Source of the DNA: Byssothecium circinans
Taxonomy: Eukaryota > Ascomycota > Dothideomycetes > Pleosporales > Massarinaceae
Direction of reading: 5' to 3'
Assembly: GCA_010015675.1 (NCBI GenBank)
Contig: ML976987.1
Coordinates: 1,147,880-1,211,879, forward strand
DNA length: 64,000 nt
This document shows, one piece after another, positions 1 to 64,000 of the stretch (positions are counted from its first letter, which is position 1; each line of letters begins with the position of its first letter). The position numbers and the translations under genes are program-made. The notes beneath the pieces are model-generated. The model did no database searches, was not told the origin of the DNA, and was given only the letters and a program-made list of their open reading frames with translations.

Positions 1-61
1 ATAGCTCTATTATTTAAATTGTTATTAAGGGTTGAATATTTGATTTTCCGCCAAGCATTTC

Positions 62-112
62 TGCGCGGTTCGATGGTGTGCGCGGTTCGATGGTGTGCGC
101 GGTTCGATGGTG
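62..112. repeat. 17-bp tandem repeat, 3 copies
   Basis: Three exact head-to-tail copies of the 17-mer tgcgcggttcgatggtg lie in otherwise AT-rich DNA at the left edge. No gene covers them. Confidence 0.9.
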
Positions 113-1357
113 CTTTACGTTATAAATTATATATAAAGAGTTATCAAGTAGTCATCCAATACTACCACCTCTTTATAGGATACTCGACGATTTGGTGTTT
201 TTGGCATAGCGGGTAGGTGGCTGGCTGACGGATGGCTGGAAAAAATACCTTGGCTCTGTATGAGAGCCTTATATAACCTACGTATTTTTTCCAGAGGCTT
301 CCTGCAGGATCCATGCACGGGCCATTTGTAAGCGGCGCTACAAACCCGCTCATGGGGGGGCCTTGTACCTTTGTAGACGCTTCGAAATGTATAGATAATG
401 GGTAGGTAGAGGTACATGTACCACTTTTTAAGCCACATGTGCCACCCCTGCAAAGGGCTAAGACTTATTTGGTAAGCGCCTTTCTGAGCGGCCGTGCGCT
501 CAGAATAACCGAAGTGCAGGAACCGGAAACCGATACCGGTCACCACTATACGTGAGACGTTCATATTTCACTGTCCATTGCTAACATCGAAGCTGTTCGT
601 GGCTTTGGGTGAGCGGGCTGCGTGTGTACCTAGGTGCAAGGAATGCTCACGTGCAATGCTAGTGCAGATGAGGCTAGCTCATACCACAGCCGTGAACACT
701 AAGTTCAATTGCAATGGCGGGACGAAGAGTGACAACTTCAGGCAAAGTTCCACAAAAGGACTCCAATATCTTGTTTGAAACGTTAACATTGTTGCTCCCC
801 AACTACGCATTTTGACCCTGACTTTCTCTCATCTACTTCCGGACTTCAAGCCCAAGTGCGACGTTCTGCGCTGCACCCAAACACCTCCGCGCATACAGCG
901 CTTGAAAGGTTCCTCCCATATCATTAGCTGGACACTTGGTGGCTCCTTTGCATCTCCCCAGGCTGCTTTCTTTTTAGGCACCAGATTGCCCCAAAATTCA
1001 TATACTCTGCGCAGCTCTTAAGCCGCGTCGGAGTGCAAAAAGCGGACGCAAGCCCTCTGGGTCACTTCCGTAAGTACTGCAATTTTCCCAGATAGATTCT
1101 GTGAACGCGAATAAGGTGGTTGTCGAAAGACACCTCAGAACGAGGCCAAGGCGCTAAACCTACATTACTTTAGAGCAAAAGTGGTGCACAGTTCCACGGT
1201 TCTCCTGACGTCAACCGATCCCGTCTTCATATCGACGTACGCTAACATCTGTATCAATCCATCAACAAGCCTTACACAAAAGTATCTCCGCACCATCTCC
1301 AAACCCTTCCCCATCTTCAAAAACCCCGCCTACCCAACCCCCTCCCCTCCAGCAACC
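113..1357. other. No supported gene
   Basis: About 1.2 kb without a convincing gene. A minus-strand open frame at 127-564 (145 codons) has no recognisable domain and could be remnant repeat DNA. The rest only holds short overlapping frames. The right part is the 3' flank of the aldolase gene that ends at 1358. Confidence 0.5.
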
Positions 1358-2246
1358 TCAACCCCCCAACTGATTAACATACCCCCCACTCCTCTCCACC
1401 TCAAAAACCCACTGCGCCCACGGCTTAAACGCAATCCAAACATTCATATCCCTACAATCCCTCCTCTCCTTCGGACTCAAATACCGCACCCCTCCCCCCA
1501 CCGCACCAGCCAACAGCAGCGCCTTCGTCTGCACGCGCGCATTACTAGCCGTGTAATACGCGAAGTCGACGACTTGCTCGATGGACGCACCGACGGTGAC
1601 GAAGCCGTGACCGCGCTGGAGGACCGTGGTGTGCATGGGGGAGGTGGGGTGCGAGGCGTTGGTTTCGAAGGTAGAGGCTAGGGCGGCGCCGAGGGTGGGG
1701 GTATTGATGAGGAGGTCGTGAGGGACGAGGGGGGTGTGGGTGTAGTGTTTTTGGATATCGAAGTTTGGGACTTGGTCTCCTTTGCGTTTGTCAGTTTTCT
1801 TCTCCTTTTTTTTTTTTGCCTTTTCCCCCCCTCCCCCTTCCCGAACCTATAGTAAAGCGCCATGTACCTAAAAACCCAGCCATATGATACGTAGCCTCCA
1901 CTCCCACACTTTCGGTTTCCAAAACCGTATACGGCAGTACATCCTCGCTGTGGCTATGCACCACTGAATTAATATCCGGATACGCCTTCAAGATCTCAGA
2001 ATGGATAAAACGTTCCGCATATCCGCCTTTTGTGCCATTCACGGGGGACCCGTCTGCGACGAGATACTCGCCGATATCCCGCGGGCCTTGCACGGTGGCG
2101 GGCCCCATTTGGAGGGCGATGTAGAAGGTGGCGTTGTTGTTGGGGTTGCGGACGCTGATGTGGCCCATGGCGTCGAGGACGGCGTGGTGGTGGAGGACGT
2201 GGTTGGCGGTTATTAGTGTGGAGAGGGTTGTGGTTATGTTTACCAT
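1358..2246 (-). CDS. Class II aldolase/adducin-domain protein
   Basis: Two exons, 2246-1868 and 1779-1358, are joined across an 88-bp intron (donor GTACAT, acceptor AAAG) that closes the phase and gives 266 residues. The fold is that of the class II aldolase/adducin family, zinc enzymes that cleave or epimerise sugar phosphates or act as dehydratases or decarboxylases. The metal-site features are visible: an ERFIHSEI segment, then VVHSHSED with the His-x-His pair, and in exon 2 a third histidine in LQRGHGFVTVG. The length fits fungal members (about 260-300). The substrate cannot be told from sequence. The start is the first Met and leads directly into the first helix. Unspliced reading would run into a low-complexity lysine-rich tail, which supports the intron. 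Confidence 0.88.
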
Positions 2247-2593
2247 TTTAGCGGTGGAAGGTAGATGTAGAGGGAATGAGGTCGAGAAGAGTATCTTTTG
2301 AAGGAGAAATCCTTCCTTCAGTTATTTATATATCTATTGGGAGATGGGTAGGTATTGTTATAACGAAGTACTTCAGTTGGTTTTTATACTTGTTAAAAGG
2401 TGGACGGGCGTAGTCATGACGATGTGGTGAAGTGAAGTGAGGTCCCGCCAAGACGCGATGATGCAGAGGCGCGCCGGATCGTCACTACATACATACCATT
2501 CGACCGGAAAGCGGAGAAGCGTGTCCCACCCCAATTTCCACTTCCAGAAACACCACTCCTCATACACGTTCATCCTCAAAAGCACACCTCTAG

Positions 2594-3240
2594 TTAACCT
2601 CCATTTCCCCTCCTCTTCTCCTCAACCCTCTTCCTCGCCAATCCCCCCAACTTCCCCACTGCCGCATTCAACGCCTTCCAATCACCACCCAACACCCTCA
2701 TATTCCCATTCAAGGCAACCTGCATCCCCTCCTTGAACAAAACATACGCATGCGTCCCGGCCTCTTTACAGTAAAATCTCGCTTCTTCCCACATATCATC
2801 TCTACTCGCTCTCGCTCAGTCCAGAATCTCAGGCTCCCCGCTCTCCATAGAAAATGTCGCTAACAGCGATCAAACAGGTATGACGGGTCGCGAACCATAT
2901 TGTAGTCGGCGTAAAAATCCACAACGGCATTCGTTGTGCTTTTGAGGAAGTTTTGCAACGCCGTGACGGAAGGAGCCATCCCATTCCCGATTCACTCCCC
3001 TCTGCGCCCTGGCATCCCCGTCGCTTTCTCGAGAGTTGTATAATCTCATACCTCTCACGGCCTTGGCCTCTGCGAACGCCTCGAAGCACATGTGCAAGAG
3101 CCCACAGTTTTCCGATCATTCCTTTTGCTCGGAAAACTGGACGGGCGCGCCTTGGCCTTACTTTCCAACGTCCCACATTCTACAGAACGTTTTCGACGAG
3201 GGAGACGCACTGTTTCGTGAGGCGGATGTAGTCGCTTGAG
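2594..3240 (-). pseudogene. Possible decayed gene, helical protein
   Basis: No single frame covers this stretch, but protein-like segments follow one another in different frames on the minus strand. Around 3235-3180 a frame reads SSDYIRLTKQCVSLVENVL. Near 3100 another reads HMCFEAFAEAKAVRGMRLYNSRE. At 2977-2870 another begins MAPSVTALQNFLKSTTNAVVDFYADY. At 2791-2594 another reads WEEARFYCKEAGTHAYVLF. Together they would make a helical protein of about 200 residues interrupted by stops and frame changes. I do not recognise the family. It could be a pseudogene, a gene with sequence errors, or a multi-intron gene that I could not resolve. Confidence 0.3.
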
Positions 3241-3733
3241 ACGTCGCTTAGCCATCTCAGAAGCTGCGCTTCCGAGGTTGGTTACATATATGTCTGCTAA
3301 CCGCGTGCGTGCTCAATTACGATAGTTACAGAGAGAAGACGAGGATTTAACGAGGGCTTCTACTTCTATTCGTTCGGTGAAAGTTGATTTGCCGCTCGAT
3401 TTGCCAGCGTGCTTTCTTCCGTCTTCCGGCTTCCGGCTTCCTACGTCGTCTTCGAGCATGAGGCGGAGCAGAGCGGAGGCGTGCTTGCAGATTCTTCGAG
3501 TCTCCACTCACTTCTCGTCCTCCCACCCGCGTTTCCGCTTCTGGGTCTTGAAGGCGTTGAGTCGGTAGGAGAGGGAGGTGGTCCAGTATATCGATTGTTT
3601 TGGTCGAACTACCGTCTGTCTGCAAACAGCGCTTTCTTGTGGGGTATAATGATGCGGTCCATGACTGGCCTGTCTCGAGCGAGAAGGTGGAGTTGTCGAG
3701 GTGCGTTGTATGCATGAACCGTCACAAACAGAC

Positions 3734-4054
3734 TTAGATGCTAGGTCGCCAAAAAAGATCCCATTCTCTTGATGGCCTGCTAGGAGCTCCCAATATGACG
3801 GCGCCAGCGAACAGTGGGCTATGGTTATGTTTGTAAACATGTTCGGGGTACGGATCCGGGCGGAGGAAGGTGGTTATGGTGCGTTTAATCGCGGCCTTGA
3901 GGGGCGGCGGTGGACGTTCTTCCCAGCCCCGGCCCCAGGCCCAGGCTTTGCGGATTTCGGGTGGTGTGTTTGTCCAAGGGTAGGGTTTGGGGGTCGTGGA
4001 AAGTTGCAGGAATTCAAGATGCAAGAAGAACCCGCAAAAAAAAAGTTTTCTCAT
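3734..4054 (-). CDS. Uncertain ORF, unknown
   Basis: An open minus-strand frame of 106 codons contains a stretch with good protein character (around PPEIRKAWAWGRGWEERPPP to FLRPDPYPEHVYKHN). No domain is recognised, and overlapping frames of similar length run on the same strand at 3508-3840 and 3347-3715. It may be one exon of an unresolved gene or chance. Confidence 0.2.
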   Translation of the reverse strand: MRKLFFCGFFLHLEFLQLSTTPKPYPWTNTPPEIRKAWAWGRGWEERPPPPLKAAIKRTITTFLRPDPYPEHVYKHNHSPLFAGAVILGAPSRPSREWDLFWRPSI

Positions 4055-4097
4055 CCATCCCTCGAAGCCATTTATGCTCTACCTAGTCAATCCTGTG

Positions 4098-4237
4098 CAA
4101 TTCAGGTTCTGGTTCTGGTTCGGGTTCGTCTTCGAGTTCGTCGACGTAGTTCAAAAAGCGCTGGACGGCATCGGCATCGGCATTGGCATCGGCATCGGCA
4201 TTGGCATCGGCATCAGTATCAGCGCCGGTGCTAGCTC
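4098..4237 (-). repeat. 6-bp/12-bp low-complexity coding-like repeat
   Basis: On the plus strand an imperfect ggcatc/ggcatt tandem repeat occupies about 4165-4220. Read on the minus strand in one open frame it gives alternating Asp-Ala and Asn-Ala dipeptides. These are followed by VQRFLNYVDELEDEPEPEPE and a stop at 4098. The frame lacks its own ATG (a stop lies upstream), so it would need to be a 3' exon of an unresolved gene. It may be simple repeat DNA. Confidence 0.5.
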
Positions 4238-4827
4238 GCTCACTTCCCTCTCGTTATCCAATGTCCACAGCTACCATACAACCATCTCGATGAATCCCCT
4301 CAAGACCACGACGCGCGCAACGAGGTAAAAAGATGAAGATGAAGTTCTGTCGAAAAGGGGCCGGGACGGGGACATGCTCCACCATATACACGCACATGTA
4401 TATAATATACCTGCAAAGAAAGAAAGGGGGAAACACGTTAACGTTCCTTTATAACGTTAAAACGTATCCGGATTTATCACAACCCAAACCCGCAATACCG
4501 TCTCAAGTCCTTTACAGAAAGGGATAACCAACTACTCTTAAAGATAAACAAGATAGTGGAGCGCTATCTCAAGACAGCGTACTACTTACTATACTAGTAC
4601 ACACTGCATGTATGCCTTTTAGTTTAAATAAGTTACAACCCCATCTTCAAGGAGAGGGAATGACGTACTGCATCCACCCAACCCACCCAGAAGAGCATTT
4701 TACAAACATGACTGTAATTCATCCCCACTTCCCTAAGAATTCGTCGATTGCGAGATGGGGGTATTATTCATAATCCAAAAACCTAGCTATTCCTACAGTG
4801 ATGATTTTCCCTCTTGATGTGTTGTTT

Positions 4828-7137
4828 TTATTGCACAAACTCCACCATCTCAACCCACCCCTCGCGATTCCGGGCCACCTTGCCCGTCTCCCCTCCACCC
4901 GTGATTTCCTTCGCCATGGCATCCTTGGCGCCCCGCCGCCGAGCTCGCTCCCGCACACTCCGCTCCTCTTTCTCGCACTCTTTGATACTCTGCGCAATCT
5001 CCAATTCCTCGAAGCGCGCATCCTGCAGATTGAGTTTCTGCCACTGCGGGTGCTTCGAGCAGCGTTTCTTGAGGCAGACTTTCTCTGTCGTAGCGGTGTC
5101 ATCGGCAGCATCGGTCATGGCGACGTCTTCGCTGTTGACGGTGTCGATGGAGGTGATTTGTTCGGGGGTTGGAGACAGCGTCGAGTGTTTGAAGGCGGCA
5201 TGGCCGTGCTTGCTGTTTCGCCAGCGGAGGAATTCGGCGTCGGACCAGGAGAGGCGGGAGTCGTAGCCGCAGAATTCCTTGACTTTCATCTTTTCACGCT
5301 CGGCTATGCGGGTTGCTTGCTCTTTGGCCATACTGACGAACTTTTCGCGGTCTTTGAGGACCTCCAGTCGGTCTTTGAGCTGTGACTTTTCCTTGTATAG
5401 TGCGTTCAGGCGTTCGGTTTCCCCTTTCGTGAGGGAGAGGTCTTCGGCTGGCCGACCGTTTGCGGATCCGTTGAAGGAGTCTTTAGTGGGAGATGCGGTC
5501 TGAGGTGGGGAAAGGACGCCAGAGCCCAAGACTTTGAAGGCCTGGATGTCTTTGCATGGTTCGAGCAGAGCTTTCAGATCCTTGGCCCGCAAGACACCTC
5601 CTAGAGGTGTGGGTTCATCATCATCATCCGATCCCGCTTCTTCGCCATTCTTTCCGCCTTTCTTCTTAGATTTTTTCGACTTTGGATTCGCGCTCTTTGC
5701 GCCCGCCGTCCGCTGTAGTTGCTCGGTGAAGAACATTGCACCGCATTCGTCCGAGCAGTATTTGCTCTCTTTTCCCTTTGTAAGACGCGCAGGCTTCCGA
5801 CAGCCATTCCGTCTGCACATGGGCTTCCACGTCGTCTGCCCGCGTCCCTTCTCTACGCACAGCGGACATATAAACTTGTCGACTAGATCCTCGTCCGACT
5901 GCACCATATTGACACAGCTGCCATGGAACCAGTCGTCGCATCCGCCGTCGCACCCGATCATCCATCGATGGTTATCGGGCTTTTTACAGATGCAATAGAG
6001 TGTAGTATCCTCTGATGATTCGCCTTCGTCGTCCGAAGGGTGTACTTGGGAGGAGTGGTCTGGGGCAGGCGATGATCCTGCGACTGGCGTGCCCACCTGC
6101 GACCCCTTCTTGCCGTTCTTGTTCGATACAGTTTTCATCGAGCGCGAGGTGGGCGTGACGGATCGGGCGTTGGCGTCGCTGTCGGTGTCGAGCTTGCGCT
6201 TCTTTGAGGGTTTCTTCGTGGTCGCCGTGCCCTTTTTCTTGATTGAGGATGTGGTTCCTGGTGCGGGTCTTTTTTTTGACGGCGCAGGCTTCGGCTCGGT
6301 GGGCGAGGTGACACTTTCCGCAATGCTTGCGTTGCGCTTGACGCGCAAACCCAGGTCGCTTTGCTTTGCGATTTCGATTGCCTTTAAAGTCTCCACATCA
6401 ATGTTTTCAGACGTGATGGAGGCTTGCCTCTCCACCTGTGTGGAAGTCGTAGGGGTTGTCCCACGCGATGTACTTGTTGCTTCATTCTTGATTGTGGATC
6501 GAGGTGAGACAGGTTGCTCGGTTGATTGCGCGGGAACGCTTGTGGCGCTTGGGTCCGGCGTGTTCTGCATCGATTCAGGCTCGCGGATCTGGGACGTGGT
6601 GGGCTCGTCGCGCACAAAGGCGGGCTCGCGGTCCTGTGTCTCATCGCGGCCGATATTCCCGTCAACGGCGGGCGGTGGCGGCGACAGTACCTGTGACACA
6701 TCCTTGCCGTGGGGTTGTGTCTCGTCGTGTATTCGGCTCTGGAGGTCAGTGGAGAGGTTTTGGATGGGCGCCAAAATTGGCGCGTCGTGGTTGTGTGCTA
6801 GTATTGACTGCCGACGCTGTTCTTCAGGCGACTTCGAGCCGTGGTGGTACTGCTCGAGCGTCGGCGAGTGGGATTGAGGCTGCTCGAGTGGCGGCGACGG
6901 CTCTACGGGCGCGGCGTGGGCGCTGAAGCTGCTGGTGCGGCGCTGCGGGTGTGCGAAAGCGGTCGGAGAGGGCAGTTCACGCGTCTGGGCATACTGCTGG
7001 CCGCTGCCCAGGGTCGCGAGGGTGGTGAGGGCGTCGGCAGCTTCGTACGCCGTGTGCGTGTAGTCGTGGGCGGGTTGCGACGGGCGTCGTTGGCCCGAGG
7101 GCTGCTCGTGGTTGAGGAGGGAGTCGATGCTGCTCAT
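4828..7137 (-). CDS. spp1: PHD-finger protein, Spp1/CFP1-like COMPASS subunit
   Basis: An uninterrupted frame of 769 codons from Met at 7137; an in-frame upstream Met at 7272 would add 45 residues, but the downstream Met starts MSSIDSLLNHEQP and looks more natural. Residues 1-375 are disordered and rich in Ser, Pro and Thr, with Lys-rich NLS-like clusters before the finger. At about 380-430 a PHD finger shows the Cys4-His-Cys3 pattern (CICKKPDNHRWMIGCDGGC, then DDWFHGSC and CPLC). A second Cys-rich motif follows (MCRRNGCRKPARL, YCSDECG), as in the Spp1/CXXC1 family. The C-terminal half is helical or coiled-coil with charged runs. Family members bind H3K4 methylated tails and are part of the Set1/COMPASS methyltransferase in the nucleus. 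Length and domain order fit filamentous fungal Spp1 proteins. Confidence 0.85.
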   Translation of the reverse strand: MSSIDSLLNHEQPSGQRRPSQPAHDYTHTAYEAADALTTLATLGSGQQYAQTRELPSPTAFAHPQRRTSSFSAHAAPVEPSPPLEQPQSHSPTLEQYHHGSKSPEEQRRQSILAHNHDAPILAPIQNLSTDLQSRIHDETQPHGKDVSQVLSPPPPAVDGNIGRDETQDREPAFVRDEPTTSQIREPESMQNTPDPSATSVPAQSTEQPVSPRSTIKNEATSTSRGTTPTTSTQVERQASITSENIDVETLKAIEIAKQSDLGLRVKRNASIAESVTSPTEPKPAPSKKRPAPGTTSSIKKKGTATTKKPSKKRKLDTDSDANARSVTPTSRSMKTVSNKNGKKGSQVGTPVAGSSPAPDHSSQVHPSDDEGESSEDTTLYCICKKPDNHRWMIGCDGGCDDWFHGSCVNMVQSDEDLVDKFICPLCVEKGRGQTTWKPMCRRNGCRKPARLTKGKESKYCSDECGAMFFTEQLQRTAGAKSANPKSKKSKKKGGKNGEEAGSDDDDEPTPLGGVLRAKDLKALLEPCKDIQAFKVLGSGVLSPPQTASPTKDSFNGSANGRPAEDLSLTKGETERLNALYKEKSQLKDRLEVLKDREKFVSMAKEQATRIAEREKMKVKEFCGYDSRLSWSDAEFLRWRNSKHGHAAFKHSTLSPTPEQITSIDTVNSEDVAMTDAADDTATTEKVCLKKRCSKHPQWQKLNLQDARFEELEIAQSIKECEKEERSVRERARRRGAKDAMAKEITGGGETGKVARNREGWVEMVEFVQ

Positions 7138-7272
7138 GGCGGATGCGTGCGATGGAGAGGGAGGGAGAGGAGAAACGGCAGATGGGCGCTGCGTGGCTAT
7201 CGACTCATGGCGTGGAACGGAATGGGGCCAGGGGCAAGAGTGAAGTGAAAAGAGAAGAGAGAAGAATGGCAA

Positions 7273-8249
7273 TGACGACCGGGTGGGTAAGAAAGTTTAT
7301 TGGTCTGCTAAGGGTACCGGGGGCGCTGTCGTCGATGAACTCAGCTTGGCGAGTCCACTTCGACTTCGATTTGCACTTCCCATACCAGATGGGAGAATCC
7401 ACACGTCGCAGCGACGGCTGCACTGCAACACCACGCCCGCCAACAAGAGATGCAGCTGCTGGTCGGCTGACGAACCGCGCAGACCGCCATGCCATGCCGC
7501 GTGCAGCACTGCATGCACGACGAAGAGGGCATGTGTTTAGTACATGTATGTGCGAGCCGAGTGCGTGACCTCATCGGTAGCTCATCGCTCTCTTTTTTTT
7601 CGCGACCTGCGACATCCGACCTCGACGCTGATCTCGGCATGAAACACAAGCGCGAAAGCCCAGCCTGCGGACTCGGTACCTGGTACTGGATTCCGCCTGG
7701 ATGGCTTTTGGATTGCAGCTTGGACTTTTAATATCGATGTCGACAGTGCTTGGAACAGCGGTCATCACGTGCACCCGAGCAGGAGGTTGATCATATGACC
7801 GTTAAACATCCATTCGTCTTGCGCTCTCAGTACCAGGCGCTGTATCCCTCTTGAACAGTTTGTGCAGAGAACCCCTAGCATTATCTACTGCTCGCATTGT
7901 TCTGGCAACGTCGTCAGGGAAGGGGACTCAAGGGAACTACAGCACGAGAGCCCCAAAAGGCCATCGTTCAGCGTCAGTAACGGGTAACCTCTAAGGTGGG
8001 AATTGGAATGGAGAACAGGATGATATGCAAGACTAGATCTTTGATGTGATATAATGTAATATATCTGCAGGGTGTGGAAGTGTCCCGAGATAGCTGTCGT
8101 AGCATTCTCCTCTCTTCACTTCCAGCATTGACTTCCAGTCATGCGGTGCCGGTTCCTGCTAGCTGGGATCGCCTTCTTCATAATTGACGCTTGTGCGCAG
8201 TAGTTCGCAGCGCTACCACTCAATATCGTAAATCATGCATAACTCCACC
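7273..8249. other. Intergenic: promoter of spp1-like gene and 3' end of nse3
   Basis: Nearly 1 kb between two genes on the same (minus) strand. Only short overlapping frames are present. It should hold the 5' leader and promoter of the Spp1-like gene and the 3' UTR of the Nse3 gene. No specific motif could be assigned. Confidence 0.5.
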
Positions 8250-9267
8250 TCACGACTCTTCAACATCCCCATACTCAAGCCCCAGACTGCGCTTCAGACG
8301 CTGCTCAATATCCTCAGTAACGTCGCCGTAGAGAGCCCTCACAAGGTTCGCCACGCCCTCCTTGCCTACTTCCACCTTGCCGCGCGGTCCGACCATGTAA
8401 TCTATGATTTCTTCCCCGCCACTTGTCTCCTTGACCTTTTCAAGATATCCTTCTTTCACCATGCGCGCTATCACCTTTTCTGTATTGTCAACTGGTGTCG
8501 TCCGGTCCGCGTTCATGCGCCGGAGGAACCGGTCGAGCTTGCCTTCTGACAAGGAGCCGCCAGACAGTAGGATGAGCGATATGATGACCGTGTAGAAGCC
8601 AGAGTAGGCAGCTTCCATATCTACCTCGTTCTCGGGTGGTTCGGGTCCGGGTCCTATGATATTCCGTGTTCGGTATTCGTCGGGTAGGATGTTCTTCAGT
8701 ACATAGGTGTTGCTTGATTTTGGCGCTCCTTCTGAAGCAGCGGCAGCTACCTTGTATCAGATAAGGTTTTGGAGGGTCGTGGTAATACATACCGCGCTTC
8801 TGGCGCATCGTATGCTTCCCCTTGTTCGGAAGTTCTTCCAGCTGCATGCCGAATATGTCCATGAGCTGGCTGTTTGCTGCATCGAAAACTGCTTTAAATT
8901 TTCGGGTATGCGTGCCGAGTACTTCTGCAGTCAGCCACGGTATGATTTGATGTTCATGTCTCCATTCATACCCTTTTGTCCGACGTCCTGTCGCTTGATA
9001 GGTATCCGCGAGTATTCGCAGGCGAGTGCATAGCGAACCAGTGCTTTGGACAGCTGTGCAACACTTCCGCTGCCATGTTCCTCCTCTCCCACCTCGTCTA
9101 CCTCGTCATCATCGTCTGGAGTGTCTTCTTGCCGGCGATTTCTCCGATTCTGTGTAGATGGGGGGGTGGAGACGTCGTCTTCGGTAGACTGTATCCTGTG
9201 AGCACAGCATAACTATTTTTTTGCCTGGAAAGCTTACAGCAGGTGCTTTTCGTCGAATTGCTGGCAT
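8250..9267 (-). CDS. nse3: Smc5-Smc6 complex subunit Nse3 (MAGE domain)
   Basis: Four exons, 9267-9238, 9188-8972, 8924-8793 and 8746-8250, separated by introns of 49, 47 and 46 bp. All phases close and give 291 residues. The N-terminus is acidic and disordered. From about residue 50 a MAGE homology domain runs to near the end: LSKALVRYALACEYSRIPIK, then LMDIFGMQLEELP, then YTVIISLILLSGGSLSEGKL, and a winged-helix-like segment ending in RALYGDVTEDIEQRLKRSLG. In fungi the single MAGE protein is Nse3, which forms the Nse1-Nse3-Nse4 subcomplex of Smc5/6 in DNA repair and chromosome segregation. The promoter is shared with the divergent AIM18-like gene and contains an MluI cell-cycle box. An upstream in-frame Met at 9318 is possible. 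A different acceptor at the first intron would hit a stop. Confidence 0.85.
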
Positions 9268-9335
9268 TGTGGGTGTGTGGTTCAAGAGTTGTGCGGAGAT
9301 GTTGAAGTTGGTGGCCACTGCTGAAGGGCTGAGAG

Positions 9336-9341
9336 ACGCGT
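9336..9341. promoter_or_regulatory. MCB-type element (ACGCGT)
   Basis: ACGCGT lies about 70 bp upstream of the Nse3 start codon. This hexamer is the MluI cell-cycle box bound by MBF-type regulators in ascomycetes, and cell-cycle control would suit an Smc5/6 subunit. The match is to the sequence only. Confidence 0.4.
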
Positions 9342-9356
9342 TCTACCGTCGCGTCC

Positions 9357-9418
9357 CTTCACCGCGCTAAATTAGCGCGCTTAGTGCAAGACATCATCGT
9401 TCGCTAAGCGCGGTGAAG
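9357..9418. promoter_or_regulatory. Inverted repeats in divergent nse3/AIM18 promoter
   Basis: A 12-bp perfect inverted repeat (CTTCACCGCGCT at 9357-9368, complement at 9407-9418) encloses a 17-nt palindrome at 9363-9379 (cgcgctaaattagcgcg, one-base centre). It sits in the middle of the 224-bp gap between two divergent start codons. It is probably a shared control site; a GCGC-type E2F/MBF-like factor is one candidate. Confidence 0.5.
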
Positions 9419-9491
9419 CTCGACGATTTGAGACATTCACCCACCACACCCATCACCGAATGCATCAATACCCGCATTTTCGACGTGAAAG

Positions 9492-10850
9492 ATGACTCCC
9501 GCACGCCTTGCCGCCCGCCGCCCTCTCTTCCGCTGCCCCAATGCCCCTCTCGCGCCACGAACACAGCTTCGAAAGCTCTCCGCACCTCGACCAGATGGCG
9601 CCCTCAACAATGCGACTCGCGGTTCACGAGCTGTTCCAGATATCGACAATGTCTCTATCCATCGCGCCGAAGCGATTCGACGAGCAGCGGCTATCAGACG
9701 GAGGAATTGGCTCGCACTTGGTGCAGCGTTATCTATGATTGCGCCCATGATCTTAGTGAGGCTATGGGACGTGCCACCACCGCCAGAAGAGCAAAATGAT
9801 GAGAAGAAAGAGAAGGAAAGCAGAGGGATAATAGACCTGTTTAGCCCACGGCCCACCAAGAACGACTCCCCTCGAGCTGCCGTGGACGAGTTCCAGGGAA
9901 AGAAAGTCGTGGTCGCGGCAGGTGACAAGATCATCGCAGCTCCCGCCTCATCAGACCACCCCACAGCATCAGACGTGGATACTATCGAGCTGATAGAGAC
10001 CGGAACATCATACGTGCCATACTTTCCCAAAACGATAACGCTCCCCACATCCACCGGACCCGAATCGGTAGAAAGCGAAGCTGAGTACACACTCCTGGGC
10101 CTAGGCATACGCAAAGTCTCCTTCCTCCGTGTTCAGGTCTACGTAGTAGGTCTCTACGTCAAAACCTCGTCTCTCCACATCCTCCAAAACCACCTCATCA
10201 ACACCGTCAACCCGACGGCATCGGCCCTCATCCCCGGCGAGAAAGAAGACCTCCGCAAGGCACTACTCGACCCAGAAAAGAGCGTAAAAATATGGGAGTC
10301 TGTATTGAGCAGGAAAGGCACCGAGGCCGTAGATATGGCGTTTCGCGTTGTGCCTACAAGAGGCACAGATTTCAAGCATCTGCAGGACGGTTGGATGCGC
10401 GGTATTGCTTCCCGAACCGACGAGGTCCGACGAAAGCAAGCCGACCTCCTCCGCCAACAAGCCGCCGAGCAAAAACAAATCTCCCTTCCCAAGCCCGTCG
10501 ATGAAGGCGAGTTCTCGGACGAGTCCTTCGGCCTCGCTATGAAGGATTTCAAGGGGTTATTCCAAGGCCGCGGGAAGGCGCCGAAGGGAAGCGTTATCAT
10601 TCTCCGTCGCGACAACACAGGTGCGTTGAATGTGATGTATCAACCCATCACCAAGACGAACAAGGGCGAGAAGATGGGCGAGGTGGAGAGGCTGGGTAGG
10701 GTTGCGGATGAGAGGGTTAGTCGGTTGGTGTGGTTGTTGTATCTCGGCGGGCAGAATGTTAGCTCTGAGGATGCGAGGAAGAATATTGTTGAGGGGTGTT
10801 TGGGGCTTGTGGAGAGGCCGGTTGGGACGGTGGAGACGAGGGTGTTATGA
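9492..10850 (+). CDS. aim18: AIM18-like mitochondrial chalcone-isomerase-fold protein
   Basis: An intronless frame of 452 residues. The first 60 residues are rich in Arg, Ala and Ser without acidic clusters, as expected for a mitochondrial presequence. A hydrophobic segment follows at about 73-91 (WLALGAALSMIAPMILV). A Pro/Glu/Lys-rich linker leads to a chalcone isomerase-like domain from about residue 180 to the end: LGLGIRKVSFLRVQVYVVGL, then AVDMAFRVVPTRGTDFKHL, then a conserved SVIILRRDNTGAL strand. Yeast AIM18/AIM46 proteins have this layout, sit in the mitochondrial inner membrane and have no proven catalytic activity. It is divergent from nse3. The start is the first Met of the presequence-like stretch. 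Confidence 0.87.
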   Translation: MTPARLAARRPLFRCPNAPLAPRTQLRKLSAPRPDGALNNATRGSRAVPDIDNVSIHRAEAIRRAAAIRRRNWLALGAALSMIAPMILVRLWDVPPPPEEQNDEKKEKESRGIIDLFSPRPTKNDSPRAAVDEFQGKKVVVAAGDKIIAAPASSDHPTASDVDTIELIETGTSYVPYFPKTITLPTSTGPESVESEAEYTLLGLGIRKVSFLRVQVYVVGLYVKTSSLHILQNHLINTVNPTASALIPGEKEDLRKALLDPEKSVKIWESVLSRKGTEAVDMAFRVVPTRGTDFKHLQDGWMRGIASRTDEVRRKQADLLRQQAAEQKQISLPKPVDEGEFSDESFGLAMKDFKGLFQGRGKAPKGSVIILRRDNTGALNVMYQPITKTNKGEKMGEVERLGRVADERVSRLVWLLYLGGQNVSSEDARKNIVEGCLGLVERPVGTVETRVL

Positions 10851-11378
10851 GCGGGTTGTGTTGTAGGTTTATACTTATAAGGATCTGAGTAGATAATGGT
10901 ATACCCCATTCTTCTGTTGGTTCGGGTTGCTGCTATACCATATCTAGAGCGTTTTTGGTAAGGTGTTGCCGATTCCGGGGCAATATACCTGATTGCGAAG
11001 TTGGTAAAGCGTATGCTTATGGGACATCCGTACGCTTCGATCTCATCAACTCGTCGACATATTTTGCATCTGGGCACAACTCCCTGCACGTCGTGCCATA
11101 TTTGTTACGTCTTTATTGCACCAAGCCATTTATCGACAATACCGTTGTCAGGCCTCCTTTCCCGTTATTTCCTTGCTACATGAAAGGTTTCTCCTATTGC
11201 AACTACAAAAGCATTTCTCCTTTCAGTGCAGCCTTGACAAATTTCCTCAAGCTACATACAATACAATCCCATTCGCGTTACGTTTCCGCCCTCTCCCCTT
11301 CCCACGCATGACCACCTCCTCTTCTCACGACCTCCCTGAACTGTCCTTCTCCCATACACAACCTCCGATCCCTCCCCT
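10851..11378. other. Convergent intergenic region
   Basis: 528 bp between the 3' ends of the AIM18-like gene and the membrane protein gene on the opposite strand. It contains no supported gene; both 3' UTRs are expected here. Confidence 0.5.
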
Positions 11379-13508
11379 TCACTTATTCAGTTTGCCTTGA
11401 CGTGCTCTCTTCTCTTTCAACCCCTTCATCTTCTTCGGCGTGAGCTGCCTCGGCGACGTTCTCAACATGCTACCCGGCGGCGACGGGACATGAAATGGGT
11501 CCTGCGGGCTCAACATACTCGGTCCCCCCGCGCCCTGGTGGTCTGGGCCGTAGTCCGGCGCTTCGACAATGCGCGCGTCGCTTGGGTGTACGATAACTGG
11601 GGCTTGTTGGTGGTGGTACGTTGTCTGCGGGTGGGTGGGTGCAAAGCCTGGTTGCGTGTACGATGTTGGTTGGGCCTCGTATGGTGTCATTGTGTTCGCG
11701 GCTCGGTGTGGTTGCAGTAGTGGCGCGGGTTCGGGGGGTCGGCGACGGTATGGTGGGTCCATTGTCACTGGGTCTGTTTGCACGCGTCGTGGAGGTGGAA
11801 AGATGGACTGCGGGGTGTGAAGTCTTTGTTCGTAGTGTGGTGCTTGGTGCTGGCCTTGCTGCGCATTAAATCCCTGATTATAGTGCGGGTCATGGACTTG
11901 GCTTTGATATGGATCGAATCTCTGATCGTAGTGTGGTTCCGGGTGTTGGCTTTGTCGTCCGTCGAAATCATCATGTATTCTTAGCTGCGGAGAGTGGTGG
12001 ATAGGATCACTGGGCTCTTCTTGTTGCATTGAACGATCGAATTGTTGATCGACTTGGTCGTAAGTTGGGTCAGCAACTGGCGGTGGCACATCTGGCCCTT
12101 GAGGTTGGTTATTGTCATATGCGCGGGAAGCTCCGGTCTCTTGTTGTGGGCTGTGAGTTGTCGCTTTTTCTTTTCCCTTACCCTTTGGTTTCGGTTTTTG
12201 CCTCCGCGTCTGAGCAACCGCTTCTTCAGCACTCTGCACGATCCATTCTACCGGATTTGTTTTGGGATCATTCCCTACGACTTTCACCCCTGCGTTGTTA
12301 TTTTGGATTTTCTCGTTTTGGAGGCTTTGCTCCCCTTCGTCCGTCCTGGTTTCCGATGGGTTTTCAACAGGTTTCTGTGTTGCTGGCTTTGGCTGACTCG
12401 AAGCGTTTGCGATGCCTTTCAATTTGGCTTCTTTTGCAGCTTTTCGAGGTTTGGACGGACCTGCTTGGACTTCTGTTTTGGAATTGACGGGCCTCCCAAC
12501 GGTCGAGGGCACGTTTTGAGCCATCAATGTTTTGCCTGGTATTGGGTTTTGCTTCTTTGGCGTCACAGTTGCTTTTTGCTGTATGGATTCGACGGTTTGA
12601 AGCTTCTTCATCTCTCGCAAATGCTTGACTTCGCCGGAAGGAGTGTCTTCTCTTGCGTGGCTTGTTTTCTGTGACTCCGCTTTCTGTTCAGTTTCGGGTG
12701 TGGTATTCATACGCTCGGCATTTGTATGGGCTATAATGGGGCTCATTCCTCCATATGATGCTTGAGACAAATCATTCGGCTCTGGCTTCAGGGTTCGTTT
12801 ATTGGTAGTCTTCGACGGACTGCGTTCCATGTTGTGTACAGCCAGTGCTTCATCCTCCAATCCCGCTCCTCTGAGTCTTTCTAGGTCGACGAATTCGTTA
12901 ACAGGAATACTATGAAGCTGGGTAGCACGCATTGGCTGAACGTCTGGCAACGCTTCCTGCAGCTCCATTCCTGGCTCCGGGGTACTGCCAAGTAGCCTAT
13001 TTCGATTGCTTGGGCCAACCGCGCCTCGATTCGGACTATCGGTTTTAGGTCTCTTAGGTCTCCTGTGCCCCTGTCGAGCACCGGAACCCAGAGATGCATT
13101 TCGACTCCGAGGTGGCCGAGCCCACTTCCCTCTACATGTTAGAAATATAACAAGAACGACCATCACCCCCAACAAAGTCCCCAGCGCTGCTCCAAGACGT
13201 CCCGAGAAGTGAGGCGCAGATGAAGTTTGAATATGAGGTAACACCTTTGGTAGAATGGATCTATCTGGCACGGCGGCTGTTGTATGAATCGAGTTTGGGT
13301 CATGGCTTCGAACGGCAAAGGTACCCTGAAGTGCGGCAACTTTGGTGTGTGACCCGCTATCTTGGAAGGTACATACCTTATTGTGATGGAGTAATAAGTA
13401 TGGTACGTTGCTTTTATTGGCGAGAGCTGGTGTGAGGTGTGAGAAAAGACCGTCCATAGGCCAGACGCCCGCATCCGCGACAGACTGATCGGCGTTTTCT
13501 CCTCTCAT
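11379..13508 (-). CDS. Single-pass membrane protein with long disordered tail
   Basis: A 709-codon frame without a needed intron. Residues 1-105 form a short N-terminal region with few features. A strong transmembrane segment lies at about 106-124 (LGAALGTLLGVMVVLVIFL) followed by basic residues, so the long C-terminal part should be cytoplasmic. That part is Pro/Gln/Ser/Lys-rich and disordered. It includes three imperfect repeats of about 18 residues around PHYDQRF, PHYNQGF and PHYEQRL (encoded near 11820-11960). No enzymatic domain is seen. The start codon is uncertain: an acceptor-like sequence lies just upstream, so a short 5' exon with a signal peptide could exist. The layout resembles fungal plasma-membrane sensor or adaptor proteins, but no function can be claimed. 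Confidence 0.7.
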   Translation of the reverse strand: MRGENADQSVADAGVWPMDGLFSHLTPALANKSNVPYLLLHHNKVCTFQDSGSHTKVAALQGTFAVRSHDPNSIHTTAAVPDRSILPKVLPHIQTSSAPHFSGRLGAALGTLLGVMVVLVIFLTCRGKWARPPRSRNASLGSGARQGHRRPKRPKTDSPNRGAVGPSNRNRLLGSTPEPGMELQEALPDVQPMRATQLHSIPVNEFVDLERLRGAGLEDEALAVHNMERSPSKTTNKRTLKPEPNDLSQASYGGMSPIIAHTNAERMNTTPETEQKAESQKTSHAREDTPSGEVKHLREMKKLQTVESIQQKATVTPKKQNPIPGKTLMAQNVPSTVGRPVNSKTEVQAGPSKPRKAAKEAKLKGIANASSQPKPATQKPVENPSETRTDEGEQSLQNEKIQNNNAGVKVVGNDPKTNPVEWIVQSAEEAVAQTRRQKPKPKGKGKEKATTHSPQQETGASRAYDNNQPQGPDVPPPVADPTYDQVDQQFDRSMQQEEPSDPIHHSPQLRIHDDFDGRQSQHPEPHYDQRFDPYQSQVHDPHYNQGFNAQQGQHQAPHYEQRLHTPQSIFPPPRRVQTDPVTMDPPYRRRPPEPAPLLQPHRAANTMTPYEAQPTSYTQPGFAPTHPQTTYHHQQAPVIVHPSDARIVEAPDYGPDHQGAGGPSMLSPQDPFHVPSPPGSMLRTSPRQLTPKKMKGLKEKRARQGKLNK

Positions 13509-13882
13509 GCAAAGGAAGCTCTCCTGTCGAAAATCATATTCTCATCAGTTTGCATTAAGGGTACATGGAACCTGGAGTTTGGAGTGAAGGTAGGTCAGTC
13601 ACAGAATCGAACGCCTGGTGTGTCACATTTCACTCCTCAGCTTCAGCCTTGGCTACCTAAGTAGCTGTGCACATAAGTATTTCCGGTGTAGAAGGAAGTA
13701 CGACATGACATGCCACCCACCCATAGCTTTGCTTATTTCTGATAGGACGGTTCCTGTGTATCCTAGATGCGGGGCGGGAGGCCATGTTCCACACAATCTC
13801 TGTCGTATAACGCATACAGAATCTCTCTTCTGGCCAAAGCCCCGCATCACTCTTCACATCACGAATCGGCCGTATATCCAGC
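13509..13882. other. Divergent intergenic region
   Basis: 374 bp between the start codons of the membrane protein (-) and the subtilisin-like protease (+). It presumably holds both promoters. No motif could be assigned. Confidence 0.5.
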
Positions 13883-16287
13883 ATGCAGCCCGTACCTCCC
13901 ACCAAAGTTGATGAGAATCTAGCGAGAGCAATTCAGCTCAAGTCAGATGGACGAGCAGGGGATGCTCTGGCTATGCTTCGCAAGGACATCGAGGACCGGG
14001 AAAAGCAGTTTGGTCCGGTACCGGCTGTACTCAAGCTACGTCAATATTATGGAAATTGGCTCCTCGAGGACGGCATGGAGGTGGAAGCAGCTCAATACCA
14101 TCGCGCAACGTTGAAGGCATGGGATAAACAGAGTGGAGCTGAACGGCACAAATCCAAGGCGCAACTGAAGCAAGAGCTCGCCAAAGCCTTGATCCTCGAA
14201 GCGAAGAAAGTCCGACTCCTTTCAGACGAGATATTCAATGAAGCTGAGTCGCTTTTGCAATCGGCACTCATCGTCCTCACTTCCCCACCACTCATCAACA
14301 ACGCCCGGGCGATGACGATACACCTCTTCCTGAGCGAGCTATACTGCGTTCGAGCATCGGCGATAGAAGAGACCAGTGGTCAGGATACACAACAGCTGTA
14401 CGAGAAGGCCACCGACAACAACCTGAAAGCCATCGAATACGCGAAGCTGACGGATCAGGGTGCGGAAGAAATTGCTACTCTCAGGTACAATACAGCTATC
14501 ATCTTGATGGAGTCGGAAAGATTCTCTGAAGCCGCTGTTCTGTTTGAAGAGCTCATCCGGTTGTTCAAGTCTCCGCCAACGGGCACGCAAATGGGCAGCC
14601 TAGGATTCAATGAGGATCATTGCGCGTCTTACAAGTCATTCTGTGTTCATGGTAAAGATACGGATACATACGTTGAGTTTTGGCGTGAAGAAGCTGCTGA
14701 AAGACAAGCGCAGCTGAAAGTTGACAGACGATGGTCGCGTGCTCTCGCCAGAGTGCGTGTTAATATCCTCAGATCCTCCCTGCACAGACTTAAGAGCGAT
14801 GATCCTAATACCGGCATCAGATTGAAAGGCACTGAGACTCTGAGCTCTGGAAGCGTTGGTGAGGCTGTTGCGCTCGCCATGTTACCTACCATGCCACGTC
14901 CTGGGGAGGCCAGAGAGGAGGACCGAACGAGTGGAGACCCCGTTCCTGTTCAAAAGCTCCCCAAAAACATGACGGTGGGCTCAACTGTAGCACACTCGTC
15001 CACTGTTGAACGCGGCCTAGTCGCTGAGAAAGACCACAAAAACTGCTTTTCAGAGGAAGTTTACGAGGAGACTATCGATGAAGGTCCACCCCCAGTGATG
15101 GGTATAAAGAGGGTTCCGACCTTTATGAGTGAGTTTGGTGGCATCGGCGACTGTGCATCGCAAGAGGGACCGGAGCACTCATTATTTGACTTCAAATCAG
15201 CGATAGTGTAAGTTTGCTGCAATCACGTACACAAGATTCAATTCTAATTATCTTAGAAACGATCAATCTCGAGCATGGGTCAAATATTTCACCTCATTCC
15301 TTCGACACATCCACGGTTATTACAGAGAGGCGGAATGCGAGGCAATCAGGGTCGCTGTTCTGGATACTGGGATCGGAGCATCACATCCTTTCCTACAAAA
15401 GAAGTGGAAACGCGAGGGCTTGGTCGACCAAGGCTACCGTAATTTCGTCACAGGTCCTGAGCAGTCGCAAGAGCCGCGAGACGATCACGGGCATGGTACA
15501 CATTGCGCTGGCCAAATCCTCAACTTTGCTCCCAAGGCGCAATTGTACGTTGCCCGCGTTGCAGCTTCCGGCATTTACTGCCGCACGAACAAAGATTTCG
15601 TGAAGAATATTGCAGAGGTGAGAGTGGAACACTTATTCCGTCTCGTCCATAACTGCTAATATGTGACAGGCTTTGGAATACGCTACGAAGACGTGGAACG
15701 TCAATATCATATCAATGTCTCTAGGACTGGATCAGCCAGACGTCCGAGTCACGGAGGCCATCAGAGAGGCACACTACAAGAACATAGCCATCTTTGCAGC
15801 AGCGTCGAACTCAGGAACACGGAGATCTATTGCCTACCCAGCCAGCAGACGGAGTGAGGTGTTCTGCATCCATGCTTGCAATGGGCTCGGCAAACCTTCC
15901 TCATTCAATCCAAACGTGGAAAAGGACATCCTCAACTTCTGCATCCTCGGTGAGAGCGTCCATTCCATATGGCTCAATGATGACGAAAGCGCCGACACGT
16001 TCACGCATAAAGAGCTACTGGGAAGATGGAAGTACATGTCAGGGACTTCTATGTCAACACCTCTGGCTGTGGCATTAGCTGCCAATATCCTGGCGTTCGC
16101 ACGAATGCATCTGTCTTCTTTTCCAGATATAGAGACCCCGGAGCTACTTCGCCATGTTTTACAAGCCATGAGCAAAGATGCCGAAGGGTACCTCAGCATA
16201 ACTCCTTGGGAAGGGCGACATCGCCACTTCGCTGGGTACAGGGACTATGGCAAGTTTCTGGCTGCTTTCACGGGGGTCGTCAGGTAG
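13883..16287 (+). CDS. Helical/TPR-like N-terminus + subtilisin-like (S8) serine protease
   Basis: Three exons, 13883-15207, 15257-15617 and 15670-16287, with introns of 49 and 52 bp; all phases close and give 767 residues. Residues 1 to about 250 are alpha-helical with TPR-like Ala/Leu/Tyr spacing (EEIATLRYNTAIILMESERF then EAAVLFEELIRLF). There is no signal peptide, so the protein should be intracellular. The S8 domain covers about 470-767 with a complete catalytic set: Asp478 in VAVLDTGIG, His521 in DDHGHGTHCAG, oxyanion Asn609 in AAASNSG and Ser689 in SGTSMSTP. It lies 491 bp upstream of a gasdermin-like gene on the same strand. The Podospora HET-Q2 protease, which cleaves the gasdermin HET-Q1, is the closest functional parallel. 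Cleavage of the neighbour is inferred from this arrangement, not shown. Confidence 0.88.
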
Positions 16288-16600
16288 CGCGTCCTTGTGG
16301 TTGATCACGGGAAGTGCGTTTTGAAGGATTACATAGACCGCTTCACTCTCAGGATAATCGTCTACCCCTCTTTTGCATACTCGTCTTTCTAAAATTGTAC
16401 CTCCGCAAACTTGTACGTGCTGGGCTGCTTTCACTGAAGCCACCATATAGCGGGTTCCTGTTATTTGTGGATCCAGTATCTCGGGAAGTTCGTTTCTAAA
16501 ACGTTGCGTAGGACCGCCTCACTCGCAGGATAATCATCTACCCCTCTTTTGTGTACTCAATTTCCTGAAACTGTACCCCCGGAAACTTGAACTGCAGGAT
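16257..16600 (+). repeat. Diverged tandem duplication (~172 bp unit)
   Basis: Two adjacent copies, about 16257-16426 and 16427-16600, align at an offset of about 170-176 bp. Matching anchors are ggctgctttcac at their starts, cgggaagt at 16308 and 16482, and aggataatc followed by tctacccctcttttg in both. Copy 1 contains the last codons and stop of the protease gene; copy 2 is entirely intergenic. Many bases differ, so the duplication is old. Confidence 0.75.
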
Positions 16601-16778
16601 CCATACAATCCCAACAAGAGTACAATCCGCCCTTCGAAGCGCTCGTACCATCACACTGCATCGTCCTCTAATCTTGGACTGTAGCACTAGTTCCTATTCC
16701 CTCATTCCCACACTCATCCCGCCCATCCCTCCTCCAAATATTGCCCTTCTCTATGGCCAGCTTCGGCAATCACCAACA

Positions 16779-17749
16779 ATGTCCTCCCACCAAAAAGCCT
16801 ACTTCATCCTCCCCAACACCGACATCGCCCCCAACACGCTTATAAAGCTATGTCAAATCGTACCCTCCATCCGCGAAGCCCATCGCGCAATCAGCCCCCC
16901 ACAGCCCATACCAGCGGCATCAGCCACCACAGGCGTGAAGACAGACTACACGCTCTCAATATCTTCAACGCAGAACATCCGCGTGGGGCCAGTAGCTCAT
17001 TTCCTCGCGCAACTCGGGAGTCCCGTCTCAGGAGCTCTCGAATTAGGTACAATACATCCCATCCCAAGCAACCCCCCCCCCCCACCCCAACCCAACCCCC
17101 CCCAGAACGCAGCAAGAAGAAATCCAGTACCTGGACCTTCAAAACCCTCGAAACCACCTCCTTCGAACCAACCCTAGAATACATCCACACCAGCATCTCC
17201 TCCGCGGCCGCCAAGCAAGCCCTCAAGAAAACTATGAAGAATCCCCTCGTCCGCAATGCCGTGTACATGATCACAGCCCTCAAGATAGCCCGCGGCGCTT
17301 CCTACTCCACCAGCACCTCGCGGAGCTCCGACACCAAATCTACACTCACCGTCGATGCGAACGCCCTCGCCGGAGTCCCTGTTAGCGCGGGCCCGCAGGC
17401 CGGTATCAAGGAGACGGCCGGGGAAAGTGAGGATATGGGGCACTGTAGTGATTTTGTGTGGGCGGTGAGGACGCGGAGGATCAGGTTGGGGGGGCTGGAT
17501 GTGAGGGTCAAGGTTGGGGATGTTTATGGGGGGGATTTGCATGGGTATGGCGAGGGGAGTGGTGAGGGGGATGATGATGATTTTGGTGGGGTCGATGGTA
17601 GTGATGAAGAGGAGGTGGTGGAGGTGGAGAAGGGCGAGTTGGAAGCTTTTGATCTTGGTGTTGGTCTTGGTGTTGGGGATCAGCTGGAAGGGTTTGTGAA
17701 GAAAGTTGTGGTTGATGAAGGAGGGGAGCAATGCGCTGTACTTTGGTGA
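16779..17749 (+). CDS. Gasdermin-like protein (HET-Q1/RCD-1 family candidate)
   Basis: Two exons, 16779-17046 and 17106-17749, with a 59-bp pyrimidine-rich intron; the phase closes and gives 303 residues. The start (MSSHQKAYFILPNTDIAPN) and the following strand-rich region resemble the N-terminus of fungal gasdermins of the RCD-1/HET-Q1 type, as do the Trp-Thr-Phe strand near residue 100 and the helical segment at about 120-152 (VRNAVYMITALKIARGAS). Length also fits (about 250-300). Residues 239-270 form an acidic Gly/Asp/Glu linker, and 271-293 an amphipathic tail, a candidate C-terminal inhibitory piece removed by proteolysis. Family members make plasma-membrane pores and cause heterokaryon-incompatibility cell death. 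The adjacent S8 protease gene strongly supports the call, which rests on recalled family features and not on an alignment. An alternative is an unrelated lineage-specific protein. Confidence 0.68.
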
Positions 17750-19483
17750 GGTCTGGTTGAGTGTGAGGGTTCTGTTGATTAGAAATTAGAAGTGGTTCGG
17801 AGTATCCTGAGGGTTACCTCTGAGGCTTTGATATTCCATGATCGTCGGTTCGTTCACTACCGATTCAATTAAACTCTTAAAGGACATCCTTGCGATGATG
17901 TCGACATTAACATTGACGTTGACGCTAACGTCAGACTCGATGTATATCATATTGTCCACCCGTCCCATCCTTCCAAGCGAGCTTATTCGCCGAGTACGTC
18001 CCGTGTTCAAGTGGGGTGAGCGCTCATCGTATACAAAGTCACGAAGTCACGAAGTCTTCGTGGCACCCCGTTGCGATCATGTAAGAAGTTAAAGACTGAG
18101 TGCATCTTAATTCTTCCAACATACTACTACCCACTAACCACCACTCTCCAAGGTGCTCGCGCCTTGTGCACGACCCGCGTGTGAGTCATTTTGAAGAGTG
18201 AGTTATTTTAAGAAGCAAGATACATTCAAGCTACTTTAGCACTCCCCACACGCCGCCCAACAAACCAAGTGACCCACACATTCTAATACCGATTTCAGGT
18301 CTAGTTCCACCATTTCCTAGGTGTTCTCCCTTCCAGCTGCGAGCAGCGCCTTTAGTTGATTAGGAAGGGCTAAGGTAGGGCTTTTCTTAAGAAAAAGCCG
18401 CAAGATTATTAAGGTAGACCTGCTTATAGGAGCTAGGAGGAAACAGTAGCGTAGGTAAATTGCGGATACTAGTAACTAGCTTCTAGATACGCTCTCTCTC
18501 GTCTTTAACAAATGCAGTCTCCTTAGGTGTCGCTATTTAGCAGATTAGCGACGCGTTGTATAGTAGCAGTGAGAGTCCTTACTTTTAGGAAACCATTTCT
18601 TCCTTAGTTGCTGGAGGAAGGGGCCAGATGTTCGTAAAGTAGCTATACTTAAGATAAGGAATGAGTATAGCTAAAGGATTCTTTATATTAAAAGGGGAAG
18701 CTATAATAAGAGTATATAAGGTGTAGATAAAGAAGGAAGAAGGAAGATAGGTAAGAGGTAGCTTAAATTTATACCTAATATATAACCTTAACTAAGTAAG
18801 CATATAAAAAGTATATACCTAGAGGATTTATCCTATGTAAAGTAAGATATTAGTAATAACTGCTACAAACTTGGCCCTTATGGCCCTCCATCTACTCGCA
18901 ATGGCCGCAACTCCAACCACTCTCCACCTCCACCTCCGCGATCTCAACACAACAAACCCGAGAAACTTGAATCATATACACGCATGCAACACAACATCGC
19001 CTTAGAATACTACATTCAAAACCCTTGCAAAAGAGGAAAACACACTACTACGACTACAGAGAACAAAAGAAAAGACGAAGAACAACAAAACAACATAAAA
19101 AAACCCGCACCCAAGAAAAAAAAAGTAATCCAAAGGGAAGGGTATCTGTACGCTCCAGCCAACCAAAAAGAAGTCCACAACCCCCACCCACCCCGCATGT
19201 CCACATCATCCGAAGGGGAGAAGAAGAAAAAAAAGAAAGAAAAAGAAAGAAAGGTCCACCTAGACCTAAACAGGACAGTCAGTATCATACGTACAGCATA
19301 GTCGTACATTGCATCCGCGCTGCTCATCCAGGTGCCAGTCCAGTCCAGTCCAGGCAACGCAACGCAATCGTATCCGACTCTTGCTGTGCTGTGCTGAGAT
19401 CCGCAGCCCAGCCCAGTCCATCCAAAACCAGTCATGACCAATCCCATCGTCCAACCAATTCGCGCAAGCAATTAAAAAAAAAT
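17750..19483. other. Intergenic with AT-rich, RIP-like island
   Basis: No supported gene. About 18300-18890 is AT-rich and TA-rich with frequent stops in every frame, the look of DNA mutated by RIP (C-to-T transitions in repeats). 17900-17935 contains short ttaacattgacgttgacg-type repeats. 18990-19300 is purine-rich low-complexity DNA downstream of the ATPase gene. Confidence 0.5.
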
Positions 19484-21435
19484 TCAATCATCACCATCGC
19501 CATCGCCATCCTCCTTCTTCCCCACAGCCTCGAACTCCACCTCGCCCTCCACATTCCCCCCCTTATCCCTCCTAACCATCCGATACTTCCCGCCGTCCCA
19601 AAGATCCTTCAGCGTAATCTCCTTCGTCCTACCCAAGCTCTCGATATCGCCGATACGCTCGAGCGTCGCCTCCAGGAACGCCTCAAACCCGGGTTCCGAG
19701 CACACCTCGTTGAAGGCGCGTTGCATGGGCACCGAGTCGGCGCGCACCATGGCGTGCGAGTCGATTGCGAAGATGGAGAGTTCGTGGTGCTGGCGGATGA
19801 AATCCGCGCGCGTCATGATGAAGCGTGCCTGATGCAGCGGGAATTCGGGCAGGATGTGCCCGCGTTTGGGGTCGTAGATGTGTTCCATTTCGAGGGATTT
19901 TTTGTAGAGGGCCAGGGCGAGGACCATGGCTGTGGACTGGGGGAGAATTGGTCAGACACTTTTTGGGAAGAGGGATGAAGAGGAATGGGGGGGGGGGGGG
20001 GGGGGGGGGGGGGGTTTGAGACTTACGGCGTACTTTTGCTGGTCCATGACATCGTCGTCCATTTCCTCGCCGAGGATGCCGCAGTTGTTGAGGAACCATG
20101 TCTTCTCCATCAGGCAGATCTCGTCACACTTCTTAATCATGTTTTGGGATTTGGCCACGCGGTTCAGGAAGGTTAGACGGCCTCCTATCTTGTCGTAGAC
20201 TTCTTCTAGAACGGGCACGGGGGTTACTTCCTGCCAGTACTTCATGCGGTAGTTGCGTAAGGCTTGCATGGCGCGGTTTTTGGGGAGGTCGGATACCTGC
20301 GTGACCTCCATCCGGGTGGCGTGGTGCTTAAGCCGTTCGTAGACCCAGTATTTGTCCGAGTTGATGATGACGGTGGCGAGGTTCGAGGCAGCCCATTGTT
20401 CCGCGCGTTGCTGGATCAGCTCGATCAGATCACGGCCATTCTCATCGTCCCTGATTAGATGCGCTTGGTTGATGATCAGAATGAGAGGCCTTCCAACCCT
20501 AGCTCGGCGTCTCAACGCGACCTTTTCGAGCTTGTTGAAGGCTCGCTCAATGTCCAGTAGAGCTGATGCGTCGCGAGGTCCTCGGATGGAGAAGAGAGCG
20601 CCAATGTTGTCCTCGTGGAATTCAAAGTCCAGACATCGTCCAAGGCGGATGCGGAATATCTCAGGGTCTGCGTGTGCCTCTAGCATGGCGACGCCTTCGC
20701 CGTCGATCTTGGACATGGCATCAATCAGCATCGAGCTCTTCCCAGTTCCCTTCTCGCCGATGAGTAAATGGTAGCGTCCCTTCTCTTCACCGCTGATGAT
20801 CTTGTCGATGCGATCTTGCTCCTCTCGAGGGATCCATCGGTCGCTGACGTCTTTTATTTGAGGGGTTTCGCTATCAGGATGATCTTCTTTTGGTACCTCT
20901 TTTCCGGAGGCTGCGAGTTCGAGCACGGGATCACCGGGGGTAAAGGCGTTTTCCATCTTTTGCAGCACCATATGTTTGTAATACCTCGTGTAGCTGTAAC
21001 CGACCAAGCCGAGGATAAAGATGGAAGCGCCAGTTGTCATGGCGGATTCGAACATTTTGAAGGCGGTGCTCTTCCATTTTGACGATTTGGCCTCCTCTTT
21101 TTCAGGGCGAGTTCCTTCTTCGTGGACGCTCTCTGTTGCATCGTCCACGGGATTGGGTGGGTCATTGCCGGGTGCTTTTCAAGTTAGTACGCAAAATGAA
21201 TGTACGAGTAGCAGAGATTGACATACTGTATGAGTTAGTAGAGTCGACATGAGGATGGTCCCGCGTACCTGGGTGCGCCGCTCTGGCCAGTCAATGTGCG
21301 CCGGAATGACGTCTGGATTGGTGTCACGCTTCGGGGTCCAGGCGGCCGAAACCGACGCGGGAATAGATGTGGTTGACGCCGTTGAAACAGGACATGGACG
21401 CGTGTAATGGCTATAGGAGTGCGCATTAATGACAT
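19484..21435 (-). CDS. Mitochondrial AAA-type ATPase-domain protein
   Basis: The supported parts are an exon reading from about 21180 to 20027 and a last exon 19935-19484, joined by a 91-bp intron (GTAAGT, CCCCCAG). A transmembrane segment (TGASIFILGLVGYSYTRYYK) is followed by a P-loop NTPase domain with Walker A GEKGTGKSS and a Walker B-like LILIINQAH, where Asn replaces the usual Asp. The C-terminal region is helical or winged-helix-like and acidic at the end. The layout matches conserved fungal mitochondrial inner-membrane ATPase-domain proteins distantly like Yme2, but without its RNA-binding domain. A frame from Met 21435 reads like a mitochondrial presequence (Arg-rich, PRRFRPPG). I could not close the splice phase between it and the next exon: donor GTACGC leaves the wrong phase, and donor GTATGT follows a stop. 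The exact N-terminus is therefore open. Confidence 0.75.
19987..20014. repeat. 28-base G homopolymer in intron
   Basis: An uninterrupted run of 28 G sits inside the intron between the last two exons of the mitochondrial ATPase gene (a C-run on the coding strand, before the acceptor). Its true length is unreliable in most sequencing chemistries. Confidence 0.95.
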
Positions 21436-22130
21436 TACGTGACCCGGCGCGCAGTGCGTCGCGCGAAGCCTGGACGTGCAGACGACGTTCTAGAAGGCGC
21501 CGACGGCCAATTCAGGGGGAGGGGAAGGGAACGGGGCGCGCGACCAGCATGCGCGCAGAGGGACGCAACTGAGATGAGGGTGAGGATCCGATGAGATGTG
21601 AGATGTGAAATGTGAAATAGACAATGACGGACGTGAGGGACACACGGACAGGAGAGGAGGTCAGTGCGGGTCAATCGCCGAGTCGCTCGCCGGAGGGATT
21701 GACGGGACGGGCATGACGACTGTACGGAGTGCAAGAAGGGATTCACTATTTCGCGGCGCGTAGAGAAGAGTCCTTGATTCATCTTAGCAAAACATCTCCG
21801 AGGACAAGGCCGATGTTGATATGGAAAGGCGAAGGTTTGCCTCCGCGCATGACGGCACAGGGGTGCTCGGCTGGCTCCGGGCTTTTCCGACCGACTTCCG
21901 AGCTTCGAGCTAACCTCGTCAGAAAAAAATTGGTGAAGCATGGCCGACTTCTCTCTTCATTGAGCATTCACCTTCATCTTCATCTTCTGCATCTCTATCT
22001 TGACGTGCCCACTGTACATTAATGCTCCTTTTCTGTATATTATCTTTGCAGTCTACCTCTCCCTGAGTTCCTTCCTTTTCCTACCGTTCTTTCCTGGATA
22101 GTCGCTGTCGCTGTTTACTGGGCCGGAGAC
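21436..22130. other. Divergent promoter region
   Basis: About 700 bp between the mitochondrial ATPase gene (-) and the CLU1 homologue (+). A minus-strand open frame of 168 codons ends at 21435, but it has no domain and is GC-driven. It should hold both promoters and 5' leaders. Confidence 0.45.
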
Positions 22131-25100
22131 ATGGCGAATGATGCTGGTACGTTCAGCTATGGCTGCCCCTACCTCCCTCCAACACGAGCGGTAGCATGGC
22201 TTCGGGAATGTCATTGAATGCTGTACGCATGGCTAATGCTTATGCCTCCACAGAACCCCAGAATGGCGCCGTGGAGAAGTCCAACGGCGAGAGCGTAGAG
22301 CAGACAGGCGACGCCAATGGCCACATGGAGAGTGAGCATCATCACAAGACCACGCAATCTACATGGCACTGACGGCGCAGACATCTTCTCCATCACCATC
22401 AAGCTCCCGCATGCTCCCTACGAGCACTCGATTACGGTGCGTCATACATACAAGAGGATAGAACAGGACGGAATGCTGATGCATGGCAGATCTCGACACA
22501 GGAGCAGGTGCAGGACCTCCGCCAGGCCATTGTGGAGTCGCCGCAGCTCTTCCAGTACTCGTGCTTCCACCTGGAGCTCGACGGCCAGCGCGTCAACGAC
22601 TTCGTGGAGCTCTCCGATGTGCCGGGACTCAAGCCGGACGCCGTCCTCACCCTCGTCGAGGACCCGTATACAGAGAAGGAGGCGCGGTTGCACGTCATCC
22701 GCATTCGGGAGCTGATTGGCGCTGCCGGCGACCGCACCGATGCTCTGCACGGCATCACGGCCGGTCTGTCATTGCACGACACCGTCGGCCTGGACGAGTC
22801 GGGCAAGCCCAAGCCGGAGGGCGCTGAGACGACACCGCTGAGCGACTACGATTTCAAGGCCCCAGGAAACGTCAAGACCCTGCTGGCACCGTCTCAGGAG
22901 CCCGCACCCAAGACGATCAAGTCCATCTCCGTATCGCCGTGGAACCCCCCGCCATACCACCTGCGGTCAAAGGGCCATTTGCTGTACCTGCTTCTCAACA
23001 CGAATGAGAACGAGCAGCACCACATCACGGCGACAGTCTCAGGATTCTACGTCAACAAGTCATCCAATGCGAAATTCGACCCCTCGCCCCGTCAGGCTCC
23101 CAAGGCCCACTCCGCCCACTCACTGCTTAGGCTGATTGAGGAACTATCTCCTTCCTTCAGCTCCTCCTTCCAGAAGTACCTCGAGCACACCCAGAAGCGC
23201 GATCCCCTCACCTTCTTCCAGCTGTCCAACGCCATCCCTGCCAACCCGTGGCTCGTCCCCGCCTCCAGCGCATCCAACGCCTCACACCAGCCCGACCTCG
23301 CGCGAACGCAGGAAAGCTATCTCATTGCAGGAGTTGAGAACACGGAGACTCTCCGTGACTGGAATGAGGAGTTCCAGTCCACCCGTGAGATGCCCAAAGA
23401 GGCTGTCCACGACCGTGTCTTCAGGGAGCGTCTCACCTCAAAGTTGTTTGCCGACTACAATGACGCCGCTACACGGGGTGCCATGCTTGTTGCGCGCGGT
23501 GAGATTGCGCCCCTGAACCCTACCGAGGCCAAGGATGCGCAGATCTTCGTGTACAACAACATCTTCTACTCGTTCGGAGCGGATGGTGTCGGTACATTTG
23601 GCACCGAGGGTGGTGACGAGGCCGCTCGTGTGGCTGTTGGCAAGGACGTCTTTGGTGTCCGCGCCGTCAATAACCTCGATATTTCTGGCCTCTTCACCGC
23701 GGGTACCGTTGTAGTCGACTATCTCGGAAAGCGTATCGTCGGCCAGAGCATCGTACCTGGTATTTTCAAACAGCGTGAAGAGGGAGAGCATCAGATCGAT
23801 TATGGAGCGGTCGAGGGCAAGGAGATTGTTGCTGACGACAAATCCTTCGTCCCTCTGTTTGAGAAGTTGTCCCAGGCGTTGCGCGTAAAGAAGCATCCTG
23901 TGTGGGACAAGGACGATGTCCGACATGAGCTGGAAGGCAGTGTCGAGACAAAGGGTCTCATTGGTACTGACGGTAGGCGCTATGCGCTGGATCTGTACCG
24001 CCTCACCCCTGTCGATGTTGCTTGGATCGAGGCGCACTGGAGCGAGCCTGGCAAGGATGGAGAGGAGAAGCCAAAGGACAAGGACTACCCTCACCGCATG
24101 GCGACTCTGCGTCCCGAGTTGGTGGAATCGTATGGCCGCCTGAAACTGCGAGAGTACGTTCAGAAAGAGCTTGAAAAGAAGGCGGAAGCTGCAAAAAACG
24201 GCGAAACCACCGAGAAGGCAGAGAAAAATGACACCGACGAGAAGAAGGAGTCGAAGAAAGAGTCGGATGACAAGGAAGAGTCCAAAGAGGAGACCGAGGC
24301 GGCTGAACAGGAGCGCGTCGACATCTCCGGCTTCCAGTTCACGCTCAACCCGGATGTGTTCTGTGGTCAGCACCCTCAGTCCGAAGAGGACAAGGAGGAA
24401 TGGGCCAAGGACGAGGCCGAGGTCCGCGCTGCTTGCAACCACCTATTGACCGATGTCATGCCGCGATTGATCCAGGAGCTCAAGGATGGCGATGTTGGCT
24501 TCCCCATGGACGGACAGTCGCTGAGCTCGCTCTTGCATAAGCGGGGAATTAACATCCACTACCTTGGTAAGATCGCCGAGCTTGCAGACAAGGAAGACCC
24601 GCGCCTGCAGGCTTTGAAGCGACTGGTTATCCAAGAAATGGTTACCCGTGGTTTCAAGCATTTTGCCAATTTGAAGCTGCGGAACATATCTGCTCCTTTC
24701 GCTGCGCCATGTCTGGCTCACTTGCTCAACTGCCTTCTCGGCAGCGAGCTCAATGGGAAGCCTGTAGCGGAGAGCGATTCCGAGCTCAAGTCGATGTACC
24801 CCGAATGCGACTTTAGCTTCGAGAAGCTCACCCCAGAAGACGTGAAGAAAGAGGTGGCGGCACAAGTTGCCTTGAGATACCGATACGACCTGGGTGACTC
24901 CTGGATTGAGCCGGGCAAACAGCTCCAGCTCCTCCGTGAGATTGCCCTCAAGCTGGGTCTGCAACTCGAGAACAAAGACTACGCATTCACGAAGGAGGCC
25001 TCGACAGCAACAAATGGTGCTACCCTCGGGGCCGACGGTGCACCGGCAACAGACGGGAACACAACTTCGAGCAAGAAGAAGAAGAACAAGACCGCATCAC

Positions 25101-26146
25101 CCGCACGTTCAGCAAGCCCTGCTCCGGCAGTTCTGCAAACTTTCCACGCCGACAACATTGTCAACATCGTGCCGGTCGTCAAGGAAGCCTCACCGAAGAG
25201 CTTGCTCGCGGAGGAGGCCCTGGAGGCTGGCCGCATGTCTGTGGCCCAAGATCAGAAGGAGCTTGGACAGGAGCTGCTGCTTGAGTCACTCACTCTCCAC
25301 GAGCAGATCTACGGCGTGCTTCACCCTGAAGTTGCCCATGTTTATCACACTCTTTCCAACCTGCTCTTCAATTTGGACGACAAAGCTGCTGCGCTTGAGC
25401 TCGCCCACAAGGCCGTCATCGTCTCTGAGCGCACACTCGGTCTTGATCACGCAGACACTGTTCTAGCATACCTCAACCTGGCTCTGTTCGAGCACGCTAC
25501 AGGAAACGGCCGGAGCGCATTGAACTACGTCCGCCACGCTCTGGAGCTATGGAAGATTGTCTACGGCGTTGACCACCCCGACTCCATCACCACACTCAAC
25601 AACGCCGCCGTCATCCTCCAGACGCTAAAGAACTACCCCGAGTCCAAAGCCTGGTTCGAAGCCTCCCTCACCATCTGCGACCAAATCTCAGGCAAAGACT
25701 CCATCGCCACTGCCACCCTCCTCTTCCAGACGGCGCAATCGCTCGCATTGGTCAAGGACATGCGCGGCGCCGTCAACCGCATGCGCGAATCCTACAACAT
25801 CTTCAACACGGTGCTCGGACCAGAGGACCGCAACACCAAGGAAGCGGAACAATGGCTCGAGCAGCTCACCACCAGCGCCGTGACACAGGCCAAGGCCATG
25901 GCGTCCGGCCGTCTCCGCCATCTCCAGCTCGGTCGGCGCGGGGCTCTCCGCCCGCAAGCGGCAGTCGGCCAGACTGCCCACGAGACGACGACTGCGAGCC
26001 GTCCGCGCGCGGGCACGAACCGTGTCGATCAGCGCAGTATCGATGAGCTGATGAAGTACATCGAGGGGGATGTGCCGAAGACGACGACGAAGAAGAGGAC
26101 GGGGGCGCTGAATCCTAAGAGGAGGACGGCGGGGACGTCGAAGTGA
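22131..26146 (+). CDS. clu1: Clustered mitochondria protein CLU1/TIF31
   Basis: Four exons, 22131-22146, 22254-22331, 22381-22436 and 22490-26146, with introns of 107, 49 and 53 bp; phases close and give 1268 residues. The start MANDAG lies in a 16-nt first exon. The order of parts is that of the Clu family: an N-terminal beta-grasp region, then the Clu domain around AARVAVGKDVFGVRAVNNLD, a CLU-central region rich in Lys/Glu with an eIF3-p135-like segment, and C-terminal TPRs (LEEQ-like repeats around HPEVAHVYHTLSNLLFNLDD and HADTVLAYLNLALFEHATG). A Lys/Arg-rich tail ends the protein. Clu1 is cytosolic, binds mRNAs for mitochondrial proteins, and is needed for normal mitochondrial distribution; in yeast it was also found with eIF3. 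Length fits (about 1250-1300). A 334-codon frame on the opposite strand is a shadow. Confidence 0.95.
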
Positions 26147-29100
26147 GACGAGGAGAGATGTCGACTTGCGTGTTTAAACCTGGGGGAATTTATTTTTTTC
26201 TTCGCAGCTTTAATGGCGCAAGCAGCTAAAAAGTACATGGGCTTTTTTTTGGGACATTTCCCCTCCTGCTTTTTTCATGTTCTCGACACGGCCTGCTGGA
26301 AATTTCTACTGTATTATATGTATGTAGCATGGTGCTAGCTAATTAGGCTTGTAATTCTGTGCGCGGAGCTCGTCTCGTCTCGTCTTGTCTTGTCGCGTCT
26401 TGTTCATGATTCTGGGTTGTTGGTTGTTGTTTTTTTTCCCAGGGGGGGGGTTTCTGGTGGGATCGCGCGGTATATACTAAGGTCAGTATATATAGTACAC
26501 TACACTACACAAAACTCTCCATTCATGATTGGTCGCTGGTTTTTCTTCTGGGTGTGTTGTATTTGGGAGAGTTGGGCATGTGTGGTTTGCGGTGTCGCTG
26601 GAGTGGAGTGGAGTGGAGTGCGGTGCCGTGGGGTGGGGTGGTTTGGGGTGGTAGGCTTGTGTACTGTGTATGTGCATAGGTCGTGCTTGGGAGTGGGTGA
26701 GTAGGGTGGGTTGTTGAGGTTATAGGGTGACAGAGAGGGGGGATAGATAGGATCTGTTAGTAGCGGTGACGGTGACGGTGACGCTATTGATGGAATAGGA
26801 GAAGTGATGGCTGTTTTGTTAGTTGCGTGATGTATAAACGTATGATGGAGGCTCTTACCTTATTAAGGGGCGGTGTATGGTACCGTACTTGAGGACTGCT
26901 TAGGTGGGGTGGACTGGAGTGGAGTGCAGTAGAGTGCAGTGGAGTGGGGTGGGTATGCGATGTAGAATACAGACTTCTGAAGGATGATGTGATGATCTAA
27001 GTTACGCCATGCATGCAGCGCAGCGCAGCGCAGTGTTGTATAAGGGAAGGTCCTCAGCGTGAATAAACTAAATATAAGAAGGCCTACCCTAACTTGTAAG
27101 GAGGTACTATTTAGGTCCCGACCTAAAGACAGTTCCCTTCCACCTCCAGCAGGATTAAAGGAAACTTAGTGTAATATAAGTAGGGAAAAGAACGCGGTCT
27201 ACTACGCCTAAGCAAGGAGTTACACGTACGGCAAATAGCGGAATATAAGGACGCAGGAGGGCTTGAAGGAAGGCTAGGTTAGGTCGTTGGGTTAGTGTTA
27301 GGGAGGAAATGCGTAGGTAGCTAGGAAGTGAGGGTTTAGGCTGTGGGTGGCGTGGTGGTAAGGGATAGAGAGATACTTCTATATTCTATATTATTAATGG
27401 TTAGTTTGGTGGGAGGCGCGGGGGCAGGTCGAGTTGATTTCGTAGTGTAGTGTAGAATGTAGAATAGATGCTGTAGTGTGTAATTACGCACTTTATACAC
27501 AGTCGCTATAAAGTAAGTAGGTAGAAGGGAGATGATCTAAGGCTTTCTTTTATTCATCCATTCAATTATTCGTTCACATTAGCGCGCTTAAAAGTTCTAA
27601 AAAAAAAAAAAGAGTATAGAAATAGTCCACCTTGCTCCTTAGTGAATTACAGCATTCGTGAAGAAAGGGCGAAAGTAGAAGTGGTTTTCTTTTTTATCAA
27701 CGTCTCTAGCTCTCCCTCATAACGAATGCGTGCAGATAAAACAACACCTTGCTTTACTGAGTCTGCTAGAGATGAGTAGCAGTACTGCTTAAAACCCATG
27801 CAACGTTAGTAGGCAAACCGATTCTTCTTTTTCTTCTTCTTTTCAACCTGCACCGTTCTCAGAACCAGACTCGCGCTCGCGCTCGGGCAATGATAGGGAT
27901 AAGCAGAATAATGATGTAGTGAGATACCCAGCAAGCACAGTGCTGCAACTTAACCTTTTTAACACAGGCATTTGCATTTCCTGAACCGCGAATCGGGTGA
28001 CGTGTATAGCGGTCACTTACGTTTTGAGCTCGCGCGTCGACTCTAATAGTACCGAATAGAAAATAACTACAGGTAACTATAGTATATATCAATCCTCTTC
28101 TCCTCGCAAATCCGCAATCCGCAACCCCACACAACAGCTTCCCTCTCCCTCCCTTGACAGACCTTGCGCCTCCGATAAATGTCCAACCGCGCACTCCACC
28201 AACCCCGAACCCAAACCTGAACCTTGACGCTCCCTTCTCGGCCCAAATCAACAAAAAAAAGTTTCCTTCGGTATCCCGCTCGGCATCCCGCCCGGCTCGC
28301 TGTGCAGTACAGACCGGACCGACGGCACGACTGATCATGACTCAGCGCAGCTATCTAGCCGACGGTGTGAGATTCGGCTCGGTTCGCCTCGGGACTAGGG
28401 GACGTCCTTCGGGACGAGACGAAGCAACGAAGGAAGAGAGGAACGGTTTGGAAGGGAAAAAAAATTCCAACCCCTCGCCCTTTTCTCAATCAACCAACCA
28501 ACGGCAGAGAATCTCAGCATCAACCCCCGTCGTCTCGATACGAATCCCACAATACCATCGAAATAAACGTAATAATACCCTGCCATGTACCGACCCGCCC
28601 TGACCTTGGGAACCGCACGCATGTGATGCAGTGCGAGTGCGAGTGCGAGTGCGACCCCATCCCATCCAATGCAATAATCCACGCCATCTAAACTTCACCC
28701 ACTCACTGCCCGCATTCTCCCCAAGGATTCATCGGCTCAGCGGCTCGGGAGGGGGGGGAGGCTTCTTTCCCACGATACCCCCCGGCCGCTAAGCAATAAA
28801 CAATAAACAAAACATGACTCGTGGGAAAACCACAAAAGTTAAGTACCCCTTATGGCTTGTGGCGCATGCGCACCCTCGCCAGCACCAGCGCCTGCCCTAT
28901 TTCAGGGAAAATAAAAATACAAAATACAAAATTGGAATTAATGATCCCGCTATAGTGGATACGGTATACTGCCCTTACGGTTTACTCTTCACCGAGAGCA
29001 ACGGCGTGCCCGCAAGCCGAACCCGAAACCCAAAAAAGACAGGCAGATATACGGACAGATGGATAGACGGATGGACGGGAGTCACGGGACGGGGACAGGA

Positions 29101-31320
29101 GAAAAGCACGTTTACTATACTTACTGTACGTATGTCTAGTCCTTCCCTTCCTTTCCTTCCTTCCATCCCTTTCCCTTTCCTTGGAGTGGCAATCGCACGA
29201 GAATCATAATCATAATCATGATCCCGCGCCCAAATAGAGAAAAAAAAAAGATTTTATAAAAAAAGAAAAGAAAAAGAAAAGGAAGCATAAGCTTTTCGCT
29301 AAAACGGATCCGGATCCCCGTTGGGCTGACGATATGATCATACGATGCAATCATACTATATTATACAACGTACAACATACAATATGCAAAAGCCAGAGCA
29401 GAGCGCGGGCGTGGGTGAACGGGACGTGTACATGTACAGTCAGCGTTAAGTTGAGTTGAGGGAAGGAATGAAGGTCGGTTGCCGGGTGGGATGGGGTGCG
29501 GGCGGTGTGGTGTACTGCAGATAGGATTCGAATGAATGAATAATGCCGACAAGGTCACAAACTCACAAACTCACAGACTCCCAGGCTCACAGCAAACACG
29601 TACGGCTTATTGATAAGAACTTAGAAGGACGGCATACCACACCACACCATACCACACCATACCACACCATACCACACCATACCACACCATACCACACCAT
29701 ACCACACCATACCACACCATACCACACCATACCACACCATACCACACTATACCACACTATACCACACTATACCACACTATACCACACCATACCATAGTAA
29801 CCATACCACAGTAACCATACTACTATACCTAACGGTGCGGTGCGAGTGCGGTAGACATAAAATGTGGGGGCCAAAACGCAGCATTTTTTGCCTTCTTCTC
29901 CTCCTTCGTTGCTAATGTTTCGCCTCTCCCAAGGTAAGGCAAGGCAAGGCAAGGCAAGGCAAGCCTGTCGTACCTGTGCAAAGTATATTCCATTCCAGTA
30001 TCATTATTCATCATTATAATGCAGGGAAACGGACACGCACAACACCGCCATCGCGCGCCAAACAACTACCACCCAGTCAGTCTAGATAACCTCAAGGCAT
30101 GAAAAGGAAAAGGAAAAGGGCGCTTGACTTTCCGCGTCGACCACATGGCATGCTTCCCTTATCTTATCTTATCTTATCCACAGTCCCAGTTGCATAAATC
30201 AATAATGAATAATGAAAGGTCAGGCAACAACACACAATTTCAAGGGAAGGGAAGGGCAACATGGGAGGGAAGTCGATCAGGGTCAATCGCCGCACTGGTT
30301 CGCAGGGGACCCGCGTGGTTGGTACGCCCGTTGCCCAGTTGCCCAGTTGCCCAGTTGCCCAGTTGCCCGTTTCCGTTTCTCGCTAGATATTCTTTTTACT
30401 TCTTCTCTCGCGAGTCGCGAAGAGGAGTGGGGCGCGCATATTACAGTACTGTGCTTGTACGATATCGACTGGGGAACGGGACAAGTCATGCTGATTTAGT
30501 CCATTCCTGTGGAAGTTGTAAGCGGGATGTTGTCATTATCATTTTATCATTGGACCGCTCGGGTTTAAAGAAAAGAAAAGAGGAGCTTGCGGCAGCCCTA
30601 CACAGAATAAAGGCCCGCTTCCAATCGCACCCATATTGCCGCGTTTGGCCAAGGCAATGCGCGAGGCCTGCCGCCGTTAGAGATGTGCCCTGTGACTGCT
30701 GCTTCAGCTGCCGCGTCTGAAATCGAGAGGGTGTTTCATCCTGCAAACATACTTTCCTCTTCTCCTTTAATAATAATGTGAGGGTCCAGATGTCAAAGGC
30801 AGGCAACGCGGTCGGCGACGCTAGGGAACTTCTTCCGCCAGCGCCGCCTTCTGCCTGCTTTAACGTGTTTGAGAAAGCGCCGCTCAGCGCTCACTCGTCG
30901 GCGGAGCTAGCGTGCCGCTGCCTTGTCCCACCCGGAGGATCAAAATTAAACGGTGCTGGGGGCAGGGATCGTGGGGAGGCACGAAATAAGGCTGAAGAAG
31001 AACTTCGGGAAAAGGGTCAAAAGGGGTACGTCAGTGCTCTATAAAATCATCTGATTTGGGCAAGGGCTGGGATGGTAAATCGTGGAAAATTTCAAAATGT
31101 CGCGAGCATAGTGCACAATTTGCGAGCCAGACGACGAGATGGGAACGGAGAAGACTGATTTGAGGATAACGGTGTGAATTGTCTATTGGTGGTATTGTTT
31201 GGCTTCGGCTTCCGAGGCTTCGGTGACGAAGCTGCTTGGTCGTTGGCCAGCCGCAGCGGCTCAGCGCTCACGCTTCCGCAAAGTTTGGTGGAGGTAATAG
31301 GCTGAATTTTGACTCCTGGC
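26147..31320. other. 5-kb gene-free region with many simple repeats
   Basis: No supported gene. It holds tandem short repeats: cgtctcgtct-type (26366-26400), gtggagtgga-type (26595-26650), gcgcagcgca (27015-27035), gtgcgagtgcga (28628-28655), the 10-bp array at 29641-29790, aaggcaaggc (29935-29962), cttatcttat (30158-30180) and cagttgccc (30330-30372). The stretch 27050-27250 is AT-richer and may be old repeat DNA. ORFs here are short, GC-driven and without domains. Confidence 0.55.
29641..29790. repeat. 10-bp minisatellite, 15 units
   Basis: Fifteen head-to-tail units of accacaccat, with a block of four carrying accacactat. The open frames it creates (His-Thr-Thr-Pro-Tyr) are by-products. 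Confidence 0.95.
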
Positions 31321-32400
31321 TCACACTGTGCGTCGATCAGCCATCACTCGCACGATGGAGCCCGGGCCTGCGATTTCTACGAGCTACGGTCGGGTCAGCG
31401 TGGGCCGCACCTGAAGAGAAGTGGAATGGGAGCAAAATCCGTAACATTGGTTGGTGTTGGTGAAGACGCGATAGGAAGGAGCGCAGGTCGTACCTTCTCG
31501 TGCCAGCTTAGCAAGACACTCATGGCTTGTCCTCCGCCCTCGCCGCCGCCGCGGGAGTGGATCTGAGAAAAGCCCGTGGCCTGCGGGGTGAGCGTCCGCG
31601 ATGTGTTCGCTGCGCTCGTCTGCGCCATGCCCTTGTAGCTGGTGCCATATGTTAGCCAGCCCGCTCCAGGTACCAGGTCGAGCTGCGAGTTGGACAGAAG
31701 GGAGGTACACAATCATCATGGACGAGACGTGACCAAAAGGCGGTCAGAGGGAAAGGACATGTCCAGAAAGGGAAGCAGGGCATACATGTACTTCATCAGC
31801 ACGTCCAATGCTTCCGTTCCACCGGGCGCGCTGTATAGACGGCTTAATATTGGTGACATGTCGGCCTGGCGGATAGATTGGAGGATCTCAATGACCGTAG
31901 CCAGGTGTATTTCCTATCGAATAGTGAGACACGGGTTAGCCTGGTTTCCTCATTGTGTACCTGTGCAATGGCGCGAGCGCGTCGTCCCGGTCGCTGGAAG
32001 CCCGAGGCCGCAGCGGCGGGCGCGCGACGGCAACAGCAACGGCCAAATACAGAGACATGAATTGTGGGGTGTGCTCTACAGCCACTGCATGCACTGGTGG
32101 AAGGACGGTGGTGGTGGTGGTGGTGGTGGTGGTGGTGGGTGGGTGGGGAGTGTCAGGTAGCATGTTGCAACCTACCTTGCCCTTCTCGTCCCCGCCATAT
32201 GGAGGGTTCTCGAGCGCTCCTTGCAGTGCGCCCTCACTGTCTCCCCCTCTGAGAAGCTGCCGTATCTGCCCCGCGAGCGACTGTACATCGGCTGTGGAGA
32301 CGGGTGTGACGGACGGCGTGAGCGAGCTGAGGTCGAAGTTGGCGGGGGAGTCCGGGTCTAAGGCGTCAATATTGATGGTGCGCCAGTTGACGGTGGCCAT
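31321..32400 (-). CDS. arc15: Arp2/3 complex subunit 5 (ARPC5, p16-Arc)
   Basis: Four exons, 32400-32176, 31913-31786, 31638-31494 and 31383-31321, with introns of 262, 147 and 110 bp; all phases close and give 186 residues. The N-terminus (TVNWRTINIDALDPDSPANF) and the repeat-like helices (QIRQLLRGGDSEGALQGALE, LATVIEILQSIRQADMSPIL) are typical of ARPC5. The C-terminus ends in SWHEKLVEIAGPGSIVRVM then ADRRTV, the conserved family tail. ARPC5 is a structural subunit of the Arp2/3 actin nucleator that supports cortical patches and endocytosis. Length fits, with a Gly-rich insert (RGGGEGGGQ) common in fungi. Intron 1 contains a (CCA)n tract at 32106-32140. Introns are longer than the 50 bp usual in this window. 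Confidence 0.93.
32106..32140. repeat. (GGT)n trinucleotide tract in ARPC5 intron 1
   Basis: About eleven ggt units on the plus strand, inside the first intron of the ARPC5 gene (CCA on its coding strand). Confidence 0.9.
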
Positions 32401-33325
32401 GGTGGCAGACGTGGCTAGAGGGTCTTGAGAGGGTTAGACAATGGGGGTAAGTAGCAGACGTCGTTGGTGGTGTGGATGTTGGGTAGTGGCGGCGTGTGGT
32501 GGCAGCTACGTGAGGTCTGGTCGCGGTCGCGGTCGCGGTCGTGGGGAAGGAGCTCCACTCTTTGCGCCAAGCACAGGTACCGCTGCATCTGCACCTCAGA
32601 GCGTCGCACAAGCAAGGGTCGGCACTCTCCTCTGCCTCAAAACAGATCGGAACGCTGCCGTCGGAGGCGCGAAGCCTATCGATCGACCCAAGCCGGAGAT
32701 CCGCGGCGCCATGGTGCGCCGCCGTGGTCACAAATGCAGAGATGAGTTCATCGCAGAAAAAAGTCTTGTAGATTGCAATTACAACGTCTCTATCTATCCC
32801 GGCTGTGTCGCGAGACACAAGAACAGGAACCCAGGCAACCATCCATCCAATCTATGCCGCAGCAAGGGCGCCCAGAAAACGCCGTTGCAGAAGAGGCCGT
32901 CCGGTGAATGCAAATCGTCTGCTGGTCATGAACGATGTGTTCAACCCAGCCCGCCGAGCTATATAGTACAAAGGGGGTTCCAAAGCCAACTAAGCCAATG
33001 AAGGCAGGCAGTGGAAAATCTACCGAGATATGCGTTGTCCGAGAAGAAGAAGAAAAGAAAAAGTCCGATTTTGGTATCCGTGCCTGGGCCCGTCCTATCT
33101 ATAAAACGCCGGTGGAAGAAACTTTTTGATCGAGGAAATGCTGTCGCTGAACGGGCGAAGGCGAGAGTGGTACAGTGGATGCAGGGAGGACGCTCGAGTA
33201 ACGCGGAATCGAAAGGGTATTAAGCGTGGTAATCGAATCGAATGTGCTGGTTATTAAAATGGGCGTAATCCCGAGGGAAGGCAGAGACCGGAGCGCCGAA
33301 AGCAAAGACGAGACGCGCAGAGCGG
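32401..33325. other. Promoter of ARPC5; no other gene seen
   Basis: The upstream flank of the ARPC5 gene and the 3' side of the small minus-strand gene candidate. It contains GC-rich shadow frames only; cggtcgcggtcgcggtcg-like repeats lie at about 32518-32540. Confidence 0.45.
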
Positions 33326-33527
33326 TCATGTCGTGGTGTGGTGAGGTTGGTAGAGTCGGAAGAAGTAGGGCTGGAACGAGGGTTAGTTGGTGTGTTATGC
33401 ATGGTACAGCAGGGCTCGTACTCACGACGCGCGAATAGACATCCCTCCGTTCCCAAGGAACACCGGTAGCCAGAAGCTGAAGGACCACAACAACTCGCAA
33501 CTGAAAGCAAGAGCCAGTCGTCGCCAT
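33326..33527 (-). CDS. Candidate 48-residue membrane peptide, unknown
   Basis: Two exons, 33527-33426 and 33370-33326, around a well-formed 55-bp intron (donor GTGAGT, CTAAC branch site, acceptor TTCCAG). The phase closes and gives 48 residues. The start MATTGSCFQL is followed by a hydrophobic stretch (RVVVVLQLLATGV), and the end is aromatic/basic (YFFRLYQPHH). I do not recognise it. The good intron is the main support; without splicing the frame continues for 142 codons. A 32-codon frame lies just upstream in the same orientation. Confidence 0.35.
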
Positions 33528-33559
33528 GGCCGGTGGTCGTTGAGAGAACTGTGAGGTCG

Positions 33560-33658
33560 CTATCGCCTCTTGGGCGGCGGCGGAGGCGGCTTCGGCGTGC
33601 CCGTCGTGTCGTAAGCACCGCGACCCATGTTGTTGGACTCTGATTCTCTGAGTATCAT
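33560..33658 (-). CDS. Possible upstream small ORF, Pro-rich 32 residues
   Basis: From ATG at 33658 a 32-codon frame encodes a peptide ending TGTPKPPPPPPKRR and stops 32 nt before the start of the 48-residue candidate. It could be an upstream ORF in the leader of that gene, a separate micropeptide, or chance. The Pro-rich/basic tail is unusual for random sequence in this GC context. Confidence 0.25.
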   Translation of the reverse strand: MILRESESNNMGRGAYDTTGTPKPPPPPPKRR

Positions 33659-36600
33659 TTTGGTAGATTTTTCCGAGTGCGGACTTGGCTGCTTTATATA
33701 TGAGTGTGGTTCCACGAGCTTTTCGATACGGCTTGACTCACCAATGGGAAAATGCGAGCACGAAAAGCGTGGCGTCAGACCGAGCTGAGACGGGAGCCGA
33801 GCGTGTTCAAATACAGGCCGGCGCAAGTGAGGTGAGAGAGCGGCGAGGTGGAGGTCGGCGAGGTGCTGGCGTACTGTTGCGGCAAAGGCGTGGATGGAGA
33901 TGGAGGACAGTAAATAGCGTTGTGTAGCAGCAGACCAGGCCCTTGAGCGGCGGCGGGTTAGGTGGCTATGTAGGTACGAGGACAGAGGAGAGCGAATGAG
34001 TGGAAGGGAGTGAGTGAAGGCAGGAATTTGAAGCGCGGCGTGGCGGTCTTCATATAAGACGGGGGCTCCTTTAAGGGGCCTGTTCCTGACTTGCACACCT
34101 CTGGCTTGGCTCGCGACGAGACAAATTGAAATTGAGCGACTGTGCTTTTGGCATCAGTGCTCTGGCTGGTGCTGCAGCTGCACTGGGCAGGCCATGACGT
34201 GCCGGGAGACGGGACTTTCGGGGCTGTTTCACTGTGGCCCTCCCCCTGCCCTGGCGCACGCCTGCAGTGCCTGCACGCTGGTCCAGAAATTGAGAGCATG
34301 GATCTGCGAGCTGAGGCCCGGCACGAAGGTTCGCCCCCTGTACCTGCAGCGCGCTAGCTGTCTGCAAGTCCAACGGCCGCCTCTCACCGTGACGGAGATG
34401 CGGCGGGCGACGCTCACTATTGCTGATTTCTCACCCTCACCCTCACCCTCGCCCTCTCGCCTTCTACCGTCTGCCGCCTGCCATGCATCCCACGCGGCCT
34501 ACGAGGACGCGGTGACGGTGACTGTGGATGACGCTCGCACCCGCTGAGATGAGACCGTGTCAGCCTGCGCGCTGCCTGGGAGTCGACTGGCCGTGACAGG
34601 CGTGACTCGGCGCCGAAGCAATGCAAAAACGTAGAGAGCCTCCGAGCCGCCGCGGGTCCTGGACCTGTTCCCCGTCGCTGCGATGAATCATTATCCACTC
34701 ATGCCATGCCATGGCCCTGGTTGTTGGAATGATCATGATCATGGCACCTCTCAAGCGCCCAGTCCAGCCGCACCCTCACTCCTGCTCAGTATTCCGTGCG
34801 GTAGTGCTTGTTCACTGCTCAGTGGATGGCACCATGGCCGTTGCTTTTGCCGGTACGATGCTGCGGCCTCTGGGCCGTCTTTGCTTTTCTCCGTGAGAGC
34901 CCTCCACGTGGGACGCGCTGCCTGTCCTAGTACGGAGTACTGAGTCGCATATCGTTACCGTACCATGGTATGCACTGTACGATGCAGGCATCCTCACTTG
35001 TGTCGCCTGCCGCTGCTATTTCCGGCCCTGACTAGAGTCTATCTATATTTGCCGTCCACGTATAACCTCTGTCATAATGTCCCCCATCGAGATTCAACGA
35101 CAACAATCGCCGCCATAATAAAGGGCGGGCTGTAGTGCGCGACAGGGAGCATCGCGCTTGTCCGTCCCAGGTCTCGCCAGCGCCACCAGACGCTCGCTTG
35201 GCTGTTATTTGCTTCTGGAAAGACGCTAGAAACGTTCGCGTTTGATCAGCCGGCTTCATATTGGCCATGTCACTGATCAGAGTCACGTCGCGGCAGCGCG
35301 CTGTCTCAGCAAGCCCACACTCGTTGCGCCGCGACGTCGCGGCGAGTGTCATCGTATCGCATCGCATCGCATCGCATCCATCTCCAGATCCAAACAGACA
35401 GCATAACCATGGTACAGGCCGCCATCGTCTCCATCTCAGACACTGTGTCATGGCGAGCGAGAACGAGAGCGATCGCTGCAAGCCTCTCGCCCGGGGGAGC
35501 GGAAGCTGTATGCAAGCTTCCGCGTGGATTCAAAGTTCGCTGCGGCCTGCAGGTGCTGGGATCTCGCTCCACCGTTTCACGCACAATCCTCTCTGTCATT
35601 GTTCATACACATCGCCGGCCATCTGGCGTCTGCTCGCCGCGATCTGTCTCTTTCCATCGCGTCGCACCGAAGTGACCTCTGCTGTGAAGAGTGGTTGCTT
35701 TGGACACGGAGCGCGCTCTGGGGACATTATTGCGCTTCCTCTATCATTGCGCCGGGATCCATTGGCAGGATGACATGACTCCTTCACCATGGGCAGAAAA
35801 TGCGTCGTCGTCCGACGCCAGGTCAGCGCCCAATAGGCATTTAGCAAATTCGCGGAAGCCTGTCAGCTGAATGACTGGCCGCAACTTTGATGCCTCGTTG
35901 ACCAGGCCCCGGTCAGGAAGTCTGCAGTACAGTTCTATCGTCCTCTCTCAAGCTCAACAAGAAGAAACTCTAAATCACCGATGCTTCTAGGCTTGCGCGA
36001 CCTAGACGGCCATGATGTTTGCGCACAGCAAGTATTCCGGTGCGGTCTGGCACAGGGCCAGTTGCCAAAGTGAGCCATGTCTGGCGCCCTGACGTGTTGC
36101 TCGTTGCATTATCGGCAGCTGAGGTTTGAACTTTTTTTTATACCAGCACCATCGCTGTCTGGCAGTGTCTGCCCGGCAGCCGAAGCAGGAATCCCATCAT
36201 GGAGAATTCACAGGAGAAAGAAAAAAACGTTTTGTGAAATTACGGCCAGGTATTTTGGCTGCGGGGAGACGGGAATGTGGGCACCGAGCACAGATTGGCC
36301 GTCGCCCCGGTAGCGAGAAGGATGCTGCAGTTTACAGTTTTGCAGTTGACGGGACGGAACCCTGCCGATTCCACGTGCAGCGTCTGCGATGAGTAGTGGA
36401 GCTCCAGGGCTGACTTCGTTGTGGCCGACAGCAGAAAAAGGAAAAGGGGCGCGCATCGCCGACCCCTTCACCACACGTTACTGATCGGCCAGGCGACAGA
36501 TTTTCCACCAGGCAATCTTTTCTGGACAAAAGGCAATTCCGTGTCATTTCATTCGGGCCGGTCATCAAGCGTCCAAAAGTGCTCAGGTACAGAACACCGG

Positions 36601-38926
36601 CCGGCCATTAGCCGGTTGACGCCGTCTTGAACAGGAAATATGGCTTGTGAGAGGCAGCCCAAGACGGCAAGTTGCGTTCTTGCAACGTTGTACAGCGCCT
36701 TGCCACAATCCGCTCACCAGGTTCTCTTTCGAGCAGGCCGCTTTCCGTCTTCACTTGTGCGATATGTAGGCACTTCAGTGCATGACCTCAACCTGCATTG
36801 TACCTGTCGATCAGGCACTCGTTGACATGACTCCATGAGCCTCTTCCTTGTCGGCGAAATTCAACCGCAGGCGGTGGACCCTGTGCGTTGTTCAAGCGCA
36901 GCTTATTATTGCAAGCCTTATTACAAGGAAGGGAGCCGACGGTGAGACCAGGTATCGATTATTCTTCGTATCCACCCGCCTTCTTATTTTATTTCACGAT
37001 ATCTGATGTTTGATAATCTGACGATTCTTACTTGGCTGTGTCAGGAAAGCGCTCAATCGCACCTCCCCGTTAAAGTTCCCGGCAGCTGCTAGGCGCCCAA
37101 GTTGGAACTCACCACTGCGTCATCTCGTCCTCATACTTCCATCCACCAGAGTTTATAAACCTAAAGCAACTTCGAACACCAGTTCTTCCTCAACCACCAC
37201 CAGTGCTAAATGTTGCCTCTTCCTCAGGTATTCGCCGCGCCGCTCGAGCCAAACCCTATTCGCTGCGTTTCACCGTGAAGCATCTTGGCAACGAAGCAAC
37301 CTTGGATTCTTGAAAGCGCCACACATGTTTGCACGGCGCTACTGCACCATTTTGTTTCCAGAAACACGCGCTGCGCATCTCAACGGCCGTGGAATGCCCG
37401 CGCTAGGTCGGCGATAGAAGCTATCGATGTGCCGGATGCATATTAAGTTGCCGCCTCCGCGCCGGACGAAACGCAGCGATTAATGGTGGGAATGAAATAG
37501 GCGCGGCGCGTCGCATCCCGTAGGCTCGAAATAGAAAGCTGGAGAGCACTCTATCGATTGGTATTTGCGATTATGCGGAATGGCGGCTTCTTCTTTCCTC
37601 TCTTTGAATAGATATACTTTGGAAGCGCTCAAACTTCAGCCTGGGCTGGCGCTCGCCAACCGGAAGACGATGCGGGCCACCATCACCAACAAAGTCCTGC
37701 CCACATGAAGTAACCTGAAACCCTCGTCACTTTCTCACTGCGCGAGCCTCGTCACAATTCTTCAGCCCTATCATAAAGCCCTTCATATCACATCTCCAAT
37801 ATATCACTGCAGCCGCGGATGTCGCTCACCTGCACCACCAGCAACTCTTACCTTCTTACCTCAGCACGTTTCCCTTGCGAGGCGAAAGATGATCCCCGAA
37901 CCGGTGAAGGAACGGAGAACGAGACGGAGACGCTCACCTCACCATCGCATGCAGCTTGAGCGGTGAACCAAGACGCGGGAAGGACCCACGTCTCACACGT
38001 GGAATTTGCGGACGCCAGCATGGAAAACGGTGTGCTCCCGCCCGCTCTTACGCGAGCAAACCCCTAAGGCTTATCGCGGCCAAGGTGGTTCGCGATGGAC
38101 TGCGATTTGGGGCGAGATGAAATGCGATTACTCTGCGTAGGGCTGAGCCGGCAATAATCCCATGGAGGGGTATCTACGCACGGAACGGGTTCACGACCGG
38201 ACACCATCTGAATGAACGATGAGCGCACACTTGTCGAGGCAGGTATGACATGCACTGATTAAATTGCAGGACACGCTGCTTGTAATACTCATCAGCCCTT
38301 TTGCCTTCGGATTCCAGCAATCGCAACCCTCCCTCGTGGGCCATGACAGCAATTTCCGGAAATGCGACCTCACCATGCAAAGAAGAAAACAACAACCAAC
38401 CACCTCCCCCAGCCGCTCGCCATGCAGCCACTACCCAGGCGGTTGGGACCGACCGATCGCGTACCCGGGAATGCCCATAAGCCACTCATGTTCCATGCGT
38501 GGACGCTCGCTCCATTTCTTAACCTGGCCCTTTGCATGCATACATCCAGGCGTCCACCCGCAGTGGGAGAAATTCGTAGGCTGCATGTAGGTCTGTCTGT
38601 TGTGCAACCGTAAGGGCATCCAGTGCCGAAAAATGTCGGTGTGCGTGGATAGCCCTTTCTTACAGCGCACAATGAGTAAGCTTGGTTGAGTAATTTGTTG
38701 GGTCAGGCTGTGGCGGGTAGATAGTGTATGTAGTACTGGTTTGAGCTCTAATTGTCGTGCTGATGAGACGAGGGTCTGGGTATCAGGCAGGGAGGGCCCT
38801 TTCCGTACTCGACCCAATTCATTCGATGACGATGGCATGCGTCACCACGTCGCTCGCGTGCATCCATCGCAAGTGGTGGTCCAAATCAACGAACTAGTAA
38901 GCGGCCAATTTGGGCTGGCTGGGTTA
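33659..38926. other. Gene-poor 5.3-kb stretch
   Basis: No supported gene on either strand. Frames are short, overlapping and without domains. It includes gcatcgcatcgcatcgcatc at about 35356-35376 and ctcaccctcaccctcaccct-type repeats near 34431. The base composition is balanced and not RIP-like. Unspliced non-coding transcription or a short multi-exon gene cannot be excluded. Confidence 0.45.
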
Positions 38927-38981
38927 AGCTAGCTGACGGGGTTCCGGGACACCCGGGGTTCCGGGACACTGCTCAGAAATC
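38927..38981 (+). repeat. Left terminal inverted repeat
   Basis: It pairs with 40590-40644 with very few mismatches (for example ctgacgggg against ctgatgggg). It contains two tandem ggggttccgggacac units. Confidence 0.9.
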
Positions 38982-39028
38982 AACACTCATCTCAACTCTC
39001 GTGATTTCTCAACACCCAGCCACCAAAA

Positions 39029-40549
39029 ATGGACAATCGTGAAGCAGCTATACAAGCAGCTATTAGAGATCTCAATGCCGGTGTCTTTTCTAGTCAAAGA
39101 GCTGCAGCAAAGGCGTACAACATCCCTCGATCCACATTCTCTGCGTATCTGCACGGTAGACAGAGCAGCCAAACCAGCCACGTATACCANNNNNNNNNNN
39201 NNNNNNNNNNNNNNNNNNNNNNNNNNNNNNNNNNNNNNNNNNNNNNNNNNNNNNNNNNNNNNNNNNNNNNNNNNNNNNNNNNNNNNNNNNNNNNNNNNNN
39301 NNNNNNNNNNNNNNNNNNNNNNNNNNNNNNNNNNNNNNNNNNNNNNNNNNNNNNNNNNNNNNNNNNNNNNNNNNNNNNNNNNNNNNNNNNNNNNNNNNNN
39401 NNNNNNNNNNNNNNNNNNNNNNNNNNNNNNNNNNNNNNNNNNNNNNNNNNNNNNNNNNNNNNNNNNNNNNNNNNNNNNNNNNNNNNNNNNNNNNNNNNNN
39501 NNNNNNNNNNNNNNNNNNNNNNNNNNNNNNNNNNNNNNNNNNNNNNNNNNNNNNNNNNNNNNNNNNNNNNNNNNNNNNNNNNNNNNNNNNNNNNNNNNNN
39601 NNNNNNNNNNNNNNNNNNNNNNNNNNNNNNNNNNNNNNNNNNNNNNNNNNNNNNNNNNNNNNNNNNNNNNNNNNNNNNNNNNNNNNNNNNNNNNNNNNNN
39701 NNNNNNNNNNNNNNNNNNNNNNNNNNNNNNNNNNNNNNNNNNNNNNNNNNNNNNNNNNNNNNNNNNNNNNNNNNNNNNNNNNNNNNNNNNNNNNNNNNNN
39801 NNNNNNNNNNNNNNNNNNNTAAACAGAATAAAGTTCAGCTTCTATTTCTACCTGCTCATTCCTCGCACGTCCTACAGCCTCTGGATCTCTCAGTTTTCTT
39901 AGTAGTAAAGCGTTTCTATCGGCAACAGATTCAAGAACTATCCCACCTTGACGACGCAGCACCTGTTAAAAAGGAACGTTTTATTACTGCCTACCACGCA
40001 GCTAGAGAGAAAGGGATTACTGAGAGAGTTGTACGAGCTGGATGGGCTACTGCAGGCATCTGTCCATTGAATATTGAGCGGGTAGTCAACTCCTCTCAAG
40101 TAGCTCAGAGGCCTGTTACGCCACCTCATCAGAACCAACCTCAACCTGCTCAGAGCTATCTATCTACCCCCCACGGACCTCGCGATCTTTTTATAGCTCA
40201 GCGAGAGCTACACGGAAGGCAGAGAATCCATCGCGAGGCTCATCAGCTTATTGAAAAAGCAGGCAAAGCAATTGCCCTTGCAAATACACGCGCAGCGCTG
40301 CTAGAAACAGAGAATAAAAGACTACACAGTCAACTTGAGGCCCTTAAGCCTCAACAGCCACGAAAGAGAATACGGGTAGACCTAAATCAACGCTTTGCAG
40401 ATATAGATACAATCATGATAGCAAAACAGGCAGCAGATCTTTTAGCGTTACAAAACAACGATAAAGCAGCAGAAAAAGAAGCAGAGAGAGCAGCAACTGA
40501 AGCAGCAGCTAAAACTCTTCAATCCATGTGTACAGAGTGGCAATTGTAA
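39029..40549 (+). CDS. Pogo-type DDE transposase (centre undetermined)
   Basis: The frame is open from Met 39029 to stop 40549 across 630 N (39190-39819), 506 codons if the gap size is true. Residues 1-53 contain a psq-type helix-turn-helix (IQAAIRDLNAGVFSSQRAAA then AYNIPRSTFSAYLHG). After the gap the sequence resumes at the DDE_1 endonuclease C-terminus: VQLLFLPAHSSHVLQPLDLS then VFLVVKRFYRQQI, which carries the conserved Pro-His-x-S-H-x-x-QPLD motif. The tail is Glu/Ala/Lys-rich and helical. The CENP-B-like HTH and most of the catalytic core are in the missing bases. It encodes the transposase of the surrounding element; intactness cannot be judged. Confidence 0.88.
   Translation: MDNREAAIQAAIRDLNAGVFSSQRAAAKAYNIPRSTFSAYLHGRQSSQTSHVYXXXXXXXXXXXXXXXXXXXXXXXXXXXXXXXXXXXXXXXXXXXXXXXXXXXXXXXXXXXXXXXXXXXXXXXXXXXXXXXXXXXXXXXXXXXXXXXXXXXXXXXXXXXXXXXXXXXXXXXXXXXXXXXXXXXXXXXXXXXXXXXXXXXXXXXXXXXXXXXXXXXXXXXXXXXXXXXXXXXXXXXXXXXXXXXXXXXXXXXXXXXXXXXXXXXKQNKVQLLFLPAHSSHVLQPLDLSVFLVVKRFYRQQIQELSHLDDAAPVKKERFITAYHAAREKGITERVVRAGWATAGICPLNIERVVNSSQVAQRPVTPPHQNQPQPAQSYLSTPHGPRDLFIAQRELHGRQRIHREAHQLIEKAGKAIALANTRAALLETENKRLHSQLEALKPQQPRKRIRVDLNQRFADIDTIMIAKQAADLLALQNNDKAAEKEAERAATEAAAKTLQSMCTEWQL
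39190..39819. other. 630 undetermined bases (N) inside the transposase
   Basis: The run is exactly 630 N, a multiple of three, and the reading frame is the same on both sides. This fits a real or well-estimated gap length. It hides the central transposase domains. Confidence 0.98.
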
Positions 40550-40589
40550 CTAGGTTGAGGTAATTACATTGATTTTCTAAGGGGTGGCC

Positions 40590-40644
40590 GATTTCTAAGC
40601 AGTGTCCCGGAACCCCGGGTGTCCCGGAACCCCATCAGCTAGCT
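40590..40644 (-). repeat. Right terminal inverted repeat
   Basis: The complement of 38927-38981, ending tcagctagct and followed by TA. Confidence 0.9.
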
Positions 40645-40646
40645 TA

Positions 40647-43600
40647 CTTGTTCAATTTTTTCTTTTCATTTCATCACGTACTGTACCTCGGATACCTTAG
40701 CCTGTCCTACAATATCCATAGGGAAGTCTTGAATCGATCCTTCTCGCTTTTTACGGATTGCTTTTGCTTCATGGGTTCGCTTTCCTTTGGGTCGGATGCA
40801 GTGGGTTGCGTTGGGATGGGACGGGATGTCGGGCTGCGTGGAACGGATCTAAGGGTTGGGTTTGGGATGAGTGTACTGGTAGCGTAGTGTAGTGTAGTGG
40901 TTGATGATATCGAACTGAACCATATTCGTTGGAACTTAGCGGCTCATTGTTCCGTGGTGGTTGCCGGTTGCTGGTTGCTGGGTGTGTGAGGTTGCCATGA
41001 CGATGATACTTGGGGAGAACATGAACAAGGGACAATTGTGGGATGGAAGTATTTGTACTGTCGTTGTGAAAGGAGGGAGGGAGTGTTGGAGGGCTGGAGG
41101 GTGGTAGGTGTTGTGGGATGTAGGATGTGGGATGTCGTATGGCGTGGCGTGGCGTGGTGTGGTGTGGTATACAGACAGGTACGGGACCTGAGTAATGGGA
41201 AACTTGGACTATAGTGGAAACCCTGGAGGGCGAGAGTCCTAGGGGTGCGGGGGGCTTAGTGCAGTGTGTTGGATACATACGCCTCTCTCTCCCCCCCCTC
41301 TCTCTCTTATTTCATTTCCTTTCCTCCCGAAGGGTGTAAGGTAGGATATTAAATATTGCGTGAAATCTCTAATATATGTGGACACGTATGCATGTACTAT
41401 ATTGTATAGTATACTGTAAAGCAAAGCCAAACAAAGTAATAGAGAACTATATCTACATGCTATAATAGTTACTCACCTTTTCGCGAGGGAGTTGCGACTT
41501 TAGGAGTGTAATAGTAATAGCCTAGCACTATTCCTCGCTCTAGTATATCTAGGTAGGTAGGTAGGTAGGTAAGTAAAGATTATCTCTCTCTCGCTCTGTC
41601 TCTTACCGCTTGGATGGGAGACTAGGGAGGTGTTATATATCTAAGTAGACTTATGCTAGGGAGACTTTACTAACTAATATTATTACTAGTATGTAATCTT
41701 TTACATGGGTGTGGTACGTGCTATATATTGAATGAACCTCGTGCGTGTAGGAAAGTAAAGTATTAAAGAGAGATAGTTGTTTGTATATATCTAAGACCTT
41801 GCTATTTACGTAGGATAGGGTGTATATGAAGAAGTTATCTTTTTACTTTTACTTTAGGGGTAGGTTGAGGTTTAGGAAATATGTAAGTTACGATAGAATA
41901 AGACAAACCGCTAGTTATAGGTATATAGAGTATTCTACTATTATATTCTCTCTATATTATATACTTATTATAGTTAATAGGAATCTATACCTTATGCCCT
42001 CTATCCCTTATCCTCTTCAGTTTCTCTTTACTTACCCCCTTATCCCTTTTCCCCGCCCTAATACCTATCCGTTAGGAGATCTCTCAGAGTTTTATCGGGT
42101 CGGGAGCTTTCATCTAAAGTAGATTGCCTTAATACAGTATTTATATCCAATAATCAAGTTAAATTCAACTATCAGGATACGATCACAGAGATCATGTCAG
42201 GTCTAATAAAGAGCTACAGGCAATAGGAGATAATTCAGTGTATGCTAGGATAAACCGCGACTCGCTAAGCCTCGCAAACGATGTATATACTAGGGATTAA
42301 ATCACCTCACTCAACCCTTCATGGGCGAGTAGCATCGAGACCTCAGGCTGAAATCAACTTGGTTACTCTTAGTCTTTTTTATCTGTTGGGGAAGGCTTGA
42401 ACGGTTTAGTAGGAGAACAGGTAAAAGGTGCTAACACTAACACTAACACCCTACCTTAAAATTATACTACCTTAGTCTATAAGAAGCTTACCTCTCGTAC
42501 TATATTATAATATTTGACCAAGAAAGTAGAGAGGAGAGAGGAGATACTGCTGTAAGCTTAGGAATATATATCCCATCGTACAGGTACAAATTCTCAGGTT
42601 TTGGTTTTTCATCGTACTATCTTCTAGATTTCACTAACTTACTGGATTTAAGAAATTCATACAACGACTAACACCTAACACCTATACCAGACACCCTAAC
42701 CTGCAGTCTTCTACTACCTTTTATCTACGTACGTTAAGTTTACCGCATGTAGATAAACATAGGTTGGAATTTCCTTGTTTTCTAAGGTTATGGTGTAAAC
42801 GTCTTGCTCTCTTTACCTAAACACGTCTGAGAAGGCTCTAAGCTAAGATTCACACGCGTCGTTTCGGACCTTTCCTAGAGTGAGTGTATTGAACTGAGAG
42901 TGCTTTGATAGAGTGGGAAGAGTGGTAAGTTAGTATCAATACATAATATGTGTGTATGCGAGGTAGTAAGTGTGTTCAAGAGAGAAAGGAAGGCGAAACA
43001 CATTTTCACGAAGCAGAATCTCAGTCTCTCAGATATCAATGGAACAACTCCTTTCGCTTCACATTTTGTTTTGGTCTATATTCAAAGTTGCGATACCAAT
43101 ATACGTAATATCAACGCTGAGTAACGATACCAACATACCCAATATCAACGCTGAGCAACAATATCAAAAACGTGACGTCTGTCTTGAATCACGTGGGACT
43201 GCATCCTTAGCGAACCAATAAGGCCCTGCACATCGAATTAATTAGTGGCATGCAGCGACTTGGCAAACAAACGTGACTCCAATTCCACAGTACCGATCTG
43301 CACCCCTCGTTGTACATATTACTTATCGGCAACACTAGCCATTTATTGCGTCGACACCTGCTGCGGCAGCCGGGTCGCAAAGGATCCCGCGCTGCATGCG
43401 CCGAGCGACGACGTGGATGCCGCGTCATTCCTGGGCAGGCAAGCCACGGCTTAGCAGGAAAGCTTGTCAAGCGTTATTTCATTTTATTCGCGAGGAGCCA
43501 GTTCGTGCGAGGTTTTGCATCTCTTTTGAAGGGGCAATACGAAAGTGGCTTGGGGATCGTGTGGTGGAGAAGAAAAGACGCTGCAGTAGACAGCAGCCGT

Positions 43601-44339
43601 TCACATCTACAGTTCACGCTTGAAACTTAACGTGCGTTGAGTTTCTTCTGCTTTCCTCGAAAAGTCCCTCCGTGGAAAGGACCGAGAATAATTCTCCGAC
43701 GTCCTTTTCCGGTGCAGATCGGAGCGGCCACTAACGAATTTCGTCTCGTTATTAATTGGGAAGATGTCGAATACGGAGAATACGGGATACAGTAGAGGCC
43801 CCACATGTACTGTACAAGGATATCCCAGTGTAGCAATGATTAATCTAGATTAGTATAGGTTTGTGTACTCTAGATAGTAGAAGGATAACTGCTCGCTTTG
43901 GATAAAATACTATTGTCCCTCATCCATATCGTTATACACGTGCTACACATTTAACTAATTAGGGTAGGTTACCCTCGTTTTCGAAGAAAATAGGGGTAAA
44001 AAGGCCCTCTTTTTCGCCTTTTCTTTCAAACATCAGAGTTGGGTTGATTGCTAATACAACATGGACTAGAGCAACACCGCCGTACTGATATTTTTCATAG
44101 TCGGAGTATCCTTATCACGGGCCCTCTACAGTATGGCAAAGAAATGTTGGTATCTAGTGGCTTGTCTCCAAAGACCGCGTACATCAAAATTTCGCATCAA
44201 ACATACTCCAAATCCCTCACAGCCATGCCCTCATGACGACACTCGGGTGCACAATCTCGACGGTGAAATGTAAATTTACTCAGCCACCATCCATGGTCAC
44301 CAAACATTACACAGCCTCCAAATCATCTCCACAGTAATT
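40647..44339. other. Gene-free, partly AT-rich region
   Basis: 3.7 kb without a supported gene. 40800-41300 is GT-rich low complexity. 41340-42950 is AT-rich with stops in all frames and with ggtaggtaggtaggtagg at about 41551 and ctaacactaacactaac at about 42432, the look of old RIP-mutated repeats. 43000-44000 is more balanced, with only short frames. Confidence 0.5.
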
Positions 44340-45557
44340 TCACGACTCCGCATCACCGACCCACACATACCATCCTCCGCAGATAATAGTCGCTAGAACC
44401 CAAACGCTAGAGTATCCCACCGCACCAGTCGTGTCCGTATCTTTGAGGCTCAGAGTGCGCCGCGTAGTGTTTACGAGGATGAAGATGCTGGCTACGACAG
44501 TCTGCTTGATCAGGGTCCGTGTGCGCCTGCTGAAATTCCAGAAGTTGTGCTTGACTGTCTGCGGGAGGTCTGCGGTCGCGGGATCGAACGGTTCGACCGG
44601 AGACGCGTCACCGGAAGCCGGCGTCGCGCCAATCGACGGGTTAAGGAGAAAGCTCTTCGTTGCAAAGCCAGCTAGCAGGACCTTGATAATCACGTTGACG
44701 GGCCCTTCGGCGTGCACAGGCTCGAGAGTCGGAATGTTGGAGTGCGTGATGAGGAATTCGGTCAATTTCCCAGTCGTGATGCCCGAGTACAGAACGGTTA
44801 CGTAGACGCCAATCGCTAAGAGCGTGCTAGTGGTCTGCACCTGCGTGCTTTGGAGAAGATATCGATTGCGCACGGGCACCTTGTTGTTGTTGACGGCGGA
44901 GCGCGGACGGAGGAGATAGGTTGGTATGGCAATCGCAGCGATCTCATTGATGACGAGCATGGCAGCCGTGAGCGGTGTGATGTTGTAGTACGTCGTGAGT
45001 AGGTAGGCGAATGGCACGTTTGTTAGCGCCGTCAACGCAGAGATGTCGAAGACTACTATCTTAGTATCCTCTCATATCGATAGTCGGTATGACTTACAGT
45101 CATAGTTCAGCTTCCAGCCTAGCCAAACAATGGCCAGCTTGTACCCGATACTCGGCGCAAGTTTGATGAGGACTGCTGGAAGGTCCTCCTCACGAGACGC
45201 GTCCGGTTGCCTGCTGATCGCCCCCATCTCATTGCCCAAGAAATTGTTCGTGAAGGTCAAAAGCGCAGAGTGGAGACCCAGGTTCAGTAAGCAGAGGATG
45301 AGCAGGCGTACGCGCGATGGCAGCCTCGACGCTCGCAGCGGCGGGGCGCTCTTGTTGGGTATAACGGTTGGAGAGCCGCGTTCGATGACGGCGGGCGGAG
45401 CCATGGCGGGCATATAAGTGCAGTACAGAACGAAGAAAAGGACGAGAGAGCGACGATGCGCAGGACGAGGATGAGGATGCGCGCCTCTTGGGCTGGTGGT
45501 CGATGGGGTGGGGTGAGCTGATGGTGACGGCGGCGCGATTTGTTGTTTAGACGTCAT
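44340..45557 (-). CDS. Fungal multi-pass membrane protein, unknown function
   Basis: Two exons, 45557-45098 and 45052-44340, with a 45-bp intron (GTAAGT, GTAG); the phase closes and gives 390 residues. A more likely start is the in-frame Met at 45404 (MAPPAVIERG), which removes a Pro/His-rich leader and leaves 339. About eight hydrophobic segments are visible, for example LLILCLLNLGLHSALLTF, LTAAMLVINEIAAIAIPTYL, VIIKVLLAGFATKSFLL and VWVLATIICGGWYVWVG. There are no catalytic motifs or known transporter signatures. The pattern suits a conserved ascomycete integral membrane protein, possibly of the ER or vacuole. The gene is isolated by gene-poor DNA on both sides. Confidence 0.75.
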
Positions 45558-48199
45558 GCGCTAGTGTTGCTTGGGGGGCTGGCAACGCGTCGCTCATCCG
45601 TTCCTCGTTCTCTTTCCATCTCGTCTTATCTCACATCACCCATCTTCACTCATCATTATATTGACTGTACACGGCGGATCGCGTAGCATTGAAGCATGTT
45701 TTGTTAGATTGATTACATTGACTCGCCGGTGGGAAAGGACGATGATACGCTCGACAGATTCCCAGAGTACATACCCAGACTACGGCATTCCAGTGCTTTG
45801 AAAGAGCTAGTTCAGGACATGTAGAGCGCCAGAATATGTTCGTCAGTACTTCGAAAGAGCTAGATATCGGAGTGTAGAATTTTGGATTTTTCCCCTATTG
45901 GCTGCGGTCGGTGGGGCATATCTGGGGATTCGGGGCGTTGGATGCTGTCTGCTTGGAACTATGAAATCATCTCTTTCGACGACCGCTCGGCGTCTTCTCT
46001 CGCTCCAATATCCGACCACCGCCCTCGATCTACCACCGCTCACCTATATCGCGGCTACACGTCCTAGTACACGCCCCAACCGCGCCTCCCACCTTCACGT
46101 CACGTCACGCCCCGTTCCGCCCCAGCAAACACCCTCAGACCCCATCGAACCTTCCCTCATCTTCTCCGACCTTCTGCCGCCGCCCTCGCTTACCGGCCGC
46201 TCGCCGGCTACGCTAGAGAAGCGTCCAAGCGCCTCTAGGTATAAATACCTGCCCGCCCCCCTCAATCGTCGAACATACTTACCTTATTGGAGGCGCCGAG
46301 CTCATGGATTCGGTCGTCTGGCTTCAATCAGCAGCATTGCACAACGCTGGACTGGTTGTGGTTTGCATTCTCTTCGGAGTTTGCTCCGGTGTAATTTTTG
46401 CTGGTCCTTCTTGTCTGCTGCTGCTCTTGCTGCTCTGTCAGTGAGCGGTTGGTTGTGTGGTTTTGGTCTTCGTTGATTCCTGCTGGCGTTGCCGCTCGGT
46501 TGAAGAAGAGTTTTGTTGTTGCTGGATGGGTTGGAGGGTGTGTGGGCTGCAGCTGTTGGTCAGGTCGCGCGTGGCAAGGTGTTGTGGTGACGCTGTTATT
46601 GTCGAGCTGCGCGCTTCACGGCCTGTGTCTTTGGGCGGTGGACTCCTATAGCTACTGGGCATACGGTCGCTGTACTGCATGCTCAGCGACGGTCTCACAG
46701 AACGTGCGACCGCGCCGTCCTGCAGTCTAGCTACGCAAAAACAACAGCCTACCCGTTGTACAGCCGCCCGTCCATCAAGCCCAATTGCGCCCAAAAGTAT
46801 GCACCCCTCCATCGAGCTCGCTGCCTACTCTCGCCAGCGCCTTCGACGGTCTTCTCGCCCGCGAGTCCCGCCTTCACGCCCTGGTCGTCGTCGGCGTCGT
46901 TGTTGTTGTGCCTCACGCGCCTGCCCCTCCACCTTCAGCGAGAGGCAGGTGCGTACCGGCATCATCACACATTTAACGAGCTCTTCCGGCTGTATATAGG
47001 TAGTCCAATCTCCGTCCCTAGAGCTGTTTACGACGTCCACAGCGTACAACGAGCGCTTTCTCTACACGTGTACCCTCCGACGCCACCACGGTTCCACGAG
47101 CGCGTGAATGGGCGAGCAGCTGGAGGTTGGCGTACAAAGTAGATGGAGTGGATGATTGTGTGGGGGCTCGAATGACGCCTGACTTCACGGCTGGAGTGGA
47201 TATAAGAGAAGTGGTGTACGGGGGTCACTATGTAAAGAAGCTTGTTGGTGGAGCGCTGTGTGCTTCATGTTGAAGCGGCAGGACTACGAGGAGGAGGAGG
47301 AGACCAACATCATGGGCTGCCAAATAAGCCATAAGAAACATGTATGCTTACGACATCTCTGGTCGTCGCGGTGACGGTGAGGCCCGTTTCATCACCTATT
47401 GGCAACTTCTGCGGGATACGGGGACTTCACGATAACTCGATATTGTAATCTGATCCAGCCTTAGGGTTCGCGAGCTGGCCCAATATCATCTATCCTATAC
47501 ACCGACCAAAGCCCCAAACGTGACCAGGCTGTTGGGCGCGCCTCATTTGACACTCGGGAACTGTGGATACGAAGAGATTTGATTCCACCAGCCTCGTCGC
47601 CCCATCTCTTGCGCTGTCTGGTCAGATTAGATGCTAGACGACTTCTTCCTCTCGAGGATGTTAACACTAGCCTCTACGCGTGTTTTGTTTTGTGCTACAA
47701 AACGCGACGTTGCTTTTTTGCGTGCCTCTACTTTCATCTTCGCTTGATGGCTCAGCGGTTACACGACGTAATTACGATACCTCGTTTACTGTCTCCAATC
47801 TCAATGGAGCGTTTTGATAGACGGCGACTGTACGCCAGCCGAGGTGGAGGTTCGAAGTCTGGTGGGCATGATGTTCAGTGCTCCTTCTGGGCAGCCTTAA
47901 CCTGATAGAAGCTTGATTATGAGCACTCGTATCGAAAGGTGTGAAGTTGATATGGAGAGCTTGTCTAGACTTTGAGTAAGCAAAATAGTGGCGGGGATTG
48001 CTTTGGCGGTCTCATGTTTAGAGGCGGTGATGACATCTAGGCGGAATTTTGACGGGAAAGCTCTGAGTTATGACGACAGCGACCTCGAGAACGTAATCTT
48101 GTAGTAGGACTTCGATAACGCCTTTCTTATCCCTCCTTAGCCTGCGGGTAGTGTATGCAGGCCTTCTCTTCGAACTGTATAAAGACTACTCCCTCCGCT

Positions 48200-48395
48200 T
48201 CATTACTAGCACGGCAACCACGTTAAACCCCGTAAAACTGCACTCTCTGTGAAGGGTGTAGATAGGCGTCAGGATTACAGATGTAGGAAATATTGCAGTA
48301 AAGGCTAGGAGTGTACCTAGGCAACATTGTAAATTGTAATAAATAGCTAACTACTTTAACTACGATGTATCTCCTCCCCTATCCCTTATACTATG
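48200..48395 (-). repeat. Dispersed repeat A, copy 1 (RIP-like)
   Basis: The reverse complement of this stretch aligns with 53330-53540. Anchors are tagttagctatttattacaa here against tagttagctatgtattacaa there, and ctgtaatcctgacgcctatc against ctataatcctgacgtctatc. Differences are mostly C/T and G/A transitions. Confidence 0.65.
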
Positions 48396-48896
48396 CCCTG
48401 GTGATTTGTAGAATCAGTATAGAAAATTCGTTTGCCATTTCTCACAACTCTATGGTGGCCGAAGTCCATAGGCTCTTTCTCCGTTTACTTTACAGGCTAC
48501 ATCTCTTCTTGCTCGAATGTCGTAAAATTCGATCGCAAACTGCCGTGTCTAACATCTTGGGAGAGCTCCATGCAGTCTCTATCGCGCTTATATCATTCTT
48601 CCCATCCAAACTTTTCATACAATTCAAGGGTCGATCTTTAGTACCTACGTAATAGAATTAGGTCATGCAAGACGTAGTTATCAGTAACATTGATCCTCGA
48701 TGGGCTTGTTACGCTTGCAAAATATCTCCTAAAAAAAACCAAGATAAAGGATAAGGAAGTATGGCAGGACAAGGACGCCAGGACGCCGCGGCATCACATG
48801 ATTGTCTCGGCTCACTTTCCGCATCTGCGCCGAATACATGTGATTGGTGGCATTCCCTGGCCCTCGCCATGATTCCAAGTATCCACTACCCCACCA

Positions 48897-48903
48897 TATA
48901 AAA
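48897..48903 (+). promoter_or_regulatory. TATA-like box upstream of SDR gene
   Basis: TATAAAA lies about 240 bp before the start codon, followed by a C/A-rich leader typical of well-expressed fungal genes. Confidence 0.3.
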
Positions 48904-49145
48904 CTTATGTATATCTACGTACGCTCTGCTTCAGCTAGCTTTCACAATTCACCCCGTAGCTCAACGTACTAGTGCATGACGTCACACTCACTCAACATTA
49001 TCCGTCCAAAACCTACACCTTCAAGTCACTACTTCATTCACCCAACTTTATACCTCCAACCCGTTTAATCCATCCTCCAACCCCTTCCTTCCATTCTGCA
49101 CATACAGCTCCTTAACATTACACTTTCACCCACCCAACCACCAAA

Positions 49146-50080
49146 ATGTCCATGTCCCTCAGCGACTGCCAAACCCCGCGTCCCCCCAACCAACCTCCCA
49201 GCATCCCGTCCAACGTCCTCGAACAATTCAGCCTCCGCGACCGCGTCTGCGTAATCACTGGCGCAAGCGGCGGCATCGGGTCCGCCATCGCCGAAGGCTA
49301 CGCCGAAGCCGGCGCGCACCTCGCTCTCTGGTACAACAGCAACCCCTCCGCCATCACGCTCGCCTCTTCTCTATCGAAAACACACAACATCACCGCTAAA
49401 GCCTTCCAAGTCAACGTCTCTGATCCTTTGGCCGTGAAGAACGGCGTCGAGCAGGTAGTCAAGGAATTTGGCAAACTCGATGTCTTTGTTGCGAACGCGG
49501 GGAAACCGAACAGCAAACCGCTGCTAGAGATGCCGTTGGAGGAGATACGCGACTTGCATGCTGTGAATATGGATAGTGTGGTTTATTGCGCAAAGTATGC
49601 GGGGGAAGTTTTCAAGAGGCAAGGAAGGGGGAATTTAATTATTACGGCGAGTATTTCGGCGCATATTGTTAATGTGCCTGTTGATCAGCCGGTACGTGGC
49701 GTCCTTTCTCTCTTGGCCCTTTGAATTCCCCGTCCCGTTCTCTTGTTACCAACTAGCTTCGGGAACATTTAGTACGAGAGATGGAACTGACCCAGCTGTA
49801 GATATACAACGCAACCAAGGCCTACATCCTGCATCTTGGGAAGTCTCTAGCGCGCGAATGGCGGGAATTTGCACGCGTGAATATCGTTTCCCCGGGCTTC
49901 TTCAACACGGCAATGGGCGCGTCCGACAAAGTCGAGAACGAGGCTCATCGCATGGCGGTTCTGGGCCGACAGGGTGAGACCAAAGAGATCAAGGGAGTGT
50001 ATTTGTATTTGGCTAGTGATGCCAGTTCTTATCAGACGGGTAGCGATACGTTGATCGACGGCGGGTATACGCTGCCATAA
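49146..50080 (+). CDS. SDR-family NADP(H) oxidoreductase, polyol/sugar type
   Basis: Two exons, 49146-49691 and 49802-50080, with a 110-bp intron; the phase closes and gives 274 residues, the usual classical SDR length. Visible motifs are TGASGGIGSAIAEGYAEAG (cofactor binding), NAG at about residue 118, Ser in ITASISAH, the catalytic Tyr184-x-x-x-Lys188 (YNATK) and IVSPGF after it. The C-terminus (SDTLIDGGYTLP) is typical of the sorbose reductase/NADP-mannitol dehydrogenase/L-xylulose reductase group. The enzyme probably reduces a ketose to a polyol with NADPH in the cytosol, but the exact sugar cannot be told. The intron splits the protein just before the active-site Tyr, so splicing is essential for activity. 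Confidence 0.9.
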
Positions 50081-50639
50081 CTGTGAAAAGGGAGGGTAAA
50101 GAAATGGATCAAAAGAGTGTAAGGGAAGAACTTTCCCAAGAAGGGAATATAGTACTAGAGCATGGGAGAGGGCACACTTTCCACCTCACCAAATAGTGAA
50201 AAGAGTACCCATACTCAACCTTCCCGTCAACACCATCACTCCCATCACACTCTGAGCACCCCCAGCCGAATGCGTAACCACAAAAGCCTTCCCCAGATTC
50301 TACGTCGCCGCATCCCTCGAATACTACAGATGCTGCGCCCCAATCCCCCTTCCATGCTCAGTACCACAAATCCCATCACCCTACACCACGCATTAACATC
50401 AGTAATAACTACCCCTTCACTCCAACCCTGCACCAAAAATAAGAGCACTTACAAAAATACAAACATCCAACGTCTTCCCCGCCCCCTCCTCCAGAACGTC
50501 CCCCCTTACCCCCACACCTCCAAACCCATCCGCCCCCCCTCGTCCCTTTATGATCGGCATTACACGCCAACCCCTCTTATACCTTATAACCCCAATCAAA
50601 AGCACCGCCTTAACCGCCTCAAACATCTTCCCCCCGTTC

Positions 50640-50932
50640 AGCCGCCACCTTGGGCAACGCTTTCACCGTGGCCGCAGCGCCCCGCGAGTGCCCCCTCCAG
50701 CGCAAAGCACTCGTTCGGATTCGCCCTCAGCGTAGAGGTGATTTTGTTGATGATGTCCTGTGTGCCGGCGGCAGAGCGAGTTCTGGGAGGCGGAGGCTGG
50801 GTAGAGGGTGTTGTAGATTTTACCGCCGGAGAGTGGGGTGGTTATGCCGATGTTCATGGTGCGGAAGTCCGAGGAGGGGGCTTGGGGTTCGCTGGTGCCG
50901 TGCGCGTGTTGGTTATGGTGTACGAGGGGCAA
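50640..50932 (-). pseudogene. Frameshifted gene remnant, unknown
   Basis: Protein-like segments are split over frames on the minus strand. One begins near MNIGITTPLSGGKIYNTLYP. A second frame reads DIINKITSTLRANPNECFAL then EGALAG. A third continues directly as AAATVKALPKVAAERGED. The junction between the last two lies at a CGGGGC run and looks like a one-base indel. I do not recognise the family. Interpretation is either a decayed gene or sequence error. Confidence 0.35.
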
Positions 50933-51032
50933 GTGGGGGATGCTGTGCGGGAGAGGGGGTTAGGGTGGGGAGGGAGAGGAGGGTTGGGAGTGCATGGTAG
51001 GAGGTGTTTCGTGTGTTTCTCAAATCATTAGC

Positions 51033-51282
51033 TTGGTATAACGAGGGCAGACTTTCGACACAGACCTTAATACGGATTAAAGCAGTGCTTTCCTAAACAC
51101 CGAGAGGGTCGTTACACTCGAGTCGGAAAGGTACTGCTATTATTTGTGAGATCTTTGATCTCTAACTACTAAATTTGGTATAGGGGAGCCGGGCACTTAA
51201 CATAGACTTTAACACAGATTGAAACAGTGCTTTCTAAAACACCGAAAGGGTTGTTACACTCGAATCTGGAAGATACTACTGT
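51033..51282. repeat. Tandem repeat B, two copies with transition differences
   Basis: Copies at 51033-51140 and 51175-51282 match at a constant offset of 142 bp (ttggtata, cagtgctttc, aacaccgagagggtcgttac against aacaccgaaagggttgttac). Most differences are C/T or G/A. A third, inverted copy lies near 53192-53285. Confidence 0.8.
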
Positions 51283-51377
51283 TGGATCTAACCATTCTTG
51301 ATATATTAGGCTACTACTCGACACCATTGTTGCTATCATTCTCATCCTTTCCCGACGTCATCTCCGTCGCGAACGCC

Positions 51378-52196
51378 TCAATCCTTCTTCTCCTCCTGCA
51401 CCTGGACCGGCGGCTTGTATCCCTCCTTCCTGAGCTTGTGAATCACCTCTTTGACGTCCTTGGGAAGGACTTCGCGAGTCATTCTGTCCTCTTGGTCAAA
51501 CTTGAATAGCCTGCGATCACGAACCTCTGCATCCAGCCTACGAATATGTCAGAGATGGAATGGAAAGCAAGCAATTAAGAAGTGTCATACCCGGAAACTG
51601 CATCATCGAAAGCCCCTTTGGTTACCTCCGAAAGTTTGTGCAGTGAGTTGAGCAGATTTGCGGACCACTGGGCGGGTTCCAAGACCCTCTGATTCGGTGC
51701 AAAGGACATAGCGCGCTTGCCGTCGATTTGGGCCCGGGGGGCGATTCTGTTGGGTAGTAGGGGCTTCACATCACCCCAGTTCTTGTAAATGGCATCGAGA
51801 TGCCGCTGCTTGTGCGTGGGTCTGTGTGCTTTGGGCGTGGCATCTTGAGGCGGGGAATCGTTTGCGGTGTCCTAAGTAGGGTAATACAAGGTCAGCAAAG
51901 CTCATCCAGAGGGTTATCAATATACTTCGTCTCAGTATTAAGACAAGAATATGTAAACTCTTAGAGCTTTGCGAATCGTATAGCGCACTTCATACCCGGA
52001 GTTGGCGTCAGCGACGGTCAGCGTGCGGTCGCGAACACTCTGCTCATTGGGACCTGGATTTTGTGCGTCAATGTACAGCCCCGGATTTTGGATAGAGATA
52101 CATACCTTCCGTGCGGGCATCCTTTGTGGATGCGGGCTCCGTCACCTCGGGCAGGGTGCGCTTCGCACGGATTGGGAGATTGTTGGAGTCGGCCAT
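51378..52196 (-). CDS. Conserved-looking 198-residue fungal protein, unknown
   Basis: Four exons, 52196-52106, 52053-51989, 51871-51591 and 51537-51378, with introns of 52, 117 and 53 bp. All phases close only with donor GTGCGC for exon 2, giving 198 residues. The protein is charged and mostly helical. Recognisable stretches are KQRHLDAIYKNWGDVKPLLP, QWSANLLNSLHKLSEVTKGA and the C-terminal KEVIHKLRKEGYKPPVQVQE. There is a weak internal similarity between SVRDRTLTVADANSG (exon 2) and EVRDRRLFKFDQED (exon 4). No domain is recognised and there is no signal peptide or membrane segment. The well-behaved splice phases over four exons argue that it is a real gene. Confidence 0.7.
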
Positions 52197-52544
52197 GGTA
52201 TGGCGATGAAGACGTGGTATGTAACATTAATGTGCAAATGTGGATGAGGCGGGAAGGTGGACGAGGGCGGGGCGATTCGAAGGTCGGTGAGGGCGAGGCT
52301 AGAAGGTGGGAGATAAAGCAAGTTTAATTACACTCCGTTTGCTAGGCAGAAATAATGGAACGTCATACGTCACTTTGAATTTCTACTTTGTGTGCGGGGC
52401 GGGGGTTTTGTGGTAGTATATATATTTAAATAATCACAAAATCTACAACGAAGAAAGAGTTGGAGGATGGGTCATTGGGCTCACCTGCTTGCGGTCATTG
52501 GGCTGTCGCTCCACTAGGAGCTCCATTCTCGTAGTATCCGGAGG

Positions 52545-52650
52545 CTAGGTATTGGTCTAGTGGCTAGAGAAAGATCTTCGTTTTTGCTGTTTTGTTTTTA
52601 CCGTACGTGCTGAGTGCAAGGGTTCGAGCCGTGCCGCAGCACTTTTACAT
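52545..52650 (+). other. tRNA-like (SINE-like) sequence with pol III A and B boxes
   Basis: A box A match TGGTCTAGTGG at 52553-52563 fits TRGYNNARNGG fully, and a box B match GGTTCGAGCCG at 52621-52631 fits 10 of 11 positions of GGTTCRANNCC. The boxes are about 57 bp apart, longer than in an intronless tRNA. The T-stem and acceptor stem do not pair properly, so this is not a normal tRNA. A T-rich run follows. It could be a tRNA pseudogene, a tRNA-derived SINE head, or coincidence. Confidence 0.4.
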
Positions 52651-53191
52651 TTTTGAAATGAAAGGAAATACCTCGAATATTTACTAGTTTTTTCTTGTAG
52701 CAAGGTCTAATACCCTACTATTACATTATTATTATATAGACGCTGCAGTGAGTATGTATGAGCGTGAAGAGGATGCTAGGGCGGTGAAGGGCAAAGGATA
52801 CGTCGTCCAACTGCATATACCCAGTAATCTTGAGATTTGAGAAGGAACGCGATATAACTTGCAGAGCTGCCACGGCTAGGATTACTACCTATTTCCGTCA
52901 CCTTATTATATAAGAGACAGCAGGGTATAAAGTAAAGGTAAAGGCTGTGTAGGCAAAGCAGAAACTATTGCACTTACTTTTAAGTACGTAGGCAGATTAC
53001 ATACGAGAACTGCTTATAGATACCTTAGTATTTATAATGCGAAAGGCAAGCATGCATCAGCTGGCCTCGCGGATTGGACGGAGTCACATTGGCCCTTTGT
53101 TGAGGCTTAATAATCCATATAGCACGAGATTAATCCAGCTTCTCAGGACAGTGGCATCGACCGGTCTAACAGATCAAGAATTATTGGCTGC

Positions 53192-53285
53192 AACAATAAT
53201 ATCCCTTATATCCAAGCGTAACAACCCTCTTAGTAGTTAAGAAAGCACTGCTTCAATCCATGTTAAAGTCTACAGTGAAAGCCTA
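53192..53285 (-). repeat. Repeat B, third copy (inverted)
   Basis: agaaagcactgcttcaatcc then atgttaaagtct here equals the complement of agactttaacacagattgaa then acagtgctttct at 51204-51234, apart from transitions. Flanking cgtaacaaccctc matches the complement of gggttgttac. Confidence 0.75.
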
Positions 53286-53329
53286 GCTTTCTTATACGAA
53301 GTTTAATCTTAAGTAAACTATCTACAATA

Positions 53330-53540
53330 TAGAGTATACAGAGTAAGGAGAGATGTATTATAATAAAGGTAGTTAGCTATGTATTACAATATATAATGTT
53401 AGCTAGGTACTAGTTATATATAGACTAAAGAGTATACTGCTATCCTTGATCTGCAATATTTCTTACATCTATAATCCTGACGTCTATCCACACCCTTTGT
53501 AGATAGTGTGGTCCTTTGCGACCTCCCACGCTGTTGACCA
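53330..53540 (+). repeat. Dispersed repeat A, copy 2 (RIP-like)
   Basis: It aligns with the reverse complement of 48200-48395; see that entry for anchors. It carries more A/T at the differing positions than copy 1. Confidence 0.65.
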
Positions 53541-53864
53541 TGCTCGCTTCCTAGGACCTACTATAATCACTGTATAGCTCCGTGTTAAGAGTCAGAACTC
53601 ATTTTACATAACTTATAACAAACGATGTTCAGTTCGATTTCATATCTATATCTATGGAAGCGCTGTCGAAGGATATCAAAGCGCTGACTCACCAGCCTAG
53701 AAAGGAGGGATATAAGCCGTCTGCCCAGATGTAGGGGGAGAGATTGAGGCATTCACGAGGGGGATGAGATAGGAAAAAGATCAGAGAGGTAGCAACAGAT
53801 GAAGTGAATAGATACAAGAGTGAGACTGTTCAACCTCGTAGGGATGATGTGTATACACACATGT

Positions 53865-55166
53865 CTAGTATCCCGCTGCTGCGAGAATGTCTAGAGTTCC
53901 CATAGCCGCCACCTTCTTCTTCTTACGCGCTGGTTTCACAAGTTTAGAGGTCGATGATGTCTTCCTCTTCCTCTCCTTCTTGCCGGCCGGCTTTACAGGT
54001 TCAACAGCCAATGAAGACTTCGCCTTCTTCTCGCGCTTGGATTGTCGAGGCTCTGCCTTCGATGCCGATGCGTTTCCCCTACGCTTATGTTCCATACTAT
54101 AATCCAGTGCCTCTAGCCTAGCGCGGCGGTAGCGTACATCGGCATGCTCACGAGCGAGTTGAAACTGGCGACTCTTTTCAATGATTGCCGTAGGTATCGT
54201 ACACGATGTATCCAAAGCCCTGAAGCCAGACAGAACAAAAGCGAATTGGTTCAAGTCACGGAGCTCCTCTTTAAGGATATACACGGTAGCTTCGCGTCGT
54301 CGGACCTTGAAGATCCACCCAATCAGTTGATTTTTGGCGTTGACTGAGGTCAGCCGGCGTGCGTAGGACCAGAGCATGTTCACTCGAGTGGTGAGTTCGG
54401 CCATTATGGCAGCAATAATATTGTCGAGAAAAATAATTGCGTCCCAGATACTGAATGCTGGCCATAGTTTTGGGGCCTTCTCGTCGACGAAGGTGCTTAG
54501 TTGGGAACCAAGGTGGTTTTTTAACGCAAATACATTCTTGGCTTTCAACGCCTTCTCGTACTGCATGTTAACAGATTCGCCGGCTCGAAATCCTCGTGAG
54601 CCGCTCAACATCTTGGTCTGCGCGCGGGCCTCTTTGAATTCCTGAATGAGGACATGCTCTTGCTCTCTATAGTTGTAGTAGATCATCATTAGGCGGAGGT
54701 TGATCGAAAAGAACTGAGACGCTAGTCTAGGCACAGCTAAAGCGCGGCGGAACTCGAGGACTAAATGAGCGAAAGCGCGTATATGGGGAGTATGCTCGTG
54801 CATTAATCGCCTCGAATGTTGTAGCCTTGGGTCGGGCATGTGCTGGAGCAGGAATGCTGCGTATTCCACAATGGCTCCATGGTCGAGAACGATTCGCATA
54901 CTACGAAGGGCTTCCGAATACTGATGGTAGAATGTGGACTGATAGTCTAGGACTCTAACTTGATGAGTTTGGCTTGTCCTGATGAGTTCATCCGTCTGCT
55001 GCACAAGAGCATCGAGATTGCGGAGCCTACACGCCATTATACAAGCATGCAGTGCGGTATCTTCCGCTGTCCAGTCTCTAGCTATGAACGTACTCCATTT
55101 GTATTTGAATTCATTCGGAAAAGAATGGAAGAATTCAGTGATTGGGAAGTACGGCGAAGATTCCAA
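53865..55166 (-). CDS. Orphan helical protein with basic tail (paralogue 1)
   Basis: A single 433-codon frame. Residues 1-110 contain a module shared with the gene immediately upstream (PITEFFHSFPNEFKYKWSTF, then AEDTALHACIMACRLRN, then LDHGAIVEYAAFL). The middle is helical with Arg/Gln-rich stretches. The last 70 residues are Lys/Arg-rich and contain two similar segments, VKPAGKKERKRK and VKPARKKKKV, which look like nuclear localisation signals. No known domain is recognised and there is no signal peptide. It starts 81 bp downstream of its paralogue's stop codon, same strand. It is likely a lineage-specific gene family; location near RIP-like repeats fits an accessory region. Confidence 0.7.
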   Translation of the reverse strand: MESSPYFPITEFFHSFPNEFKYKWSTFIARDWTAEDTALHACIMACRLRNLDALVQQTDELIRTSQTHQVRVLDYQSTFYHQYSEALRSMRIVLDHGAIVEYAAFLLQHMPDPRLQHSRRLMHEHTPHIRAFAHLVLEFRRALAVPRLASQFFSINLRLMMIYYNYREQEHVLIQEFKEARAQTKMLSGSRGFRAGESVNMQYEKALKAKNVFALKNHLGSQLSTFVDEKAPKLWPAFSIWDAIIFLDNIIAAIMAELTTRVNMLWSYARRLTSVNAKNQLIGWIFKVRRREATVYILKEELRDLNQFAFVLSGFRALDTSCTIPTAIIEKSRQFQLAREHADVRYRRARLEALDYSMEHKRRGNASASKAEPRQSKREKKAKSSLAVEPVKPAGKKERKRKTSSTSKLVKPARKKKKVAAMGTLDILAAAGY

Positions 55167-55247
55167 GCCCAGCCCGGTAAACGTCAGCTGCTCGTTGCGC
55201 TAATGGTGTTCCATTAAACGGGCGGGCGCTAGAGATGTTGTACGAAG

Positions 55248-56607
55248 CTAGCGACGAGTGGGTAACTCAACGGCGTGCAGTTTGTAGTCCAGGTCGGTGG
55301 GGTTTTTCAGTGGCTCGACGAATAGAGTGTCGTTTTCACGTTCAACGTGTATCTTTCCGCTGGAGAGTTGAGCAGGGTGTTGACTTCGCTCCGGTCGCAA
55401 CATCGTGCTTTTGTTTCGCCCCAGGGACCCGGCGTCTCTCATTGCGACCCTTTGTTTGTGCTCCAAATCCGCTTTTCGAGACCGCAACAAAGCATTTTCC
55501 CAATTGACGTGAAACCGCCGACTTGTTTGAATCAAAGCTGGCGCCGTTGTGAAGATTCCTCATTGAATCGAGACATGAACTCAGTACAGCACTGATCGCG
55601 TTCGAAATCTCGGCTTCGACTTGCTTGATTTTATAAAACAGTTGCCATGTTTCAGGTTTGACGTCGTGTTCTTTGTATGACAGAGTCATGGCCCCCCGGA
55701 GGAACTAGGGAGTACGTTAGCATAATCCCTAGGAACGGTCTTGAAAAGGATGATTGAAAAGACACCTAAGCAGCATTCGAAGGGTATCTAGCAATTGAAG
55801 CCTGATTGACGAGCAAGACCTGATGATGACCGACGCTGAAAGTTTCTCCCAACTTACATGTAGTATAGTACCCTGCGTGTAAAGAATTTCCAAAAATGGT
55901 AGAAACGCATGGTGGATATGCAAGCGCGCTTGCAAAAGGCGGACCTCAAAGGTGATTGATCTGACCTCGTGACTTTGTGCGGCAGCCAGTCGTTGTTGTG
56001 CTTCTTTGAGTATCCATTCCTCGCCTCGAATGCGGCATAGTAACTCACAATATCTGAAACTGGTATCCTGCATTTCGAAAGGCCCACCATCCCACGTCAT
56101 CCAGTTTTTACGGAAAAACTTTTTGGGATGAAAATAGAATTTGAGTAGTGGCCGATAACATGAAAGCTGCAGAAACTGATCGCTGAAATCGACCTTTGGT
56201 ACGTTCTTCAACCCCTTTGAAATTCCACCCTCGGTGGCTGTCGTACTACCGAACCCCTCGCTCTTTCGCTCTGTCTTCGGTTGACCGCTAGGTTTGAGTG
56301 TCGCAGACTGCGGAGCTCTAGCAGAATCACCAGATATGTTGAACGCCTTCCCTTTCTTCATGACTCCTTTGAACGACTTCGACTTGGCCGTCCTAGCGAT
56401 GCGATGAGCTTGTCGTACCTGAAAAGTCGCGGTTCTGTCAGGATGAGACCTGGGCAGATCGAATCTTGAAATTCGATTATGGCCCGGGCGGATATGTTTC
56501 GATAACGATGTAGCTGCAAGCAAAACCACAGTGTGATGAGGTGTTGTGATCATGATTGAACTGGCAAGGCAACGGGATGCATCATTGGCGCTGGTAGTGG
56601 AGGCCAA
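55248..56607 (-). CDS. Orphan helical protein (paralogue 2), spliced
   Basis: Proposed exons are 56607-55858, 55704-55581 and 55537-55248, with introns of 153 and 43 bp. The phase closes and gives 387 residues. Residues about 153-250 resemble residues 8-104 of the neighbouring gene: PLLKFYFHPKKFFRKNWMTW, MQDTSFRYCELLCRIRG, HEVR and LYTQGTILH stand opposite matching positions. The last exon (HVNWENALLRSRKADLEHKQ) stands opposite NMQYEKALKAKNVFALKNHL there, which supports this splice pattern over the competing open frame that ends at 55342. The second intron has a weak donor (GTTCAT). The first 130 residues are basic and disordered. No domain is recognised. Confidence 0.55.
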
Positions 56608-57838
56608 ACACGGAGAGATTGCGCCGTATTCGAAAGTCGAGGGCTAGAGCGTGGAGTTCTACTCTCGTAGAATAGATGGTAGAGCCTGAATCGAGATTAA
56701 CTTTTGCCCCTGTCGTACTAATCCCGACGCAGACTAGCGCGGAAACTGACTCACGGGGCGTGCGCCTACCTCCTAGCAGGAGATTCAACATCCTCATAAG
56801 GAGCCTACTTGAATCCTGAATTAAGGCTATAATTCTTAACATCATAGAGGAAAGATGTTCCAGCGAACACCAACCCTCCAGATAAAACACCACTCAACTC
56901 TAGTACTACCCCCCCCCCCCCCCCCCCAACTTAGGGAAATACGTCTACAACCTCCATACTAACCCGTACAATTCCTAGTTAATCTTTTGATAACCAGCCT
57001 CTTTATCATCAAGATCCTGCACTACGCAGCCGCAAAATGCACCCCAAAAAGTCACCGCTTAATTGCTTCTTCGCAGATTAGGATATACATCTACTAGTTA
57101 TAGTCGATGAAATAGGTTTAAGAACAAACAACACTAAAAGCATACTCCGTACCTTCACGGTAAACCTGCGTAGGCGTAGGCTTAATTAATACGGCATTAT
57201 ACTGCGGAACTTCACTCCCTAGTTGCAGATACTTGGTCGCTAGATCTCAGCGTTTGCGTCATGGGTTAACGTCAGGAAAAGAGGGATAACTAAAACGCAA
57301 AAGACTCCCTAACCTGTCATATAAGAACCGCCTTGACCTTTATATGCTACATTCTAGAACAGGAACAGGAACAACACAGCACATATAAACCCCAAGTTCA
57401 AACAGCCGACGTGAAAAGATAGTACCAGAATGCTATTCAAATCAGACATGTAGTATAACATAGACCGTAAACTTCGTAAGATAATAAGGAGAAGGAGAAA
57501 AAGAAACCATGAAGAAAATAAAACCTTCCCCATCCAATCCACGTTGCCCCCATGAACTTCCCTTCCCTTCACTTCCCTTCCTGTCCCAGGCGTATATCTC
57601 CTCCTGACTAGCAATCCACCACGTCTAGTTCCCAACAACCCGAAATATACATTGCCATTAGATGCAAGTGGCGGTGACTCAACCATAACCATACCCATAA
57701 CCATAAACGATGAACCATAAACCATGCATACCATATGCCCCCATCCCAAACGCCCAAGAAGCCAGTATATGTCATGAAAAGTAACGCTCCAAACGAATGC
57801 CAACACCCCGCCTGGATTTCTATCGTCTTTGTTTATCG
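56608..57838. other. AT-rich intergenic region with 19-base C run
   Basis: It contains the upstream region of the orphan pair and the 3' UTR of the Zn2Cys6 gene. There is a homopolymer of 19 C at 56909-56927. 56930-57350 is AT-rich without open frames. No gene is supported. Confidence 0.5.
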
Positions 57839-60751
57839 TCACCGCCCTCCATTCATATTGTTCGCGTTGAACCCACTCGTCCCATGCGTGCTGTTCCCAA
57901 AGTCCGGCAACACGCCATTCATACTGATCCCATCCTCGTAGCCCGAGTACCCCGTCATATCCGCCCAATCCCATTCGAGCGTCATCGGCATCTTCCAAAG
58001 ATCCGCCGGCACATTGTTGAAAGCTTGGTCAAAGGTACCCATGGCCATGGCGTTTATGCTGCCCATACCGTTCATTTCGCTGCCTGCTGTGGACATGGGA
58101 AGGCCGTTGTGGATCATGCCGGAGGCCATAGAAGGGGAGGCATATTGCGGAGCGCTGTTACTGCTTTGAAGGGAAGCGTGGGTGAAGTTGGGAGAGAAGG
58201 GGAACGGCTGGTTAGTGATGTCAGCGGTGGAGCGGGTGACGGACAATTTGGGAGCACTTACTTCGTTGAAGCCGTGGAAGTCGGGGTTGAAGATCATTTC
58301 TTGGGGCTGATTCTGTGGTGTTGTGGCGTTGTTCGGGGGTGATGCTGCGCCGCGGTTCTGGTTGAGGATTTCGTTCGCTGTTGCCTCGATCTCGGCGTCC
58401 TGCTCGCTGTCGCCCTGCTTTCGTTTCCGTCTTGACGCATGCTCGCGGTCGGTCTTGTCCAGCACGATAGTCGCTATGCGCTCAAACTCGGCGCATATGT
58501 TGAGCATACGCTTTACGCTGCCGTTGCCTTGCTCGTTCTTGAGCATACTGAGGAAATTGACAACCAGCTTCATCAGTTTCAGATCAGACCGTGATCTCGT
58601 GTCTTGCGGATTTTGCAAAACATTGGCAAAGAGAGTAACGAGTGCGGTGACGGGGAAGTAGATTATCAGCCACACGCAAGAGGGATCACCCTTAGGTATA
58701 TATTTTAGCAGATGAATCGATGCGCGTGCGGCTTGCACACAGAGCTGGGCGGACATGAAGACACGTGGGTTCAGCGGCCGAGCGTTCAGACCCTGGATGG
58801 CAAAGTTTGACAGACGACTTGTCCAGTATCCGTGGTGGACGCTCATACGGTGGATTGTTGTTAGGCAGTTGTAGTAGCCGAGATGCAACACAGCTACCTG
58901 TAAGATCAACGGTGTGTGCGAGGCCTTGATGTCGTGCTCTGGCCTGAACTCCAGCGGGATCTCGTCTTTCCACGTTTCGAGCTCCTTGTCAAGCTCGCCG
59001 ATAGTATTGAGCAGCTCGCCGTCTGTTTGCTTGGTGGCCCTGACTGAGTAAAGTCGCTTGTAGACGTGACTTTGGATGATGGCGAAAGTACACATGGCGC
59101 GGAAAAGGTTCATCTTGCCTTTGCCGTCGGAGAGAGGGATATTGCCGATGTTGTCTGGGGGGTCTTCACTCGGTAGCTCGACGTTCATATCATCGTCATC
59201 TTGGATGGGGGGCCGACCCGAACGCAGGCAGATACTGGAAACGGGTCAGCCAGGTCTGTGAACTGTTGTGAGTAACTTACTCTCTGTCAAGCATGTATGC
59301 GATCCAGAAGACTCGCTTCCGCTGCTCCACCTCGGATGCATTCAAACTGAAGCCAGCGCCCCGCTTGTGCAGGCCGATACTGTGCGATAGACGGATAGCT
59401 GCAGCTATGAAGAAGTATGTGGGCTGCGGATTTGGTGTGCCGAGCAAAAAGAGCCCCTAGAAGTGTTAGTCACGTGAATACATGTGTAGGGACGCGCGCC
59501 TACAATTCCAAGCAGCGCCTGTACGCTGAGCAGATCGGTGTTGCGCATTGTTAGTTCCACCTGTACACTCATAGCATTCTTGAGATACTGCCACGCCTTC
59601 TCGTCCTCCTCTTGTGGAACCAGATTGCTCATCACACGCAGGCGGTGCGCAAAGGCCAGGGCCACATTCAAGCTAGCCCACCAGCCTGAGCCTTCGTAGG
59701 GATCGTCGGAGTAATGCTTGTCGACCAGATGCATGAATGTAGGTTCGTGAAAGAGCGGGAACATGCAGTTGAAGTTTTCAAAGTAGTCCTTGAGCAGCGA
59801 CAGGGCCTCGACTTTGGGTGGGAGCTGGCGGTACACTCTCCGCTTGAAGATATCCTCAAACACATCCGGCCGCCACTGGATCCACTTGTTGTCTTCTATG
59901 GCGTCGGTCGAGATCATCTCCTGGAACGAGTGGTCGCCCGTCTTGTCGTTGACCCACTGGATGCCCTTGGGCGAGAAGATGGAGAAGCCCGACGACGAAC
60001 CAATGTAGCGCGTTTCGCCGCAGTTGTTCGTCACCAGCGAGCACATCATCTCGGCCAGCGCATCCTCGTCCTTGGCCCCATTAACGGGCTGTTGTTGCTG
60101 AGGTGGTTCTGGGGATGTGGTCCCACTGCGGGGACTCGGTAGCCCCGGTTGTGCCGGCGGAGCTTCGTCTGTCTTCTCTACAGACATCACCGACGACTGG
60201 CGCCTTTCGGACGAGGATTGGGCGGCGGCGGGTGTCGAGTTACGCTGTGCGCGGTCGGCCAGGCGCTTCTCAAGGGTGGCCAGATCGGTGCTGCCGTCGT
60301 CGTCTTCGGGGAGCACGCCCGACAGGCGCATCAGCGACTCCATGCGGGCGAGGCGGTTCTCCAGGCCCTCAATGTACTTGGCGCTACAATTGTCAGTCCA
60401 CGGCTTTTGTCTAGGTACAGGGGCTGCTTACCCCTTCGGCGGCTGGCGCTTCTTCTCGACCTGGGTGAAGATGCACTCGGTCTTGTAGTTGAGGCAGTGG
60501 GTGCAGGAGGGCATCTTGCCGTCGCACTTGATCTTCTTTTTCCGACACATATCGCAGGCCCGCGCAATGCGGCGGCGCTTCGGATCGCCCTGGTCGTGCA
60601 CATCGTCGAGATCGTCCTGGGAGAACATCTGGCCCTGCAGCGACGCGGGCATGGGCGAGCCGTTGGCGTTGAGATTGCCGAAGATGCGCGGCGGCGGGTT
60701 CATCAGCGGCGGGCCGGGGGGGTAGAAGGCGTTGTTGCCGTCCATGGTCAA
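57839..60751 (-). CDS. Zn2Cys6 fungal transcription factor
   Basis: Exons are 60751-60432, 60383-59504, 59456-59281, 59234-58262 and 58207-57839 (introns 48, 47, 46 and 54 bp), giving 905 residues. The zinc cluster is at about residues 65-92 ([19 protein letters not shown] then [10 protein letters not shown]), followed by a linker and a dimerisation coiled coil ([20 protein letters not shown]). The fungal-specific transcription factor domain spans about 270-620, with [21 protein letters not shown] and [17 protein letters not shown] motifs. The C-terminus is disordered, Asn/Met/Gly-rich and acidic near [17 protein letters not shown], a likely activation region. It is a nuclear regulator binding CGG half-sites; the target pathway is unknown. 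The last intron is stop-free and a multiple of three, so its retention would add 18 residues (923 total). An alpha/beta hydrolase gene is divergent 600 bp upstream. Confidence 0.9.
58208..58261 (-). other. Stop-free 54-bp intron (possible exitron)
   Basis: Donor GTAAGT, branch-acceptor CACTAACCAG, length 54 and no stop codon. Spliced and retained forms both keep the frame and differ by 18 residues (starting [11 protein letters not shown]). Confidence 0.7.
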
Positions 60752-61357
60752 CTGTCTCGTTCAATTCGCAATCGTTCGTGGTCAATGTCACTCGTGAGAG
60801 CGCCCGGGGGCTCCGTGTGGTTTTGTGTTTTGTGACTGAGAAAGAAATGGTTTGGAGGGGTCGAAGTCTAGACGTCCTGAAACACGGGCGAGTGAGTTGA
60901 CGGACCAGGGCGCTGATTCTGGTATTCGCGCCGAGTCGTCCGCCGTCGTCCGCCGTGTCCGACGTCGTCTATAGTAGCGTGCTAAGTAATGCGCGATGGC
61001 GACGAGGATCACAGTAGCAGCGAGCCTCGATGAATGATCTCCAGGAACGAGCCGAGGCGGACCATGAGGTCATCGTTGAATATTCTCTCTGCTTTCCTTC
61101 TCCATCGTCTACATATACAGACGCACAGCCATCTGTGCGGTCTCTATGTATTGCCAGCGTCAATATCGGCCGGAAATAGTATGCTGGTCGAACTCTTTTA
61201 GCTTTGAAACCAGCTGCACTTGCTCAGCCACCCTCATCCCACTGTGCACCCTTGCCTACTTCCGACATCTACTTTCATCCTGGGCTTGAGCATACCTTGC
61301 TGACGCCTGCCACCAGCTGCGCCGATTACACACCGTGGATTCTCATCTCAGCTCAGC
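60752..61357. other. Divergent promoter region
   Basis: 606 bp between the start codons of the Zn2Cys6 factor (-) and the alpha/beta hydrolase (+). It contains a repeated gtcgtccgccgtc-type stretch at about 60935-60960. No gene is supported. Confidence 0.5.
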
Positions 61358-63329
61358 ATGGCCGACCCGAATCCCAAGCCCATGACGGCCGAAGAGCTGC
61401 TCAAGCACCCCGAATACCCACACATAATTTGGGACCTGAAACCTTCACAAAAAGACAAAGTATCCGTCGCCAACGACCGCGGTGGCCCCTTCAACATTGC
61501 CTACGAGATCCACGGCCATGGAAACACTCATCTCGTGGTACGTGAAGAATCCCTTCCATCGCATCGGTGCTTTGCCACATCAACCCCCCGGAATGGGTGG
61601 TAGCGCTCTGCGTACACACGACTCCAAAAATACGGCACACGCACATTATCATTATTATTATTGCACACGCACAACTATTTGTCATGCCTTGTGGCCTGGG
61701 CAGCGACACCCCGCCAATGATTCCCCCCCCTCCCTACCATTGTTTCGTTTCAGTCTCATTAGCCGTCTCATCTGCGGTGCCCATGTGTCTCACTACCGTG
61801 CCCGGAGCGCATGTTCCACACCTTTTTCGAACGACATGCCTATCACCTATATCACCACGCTAGTAATCATCACACAAAGATCAATCCGCTAACGTGGGGG
61901 GAAATGTAGTGGATAATGGGCCTCGGAGGCATGAAGTATGCATGGCAACGCCAAACTAAAGACCTCGCCCATAAACAGGCAGATACGTATTCGTCGCTGA
62001 TATTCGACAACCGCGGCATCGGCGAATCGGACAAGCCTTTCTTCAGATACACAACGTCTGATATGGCGAAAGACGTCGTCGAGCTCGTCGACCATGTGGG
62101 ATGGACAGGGAAGCGCGAGCTCCATATCATTGGTATCAGCATGGGTGGCATGATTGCGCAGGAGGTGGTGAGTTCCCTTTCATCACCATCACACTAGTCT
62201 TCTTCTCGCCCATCACCTCTATCATGCATACACACCTGCTTCAAGTCGCGAGATATCGGATTCCTAAGCCAGTTCGGAAGCTCTACCATCCGGATATCCG
62301 GTCTAGCATCCCTTCGCCTTGATGTGAGGCGCTGCCTCCAGGCGTCGAAACGTTTCGAGCTCCGGCCAAGACTATCCTCGCAATCTTCACTGTTCTTGTC
62401 GTCCCGCCCCGCCCCGCCCCACCCCCAAGCTTCACTTACCGTGCTTGGCGACAGTAGCTTCCCAGATGGAGTTTTGGTTTGTGACTGACGGGGAATCCAG
62501 GCTATGCTGATACCCGAGCGGATTTGCACGCTCTCGCTTGTGTCAACGGGTTCAGTTCTGTTTAGAACGACTGTGAGTTGTTTCCCCTCGTTTACATCAC
62601 TACGTCTTGCATGCGAGAGTTCGACGAAAATCCGGCTGTCTACAGTCATGTGTCAAATATTAGACATTATTCGACCAAACTCCACAGTCCAACCATGTTG
62701 CCAAATACCCCATAAACGCAACACACACTAACACACCCACCCAGGGCTTCCTAGAAAACCTCTACGCCCGCGCCTCCCTCTTCATCCCCAAATCCCTCGA
62801 CACGCAAATCGCCCACGTAAAAGCCAACCTCTACACCGACACGTACCTCAACTCCCCCGACACCCTCGAGCACGTAGTCCAGCCCTTCCCCACAGCCGGC
62901 GACCGTTTCGCCGCCAACGAAATCTGGAAGCGCTCGCAACCCCAATACTTCACAAAATCCGGCTTCATGCTGCAAGCCGCCGCCGCATGGCTGCACTACA
63001 AATCCCCTCAGGATCTGCATCAGCTGGCGCAGAAGATCGGGAAGCGGAGGATTATGGTGGTGCATGGGACGAAGGATCGGATGATTACGTTTCCGCATGG
63101 CGTGGTGCTTTGGCGGGGGTTGGAGAATGGTGGGGGCAAGACGGGGAAGGAGAATTGGTTGGGGTGGGAGGAGGAGAGTGATGTTTGGGTTGAGGGGGAG
63201 GTAGAGAAGAGGTTTGTGAGGGGCCAGGGGCATGTCCTGCCGATTGAGATGAGGGAGGAGTTTGGGGGGTGGTTGGAGGGGCTGGTGAAGCGGGGGATTG
63301 AGTTGAATGGGAGGGAGGGTGTGGCTTAA
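61358..63329 (+). CDS. Alpha/beta hydrolase
   Basis: Four exons, 61358-61537, 61910-62167, 62501-62572 and 62745-63329; every exon is a multiple of three and all introns are phase 0. The protein has 364 residues. The core alpha/beta-hydrolase features are present: oxyanion region IMGLGGMKYAW, strand/turn LIFDNRGIGESDKP, nucleophile elbow GISMGG with Ser137, acid Asp281 in VVHGTKDRMI and His333 in GQGHVLP. There is no signal peptide and it is probably cytosolic. It resembles the fungal relatives of esterases/epoxide-hydrolase-like enzymes; the substrate is unknown. Introns of 372, 333 and 172 bp are far longer than the 50 bp usual here. The divergent Zn2Cys6 gene upstream might regulate it, but only proximity suggests this. 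Confidence 0.9.
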
Positions 63330-63812
63330 TGAGTTTGTGCGTGCATGTTCGTGGACTGGTGCATGCTTCAGTATATATATTTATGTCGATGCGGGGGAAT
63401 AGCCTGTAGGGATCAGTACCTTCTAGCTTGACAGTACAAAGCGTCATCTCAAATTGACCAGATATTGCGTGTCCATTTCCAACCTCCTTATGGCCTGTTC
63501 CCTCGTCTCTTTTACCGTGTGAAGGCCATCCGGAACCAGCGCGTGTATGTCATTCACCGTAGGGCAAAAAAATATTCCTCGTCTCACTTGCGAATTAACC
63601 ACCTTTGACAAAGGAACTCGCTGCGATTGTAGCATAAACCGATGGAATGAAATCTATACACAGATGTGGTCGCCAGAGGGGTCGTTGAGCCGAGGATATC
63701 GCCGGCGTCATCGTAGTTCCATCGATCGATTCCCTCCCTCCAGCTCCCTATTCATACATTTATCGTCCATCCACCCCAATTCACTCTTCCACCTCATCAT
63801 CATCATACATCC
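63330..63812. other. Convergent intergenic region
   Basis: The 3' flank of the hydrolase gene and of the minus-strand gene entering from the right. No gene is seen. Confidence 0.5.
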
Positions 63813-64000
63813 TTACTCCTCCTCGCTAAATTCAGCGCGACCGGGCTTCGAGTTAAGATACTCGTTCCTGTAATCATTAGCCTCTATCCTCAAATCCCCA
63901 CCGTCTCCATTCCCCAGCCTCCTTCCGGAATGCCCGCCCCCCATGCGCCATCCTCGCTCCGCTGGTGTAAAGTATCAGACTCACCTCTCAATAGCCCACT
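63813..64000 (-). CDS. 3' end of a gene cut by the window edge
   Basis: A partial upstream exon 64000-63985 and a last exon 63867-63813 are joined by a 117-bp intron (donor GTGAGT, acceptor TTACAG). The joined reading is WAIERNEYLNSKPGRAEF then SEEE and stop. Only 22 residues are in the window, so the product cannot be named. The clean donor, acceptor and phase make it likely to be real. Confidence 0.5.

Follow-up and report, generated by a model that had tools for sequence, protein, structure and literature searches.

A genuine gasdermin-type gene lies beside a protease gene in the fungus Byssothecium circinans. We propose, with a probability of about 0.8, that the two genes form a regulated cell-death module, in which a latent sensor protease combining a TPR-like domain with a peptidase S8 domain cuts the linker of the gasdermin and frees its pore-forming core. 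According to this proposal, the gasdermin would be made inactive, restrained by its own C-terminal tail of ~39 residues, and the TPR-S8 protein would stay latent inside the cell until its TPR solenoid detected a trigger, which might be a foreign or altered-self protein. Once activated, the protease would cut the acidic linker, about residues 232–264, and the tail would depart. The freed core would then oligomerize into plasma-membrane pores, leading to the death of the cell or hyphal compartment. The neighboring protease is the putative partner that probably switches the gasdermin on.

The two genes were identified in a stretch of 64,000 nucleotides (the window, whose numbering is used below; contig ML976987.1) from an assembly of 48.4 Mb in 109 contigs. 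The protease gene occupies positions 13883..16287 of the + strand and encodes 767 aa, as deduced from splice enumeration and translation. Its exons are located at 13883–15207, 15257–15617, and 15670–16287 (stop codon at 16285–16287), separated by introns at 15208–15256 and 15618–15669. Three alternative splicings also keep the frame open, giving 760, 762, and 769 aa; the model picked is the one with the usual GTGAGA...TGACAG intron. The Peptidase S8 domain (residues 472–724; 15345..16155, + strand, spanning the intron at 15618–15669) was matched by Pfam with an E-value of 7.9e-27, and residues D478, H521, N609, and S689 are situated within S8-type motifs of the translation. A sequence-only reading of the same DNA had described a complete subtilisin-like protease with these four residues, followed after 491 bp by the gasdermin gene on the same strand. 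Both statements are confirmed, the intergenic gap extending from 16288 to 16778 with both genes on the + strand. This gap contains an imperfect 81-bp direct repeat (16336–16416 and 16512–16592, 83%). Neighboring genes encode a chalcone isomerase-like protein (9489–10850, E 7e-61) and an AAA ATPase (19952–21178, E 8e-11), and a 720-aa ORF on the − strand (11379–13541) matched nothing in Pfam at E 0.01. Shortly downstream of the gasdermin gene, the segment 18300–18870 is AT-rich (GC 0.38 vs 0.52 for the window), with a TpA/ApT ratio of 1.93 and a (CpA+TpG)/(ApC+GpT) ratio of 0.58, which we take to be values typical of repeat-induced point mutation.

The gasdermin gene (16779..17749, + strand) consists of two exons, 16779–17046 and 17106–17749 (stop codon at 17747–17749), with an intron at 17047–17105, and encodes 303 aa. 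This model is one of several open splicings and was chosen for its full-length identity to an annotated protein, CC80DRAFT_592177 of B. circinans, which the product matches with 100% identity over its whole length. Pfam returned nothing above the cut-off for the 303-aa protein, and its sole match, LPD34 at E 0.021, was rejected. Pfam by itself would miss this gasdermin, and its identity is settled by the PDB sequence search. RCD-1 is the best match of the protein among solved structures, with an E-value of 1.8e-10 for the single sequence. A profile of the gasdermin matched RCD-1 at E 4.2e-34 and HET-Q1 at E 6.5e-6. The search against RCD-1 and HET-Q1 that the sequence-only reading had suggested thus revealed homology in the core together with the gasdermin N-domain fold, and the gasdermin-like identity assigned to the 303-residue product is upheld. 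HET-Q1 was not among the fold-search matches listed (the best 50 of 360, and the best 50 of a second fold search).

The gasdermin is divided into a core, a linker, and a tail. The pore-forming core (residues 5–231; 16791..17530, + strand) holds the intron. It is followed by a variable linker of 33 aa (residues 232–264; 17531..17629, + strand), which is the likely cleavage zone, and by a conserved C-terminal tail of 39 aa and ~4.1 kDa (residues 265–303; 17630..17746, + strand), a putative auto-inhibitory peptide. The linker contains 14 D/E and no K/R residues, so its earlier description as acidic is borne out. The mean pairwise identity is 0.38–0.51 in four blocks of residues 1–231, 0.28 in the linker, and 0.42 in the last 39 residues. 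These means were taken over eight close family members (P0001–P0007 and P0009), with the exclusion of P0008, whose tail is seemingly out of register, P0010, and paralogue 2. The succession of core, linker, and tail, with the tail more conserved than the linker, matches the HET-Q1-type anatomy. A variable charged linker followed by a conserved tail is the pattern expected of a protease-released inhibitory peptide, and we infer from the alignment that the tail may be such a peptide. In the AlphaFold model, residues 219–303 have a pLDDT under 50, the linker and tail are unplaced, and no helix is formed in the tail; the amphipathic tail claimed before is not supported by this model.

The tail residues D272, G274, G285, D293, E294, E297, and C299 are invariant among the eight close family members wherever a letter is present. 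C299, whose codon is at 17732..17734 (+ strand), is found in 8/8 of these members, the B. circinans protein counted, as well as in paralogue 2. A cysteine also lies 10 residues before the end of P0010 and 11 before that of P0008. It is conceivable, though unlikely, that the tail serves as a lipid or redox latch, with C299 S-acylated or oxidized and holding the pore-forming core closed. The conservation of C299 is observed; its lipid or redox role is speculation. The idea is weakened because the tail of paralogue 3, read from the frame translation, has no Cys, and because the C299 column loses its invariance once the distant P0010 is realigned. If it were true, the latch would mirror in a fungus, from the other end of the protein, the N-terminal palmitoyl-Cys reported for a bacterial gasdermin, and the TPR-S8 protease would release a lipidated latch.

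Over its first ~230 residues, the protease forms a TPR-like helical solenoid that is absent from the sequence-only reading. This putative sensor (residues 7–227; 13901..14563, + strand) is predicted by AlphaFold with block pLDDT values of 62–94 over residues 11–230, and it matches kinesin light chain TPR structures in Foldseek with an E-value of 3.1e-5. The protease is therefore fused to a superstructure-forming repeat, as judged from both programs. In Pfam, TPR_12 is weak in the B. circinans protease itself (E 0.015); in its two nearest relatives it scores E 8.1e-5 (P0017, the Massariosphaeria orthologue) and 1.4e-4, both below the Pfam cut-off. Compared with these two relatives, the S8 part is 40–42% identical and the TPR part 25–29%, and on these two comparisons only, the likely sensing half of the protease diverges faster. 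Among the 48 best S8 relatives (P0017–P0064, among the 120 of 914 matches listed), the precomputed annotation gives DUF7580 for 39, a patatin domain for one, S8 alone for seven, and none for one. These varied annotations indicate that the protease domain occurs in combination with different partners. The full-length protease search, with words from the first 500 residues, listed six S8 matches with no fungal name among them. No B. circinans protein was among the matches listed in that search or among the best 120 of 914 in the S8-region search, and the database seemingly holds no annotated B. circinans protein of fitting length for this gene.

The pairing recurs within the genome. Gasdermins were sought with three queries, and each of the three clear ones found (3/3) has an S8 locus no more than 10 kb away. 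The count runs from the gasdermins outward, in a genome with at least 20 S8 loci. If 20 S8 loci are assumed and placement is random, the chance of 3/3 within 10 kb is 5.6e-7, and it is about 7e-5 (0.00826 squared) when the starting pair is left out. The second gasdermin, on contig C13 (L012 4378–5265, − strand), matches RCD-1 at E 6e-12. It is in head-to-head orientation to a large TPR-S8 gene that runs from about 6660 onward on the + strand into L013, to position 4066. In this gene, TPR_12 reaches 42.7 bits vs a cut-off of 30.1, and S8 is matched at E 8.8e-28. A long low-complexity region rich in proline, glutamine, and serine separates its TPR from its protease domain, and between the two genes there is an ORF encoding a hydrophobic segment rich in Cys (L012 5846–6370, − strand). 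The third gasdermin, on contig C3 (L052 526–1443, + strand), matches RCD-1 at E 1.5e-24. Its S8 gene is ~7 kb away (8433–9463, − strand), and a hAT transposase gene intervenes. The gasdermin frame has one internal stop, possibly within an intron. Upstream of this S8 gene there is a 112-aa frame with no Pfam match, and farther upstream only frames of ≤112 aa were found. This third pair may be decayed.

Weaker candidates were also encountered. A gasdermin candidate on contig C2 (E 0.025) was rejected, as it is a low-complexity frame antisense to a 661-aa ORF and was missed by the local profile. Contig C8 has a weaker gasdermin match, at E 0.2. A 317-aa ORF beside a CHAT gene on contig C14 (L047:2583–3533) resembles a gasdermin over a short stretch and contains an acidic region; its profile E-value is 0.015 (2646 ORFs) and its hhalign probability 30%. 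No Pfam match was obtained for this ORF, and no PDB match for a 267-aa part of it. It is possible that it represents a distant gasdermin of the CHAT cluster. The profile search revealed no clear gasdermin in 13 stretches surrounding CHAT matches.

Gasdermin relatives are found in five other named species, and the synteny in related fungi that the sequence-only reading had set as a test is only partly seen. For Massariosphaeria phaeospora, a contig size of 355640 is listed for the gasdermin as well as for the best protease match, which suggests that both orthologues are on one contig, with adjacency not implied. The other four of the five species have no such match listed. In Lophiotrema nucula the gasdermin and protease contigs differ in size (359800 vs 215347). 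The three remaining species have no protease among the matches listed (best 120 of 914).

Several other explanations of the locus should be considered. An accidental placement of a gasdermin gene 491 bp from an unrelated S8 protease is conceivable in a genome with at least 20 S8 loci, but the 5.6e-7 chance of the threefold pairing and the equal-sized contigs of the M. phaeospora orthologues make it hardly credible. The gasdermin could also work uncleaved, by a pairing of variants as in RCD-1, with the protease being a neighbor that has another substrate. Since RCD-1, the best sequence match, is reportedly triggered by two co-expressed variants, the nearby protease is in itself no proof of cleavage, and the genome contains diverged gasdermin paralogues. 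However, RCD-1-1 and RCD-1-2 are reported to have only 257 and 244 aa, and the profile match ends at position 229 of 294, so the linker and tail have no counterpart in the RCD-1 match. In addition, HET-Q1, reportedly a cleaved gasdermin, is matched by the same profile, and 3/3 clear gasdermins are near S8 loci. We therefore regard a cleavage-free mechanism as very unlikely.

The sequence-only reading assigned the pair to the het-Q type and proposed that it controls allorecognition or defense-related cell death. An allorecognition (heterokaryon incompatibility) locus would carry divergent or alternative alleles in different strains, the mixing of which kills fused cells, and such a role in allorecognition is described for two loci of fungal gasdermins, rcd-1 and het-Q (PMC12881547). 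The het-Q1 and het-Q2 genes are reported there as idiomorphs, that is, different genes at one locus. In B. circinans, by contrast, protease and gasdermin stand side by side in one assembly, that of a single strain, and the equal-sized contigs in M. phaeospora would be unusual for alternative genes. Allorecognition is therefore unsupported and, in our estimate, distinctly improbable, and a defense-related form of regulated death is the more plausible reading. The identities of the two genes and their pairing stand, whereas the het-Q label is imprecise because the protease is a 767-aa protein with a TPR-like domain and the two genes coexist.

Our preferred reading, cleavage of the gasdermin by its TPR-S8 neighbor, fits a known class of fungal loci. 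Clave et al. 2022 is said to be the primary paper on two-gene clusters of fungal gasdermins and HET-Q2-like (Q2-L) proteases. As far as the available descriptions of these clusters go, they share with the present pair a gasdermin and an S8 protease gene less than 10 kb apart, a TPR-type repeat fusion, and a short C-terminal tail, and no categorical difference was found. The protease domain of such Q2-L proteins is S8 or CHAT, and its fusion to a superstructure-forming repeat is frequent but not universal. Two reviews state that ~80% of fungal gasdermin genes have protease genes within 10 kb, that S8 accounts for about 60% of these proteases, and that fusions with TPR, ANK, or WD40 are among the most abundant protease architectures (PMC12881547; PMC10989679). 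Since gasdermins beside repeat-fused S8 proteases are known to be common, the Byssothecium pair adds one more member.

The HET-Q1/HET-Q2 system of Podospora anserina likewise has an S8 protease and a gasdermin with a core and a short tail; HET-Q1 is reported to be cut at F238 with removal of 40 residues (PMC10989679), vs 39 conserved residues here. HET-Q2, given as a 388-aa S8 protease in the same source, has little space for another domain, and its gene and het-Q1 are idiomorphs, whereas the adjoining B. circinans gene encodes a 767-aa protease that also has a TPR-like domain. The RCD-1-1/RCD-1-2 pair of Neurospora crassa (PDB 8jyz, 8jyx, 8jyy) has the same pore-forming fold and is the best match in both sequence and structure. 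The match ends with the core, and the trigger described for RCD-1 is the pairing of co-expressed variants (PMC12881547), whereas in B. circinans the core continues into an acidic linker and a conserved tail, and a protease gene lies next to that of the gasdermin. A TPR-bearing CHAT protease accompanies a gasdermin in P. anserina, and gasdermin operons are described in bacteria (PMC12881547; PMC10989679). These systems also encode a repeat-fused or other protease beside the gasdermin, but the CHAT enzyme is a cysteine protease and the B. circinans enzyme an S8 subtilase. The bacterial gasdermin is reported to be palmitoylated at C3 (PMC12881547; PMC10989679), in contrast to the conserved Cys close to the C-terminus in B. 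circinans.

No publication naming B. circinans together with gasdermin was found among the best matches listed in one literature library. The present analysis contributes a gasdermin/TPR-S8 pair that was examined at the level of sequence and predicted structure. Modestly new are the occurrence of three gasdermins near S8 genes in one genome, the TPR-like domain, and the conserved Cys-containing tail. The conserved tail and its Cys lead to a concrete, testable hypothesis on how short-tailed fungal gasdermins may be kept off. Byssothecium would also be a workable setting for a question that a 2025 review describes as open, namely, which stimuli activate the sensors (PMC12881547).
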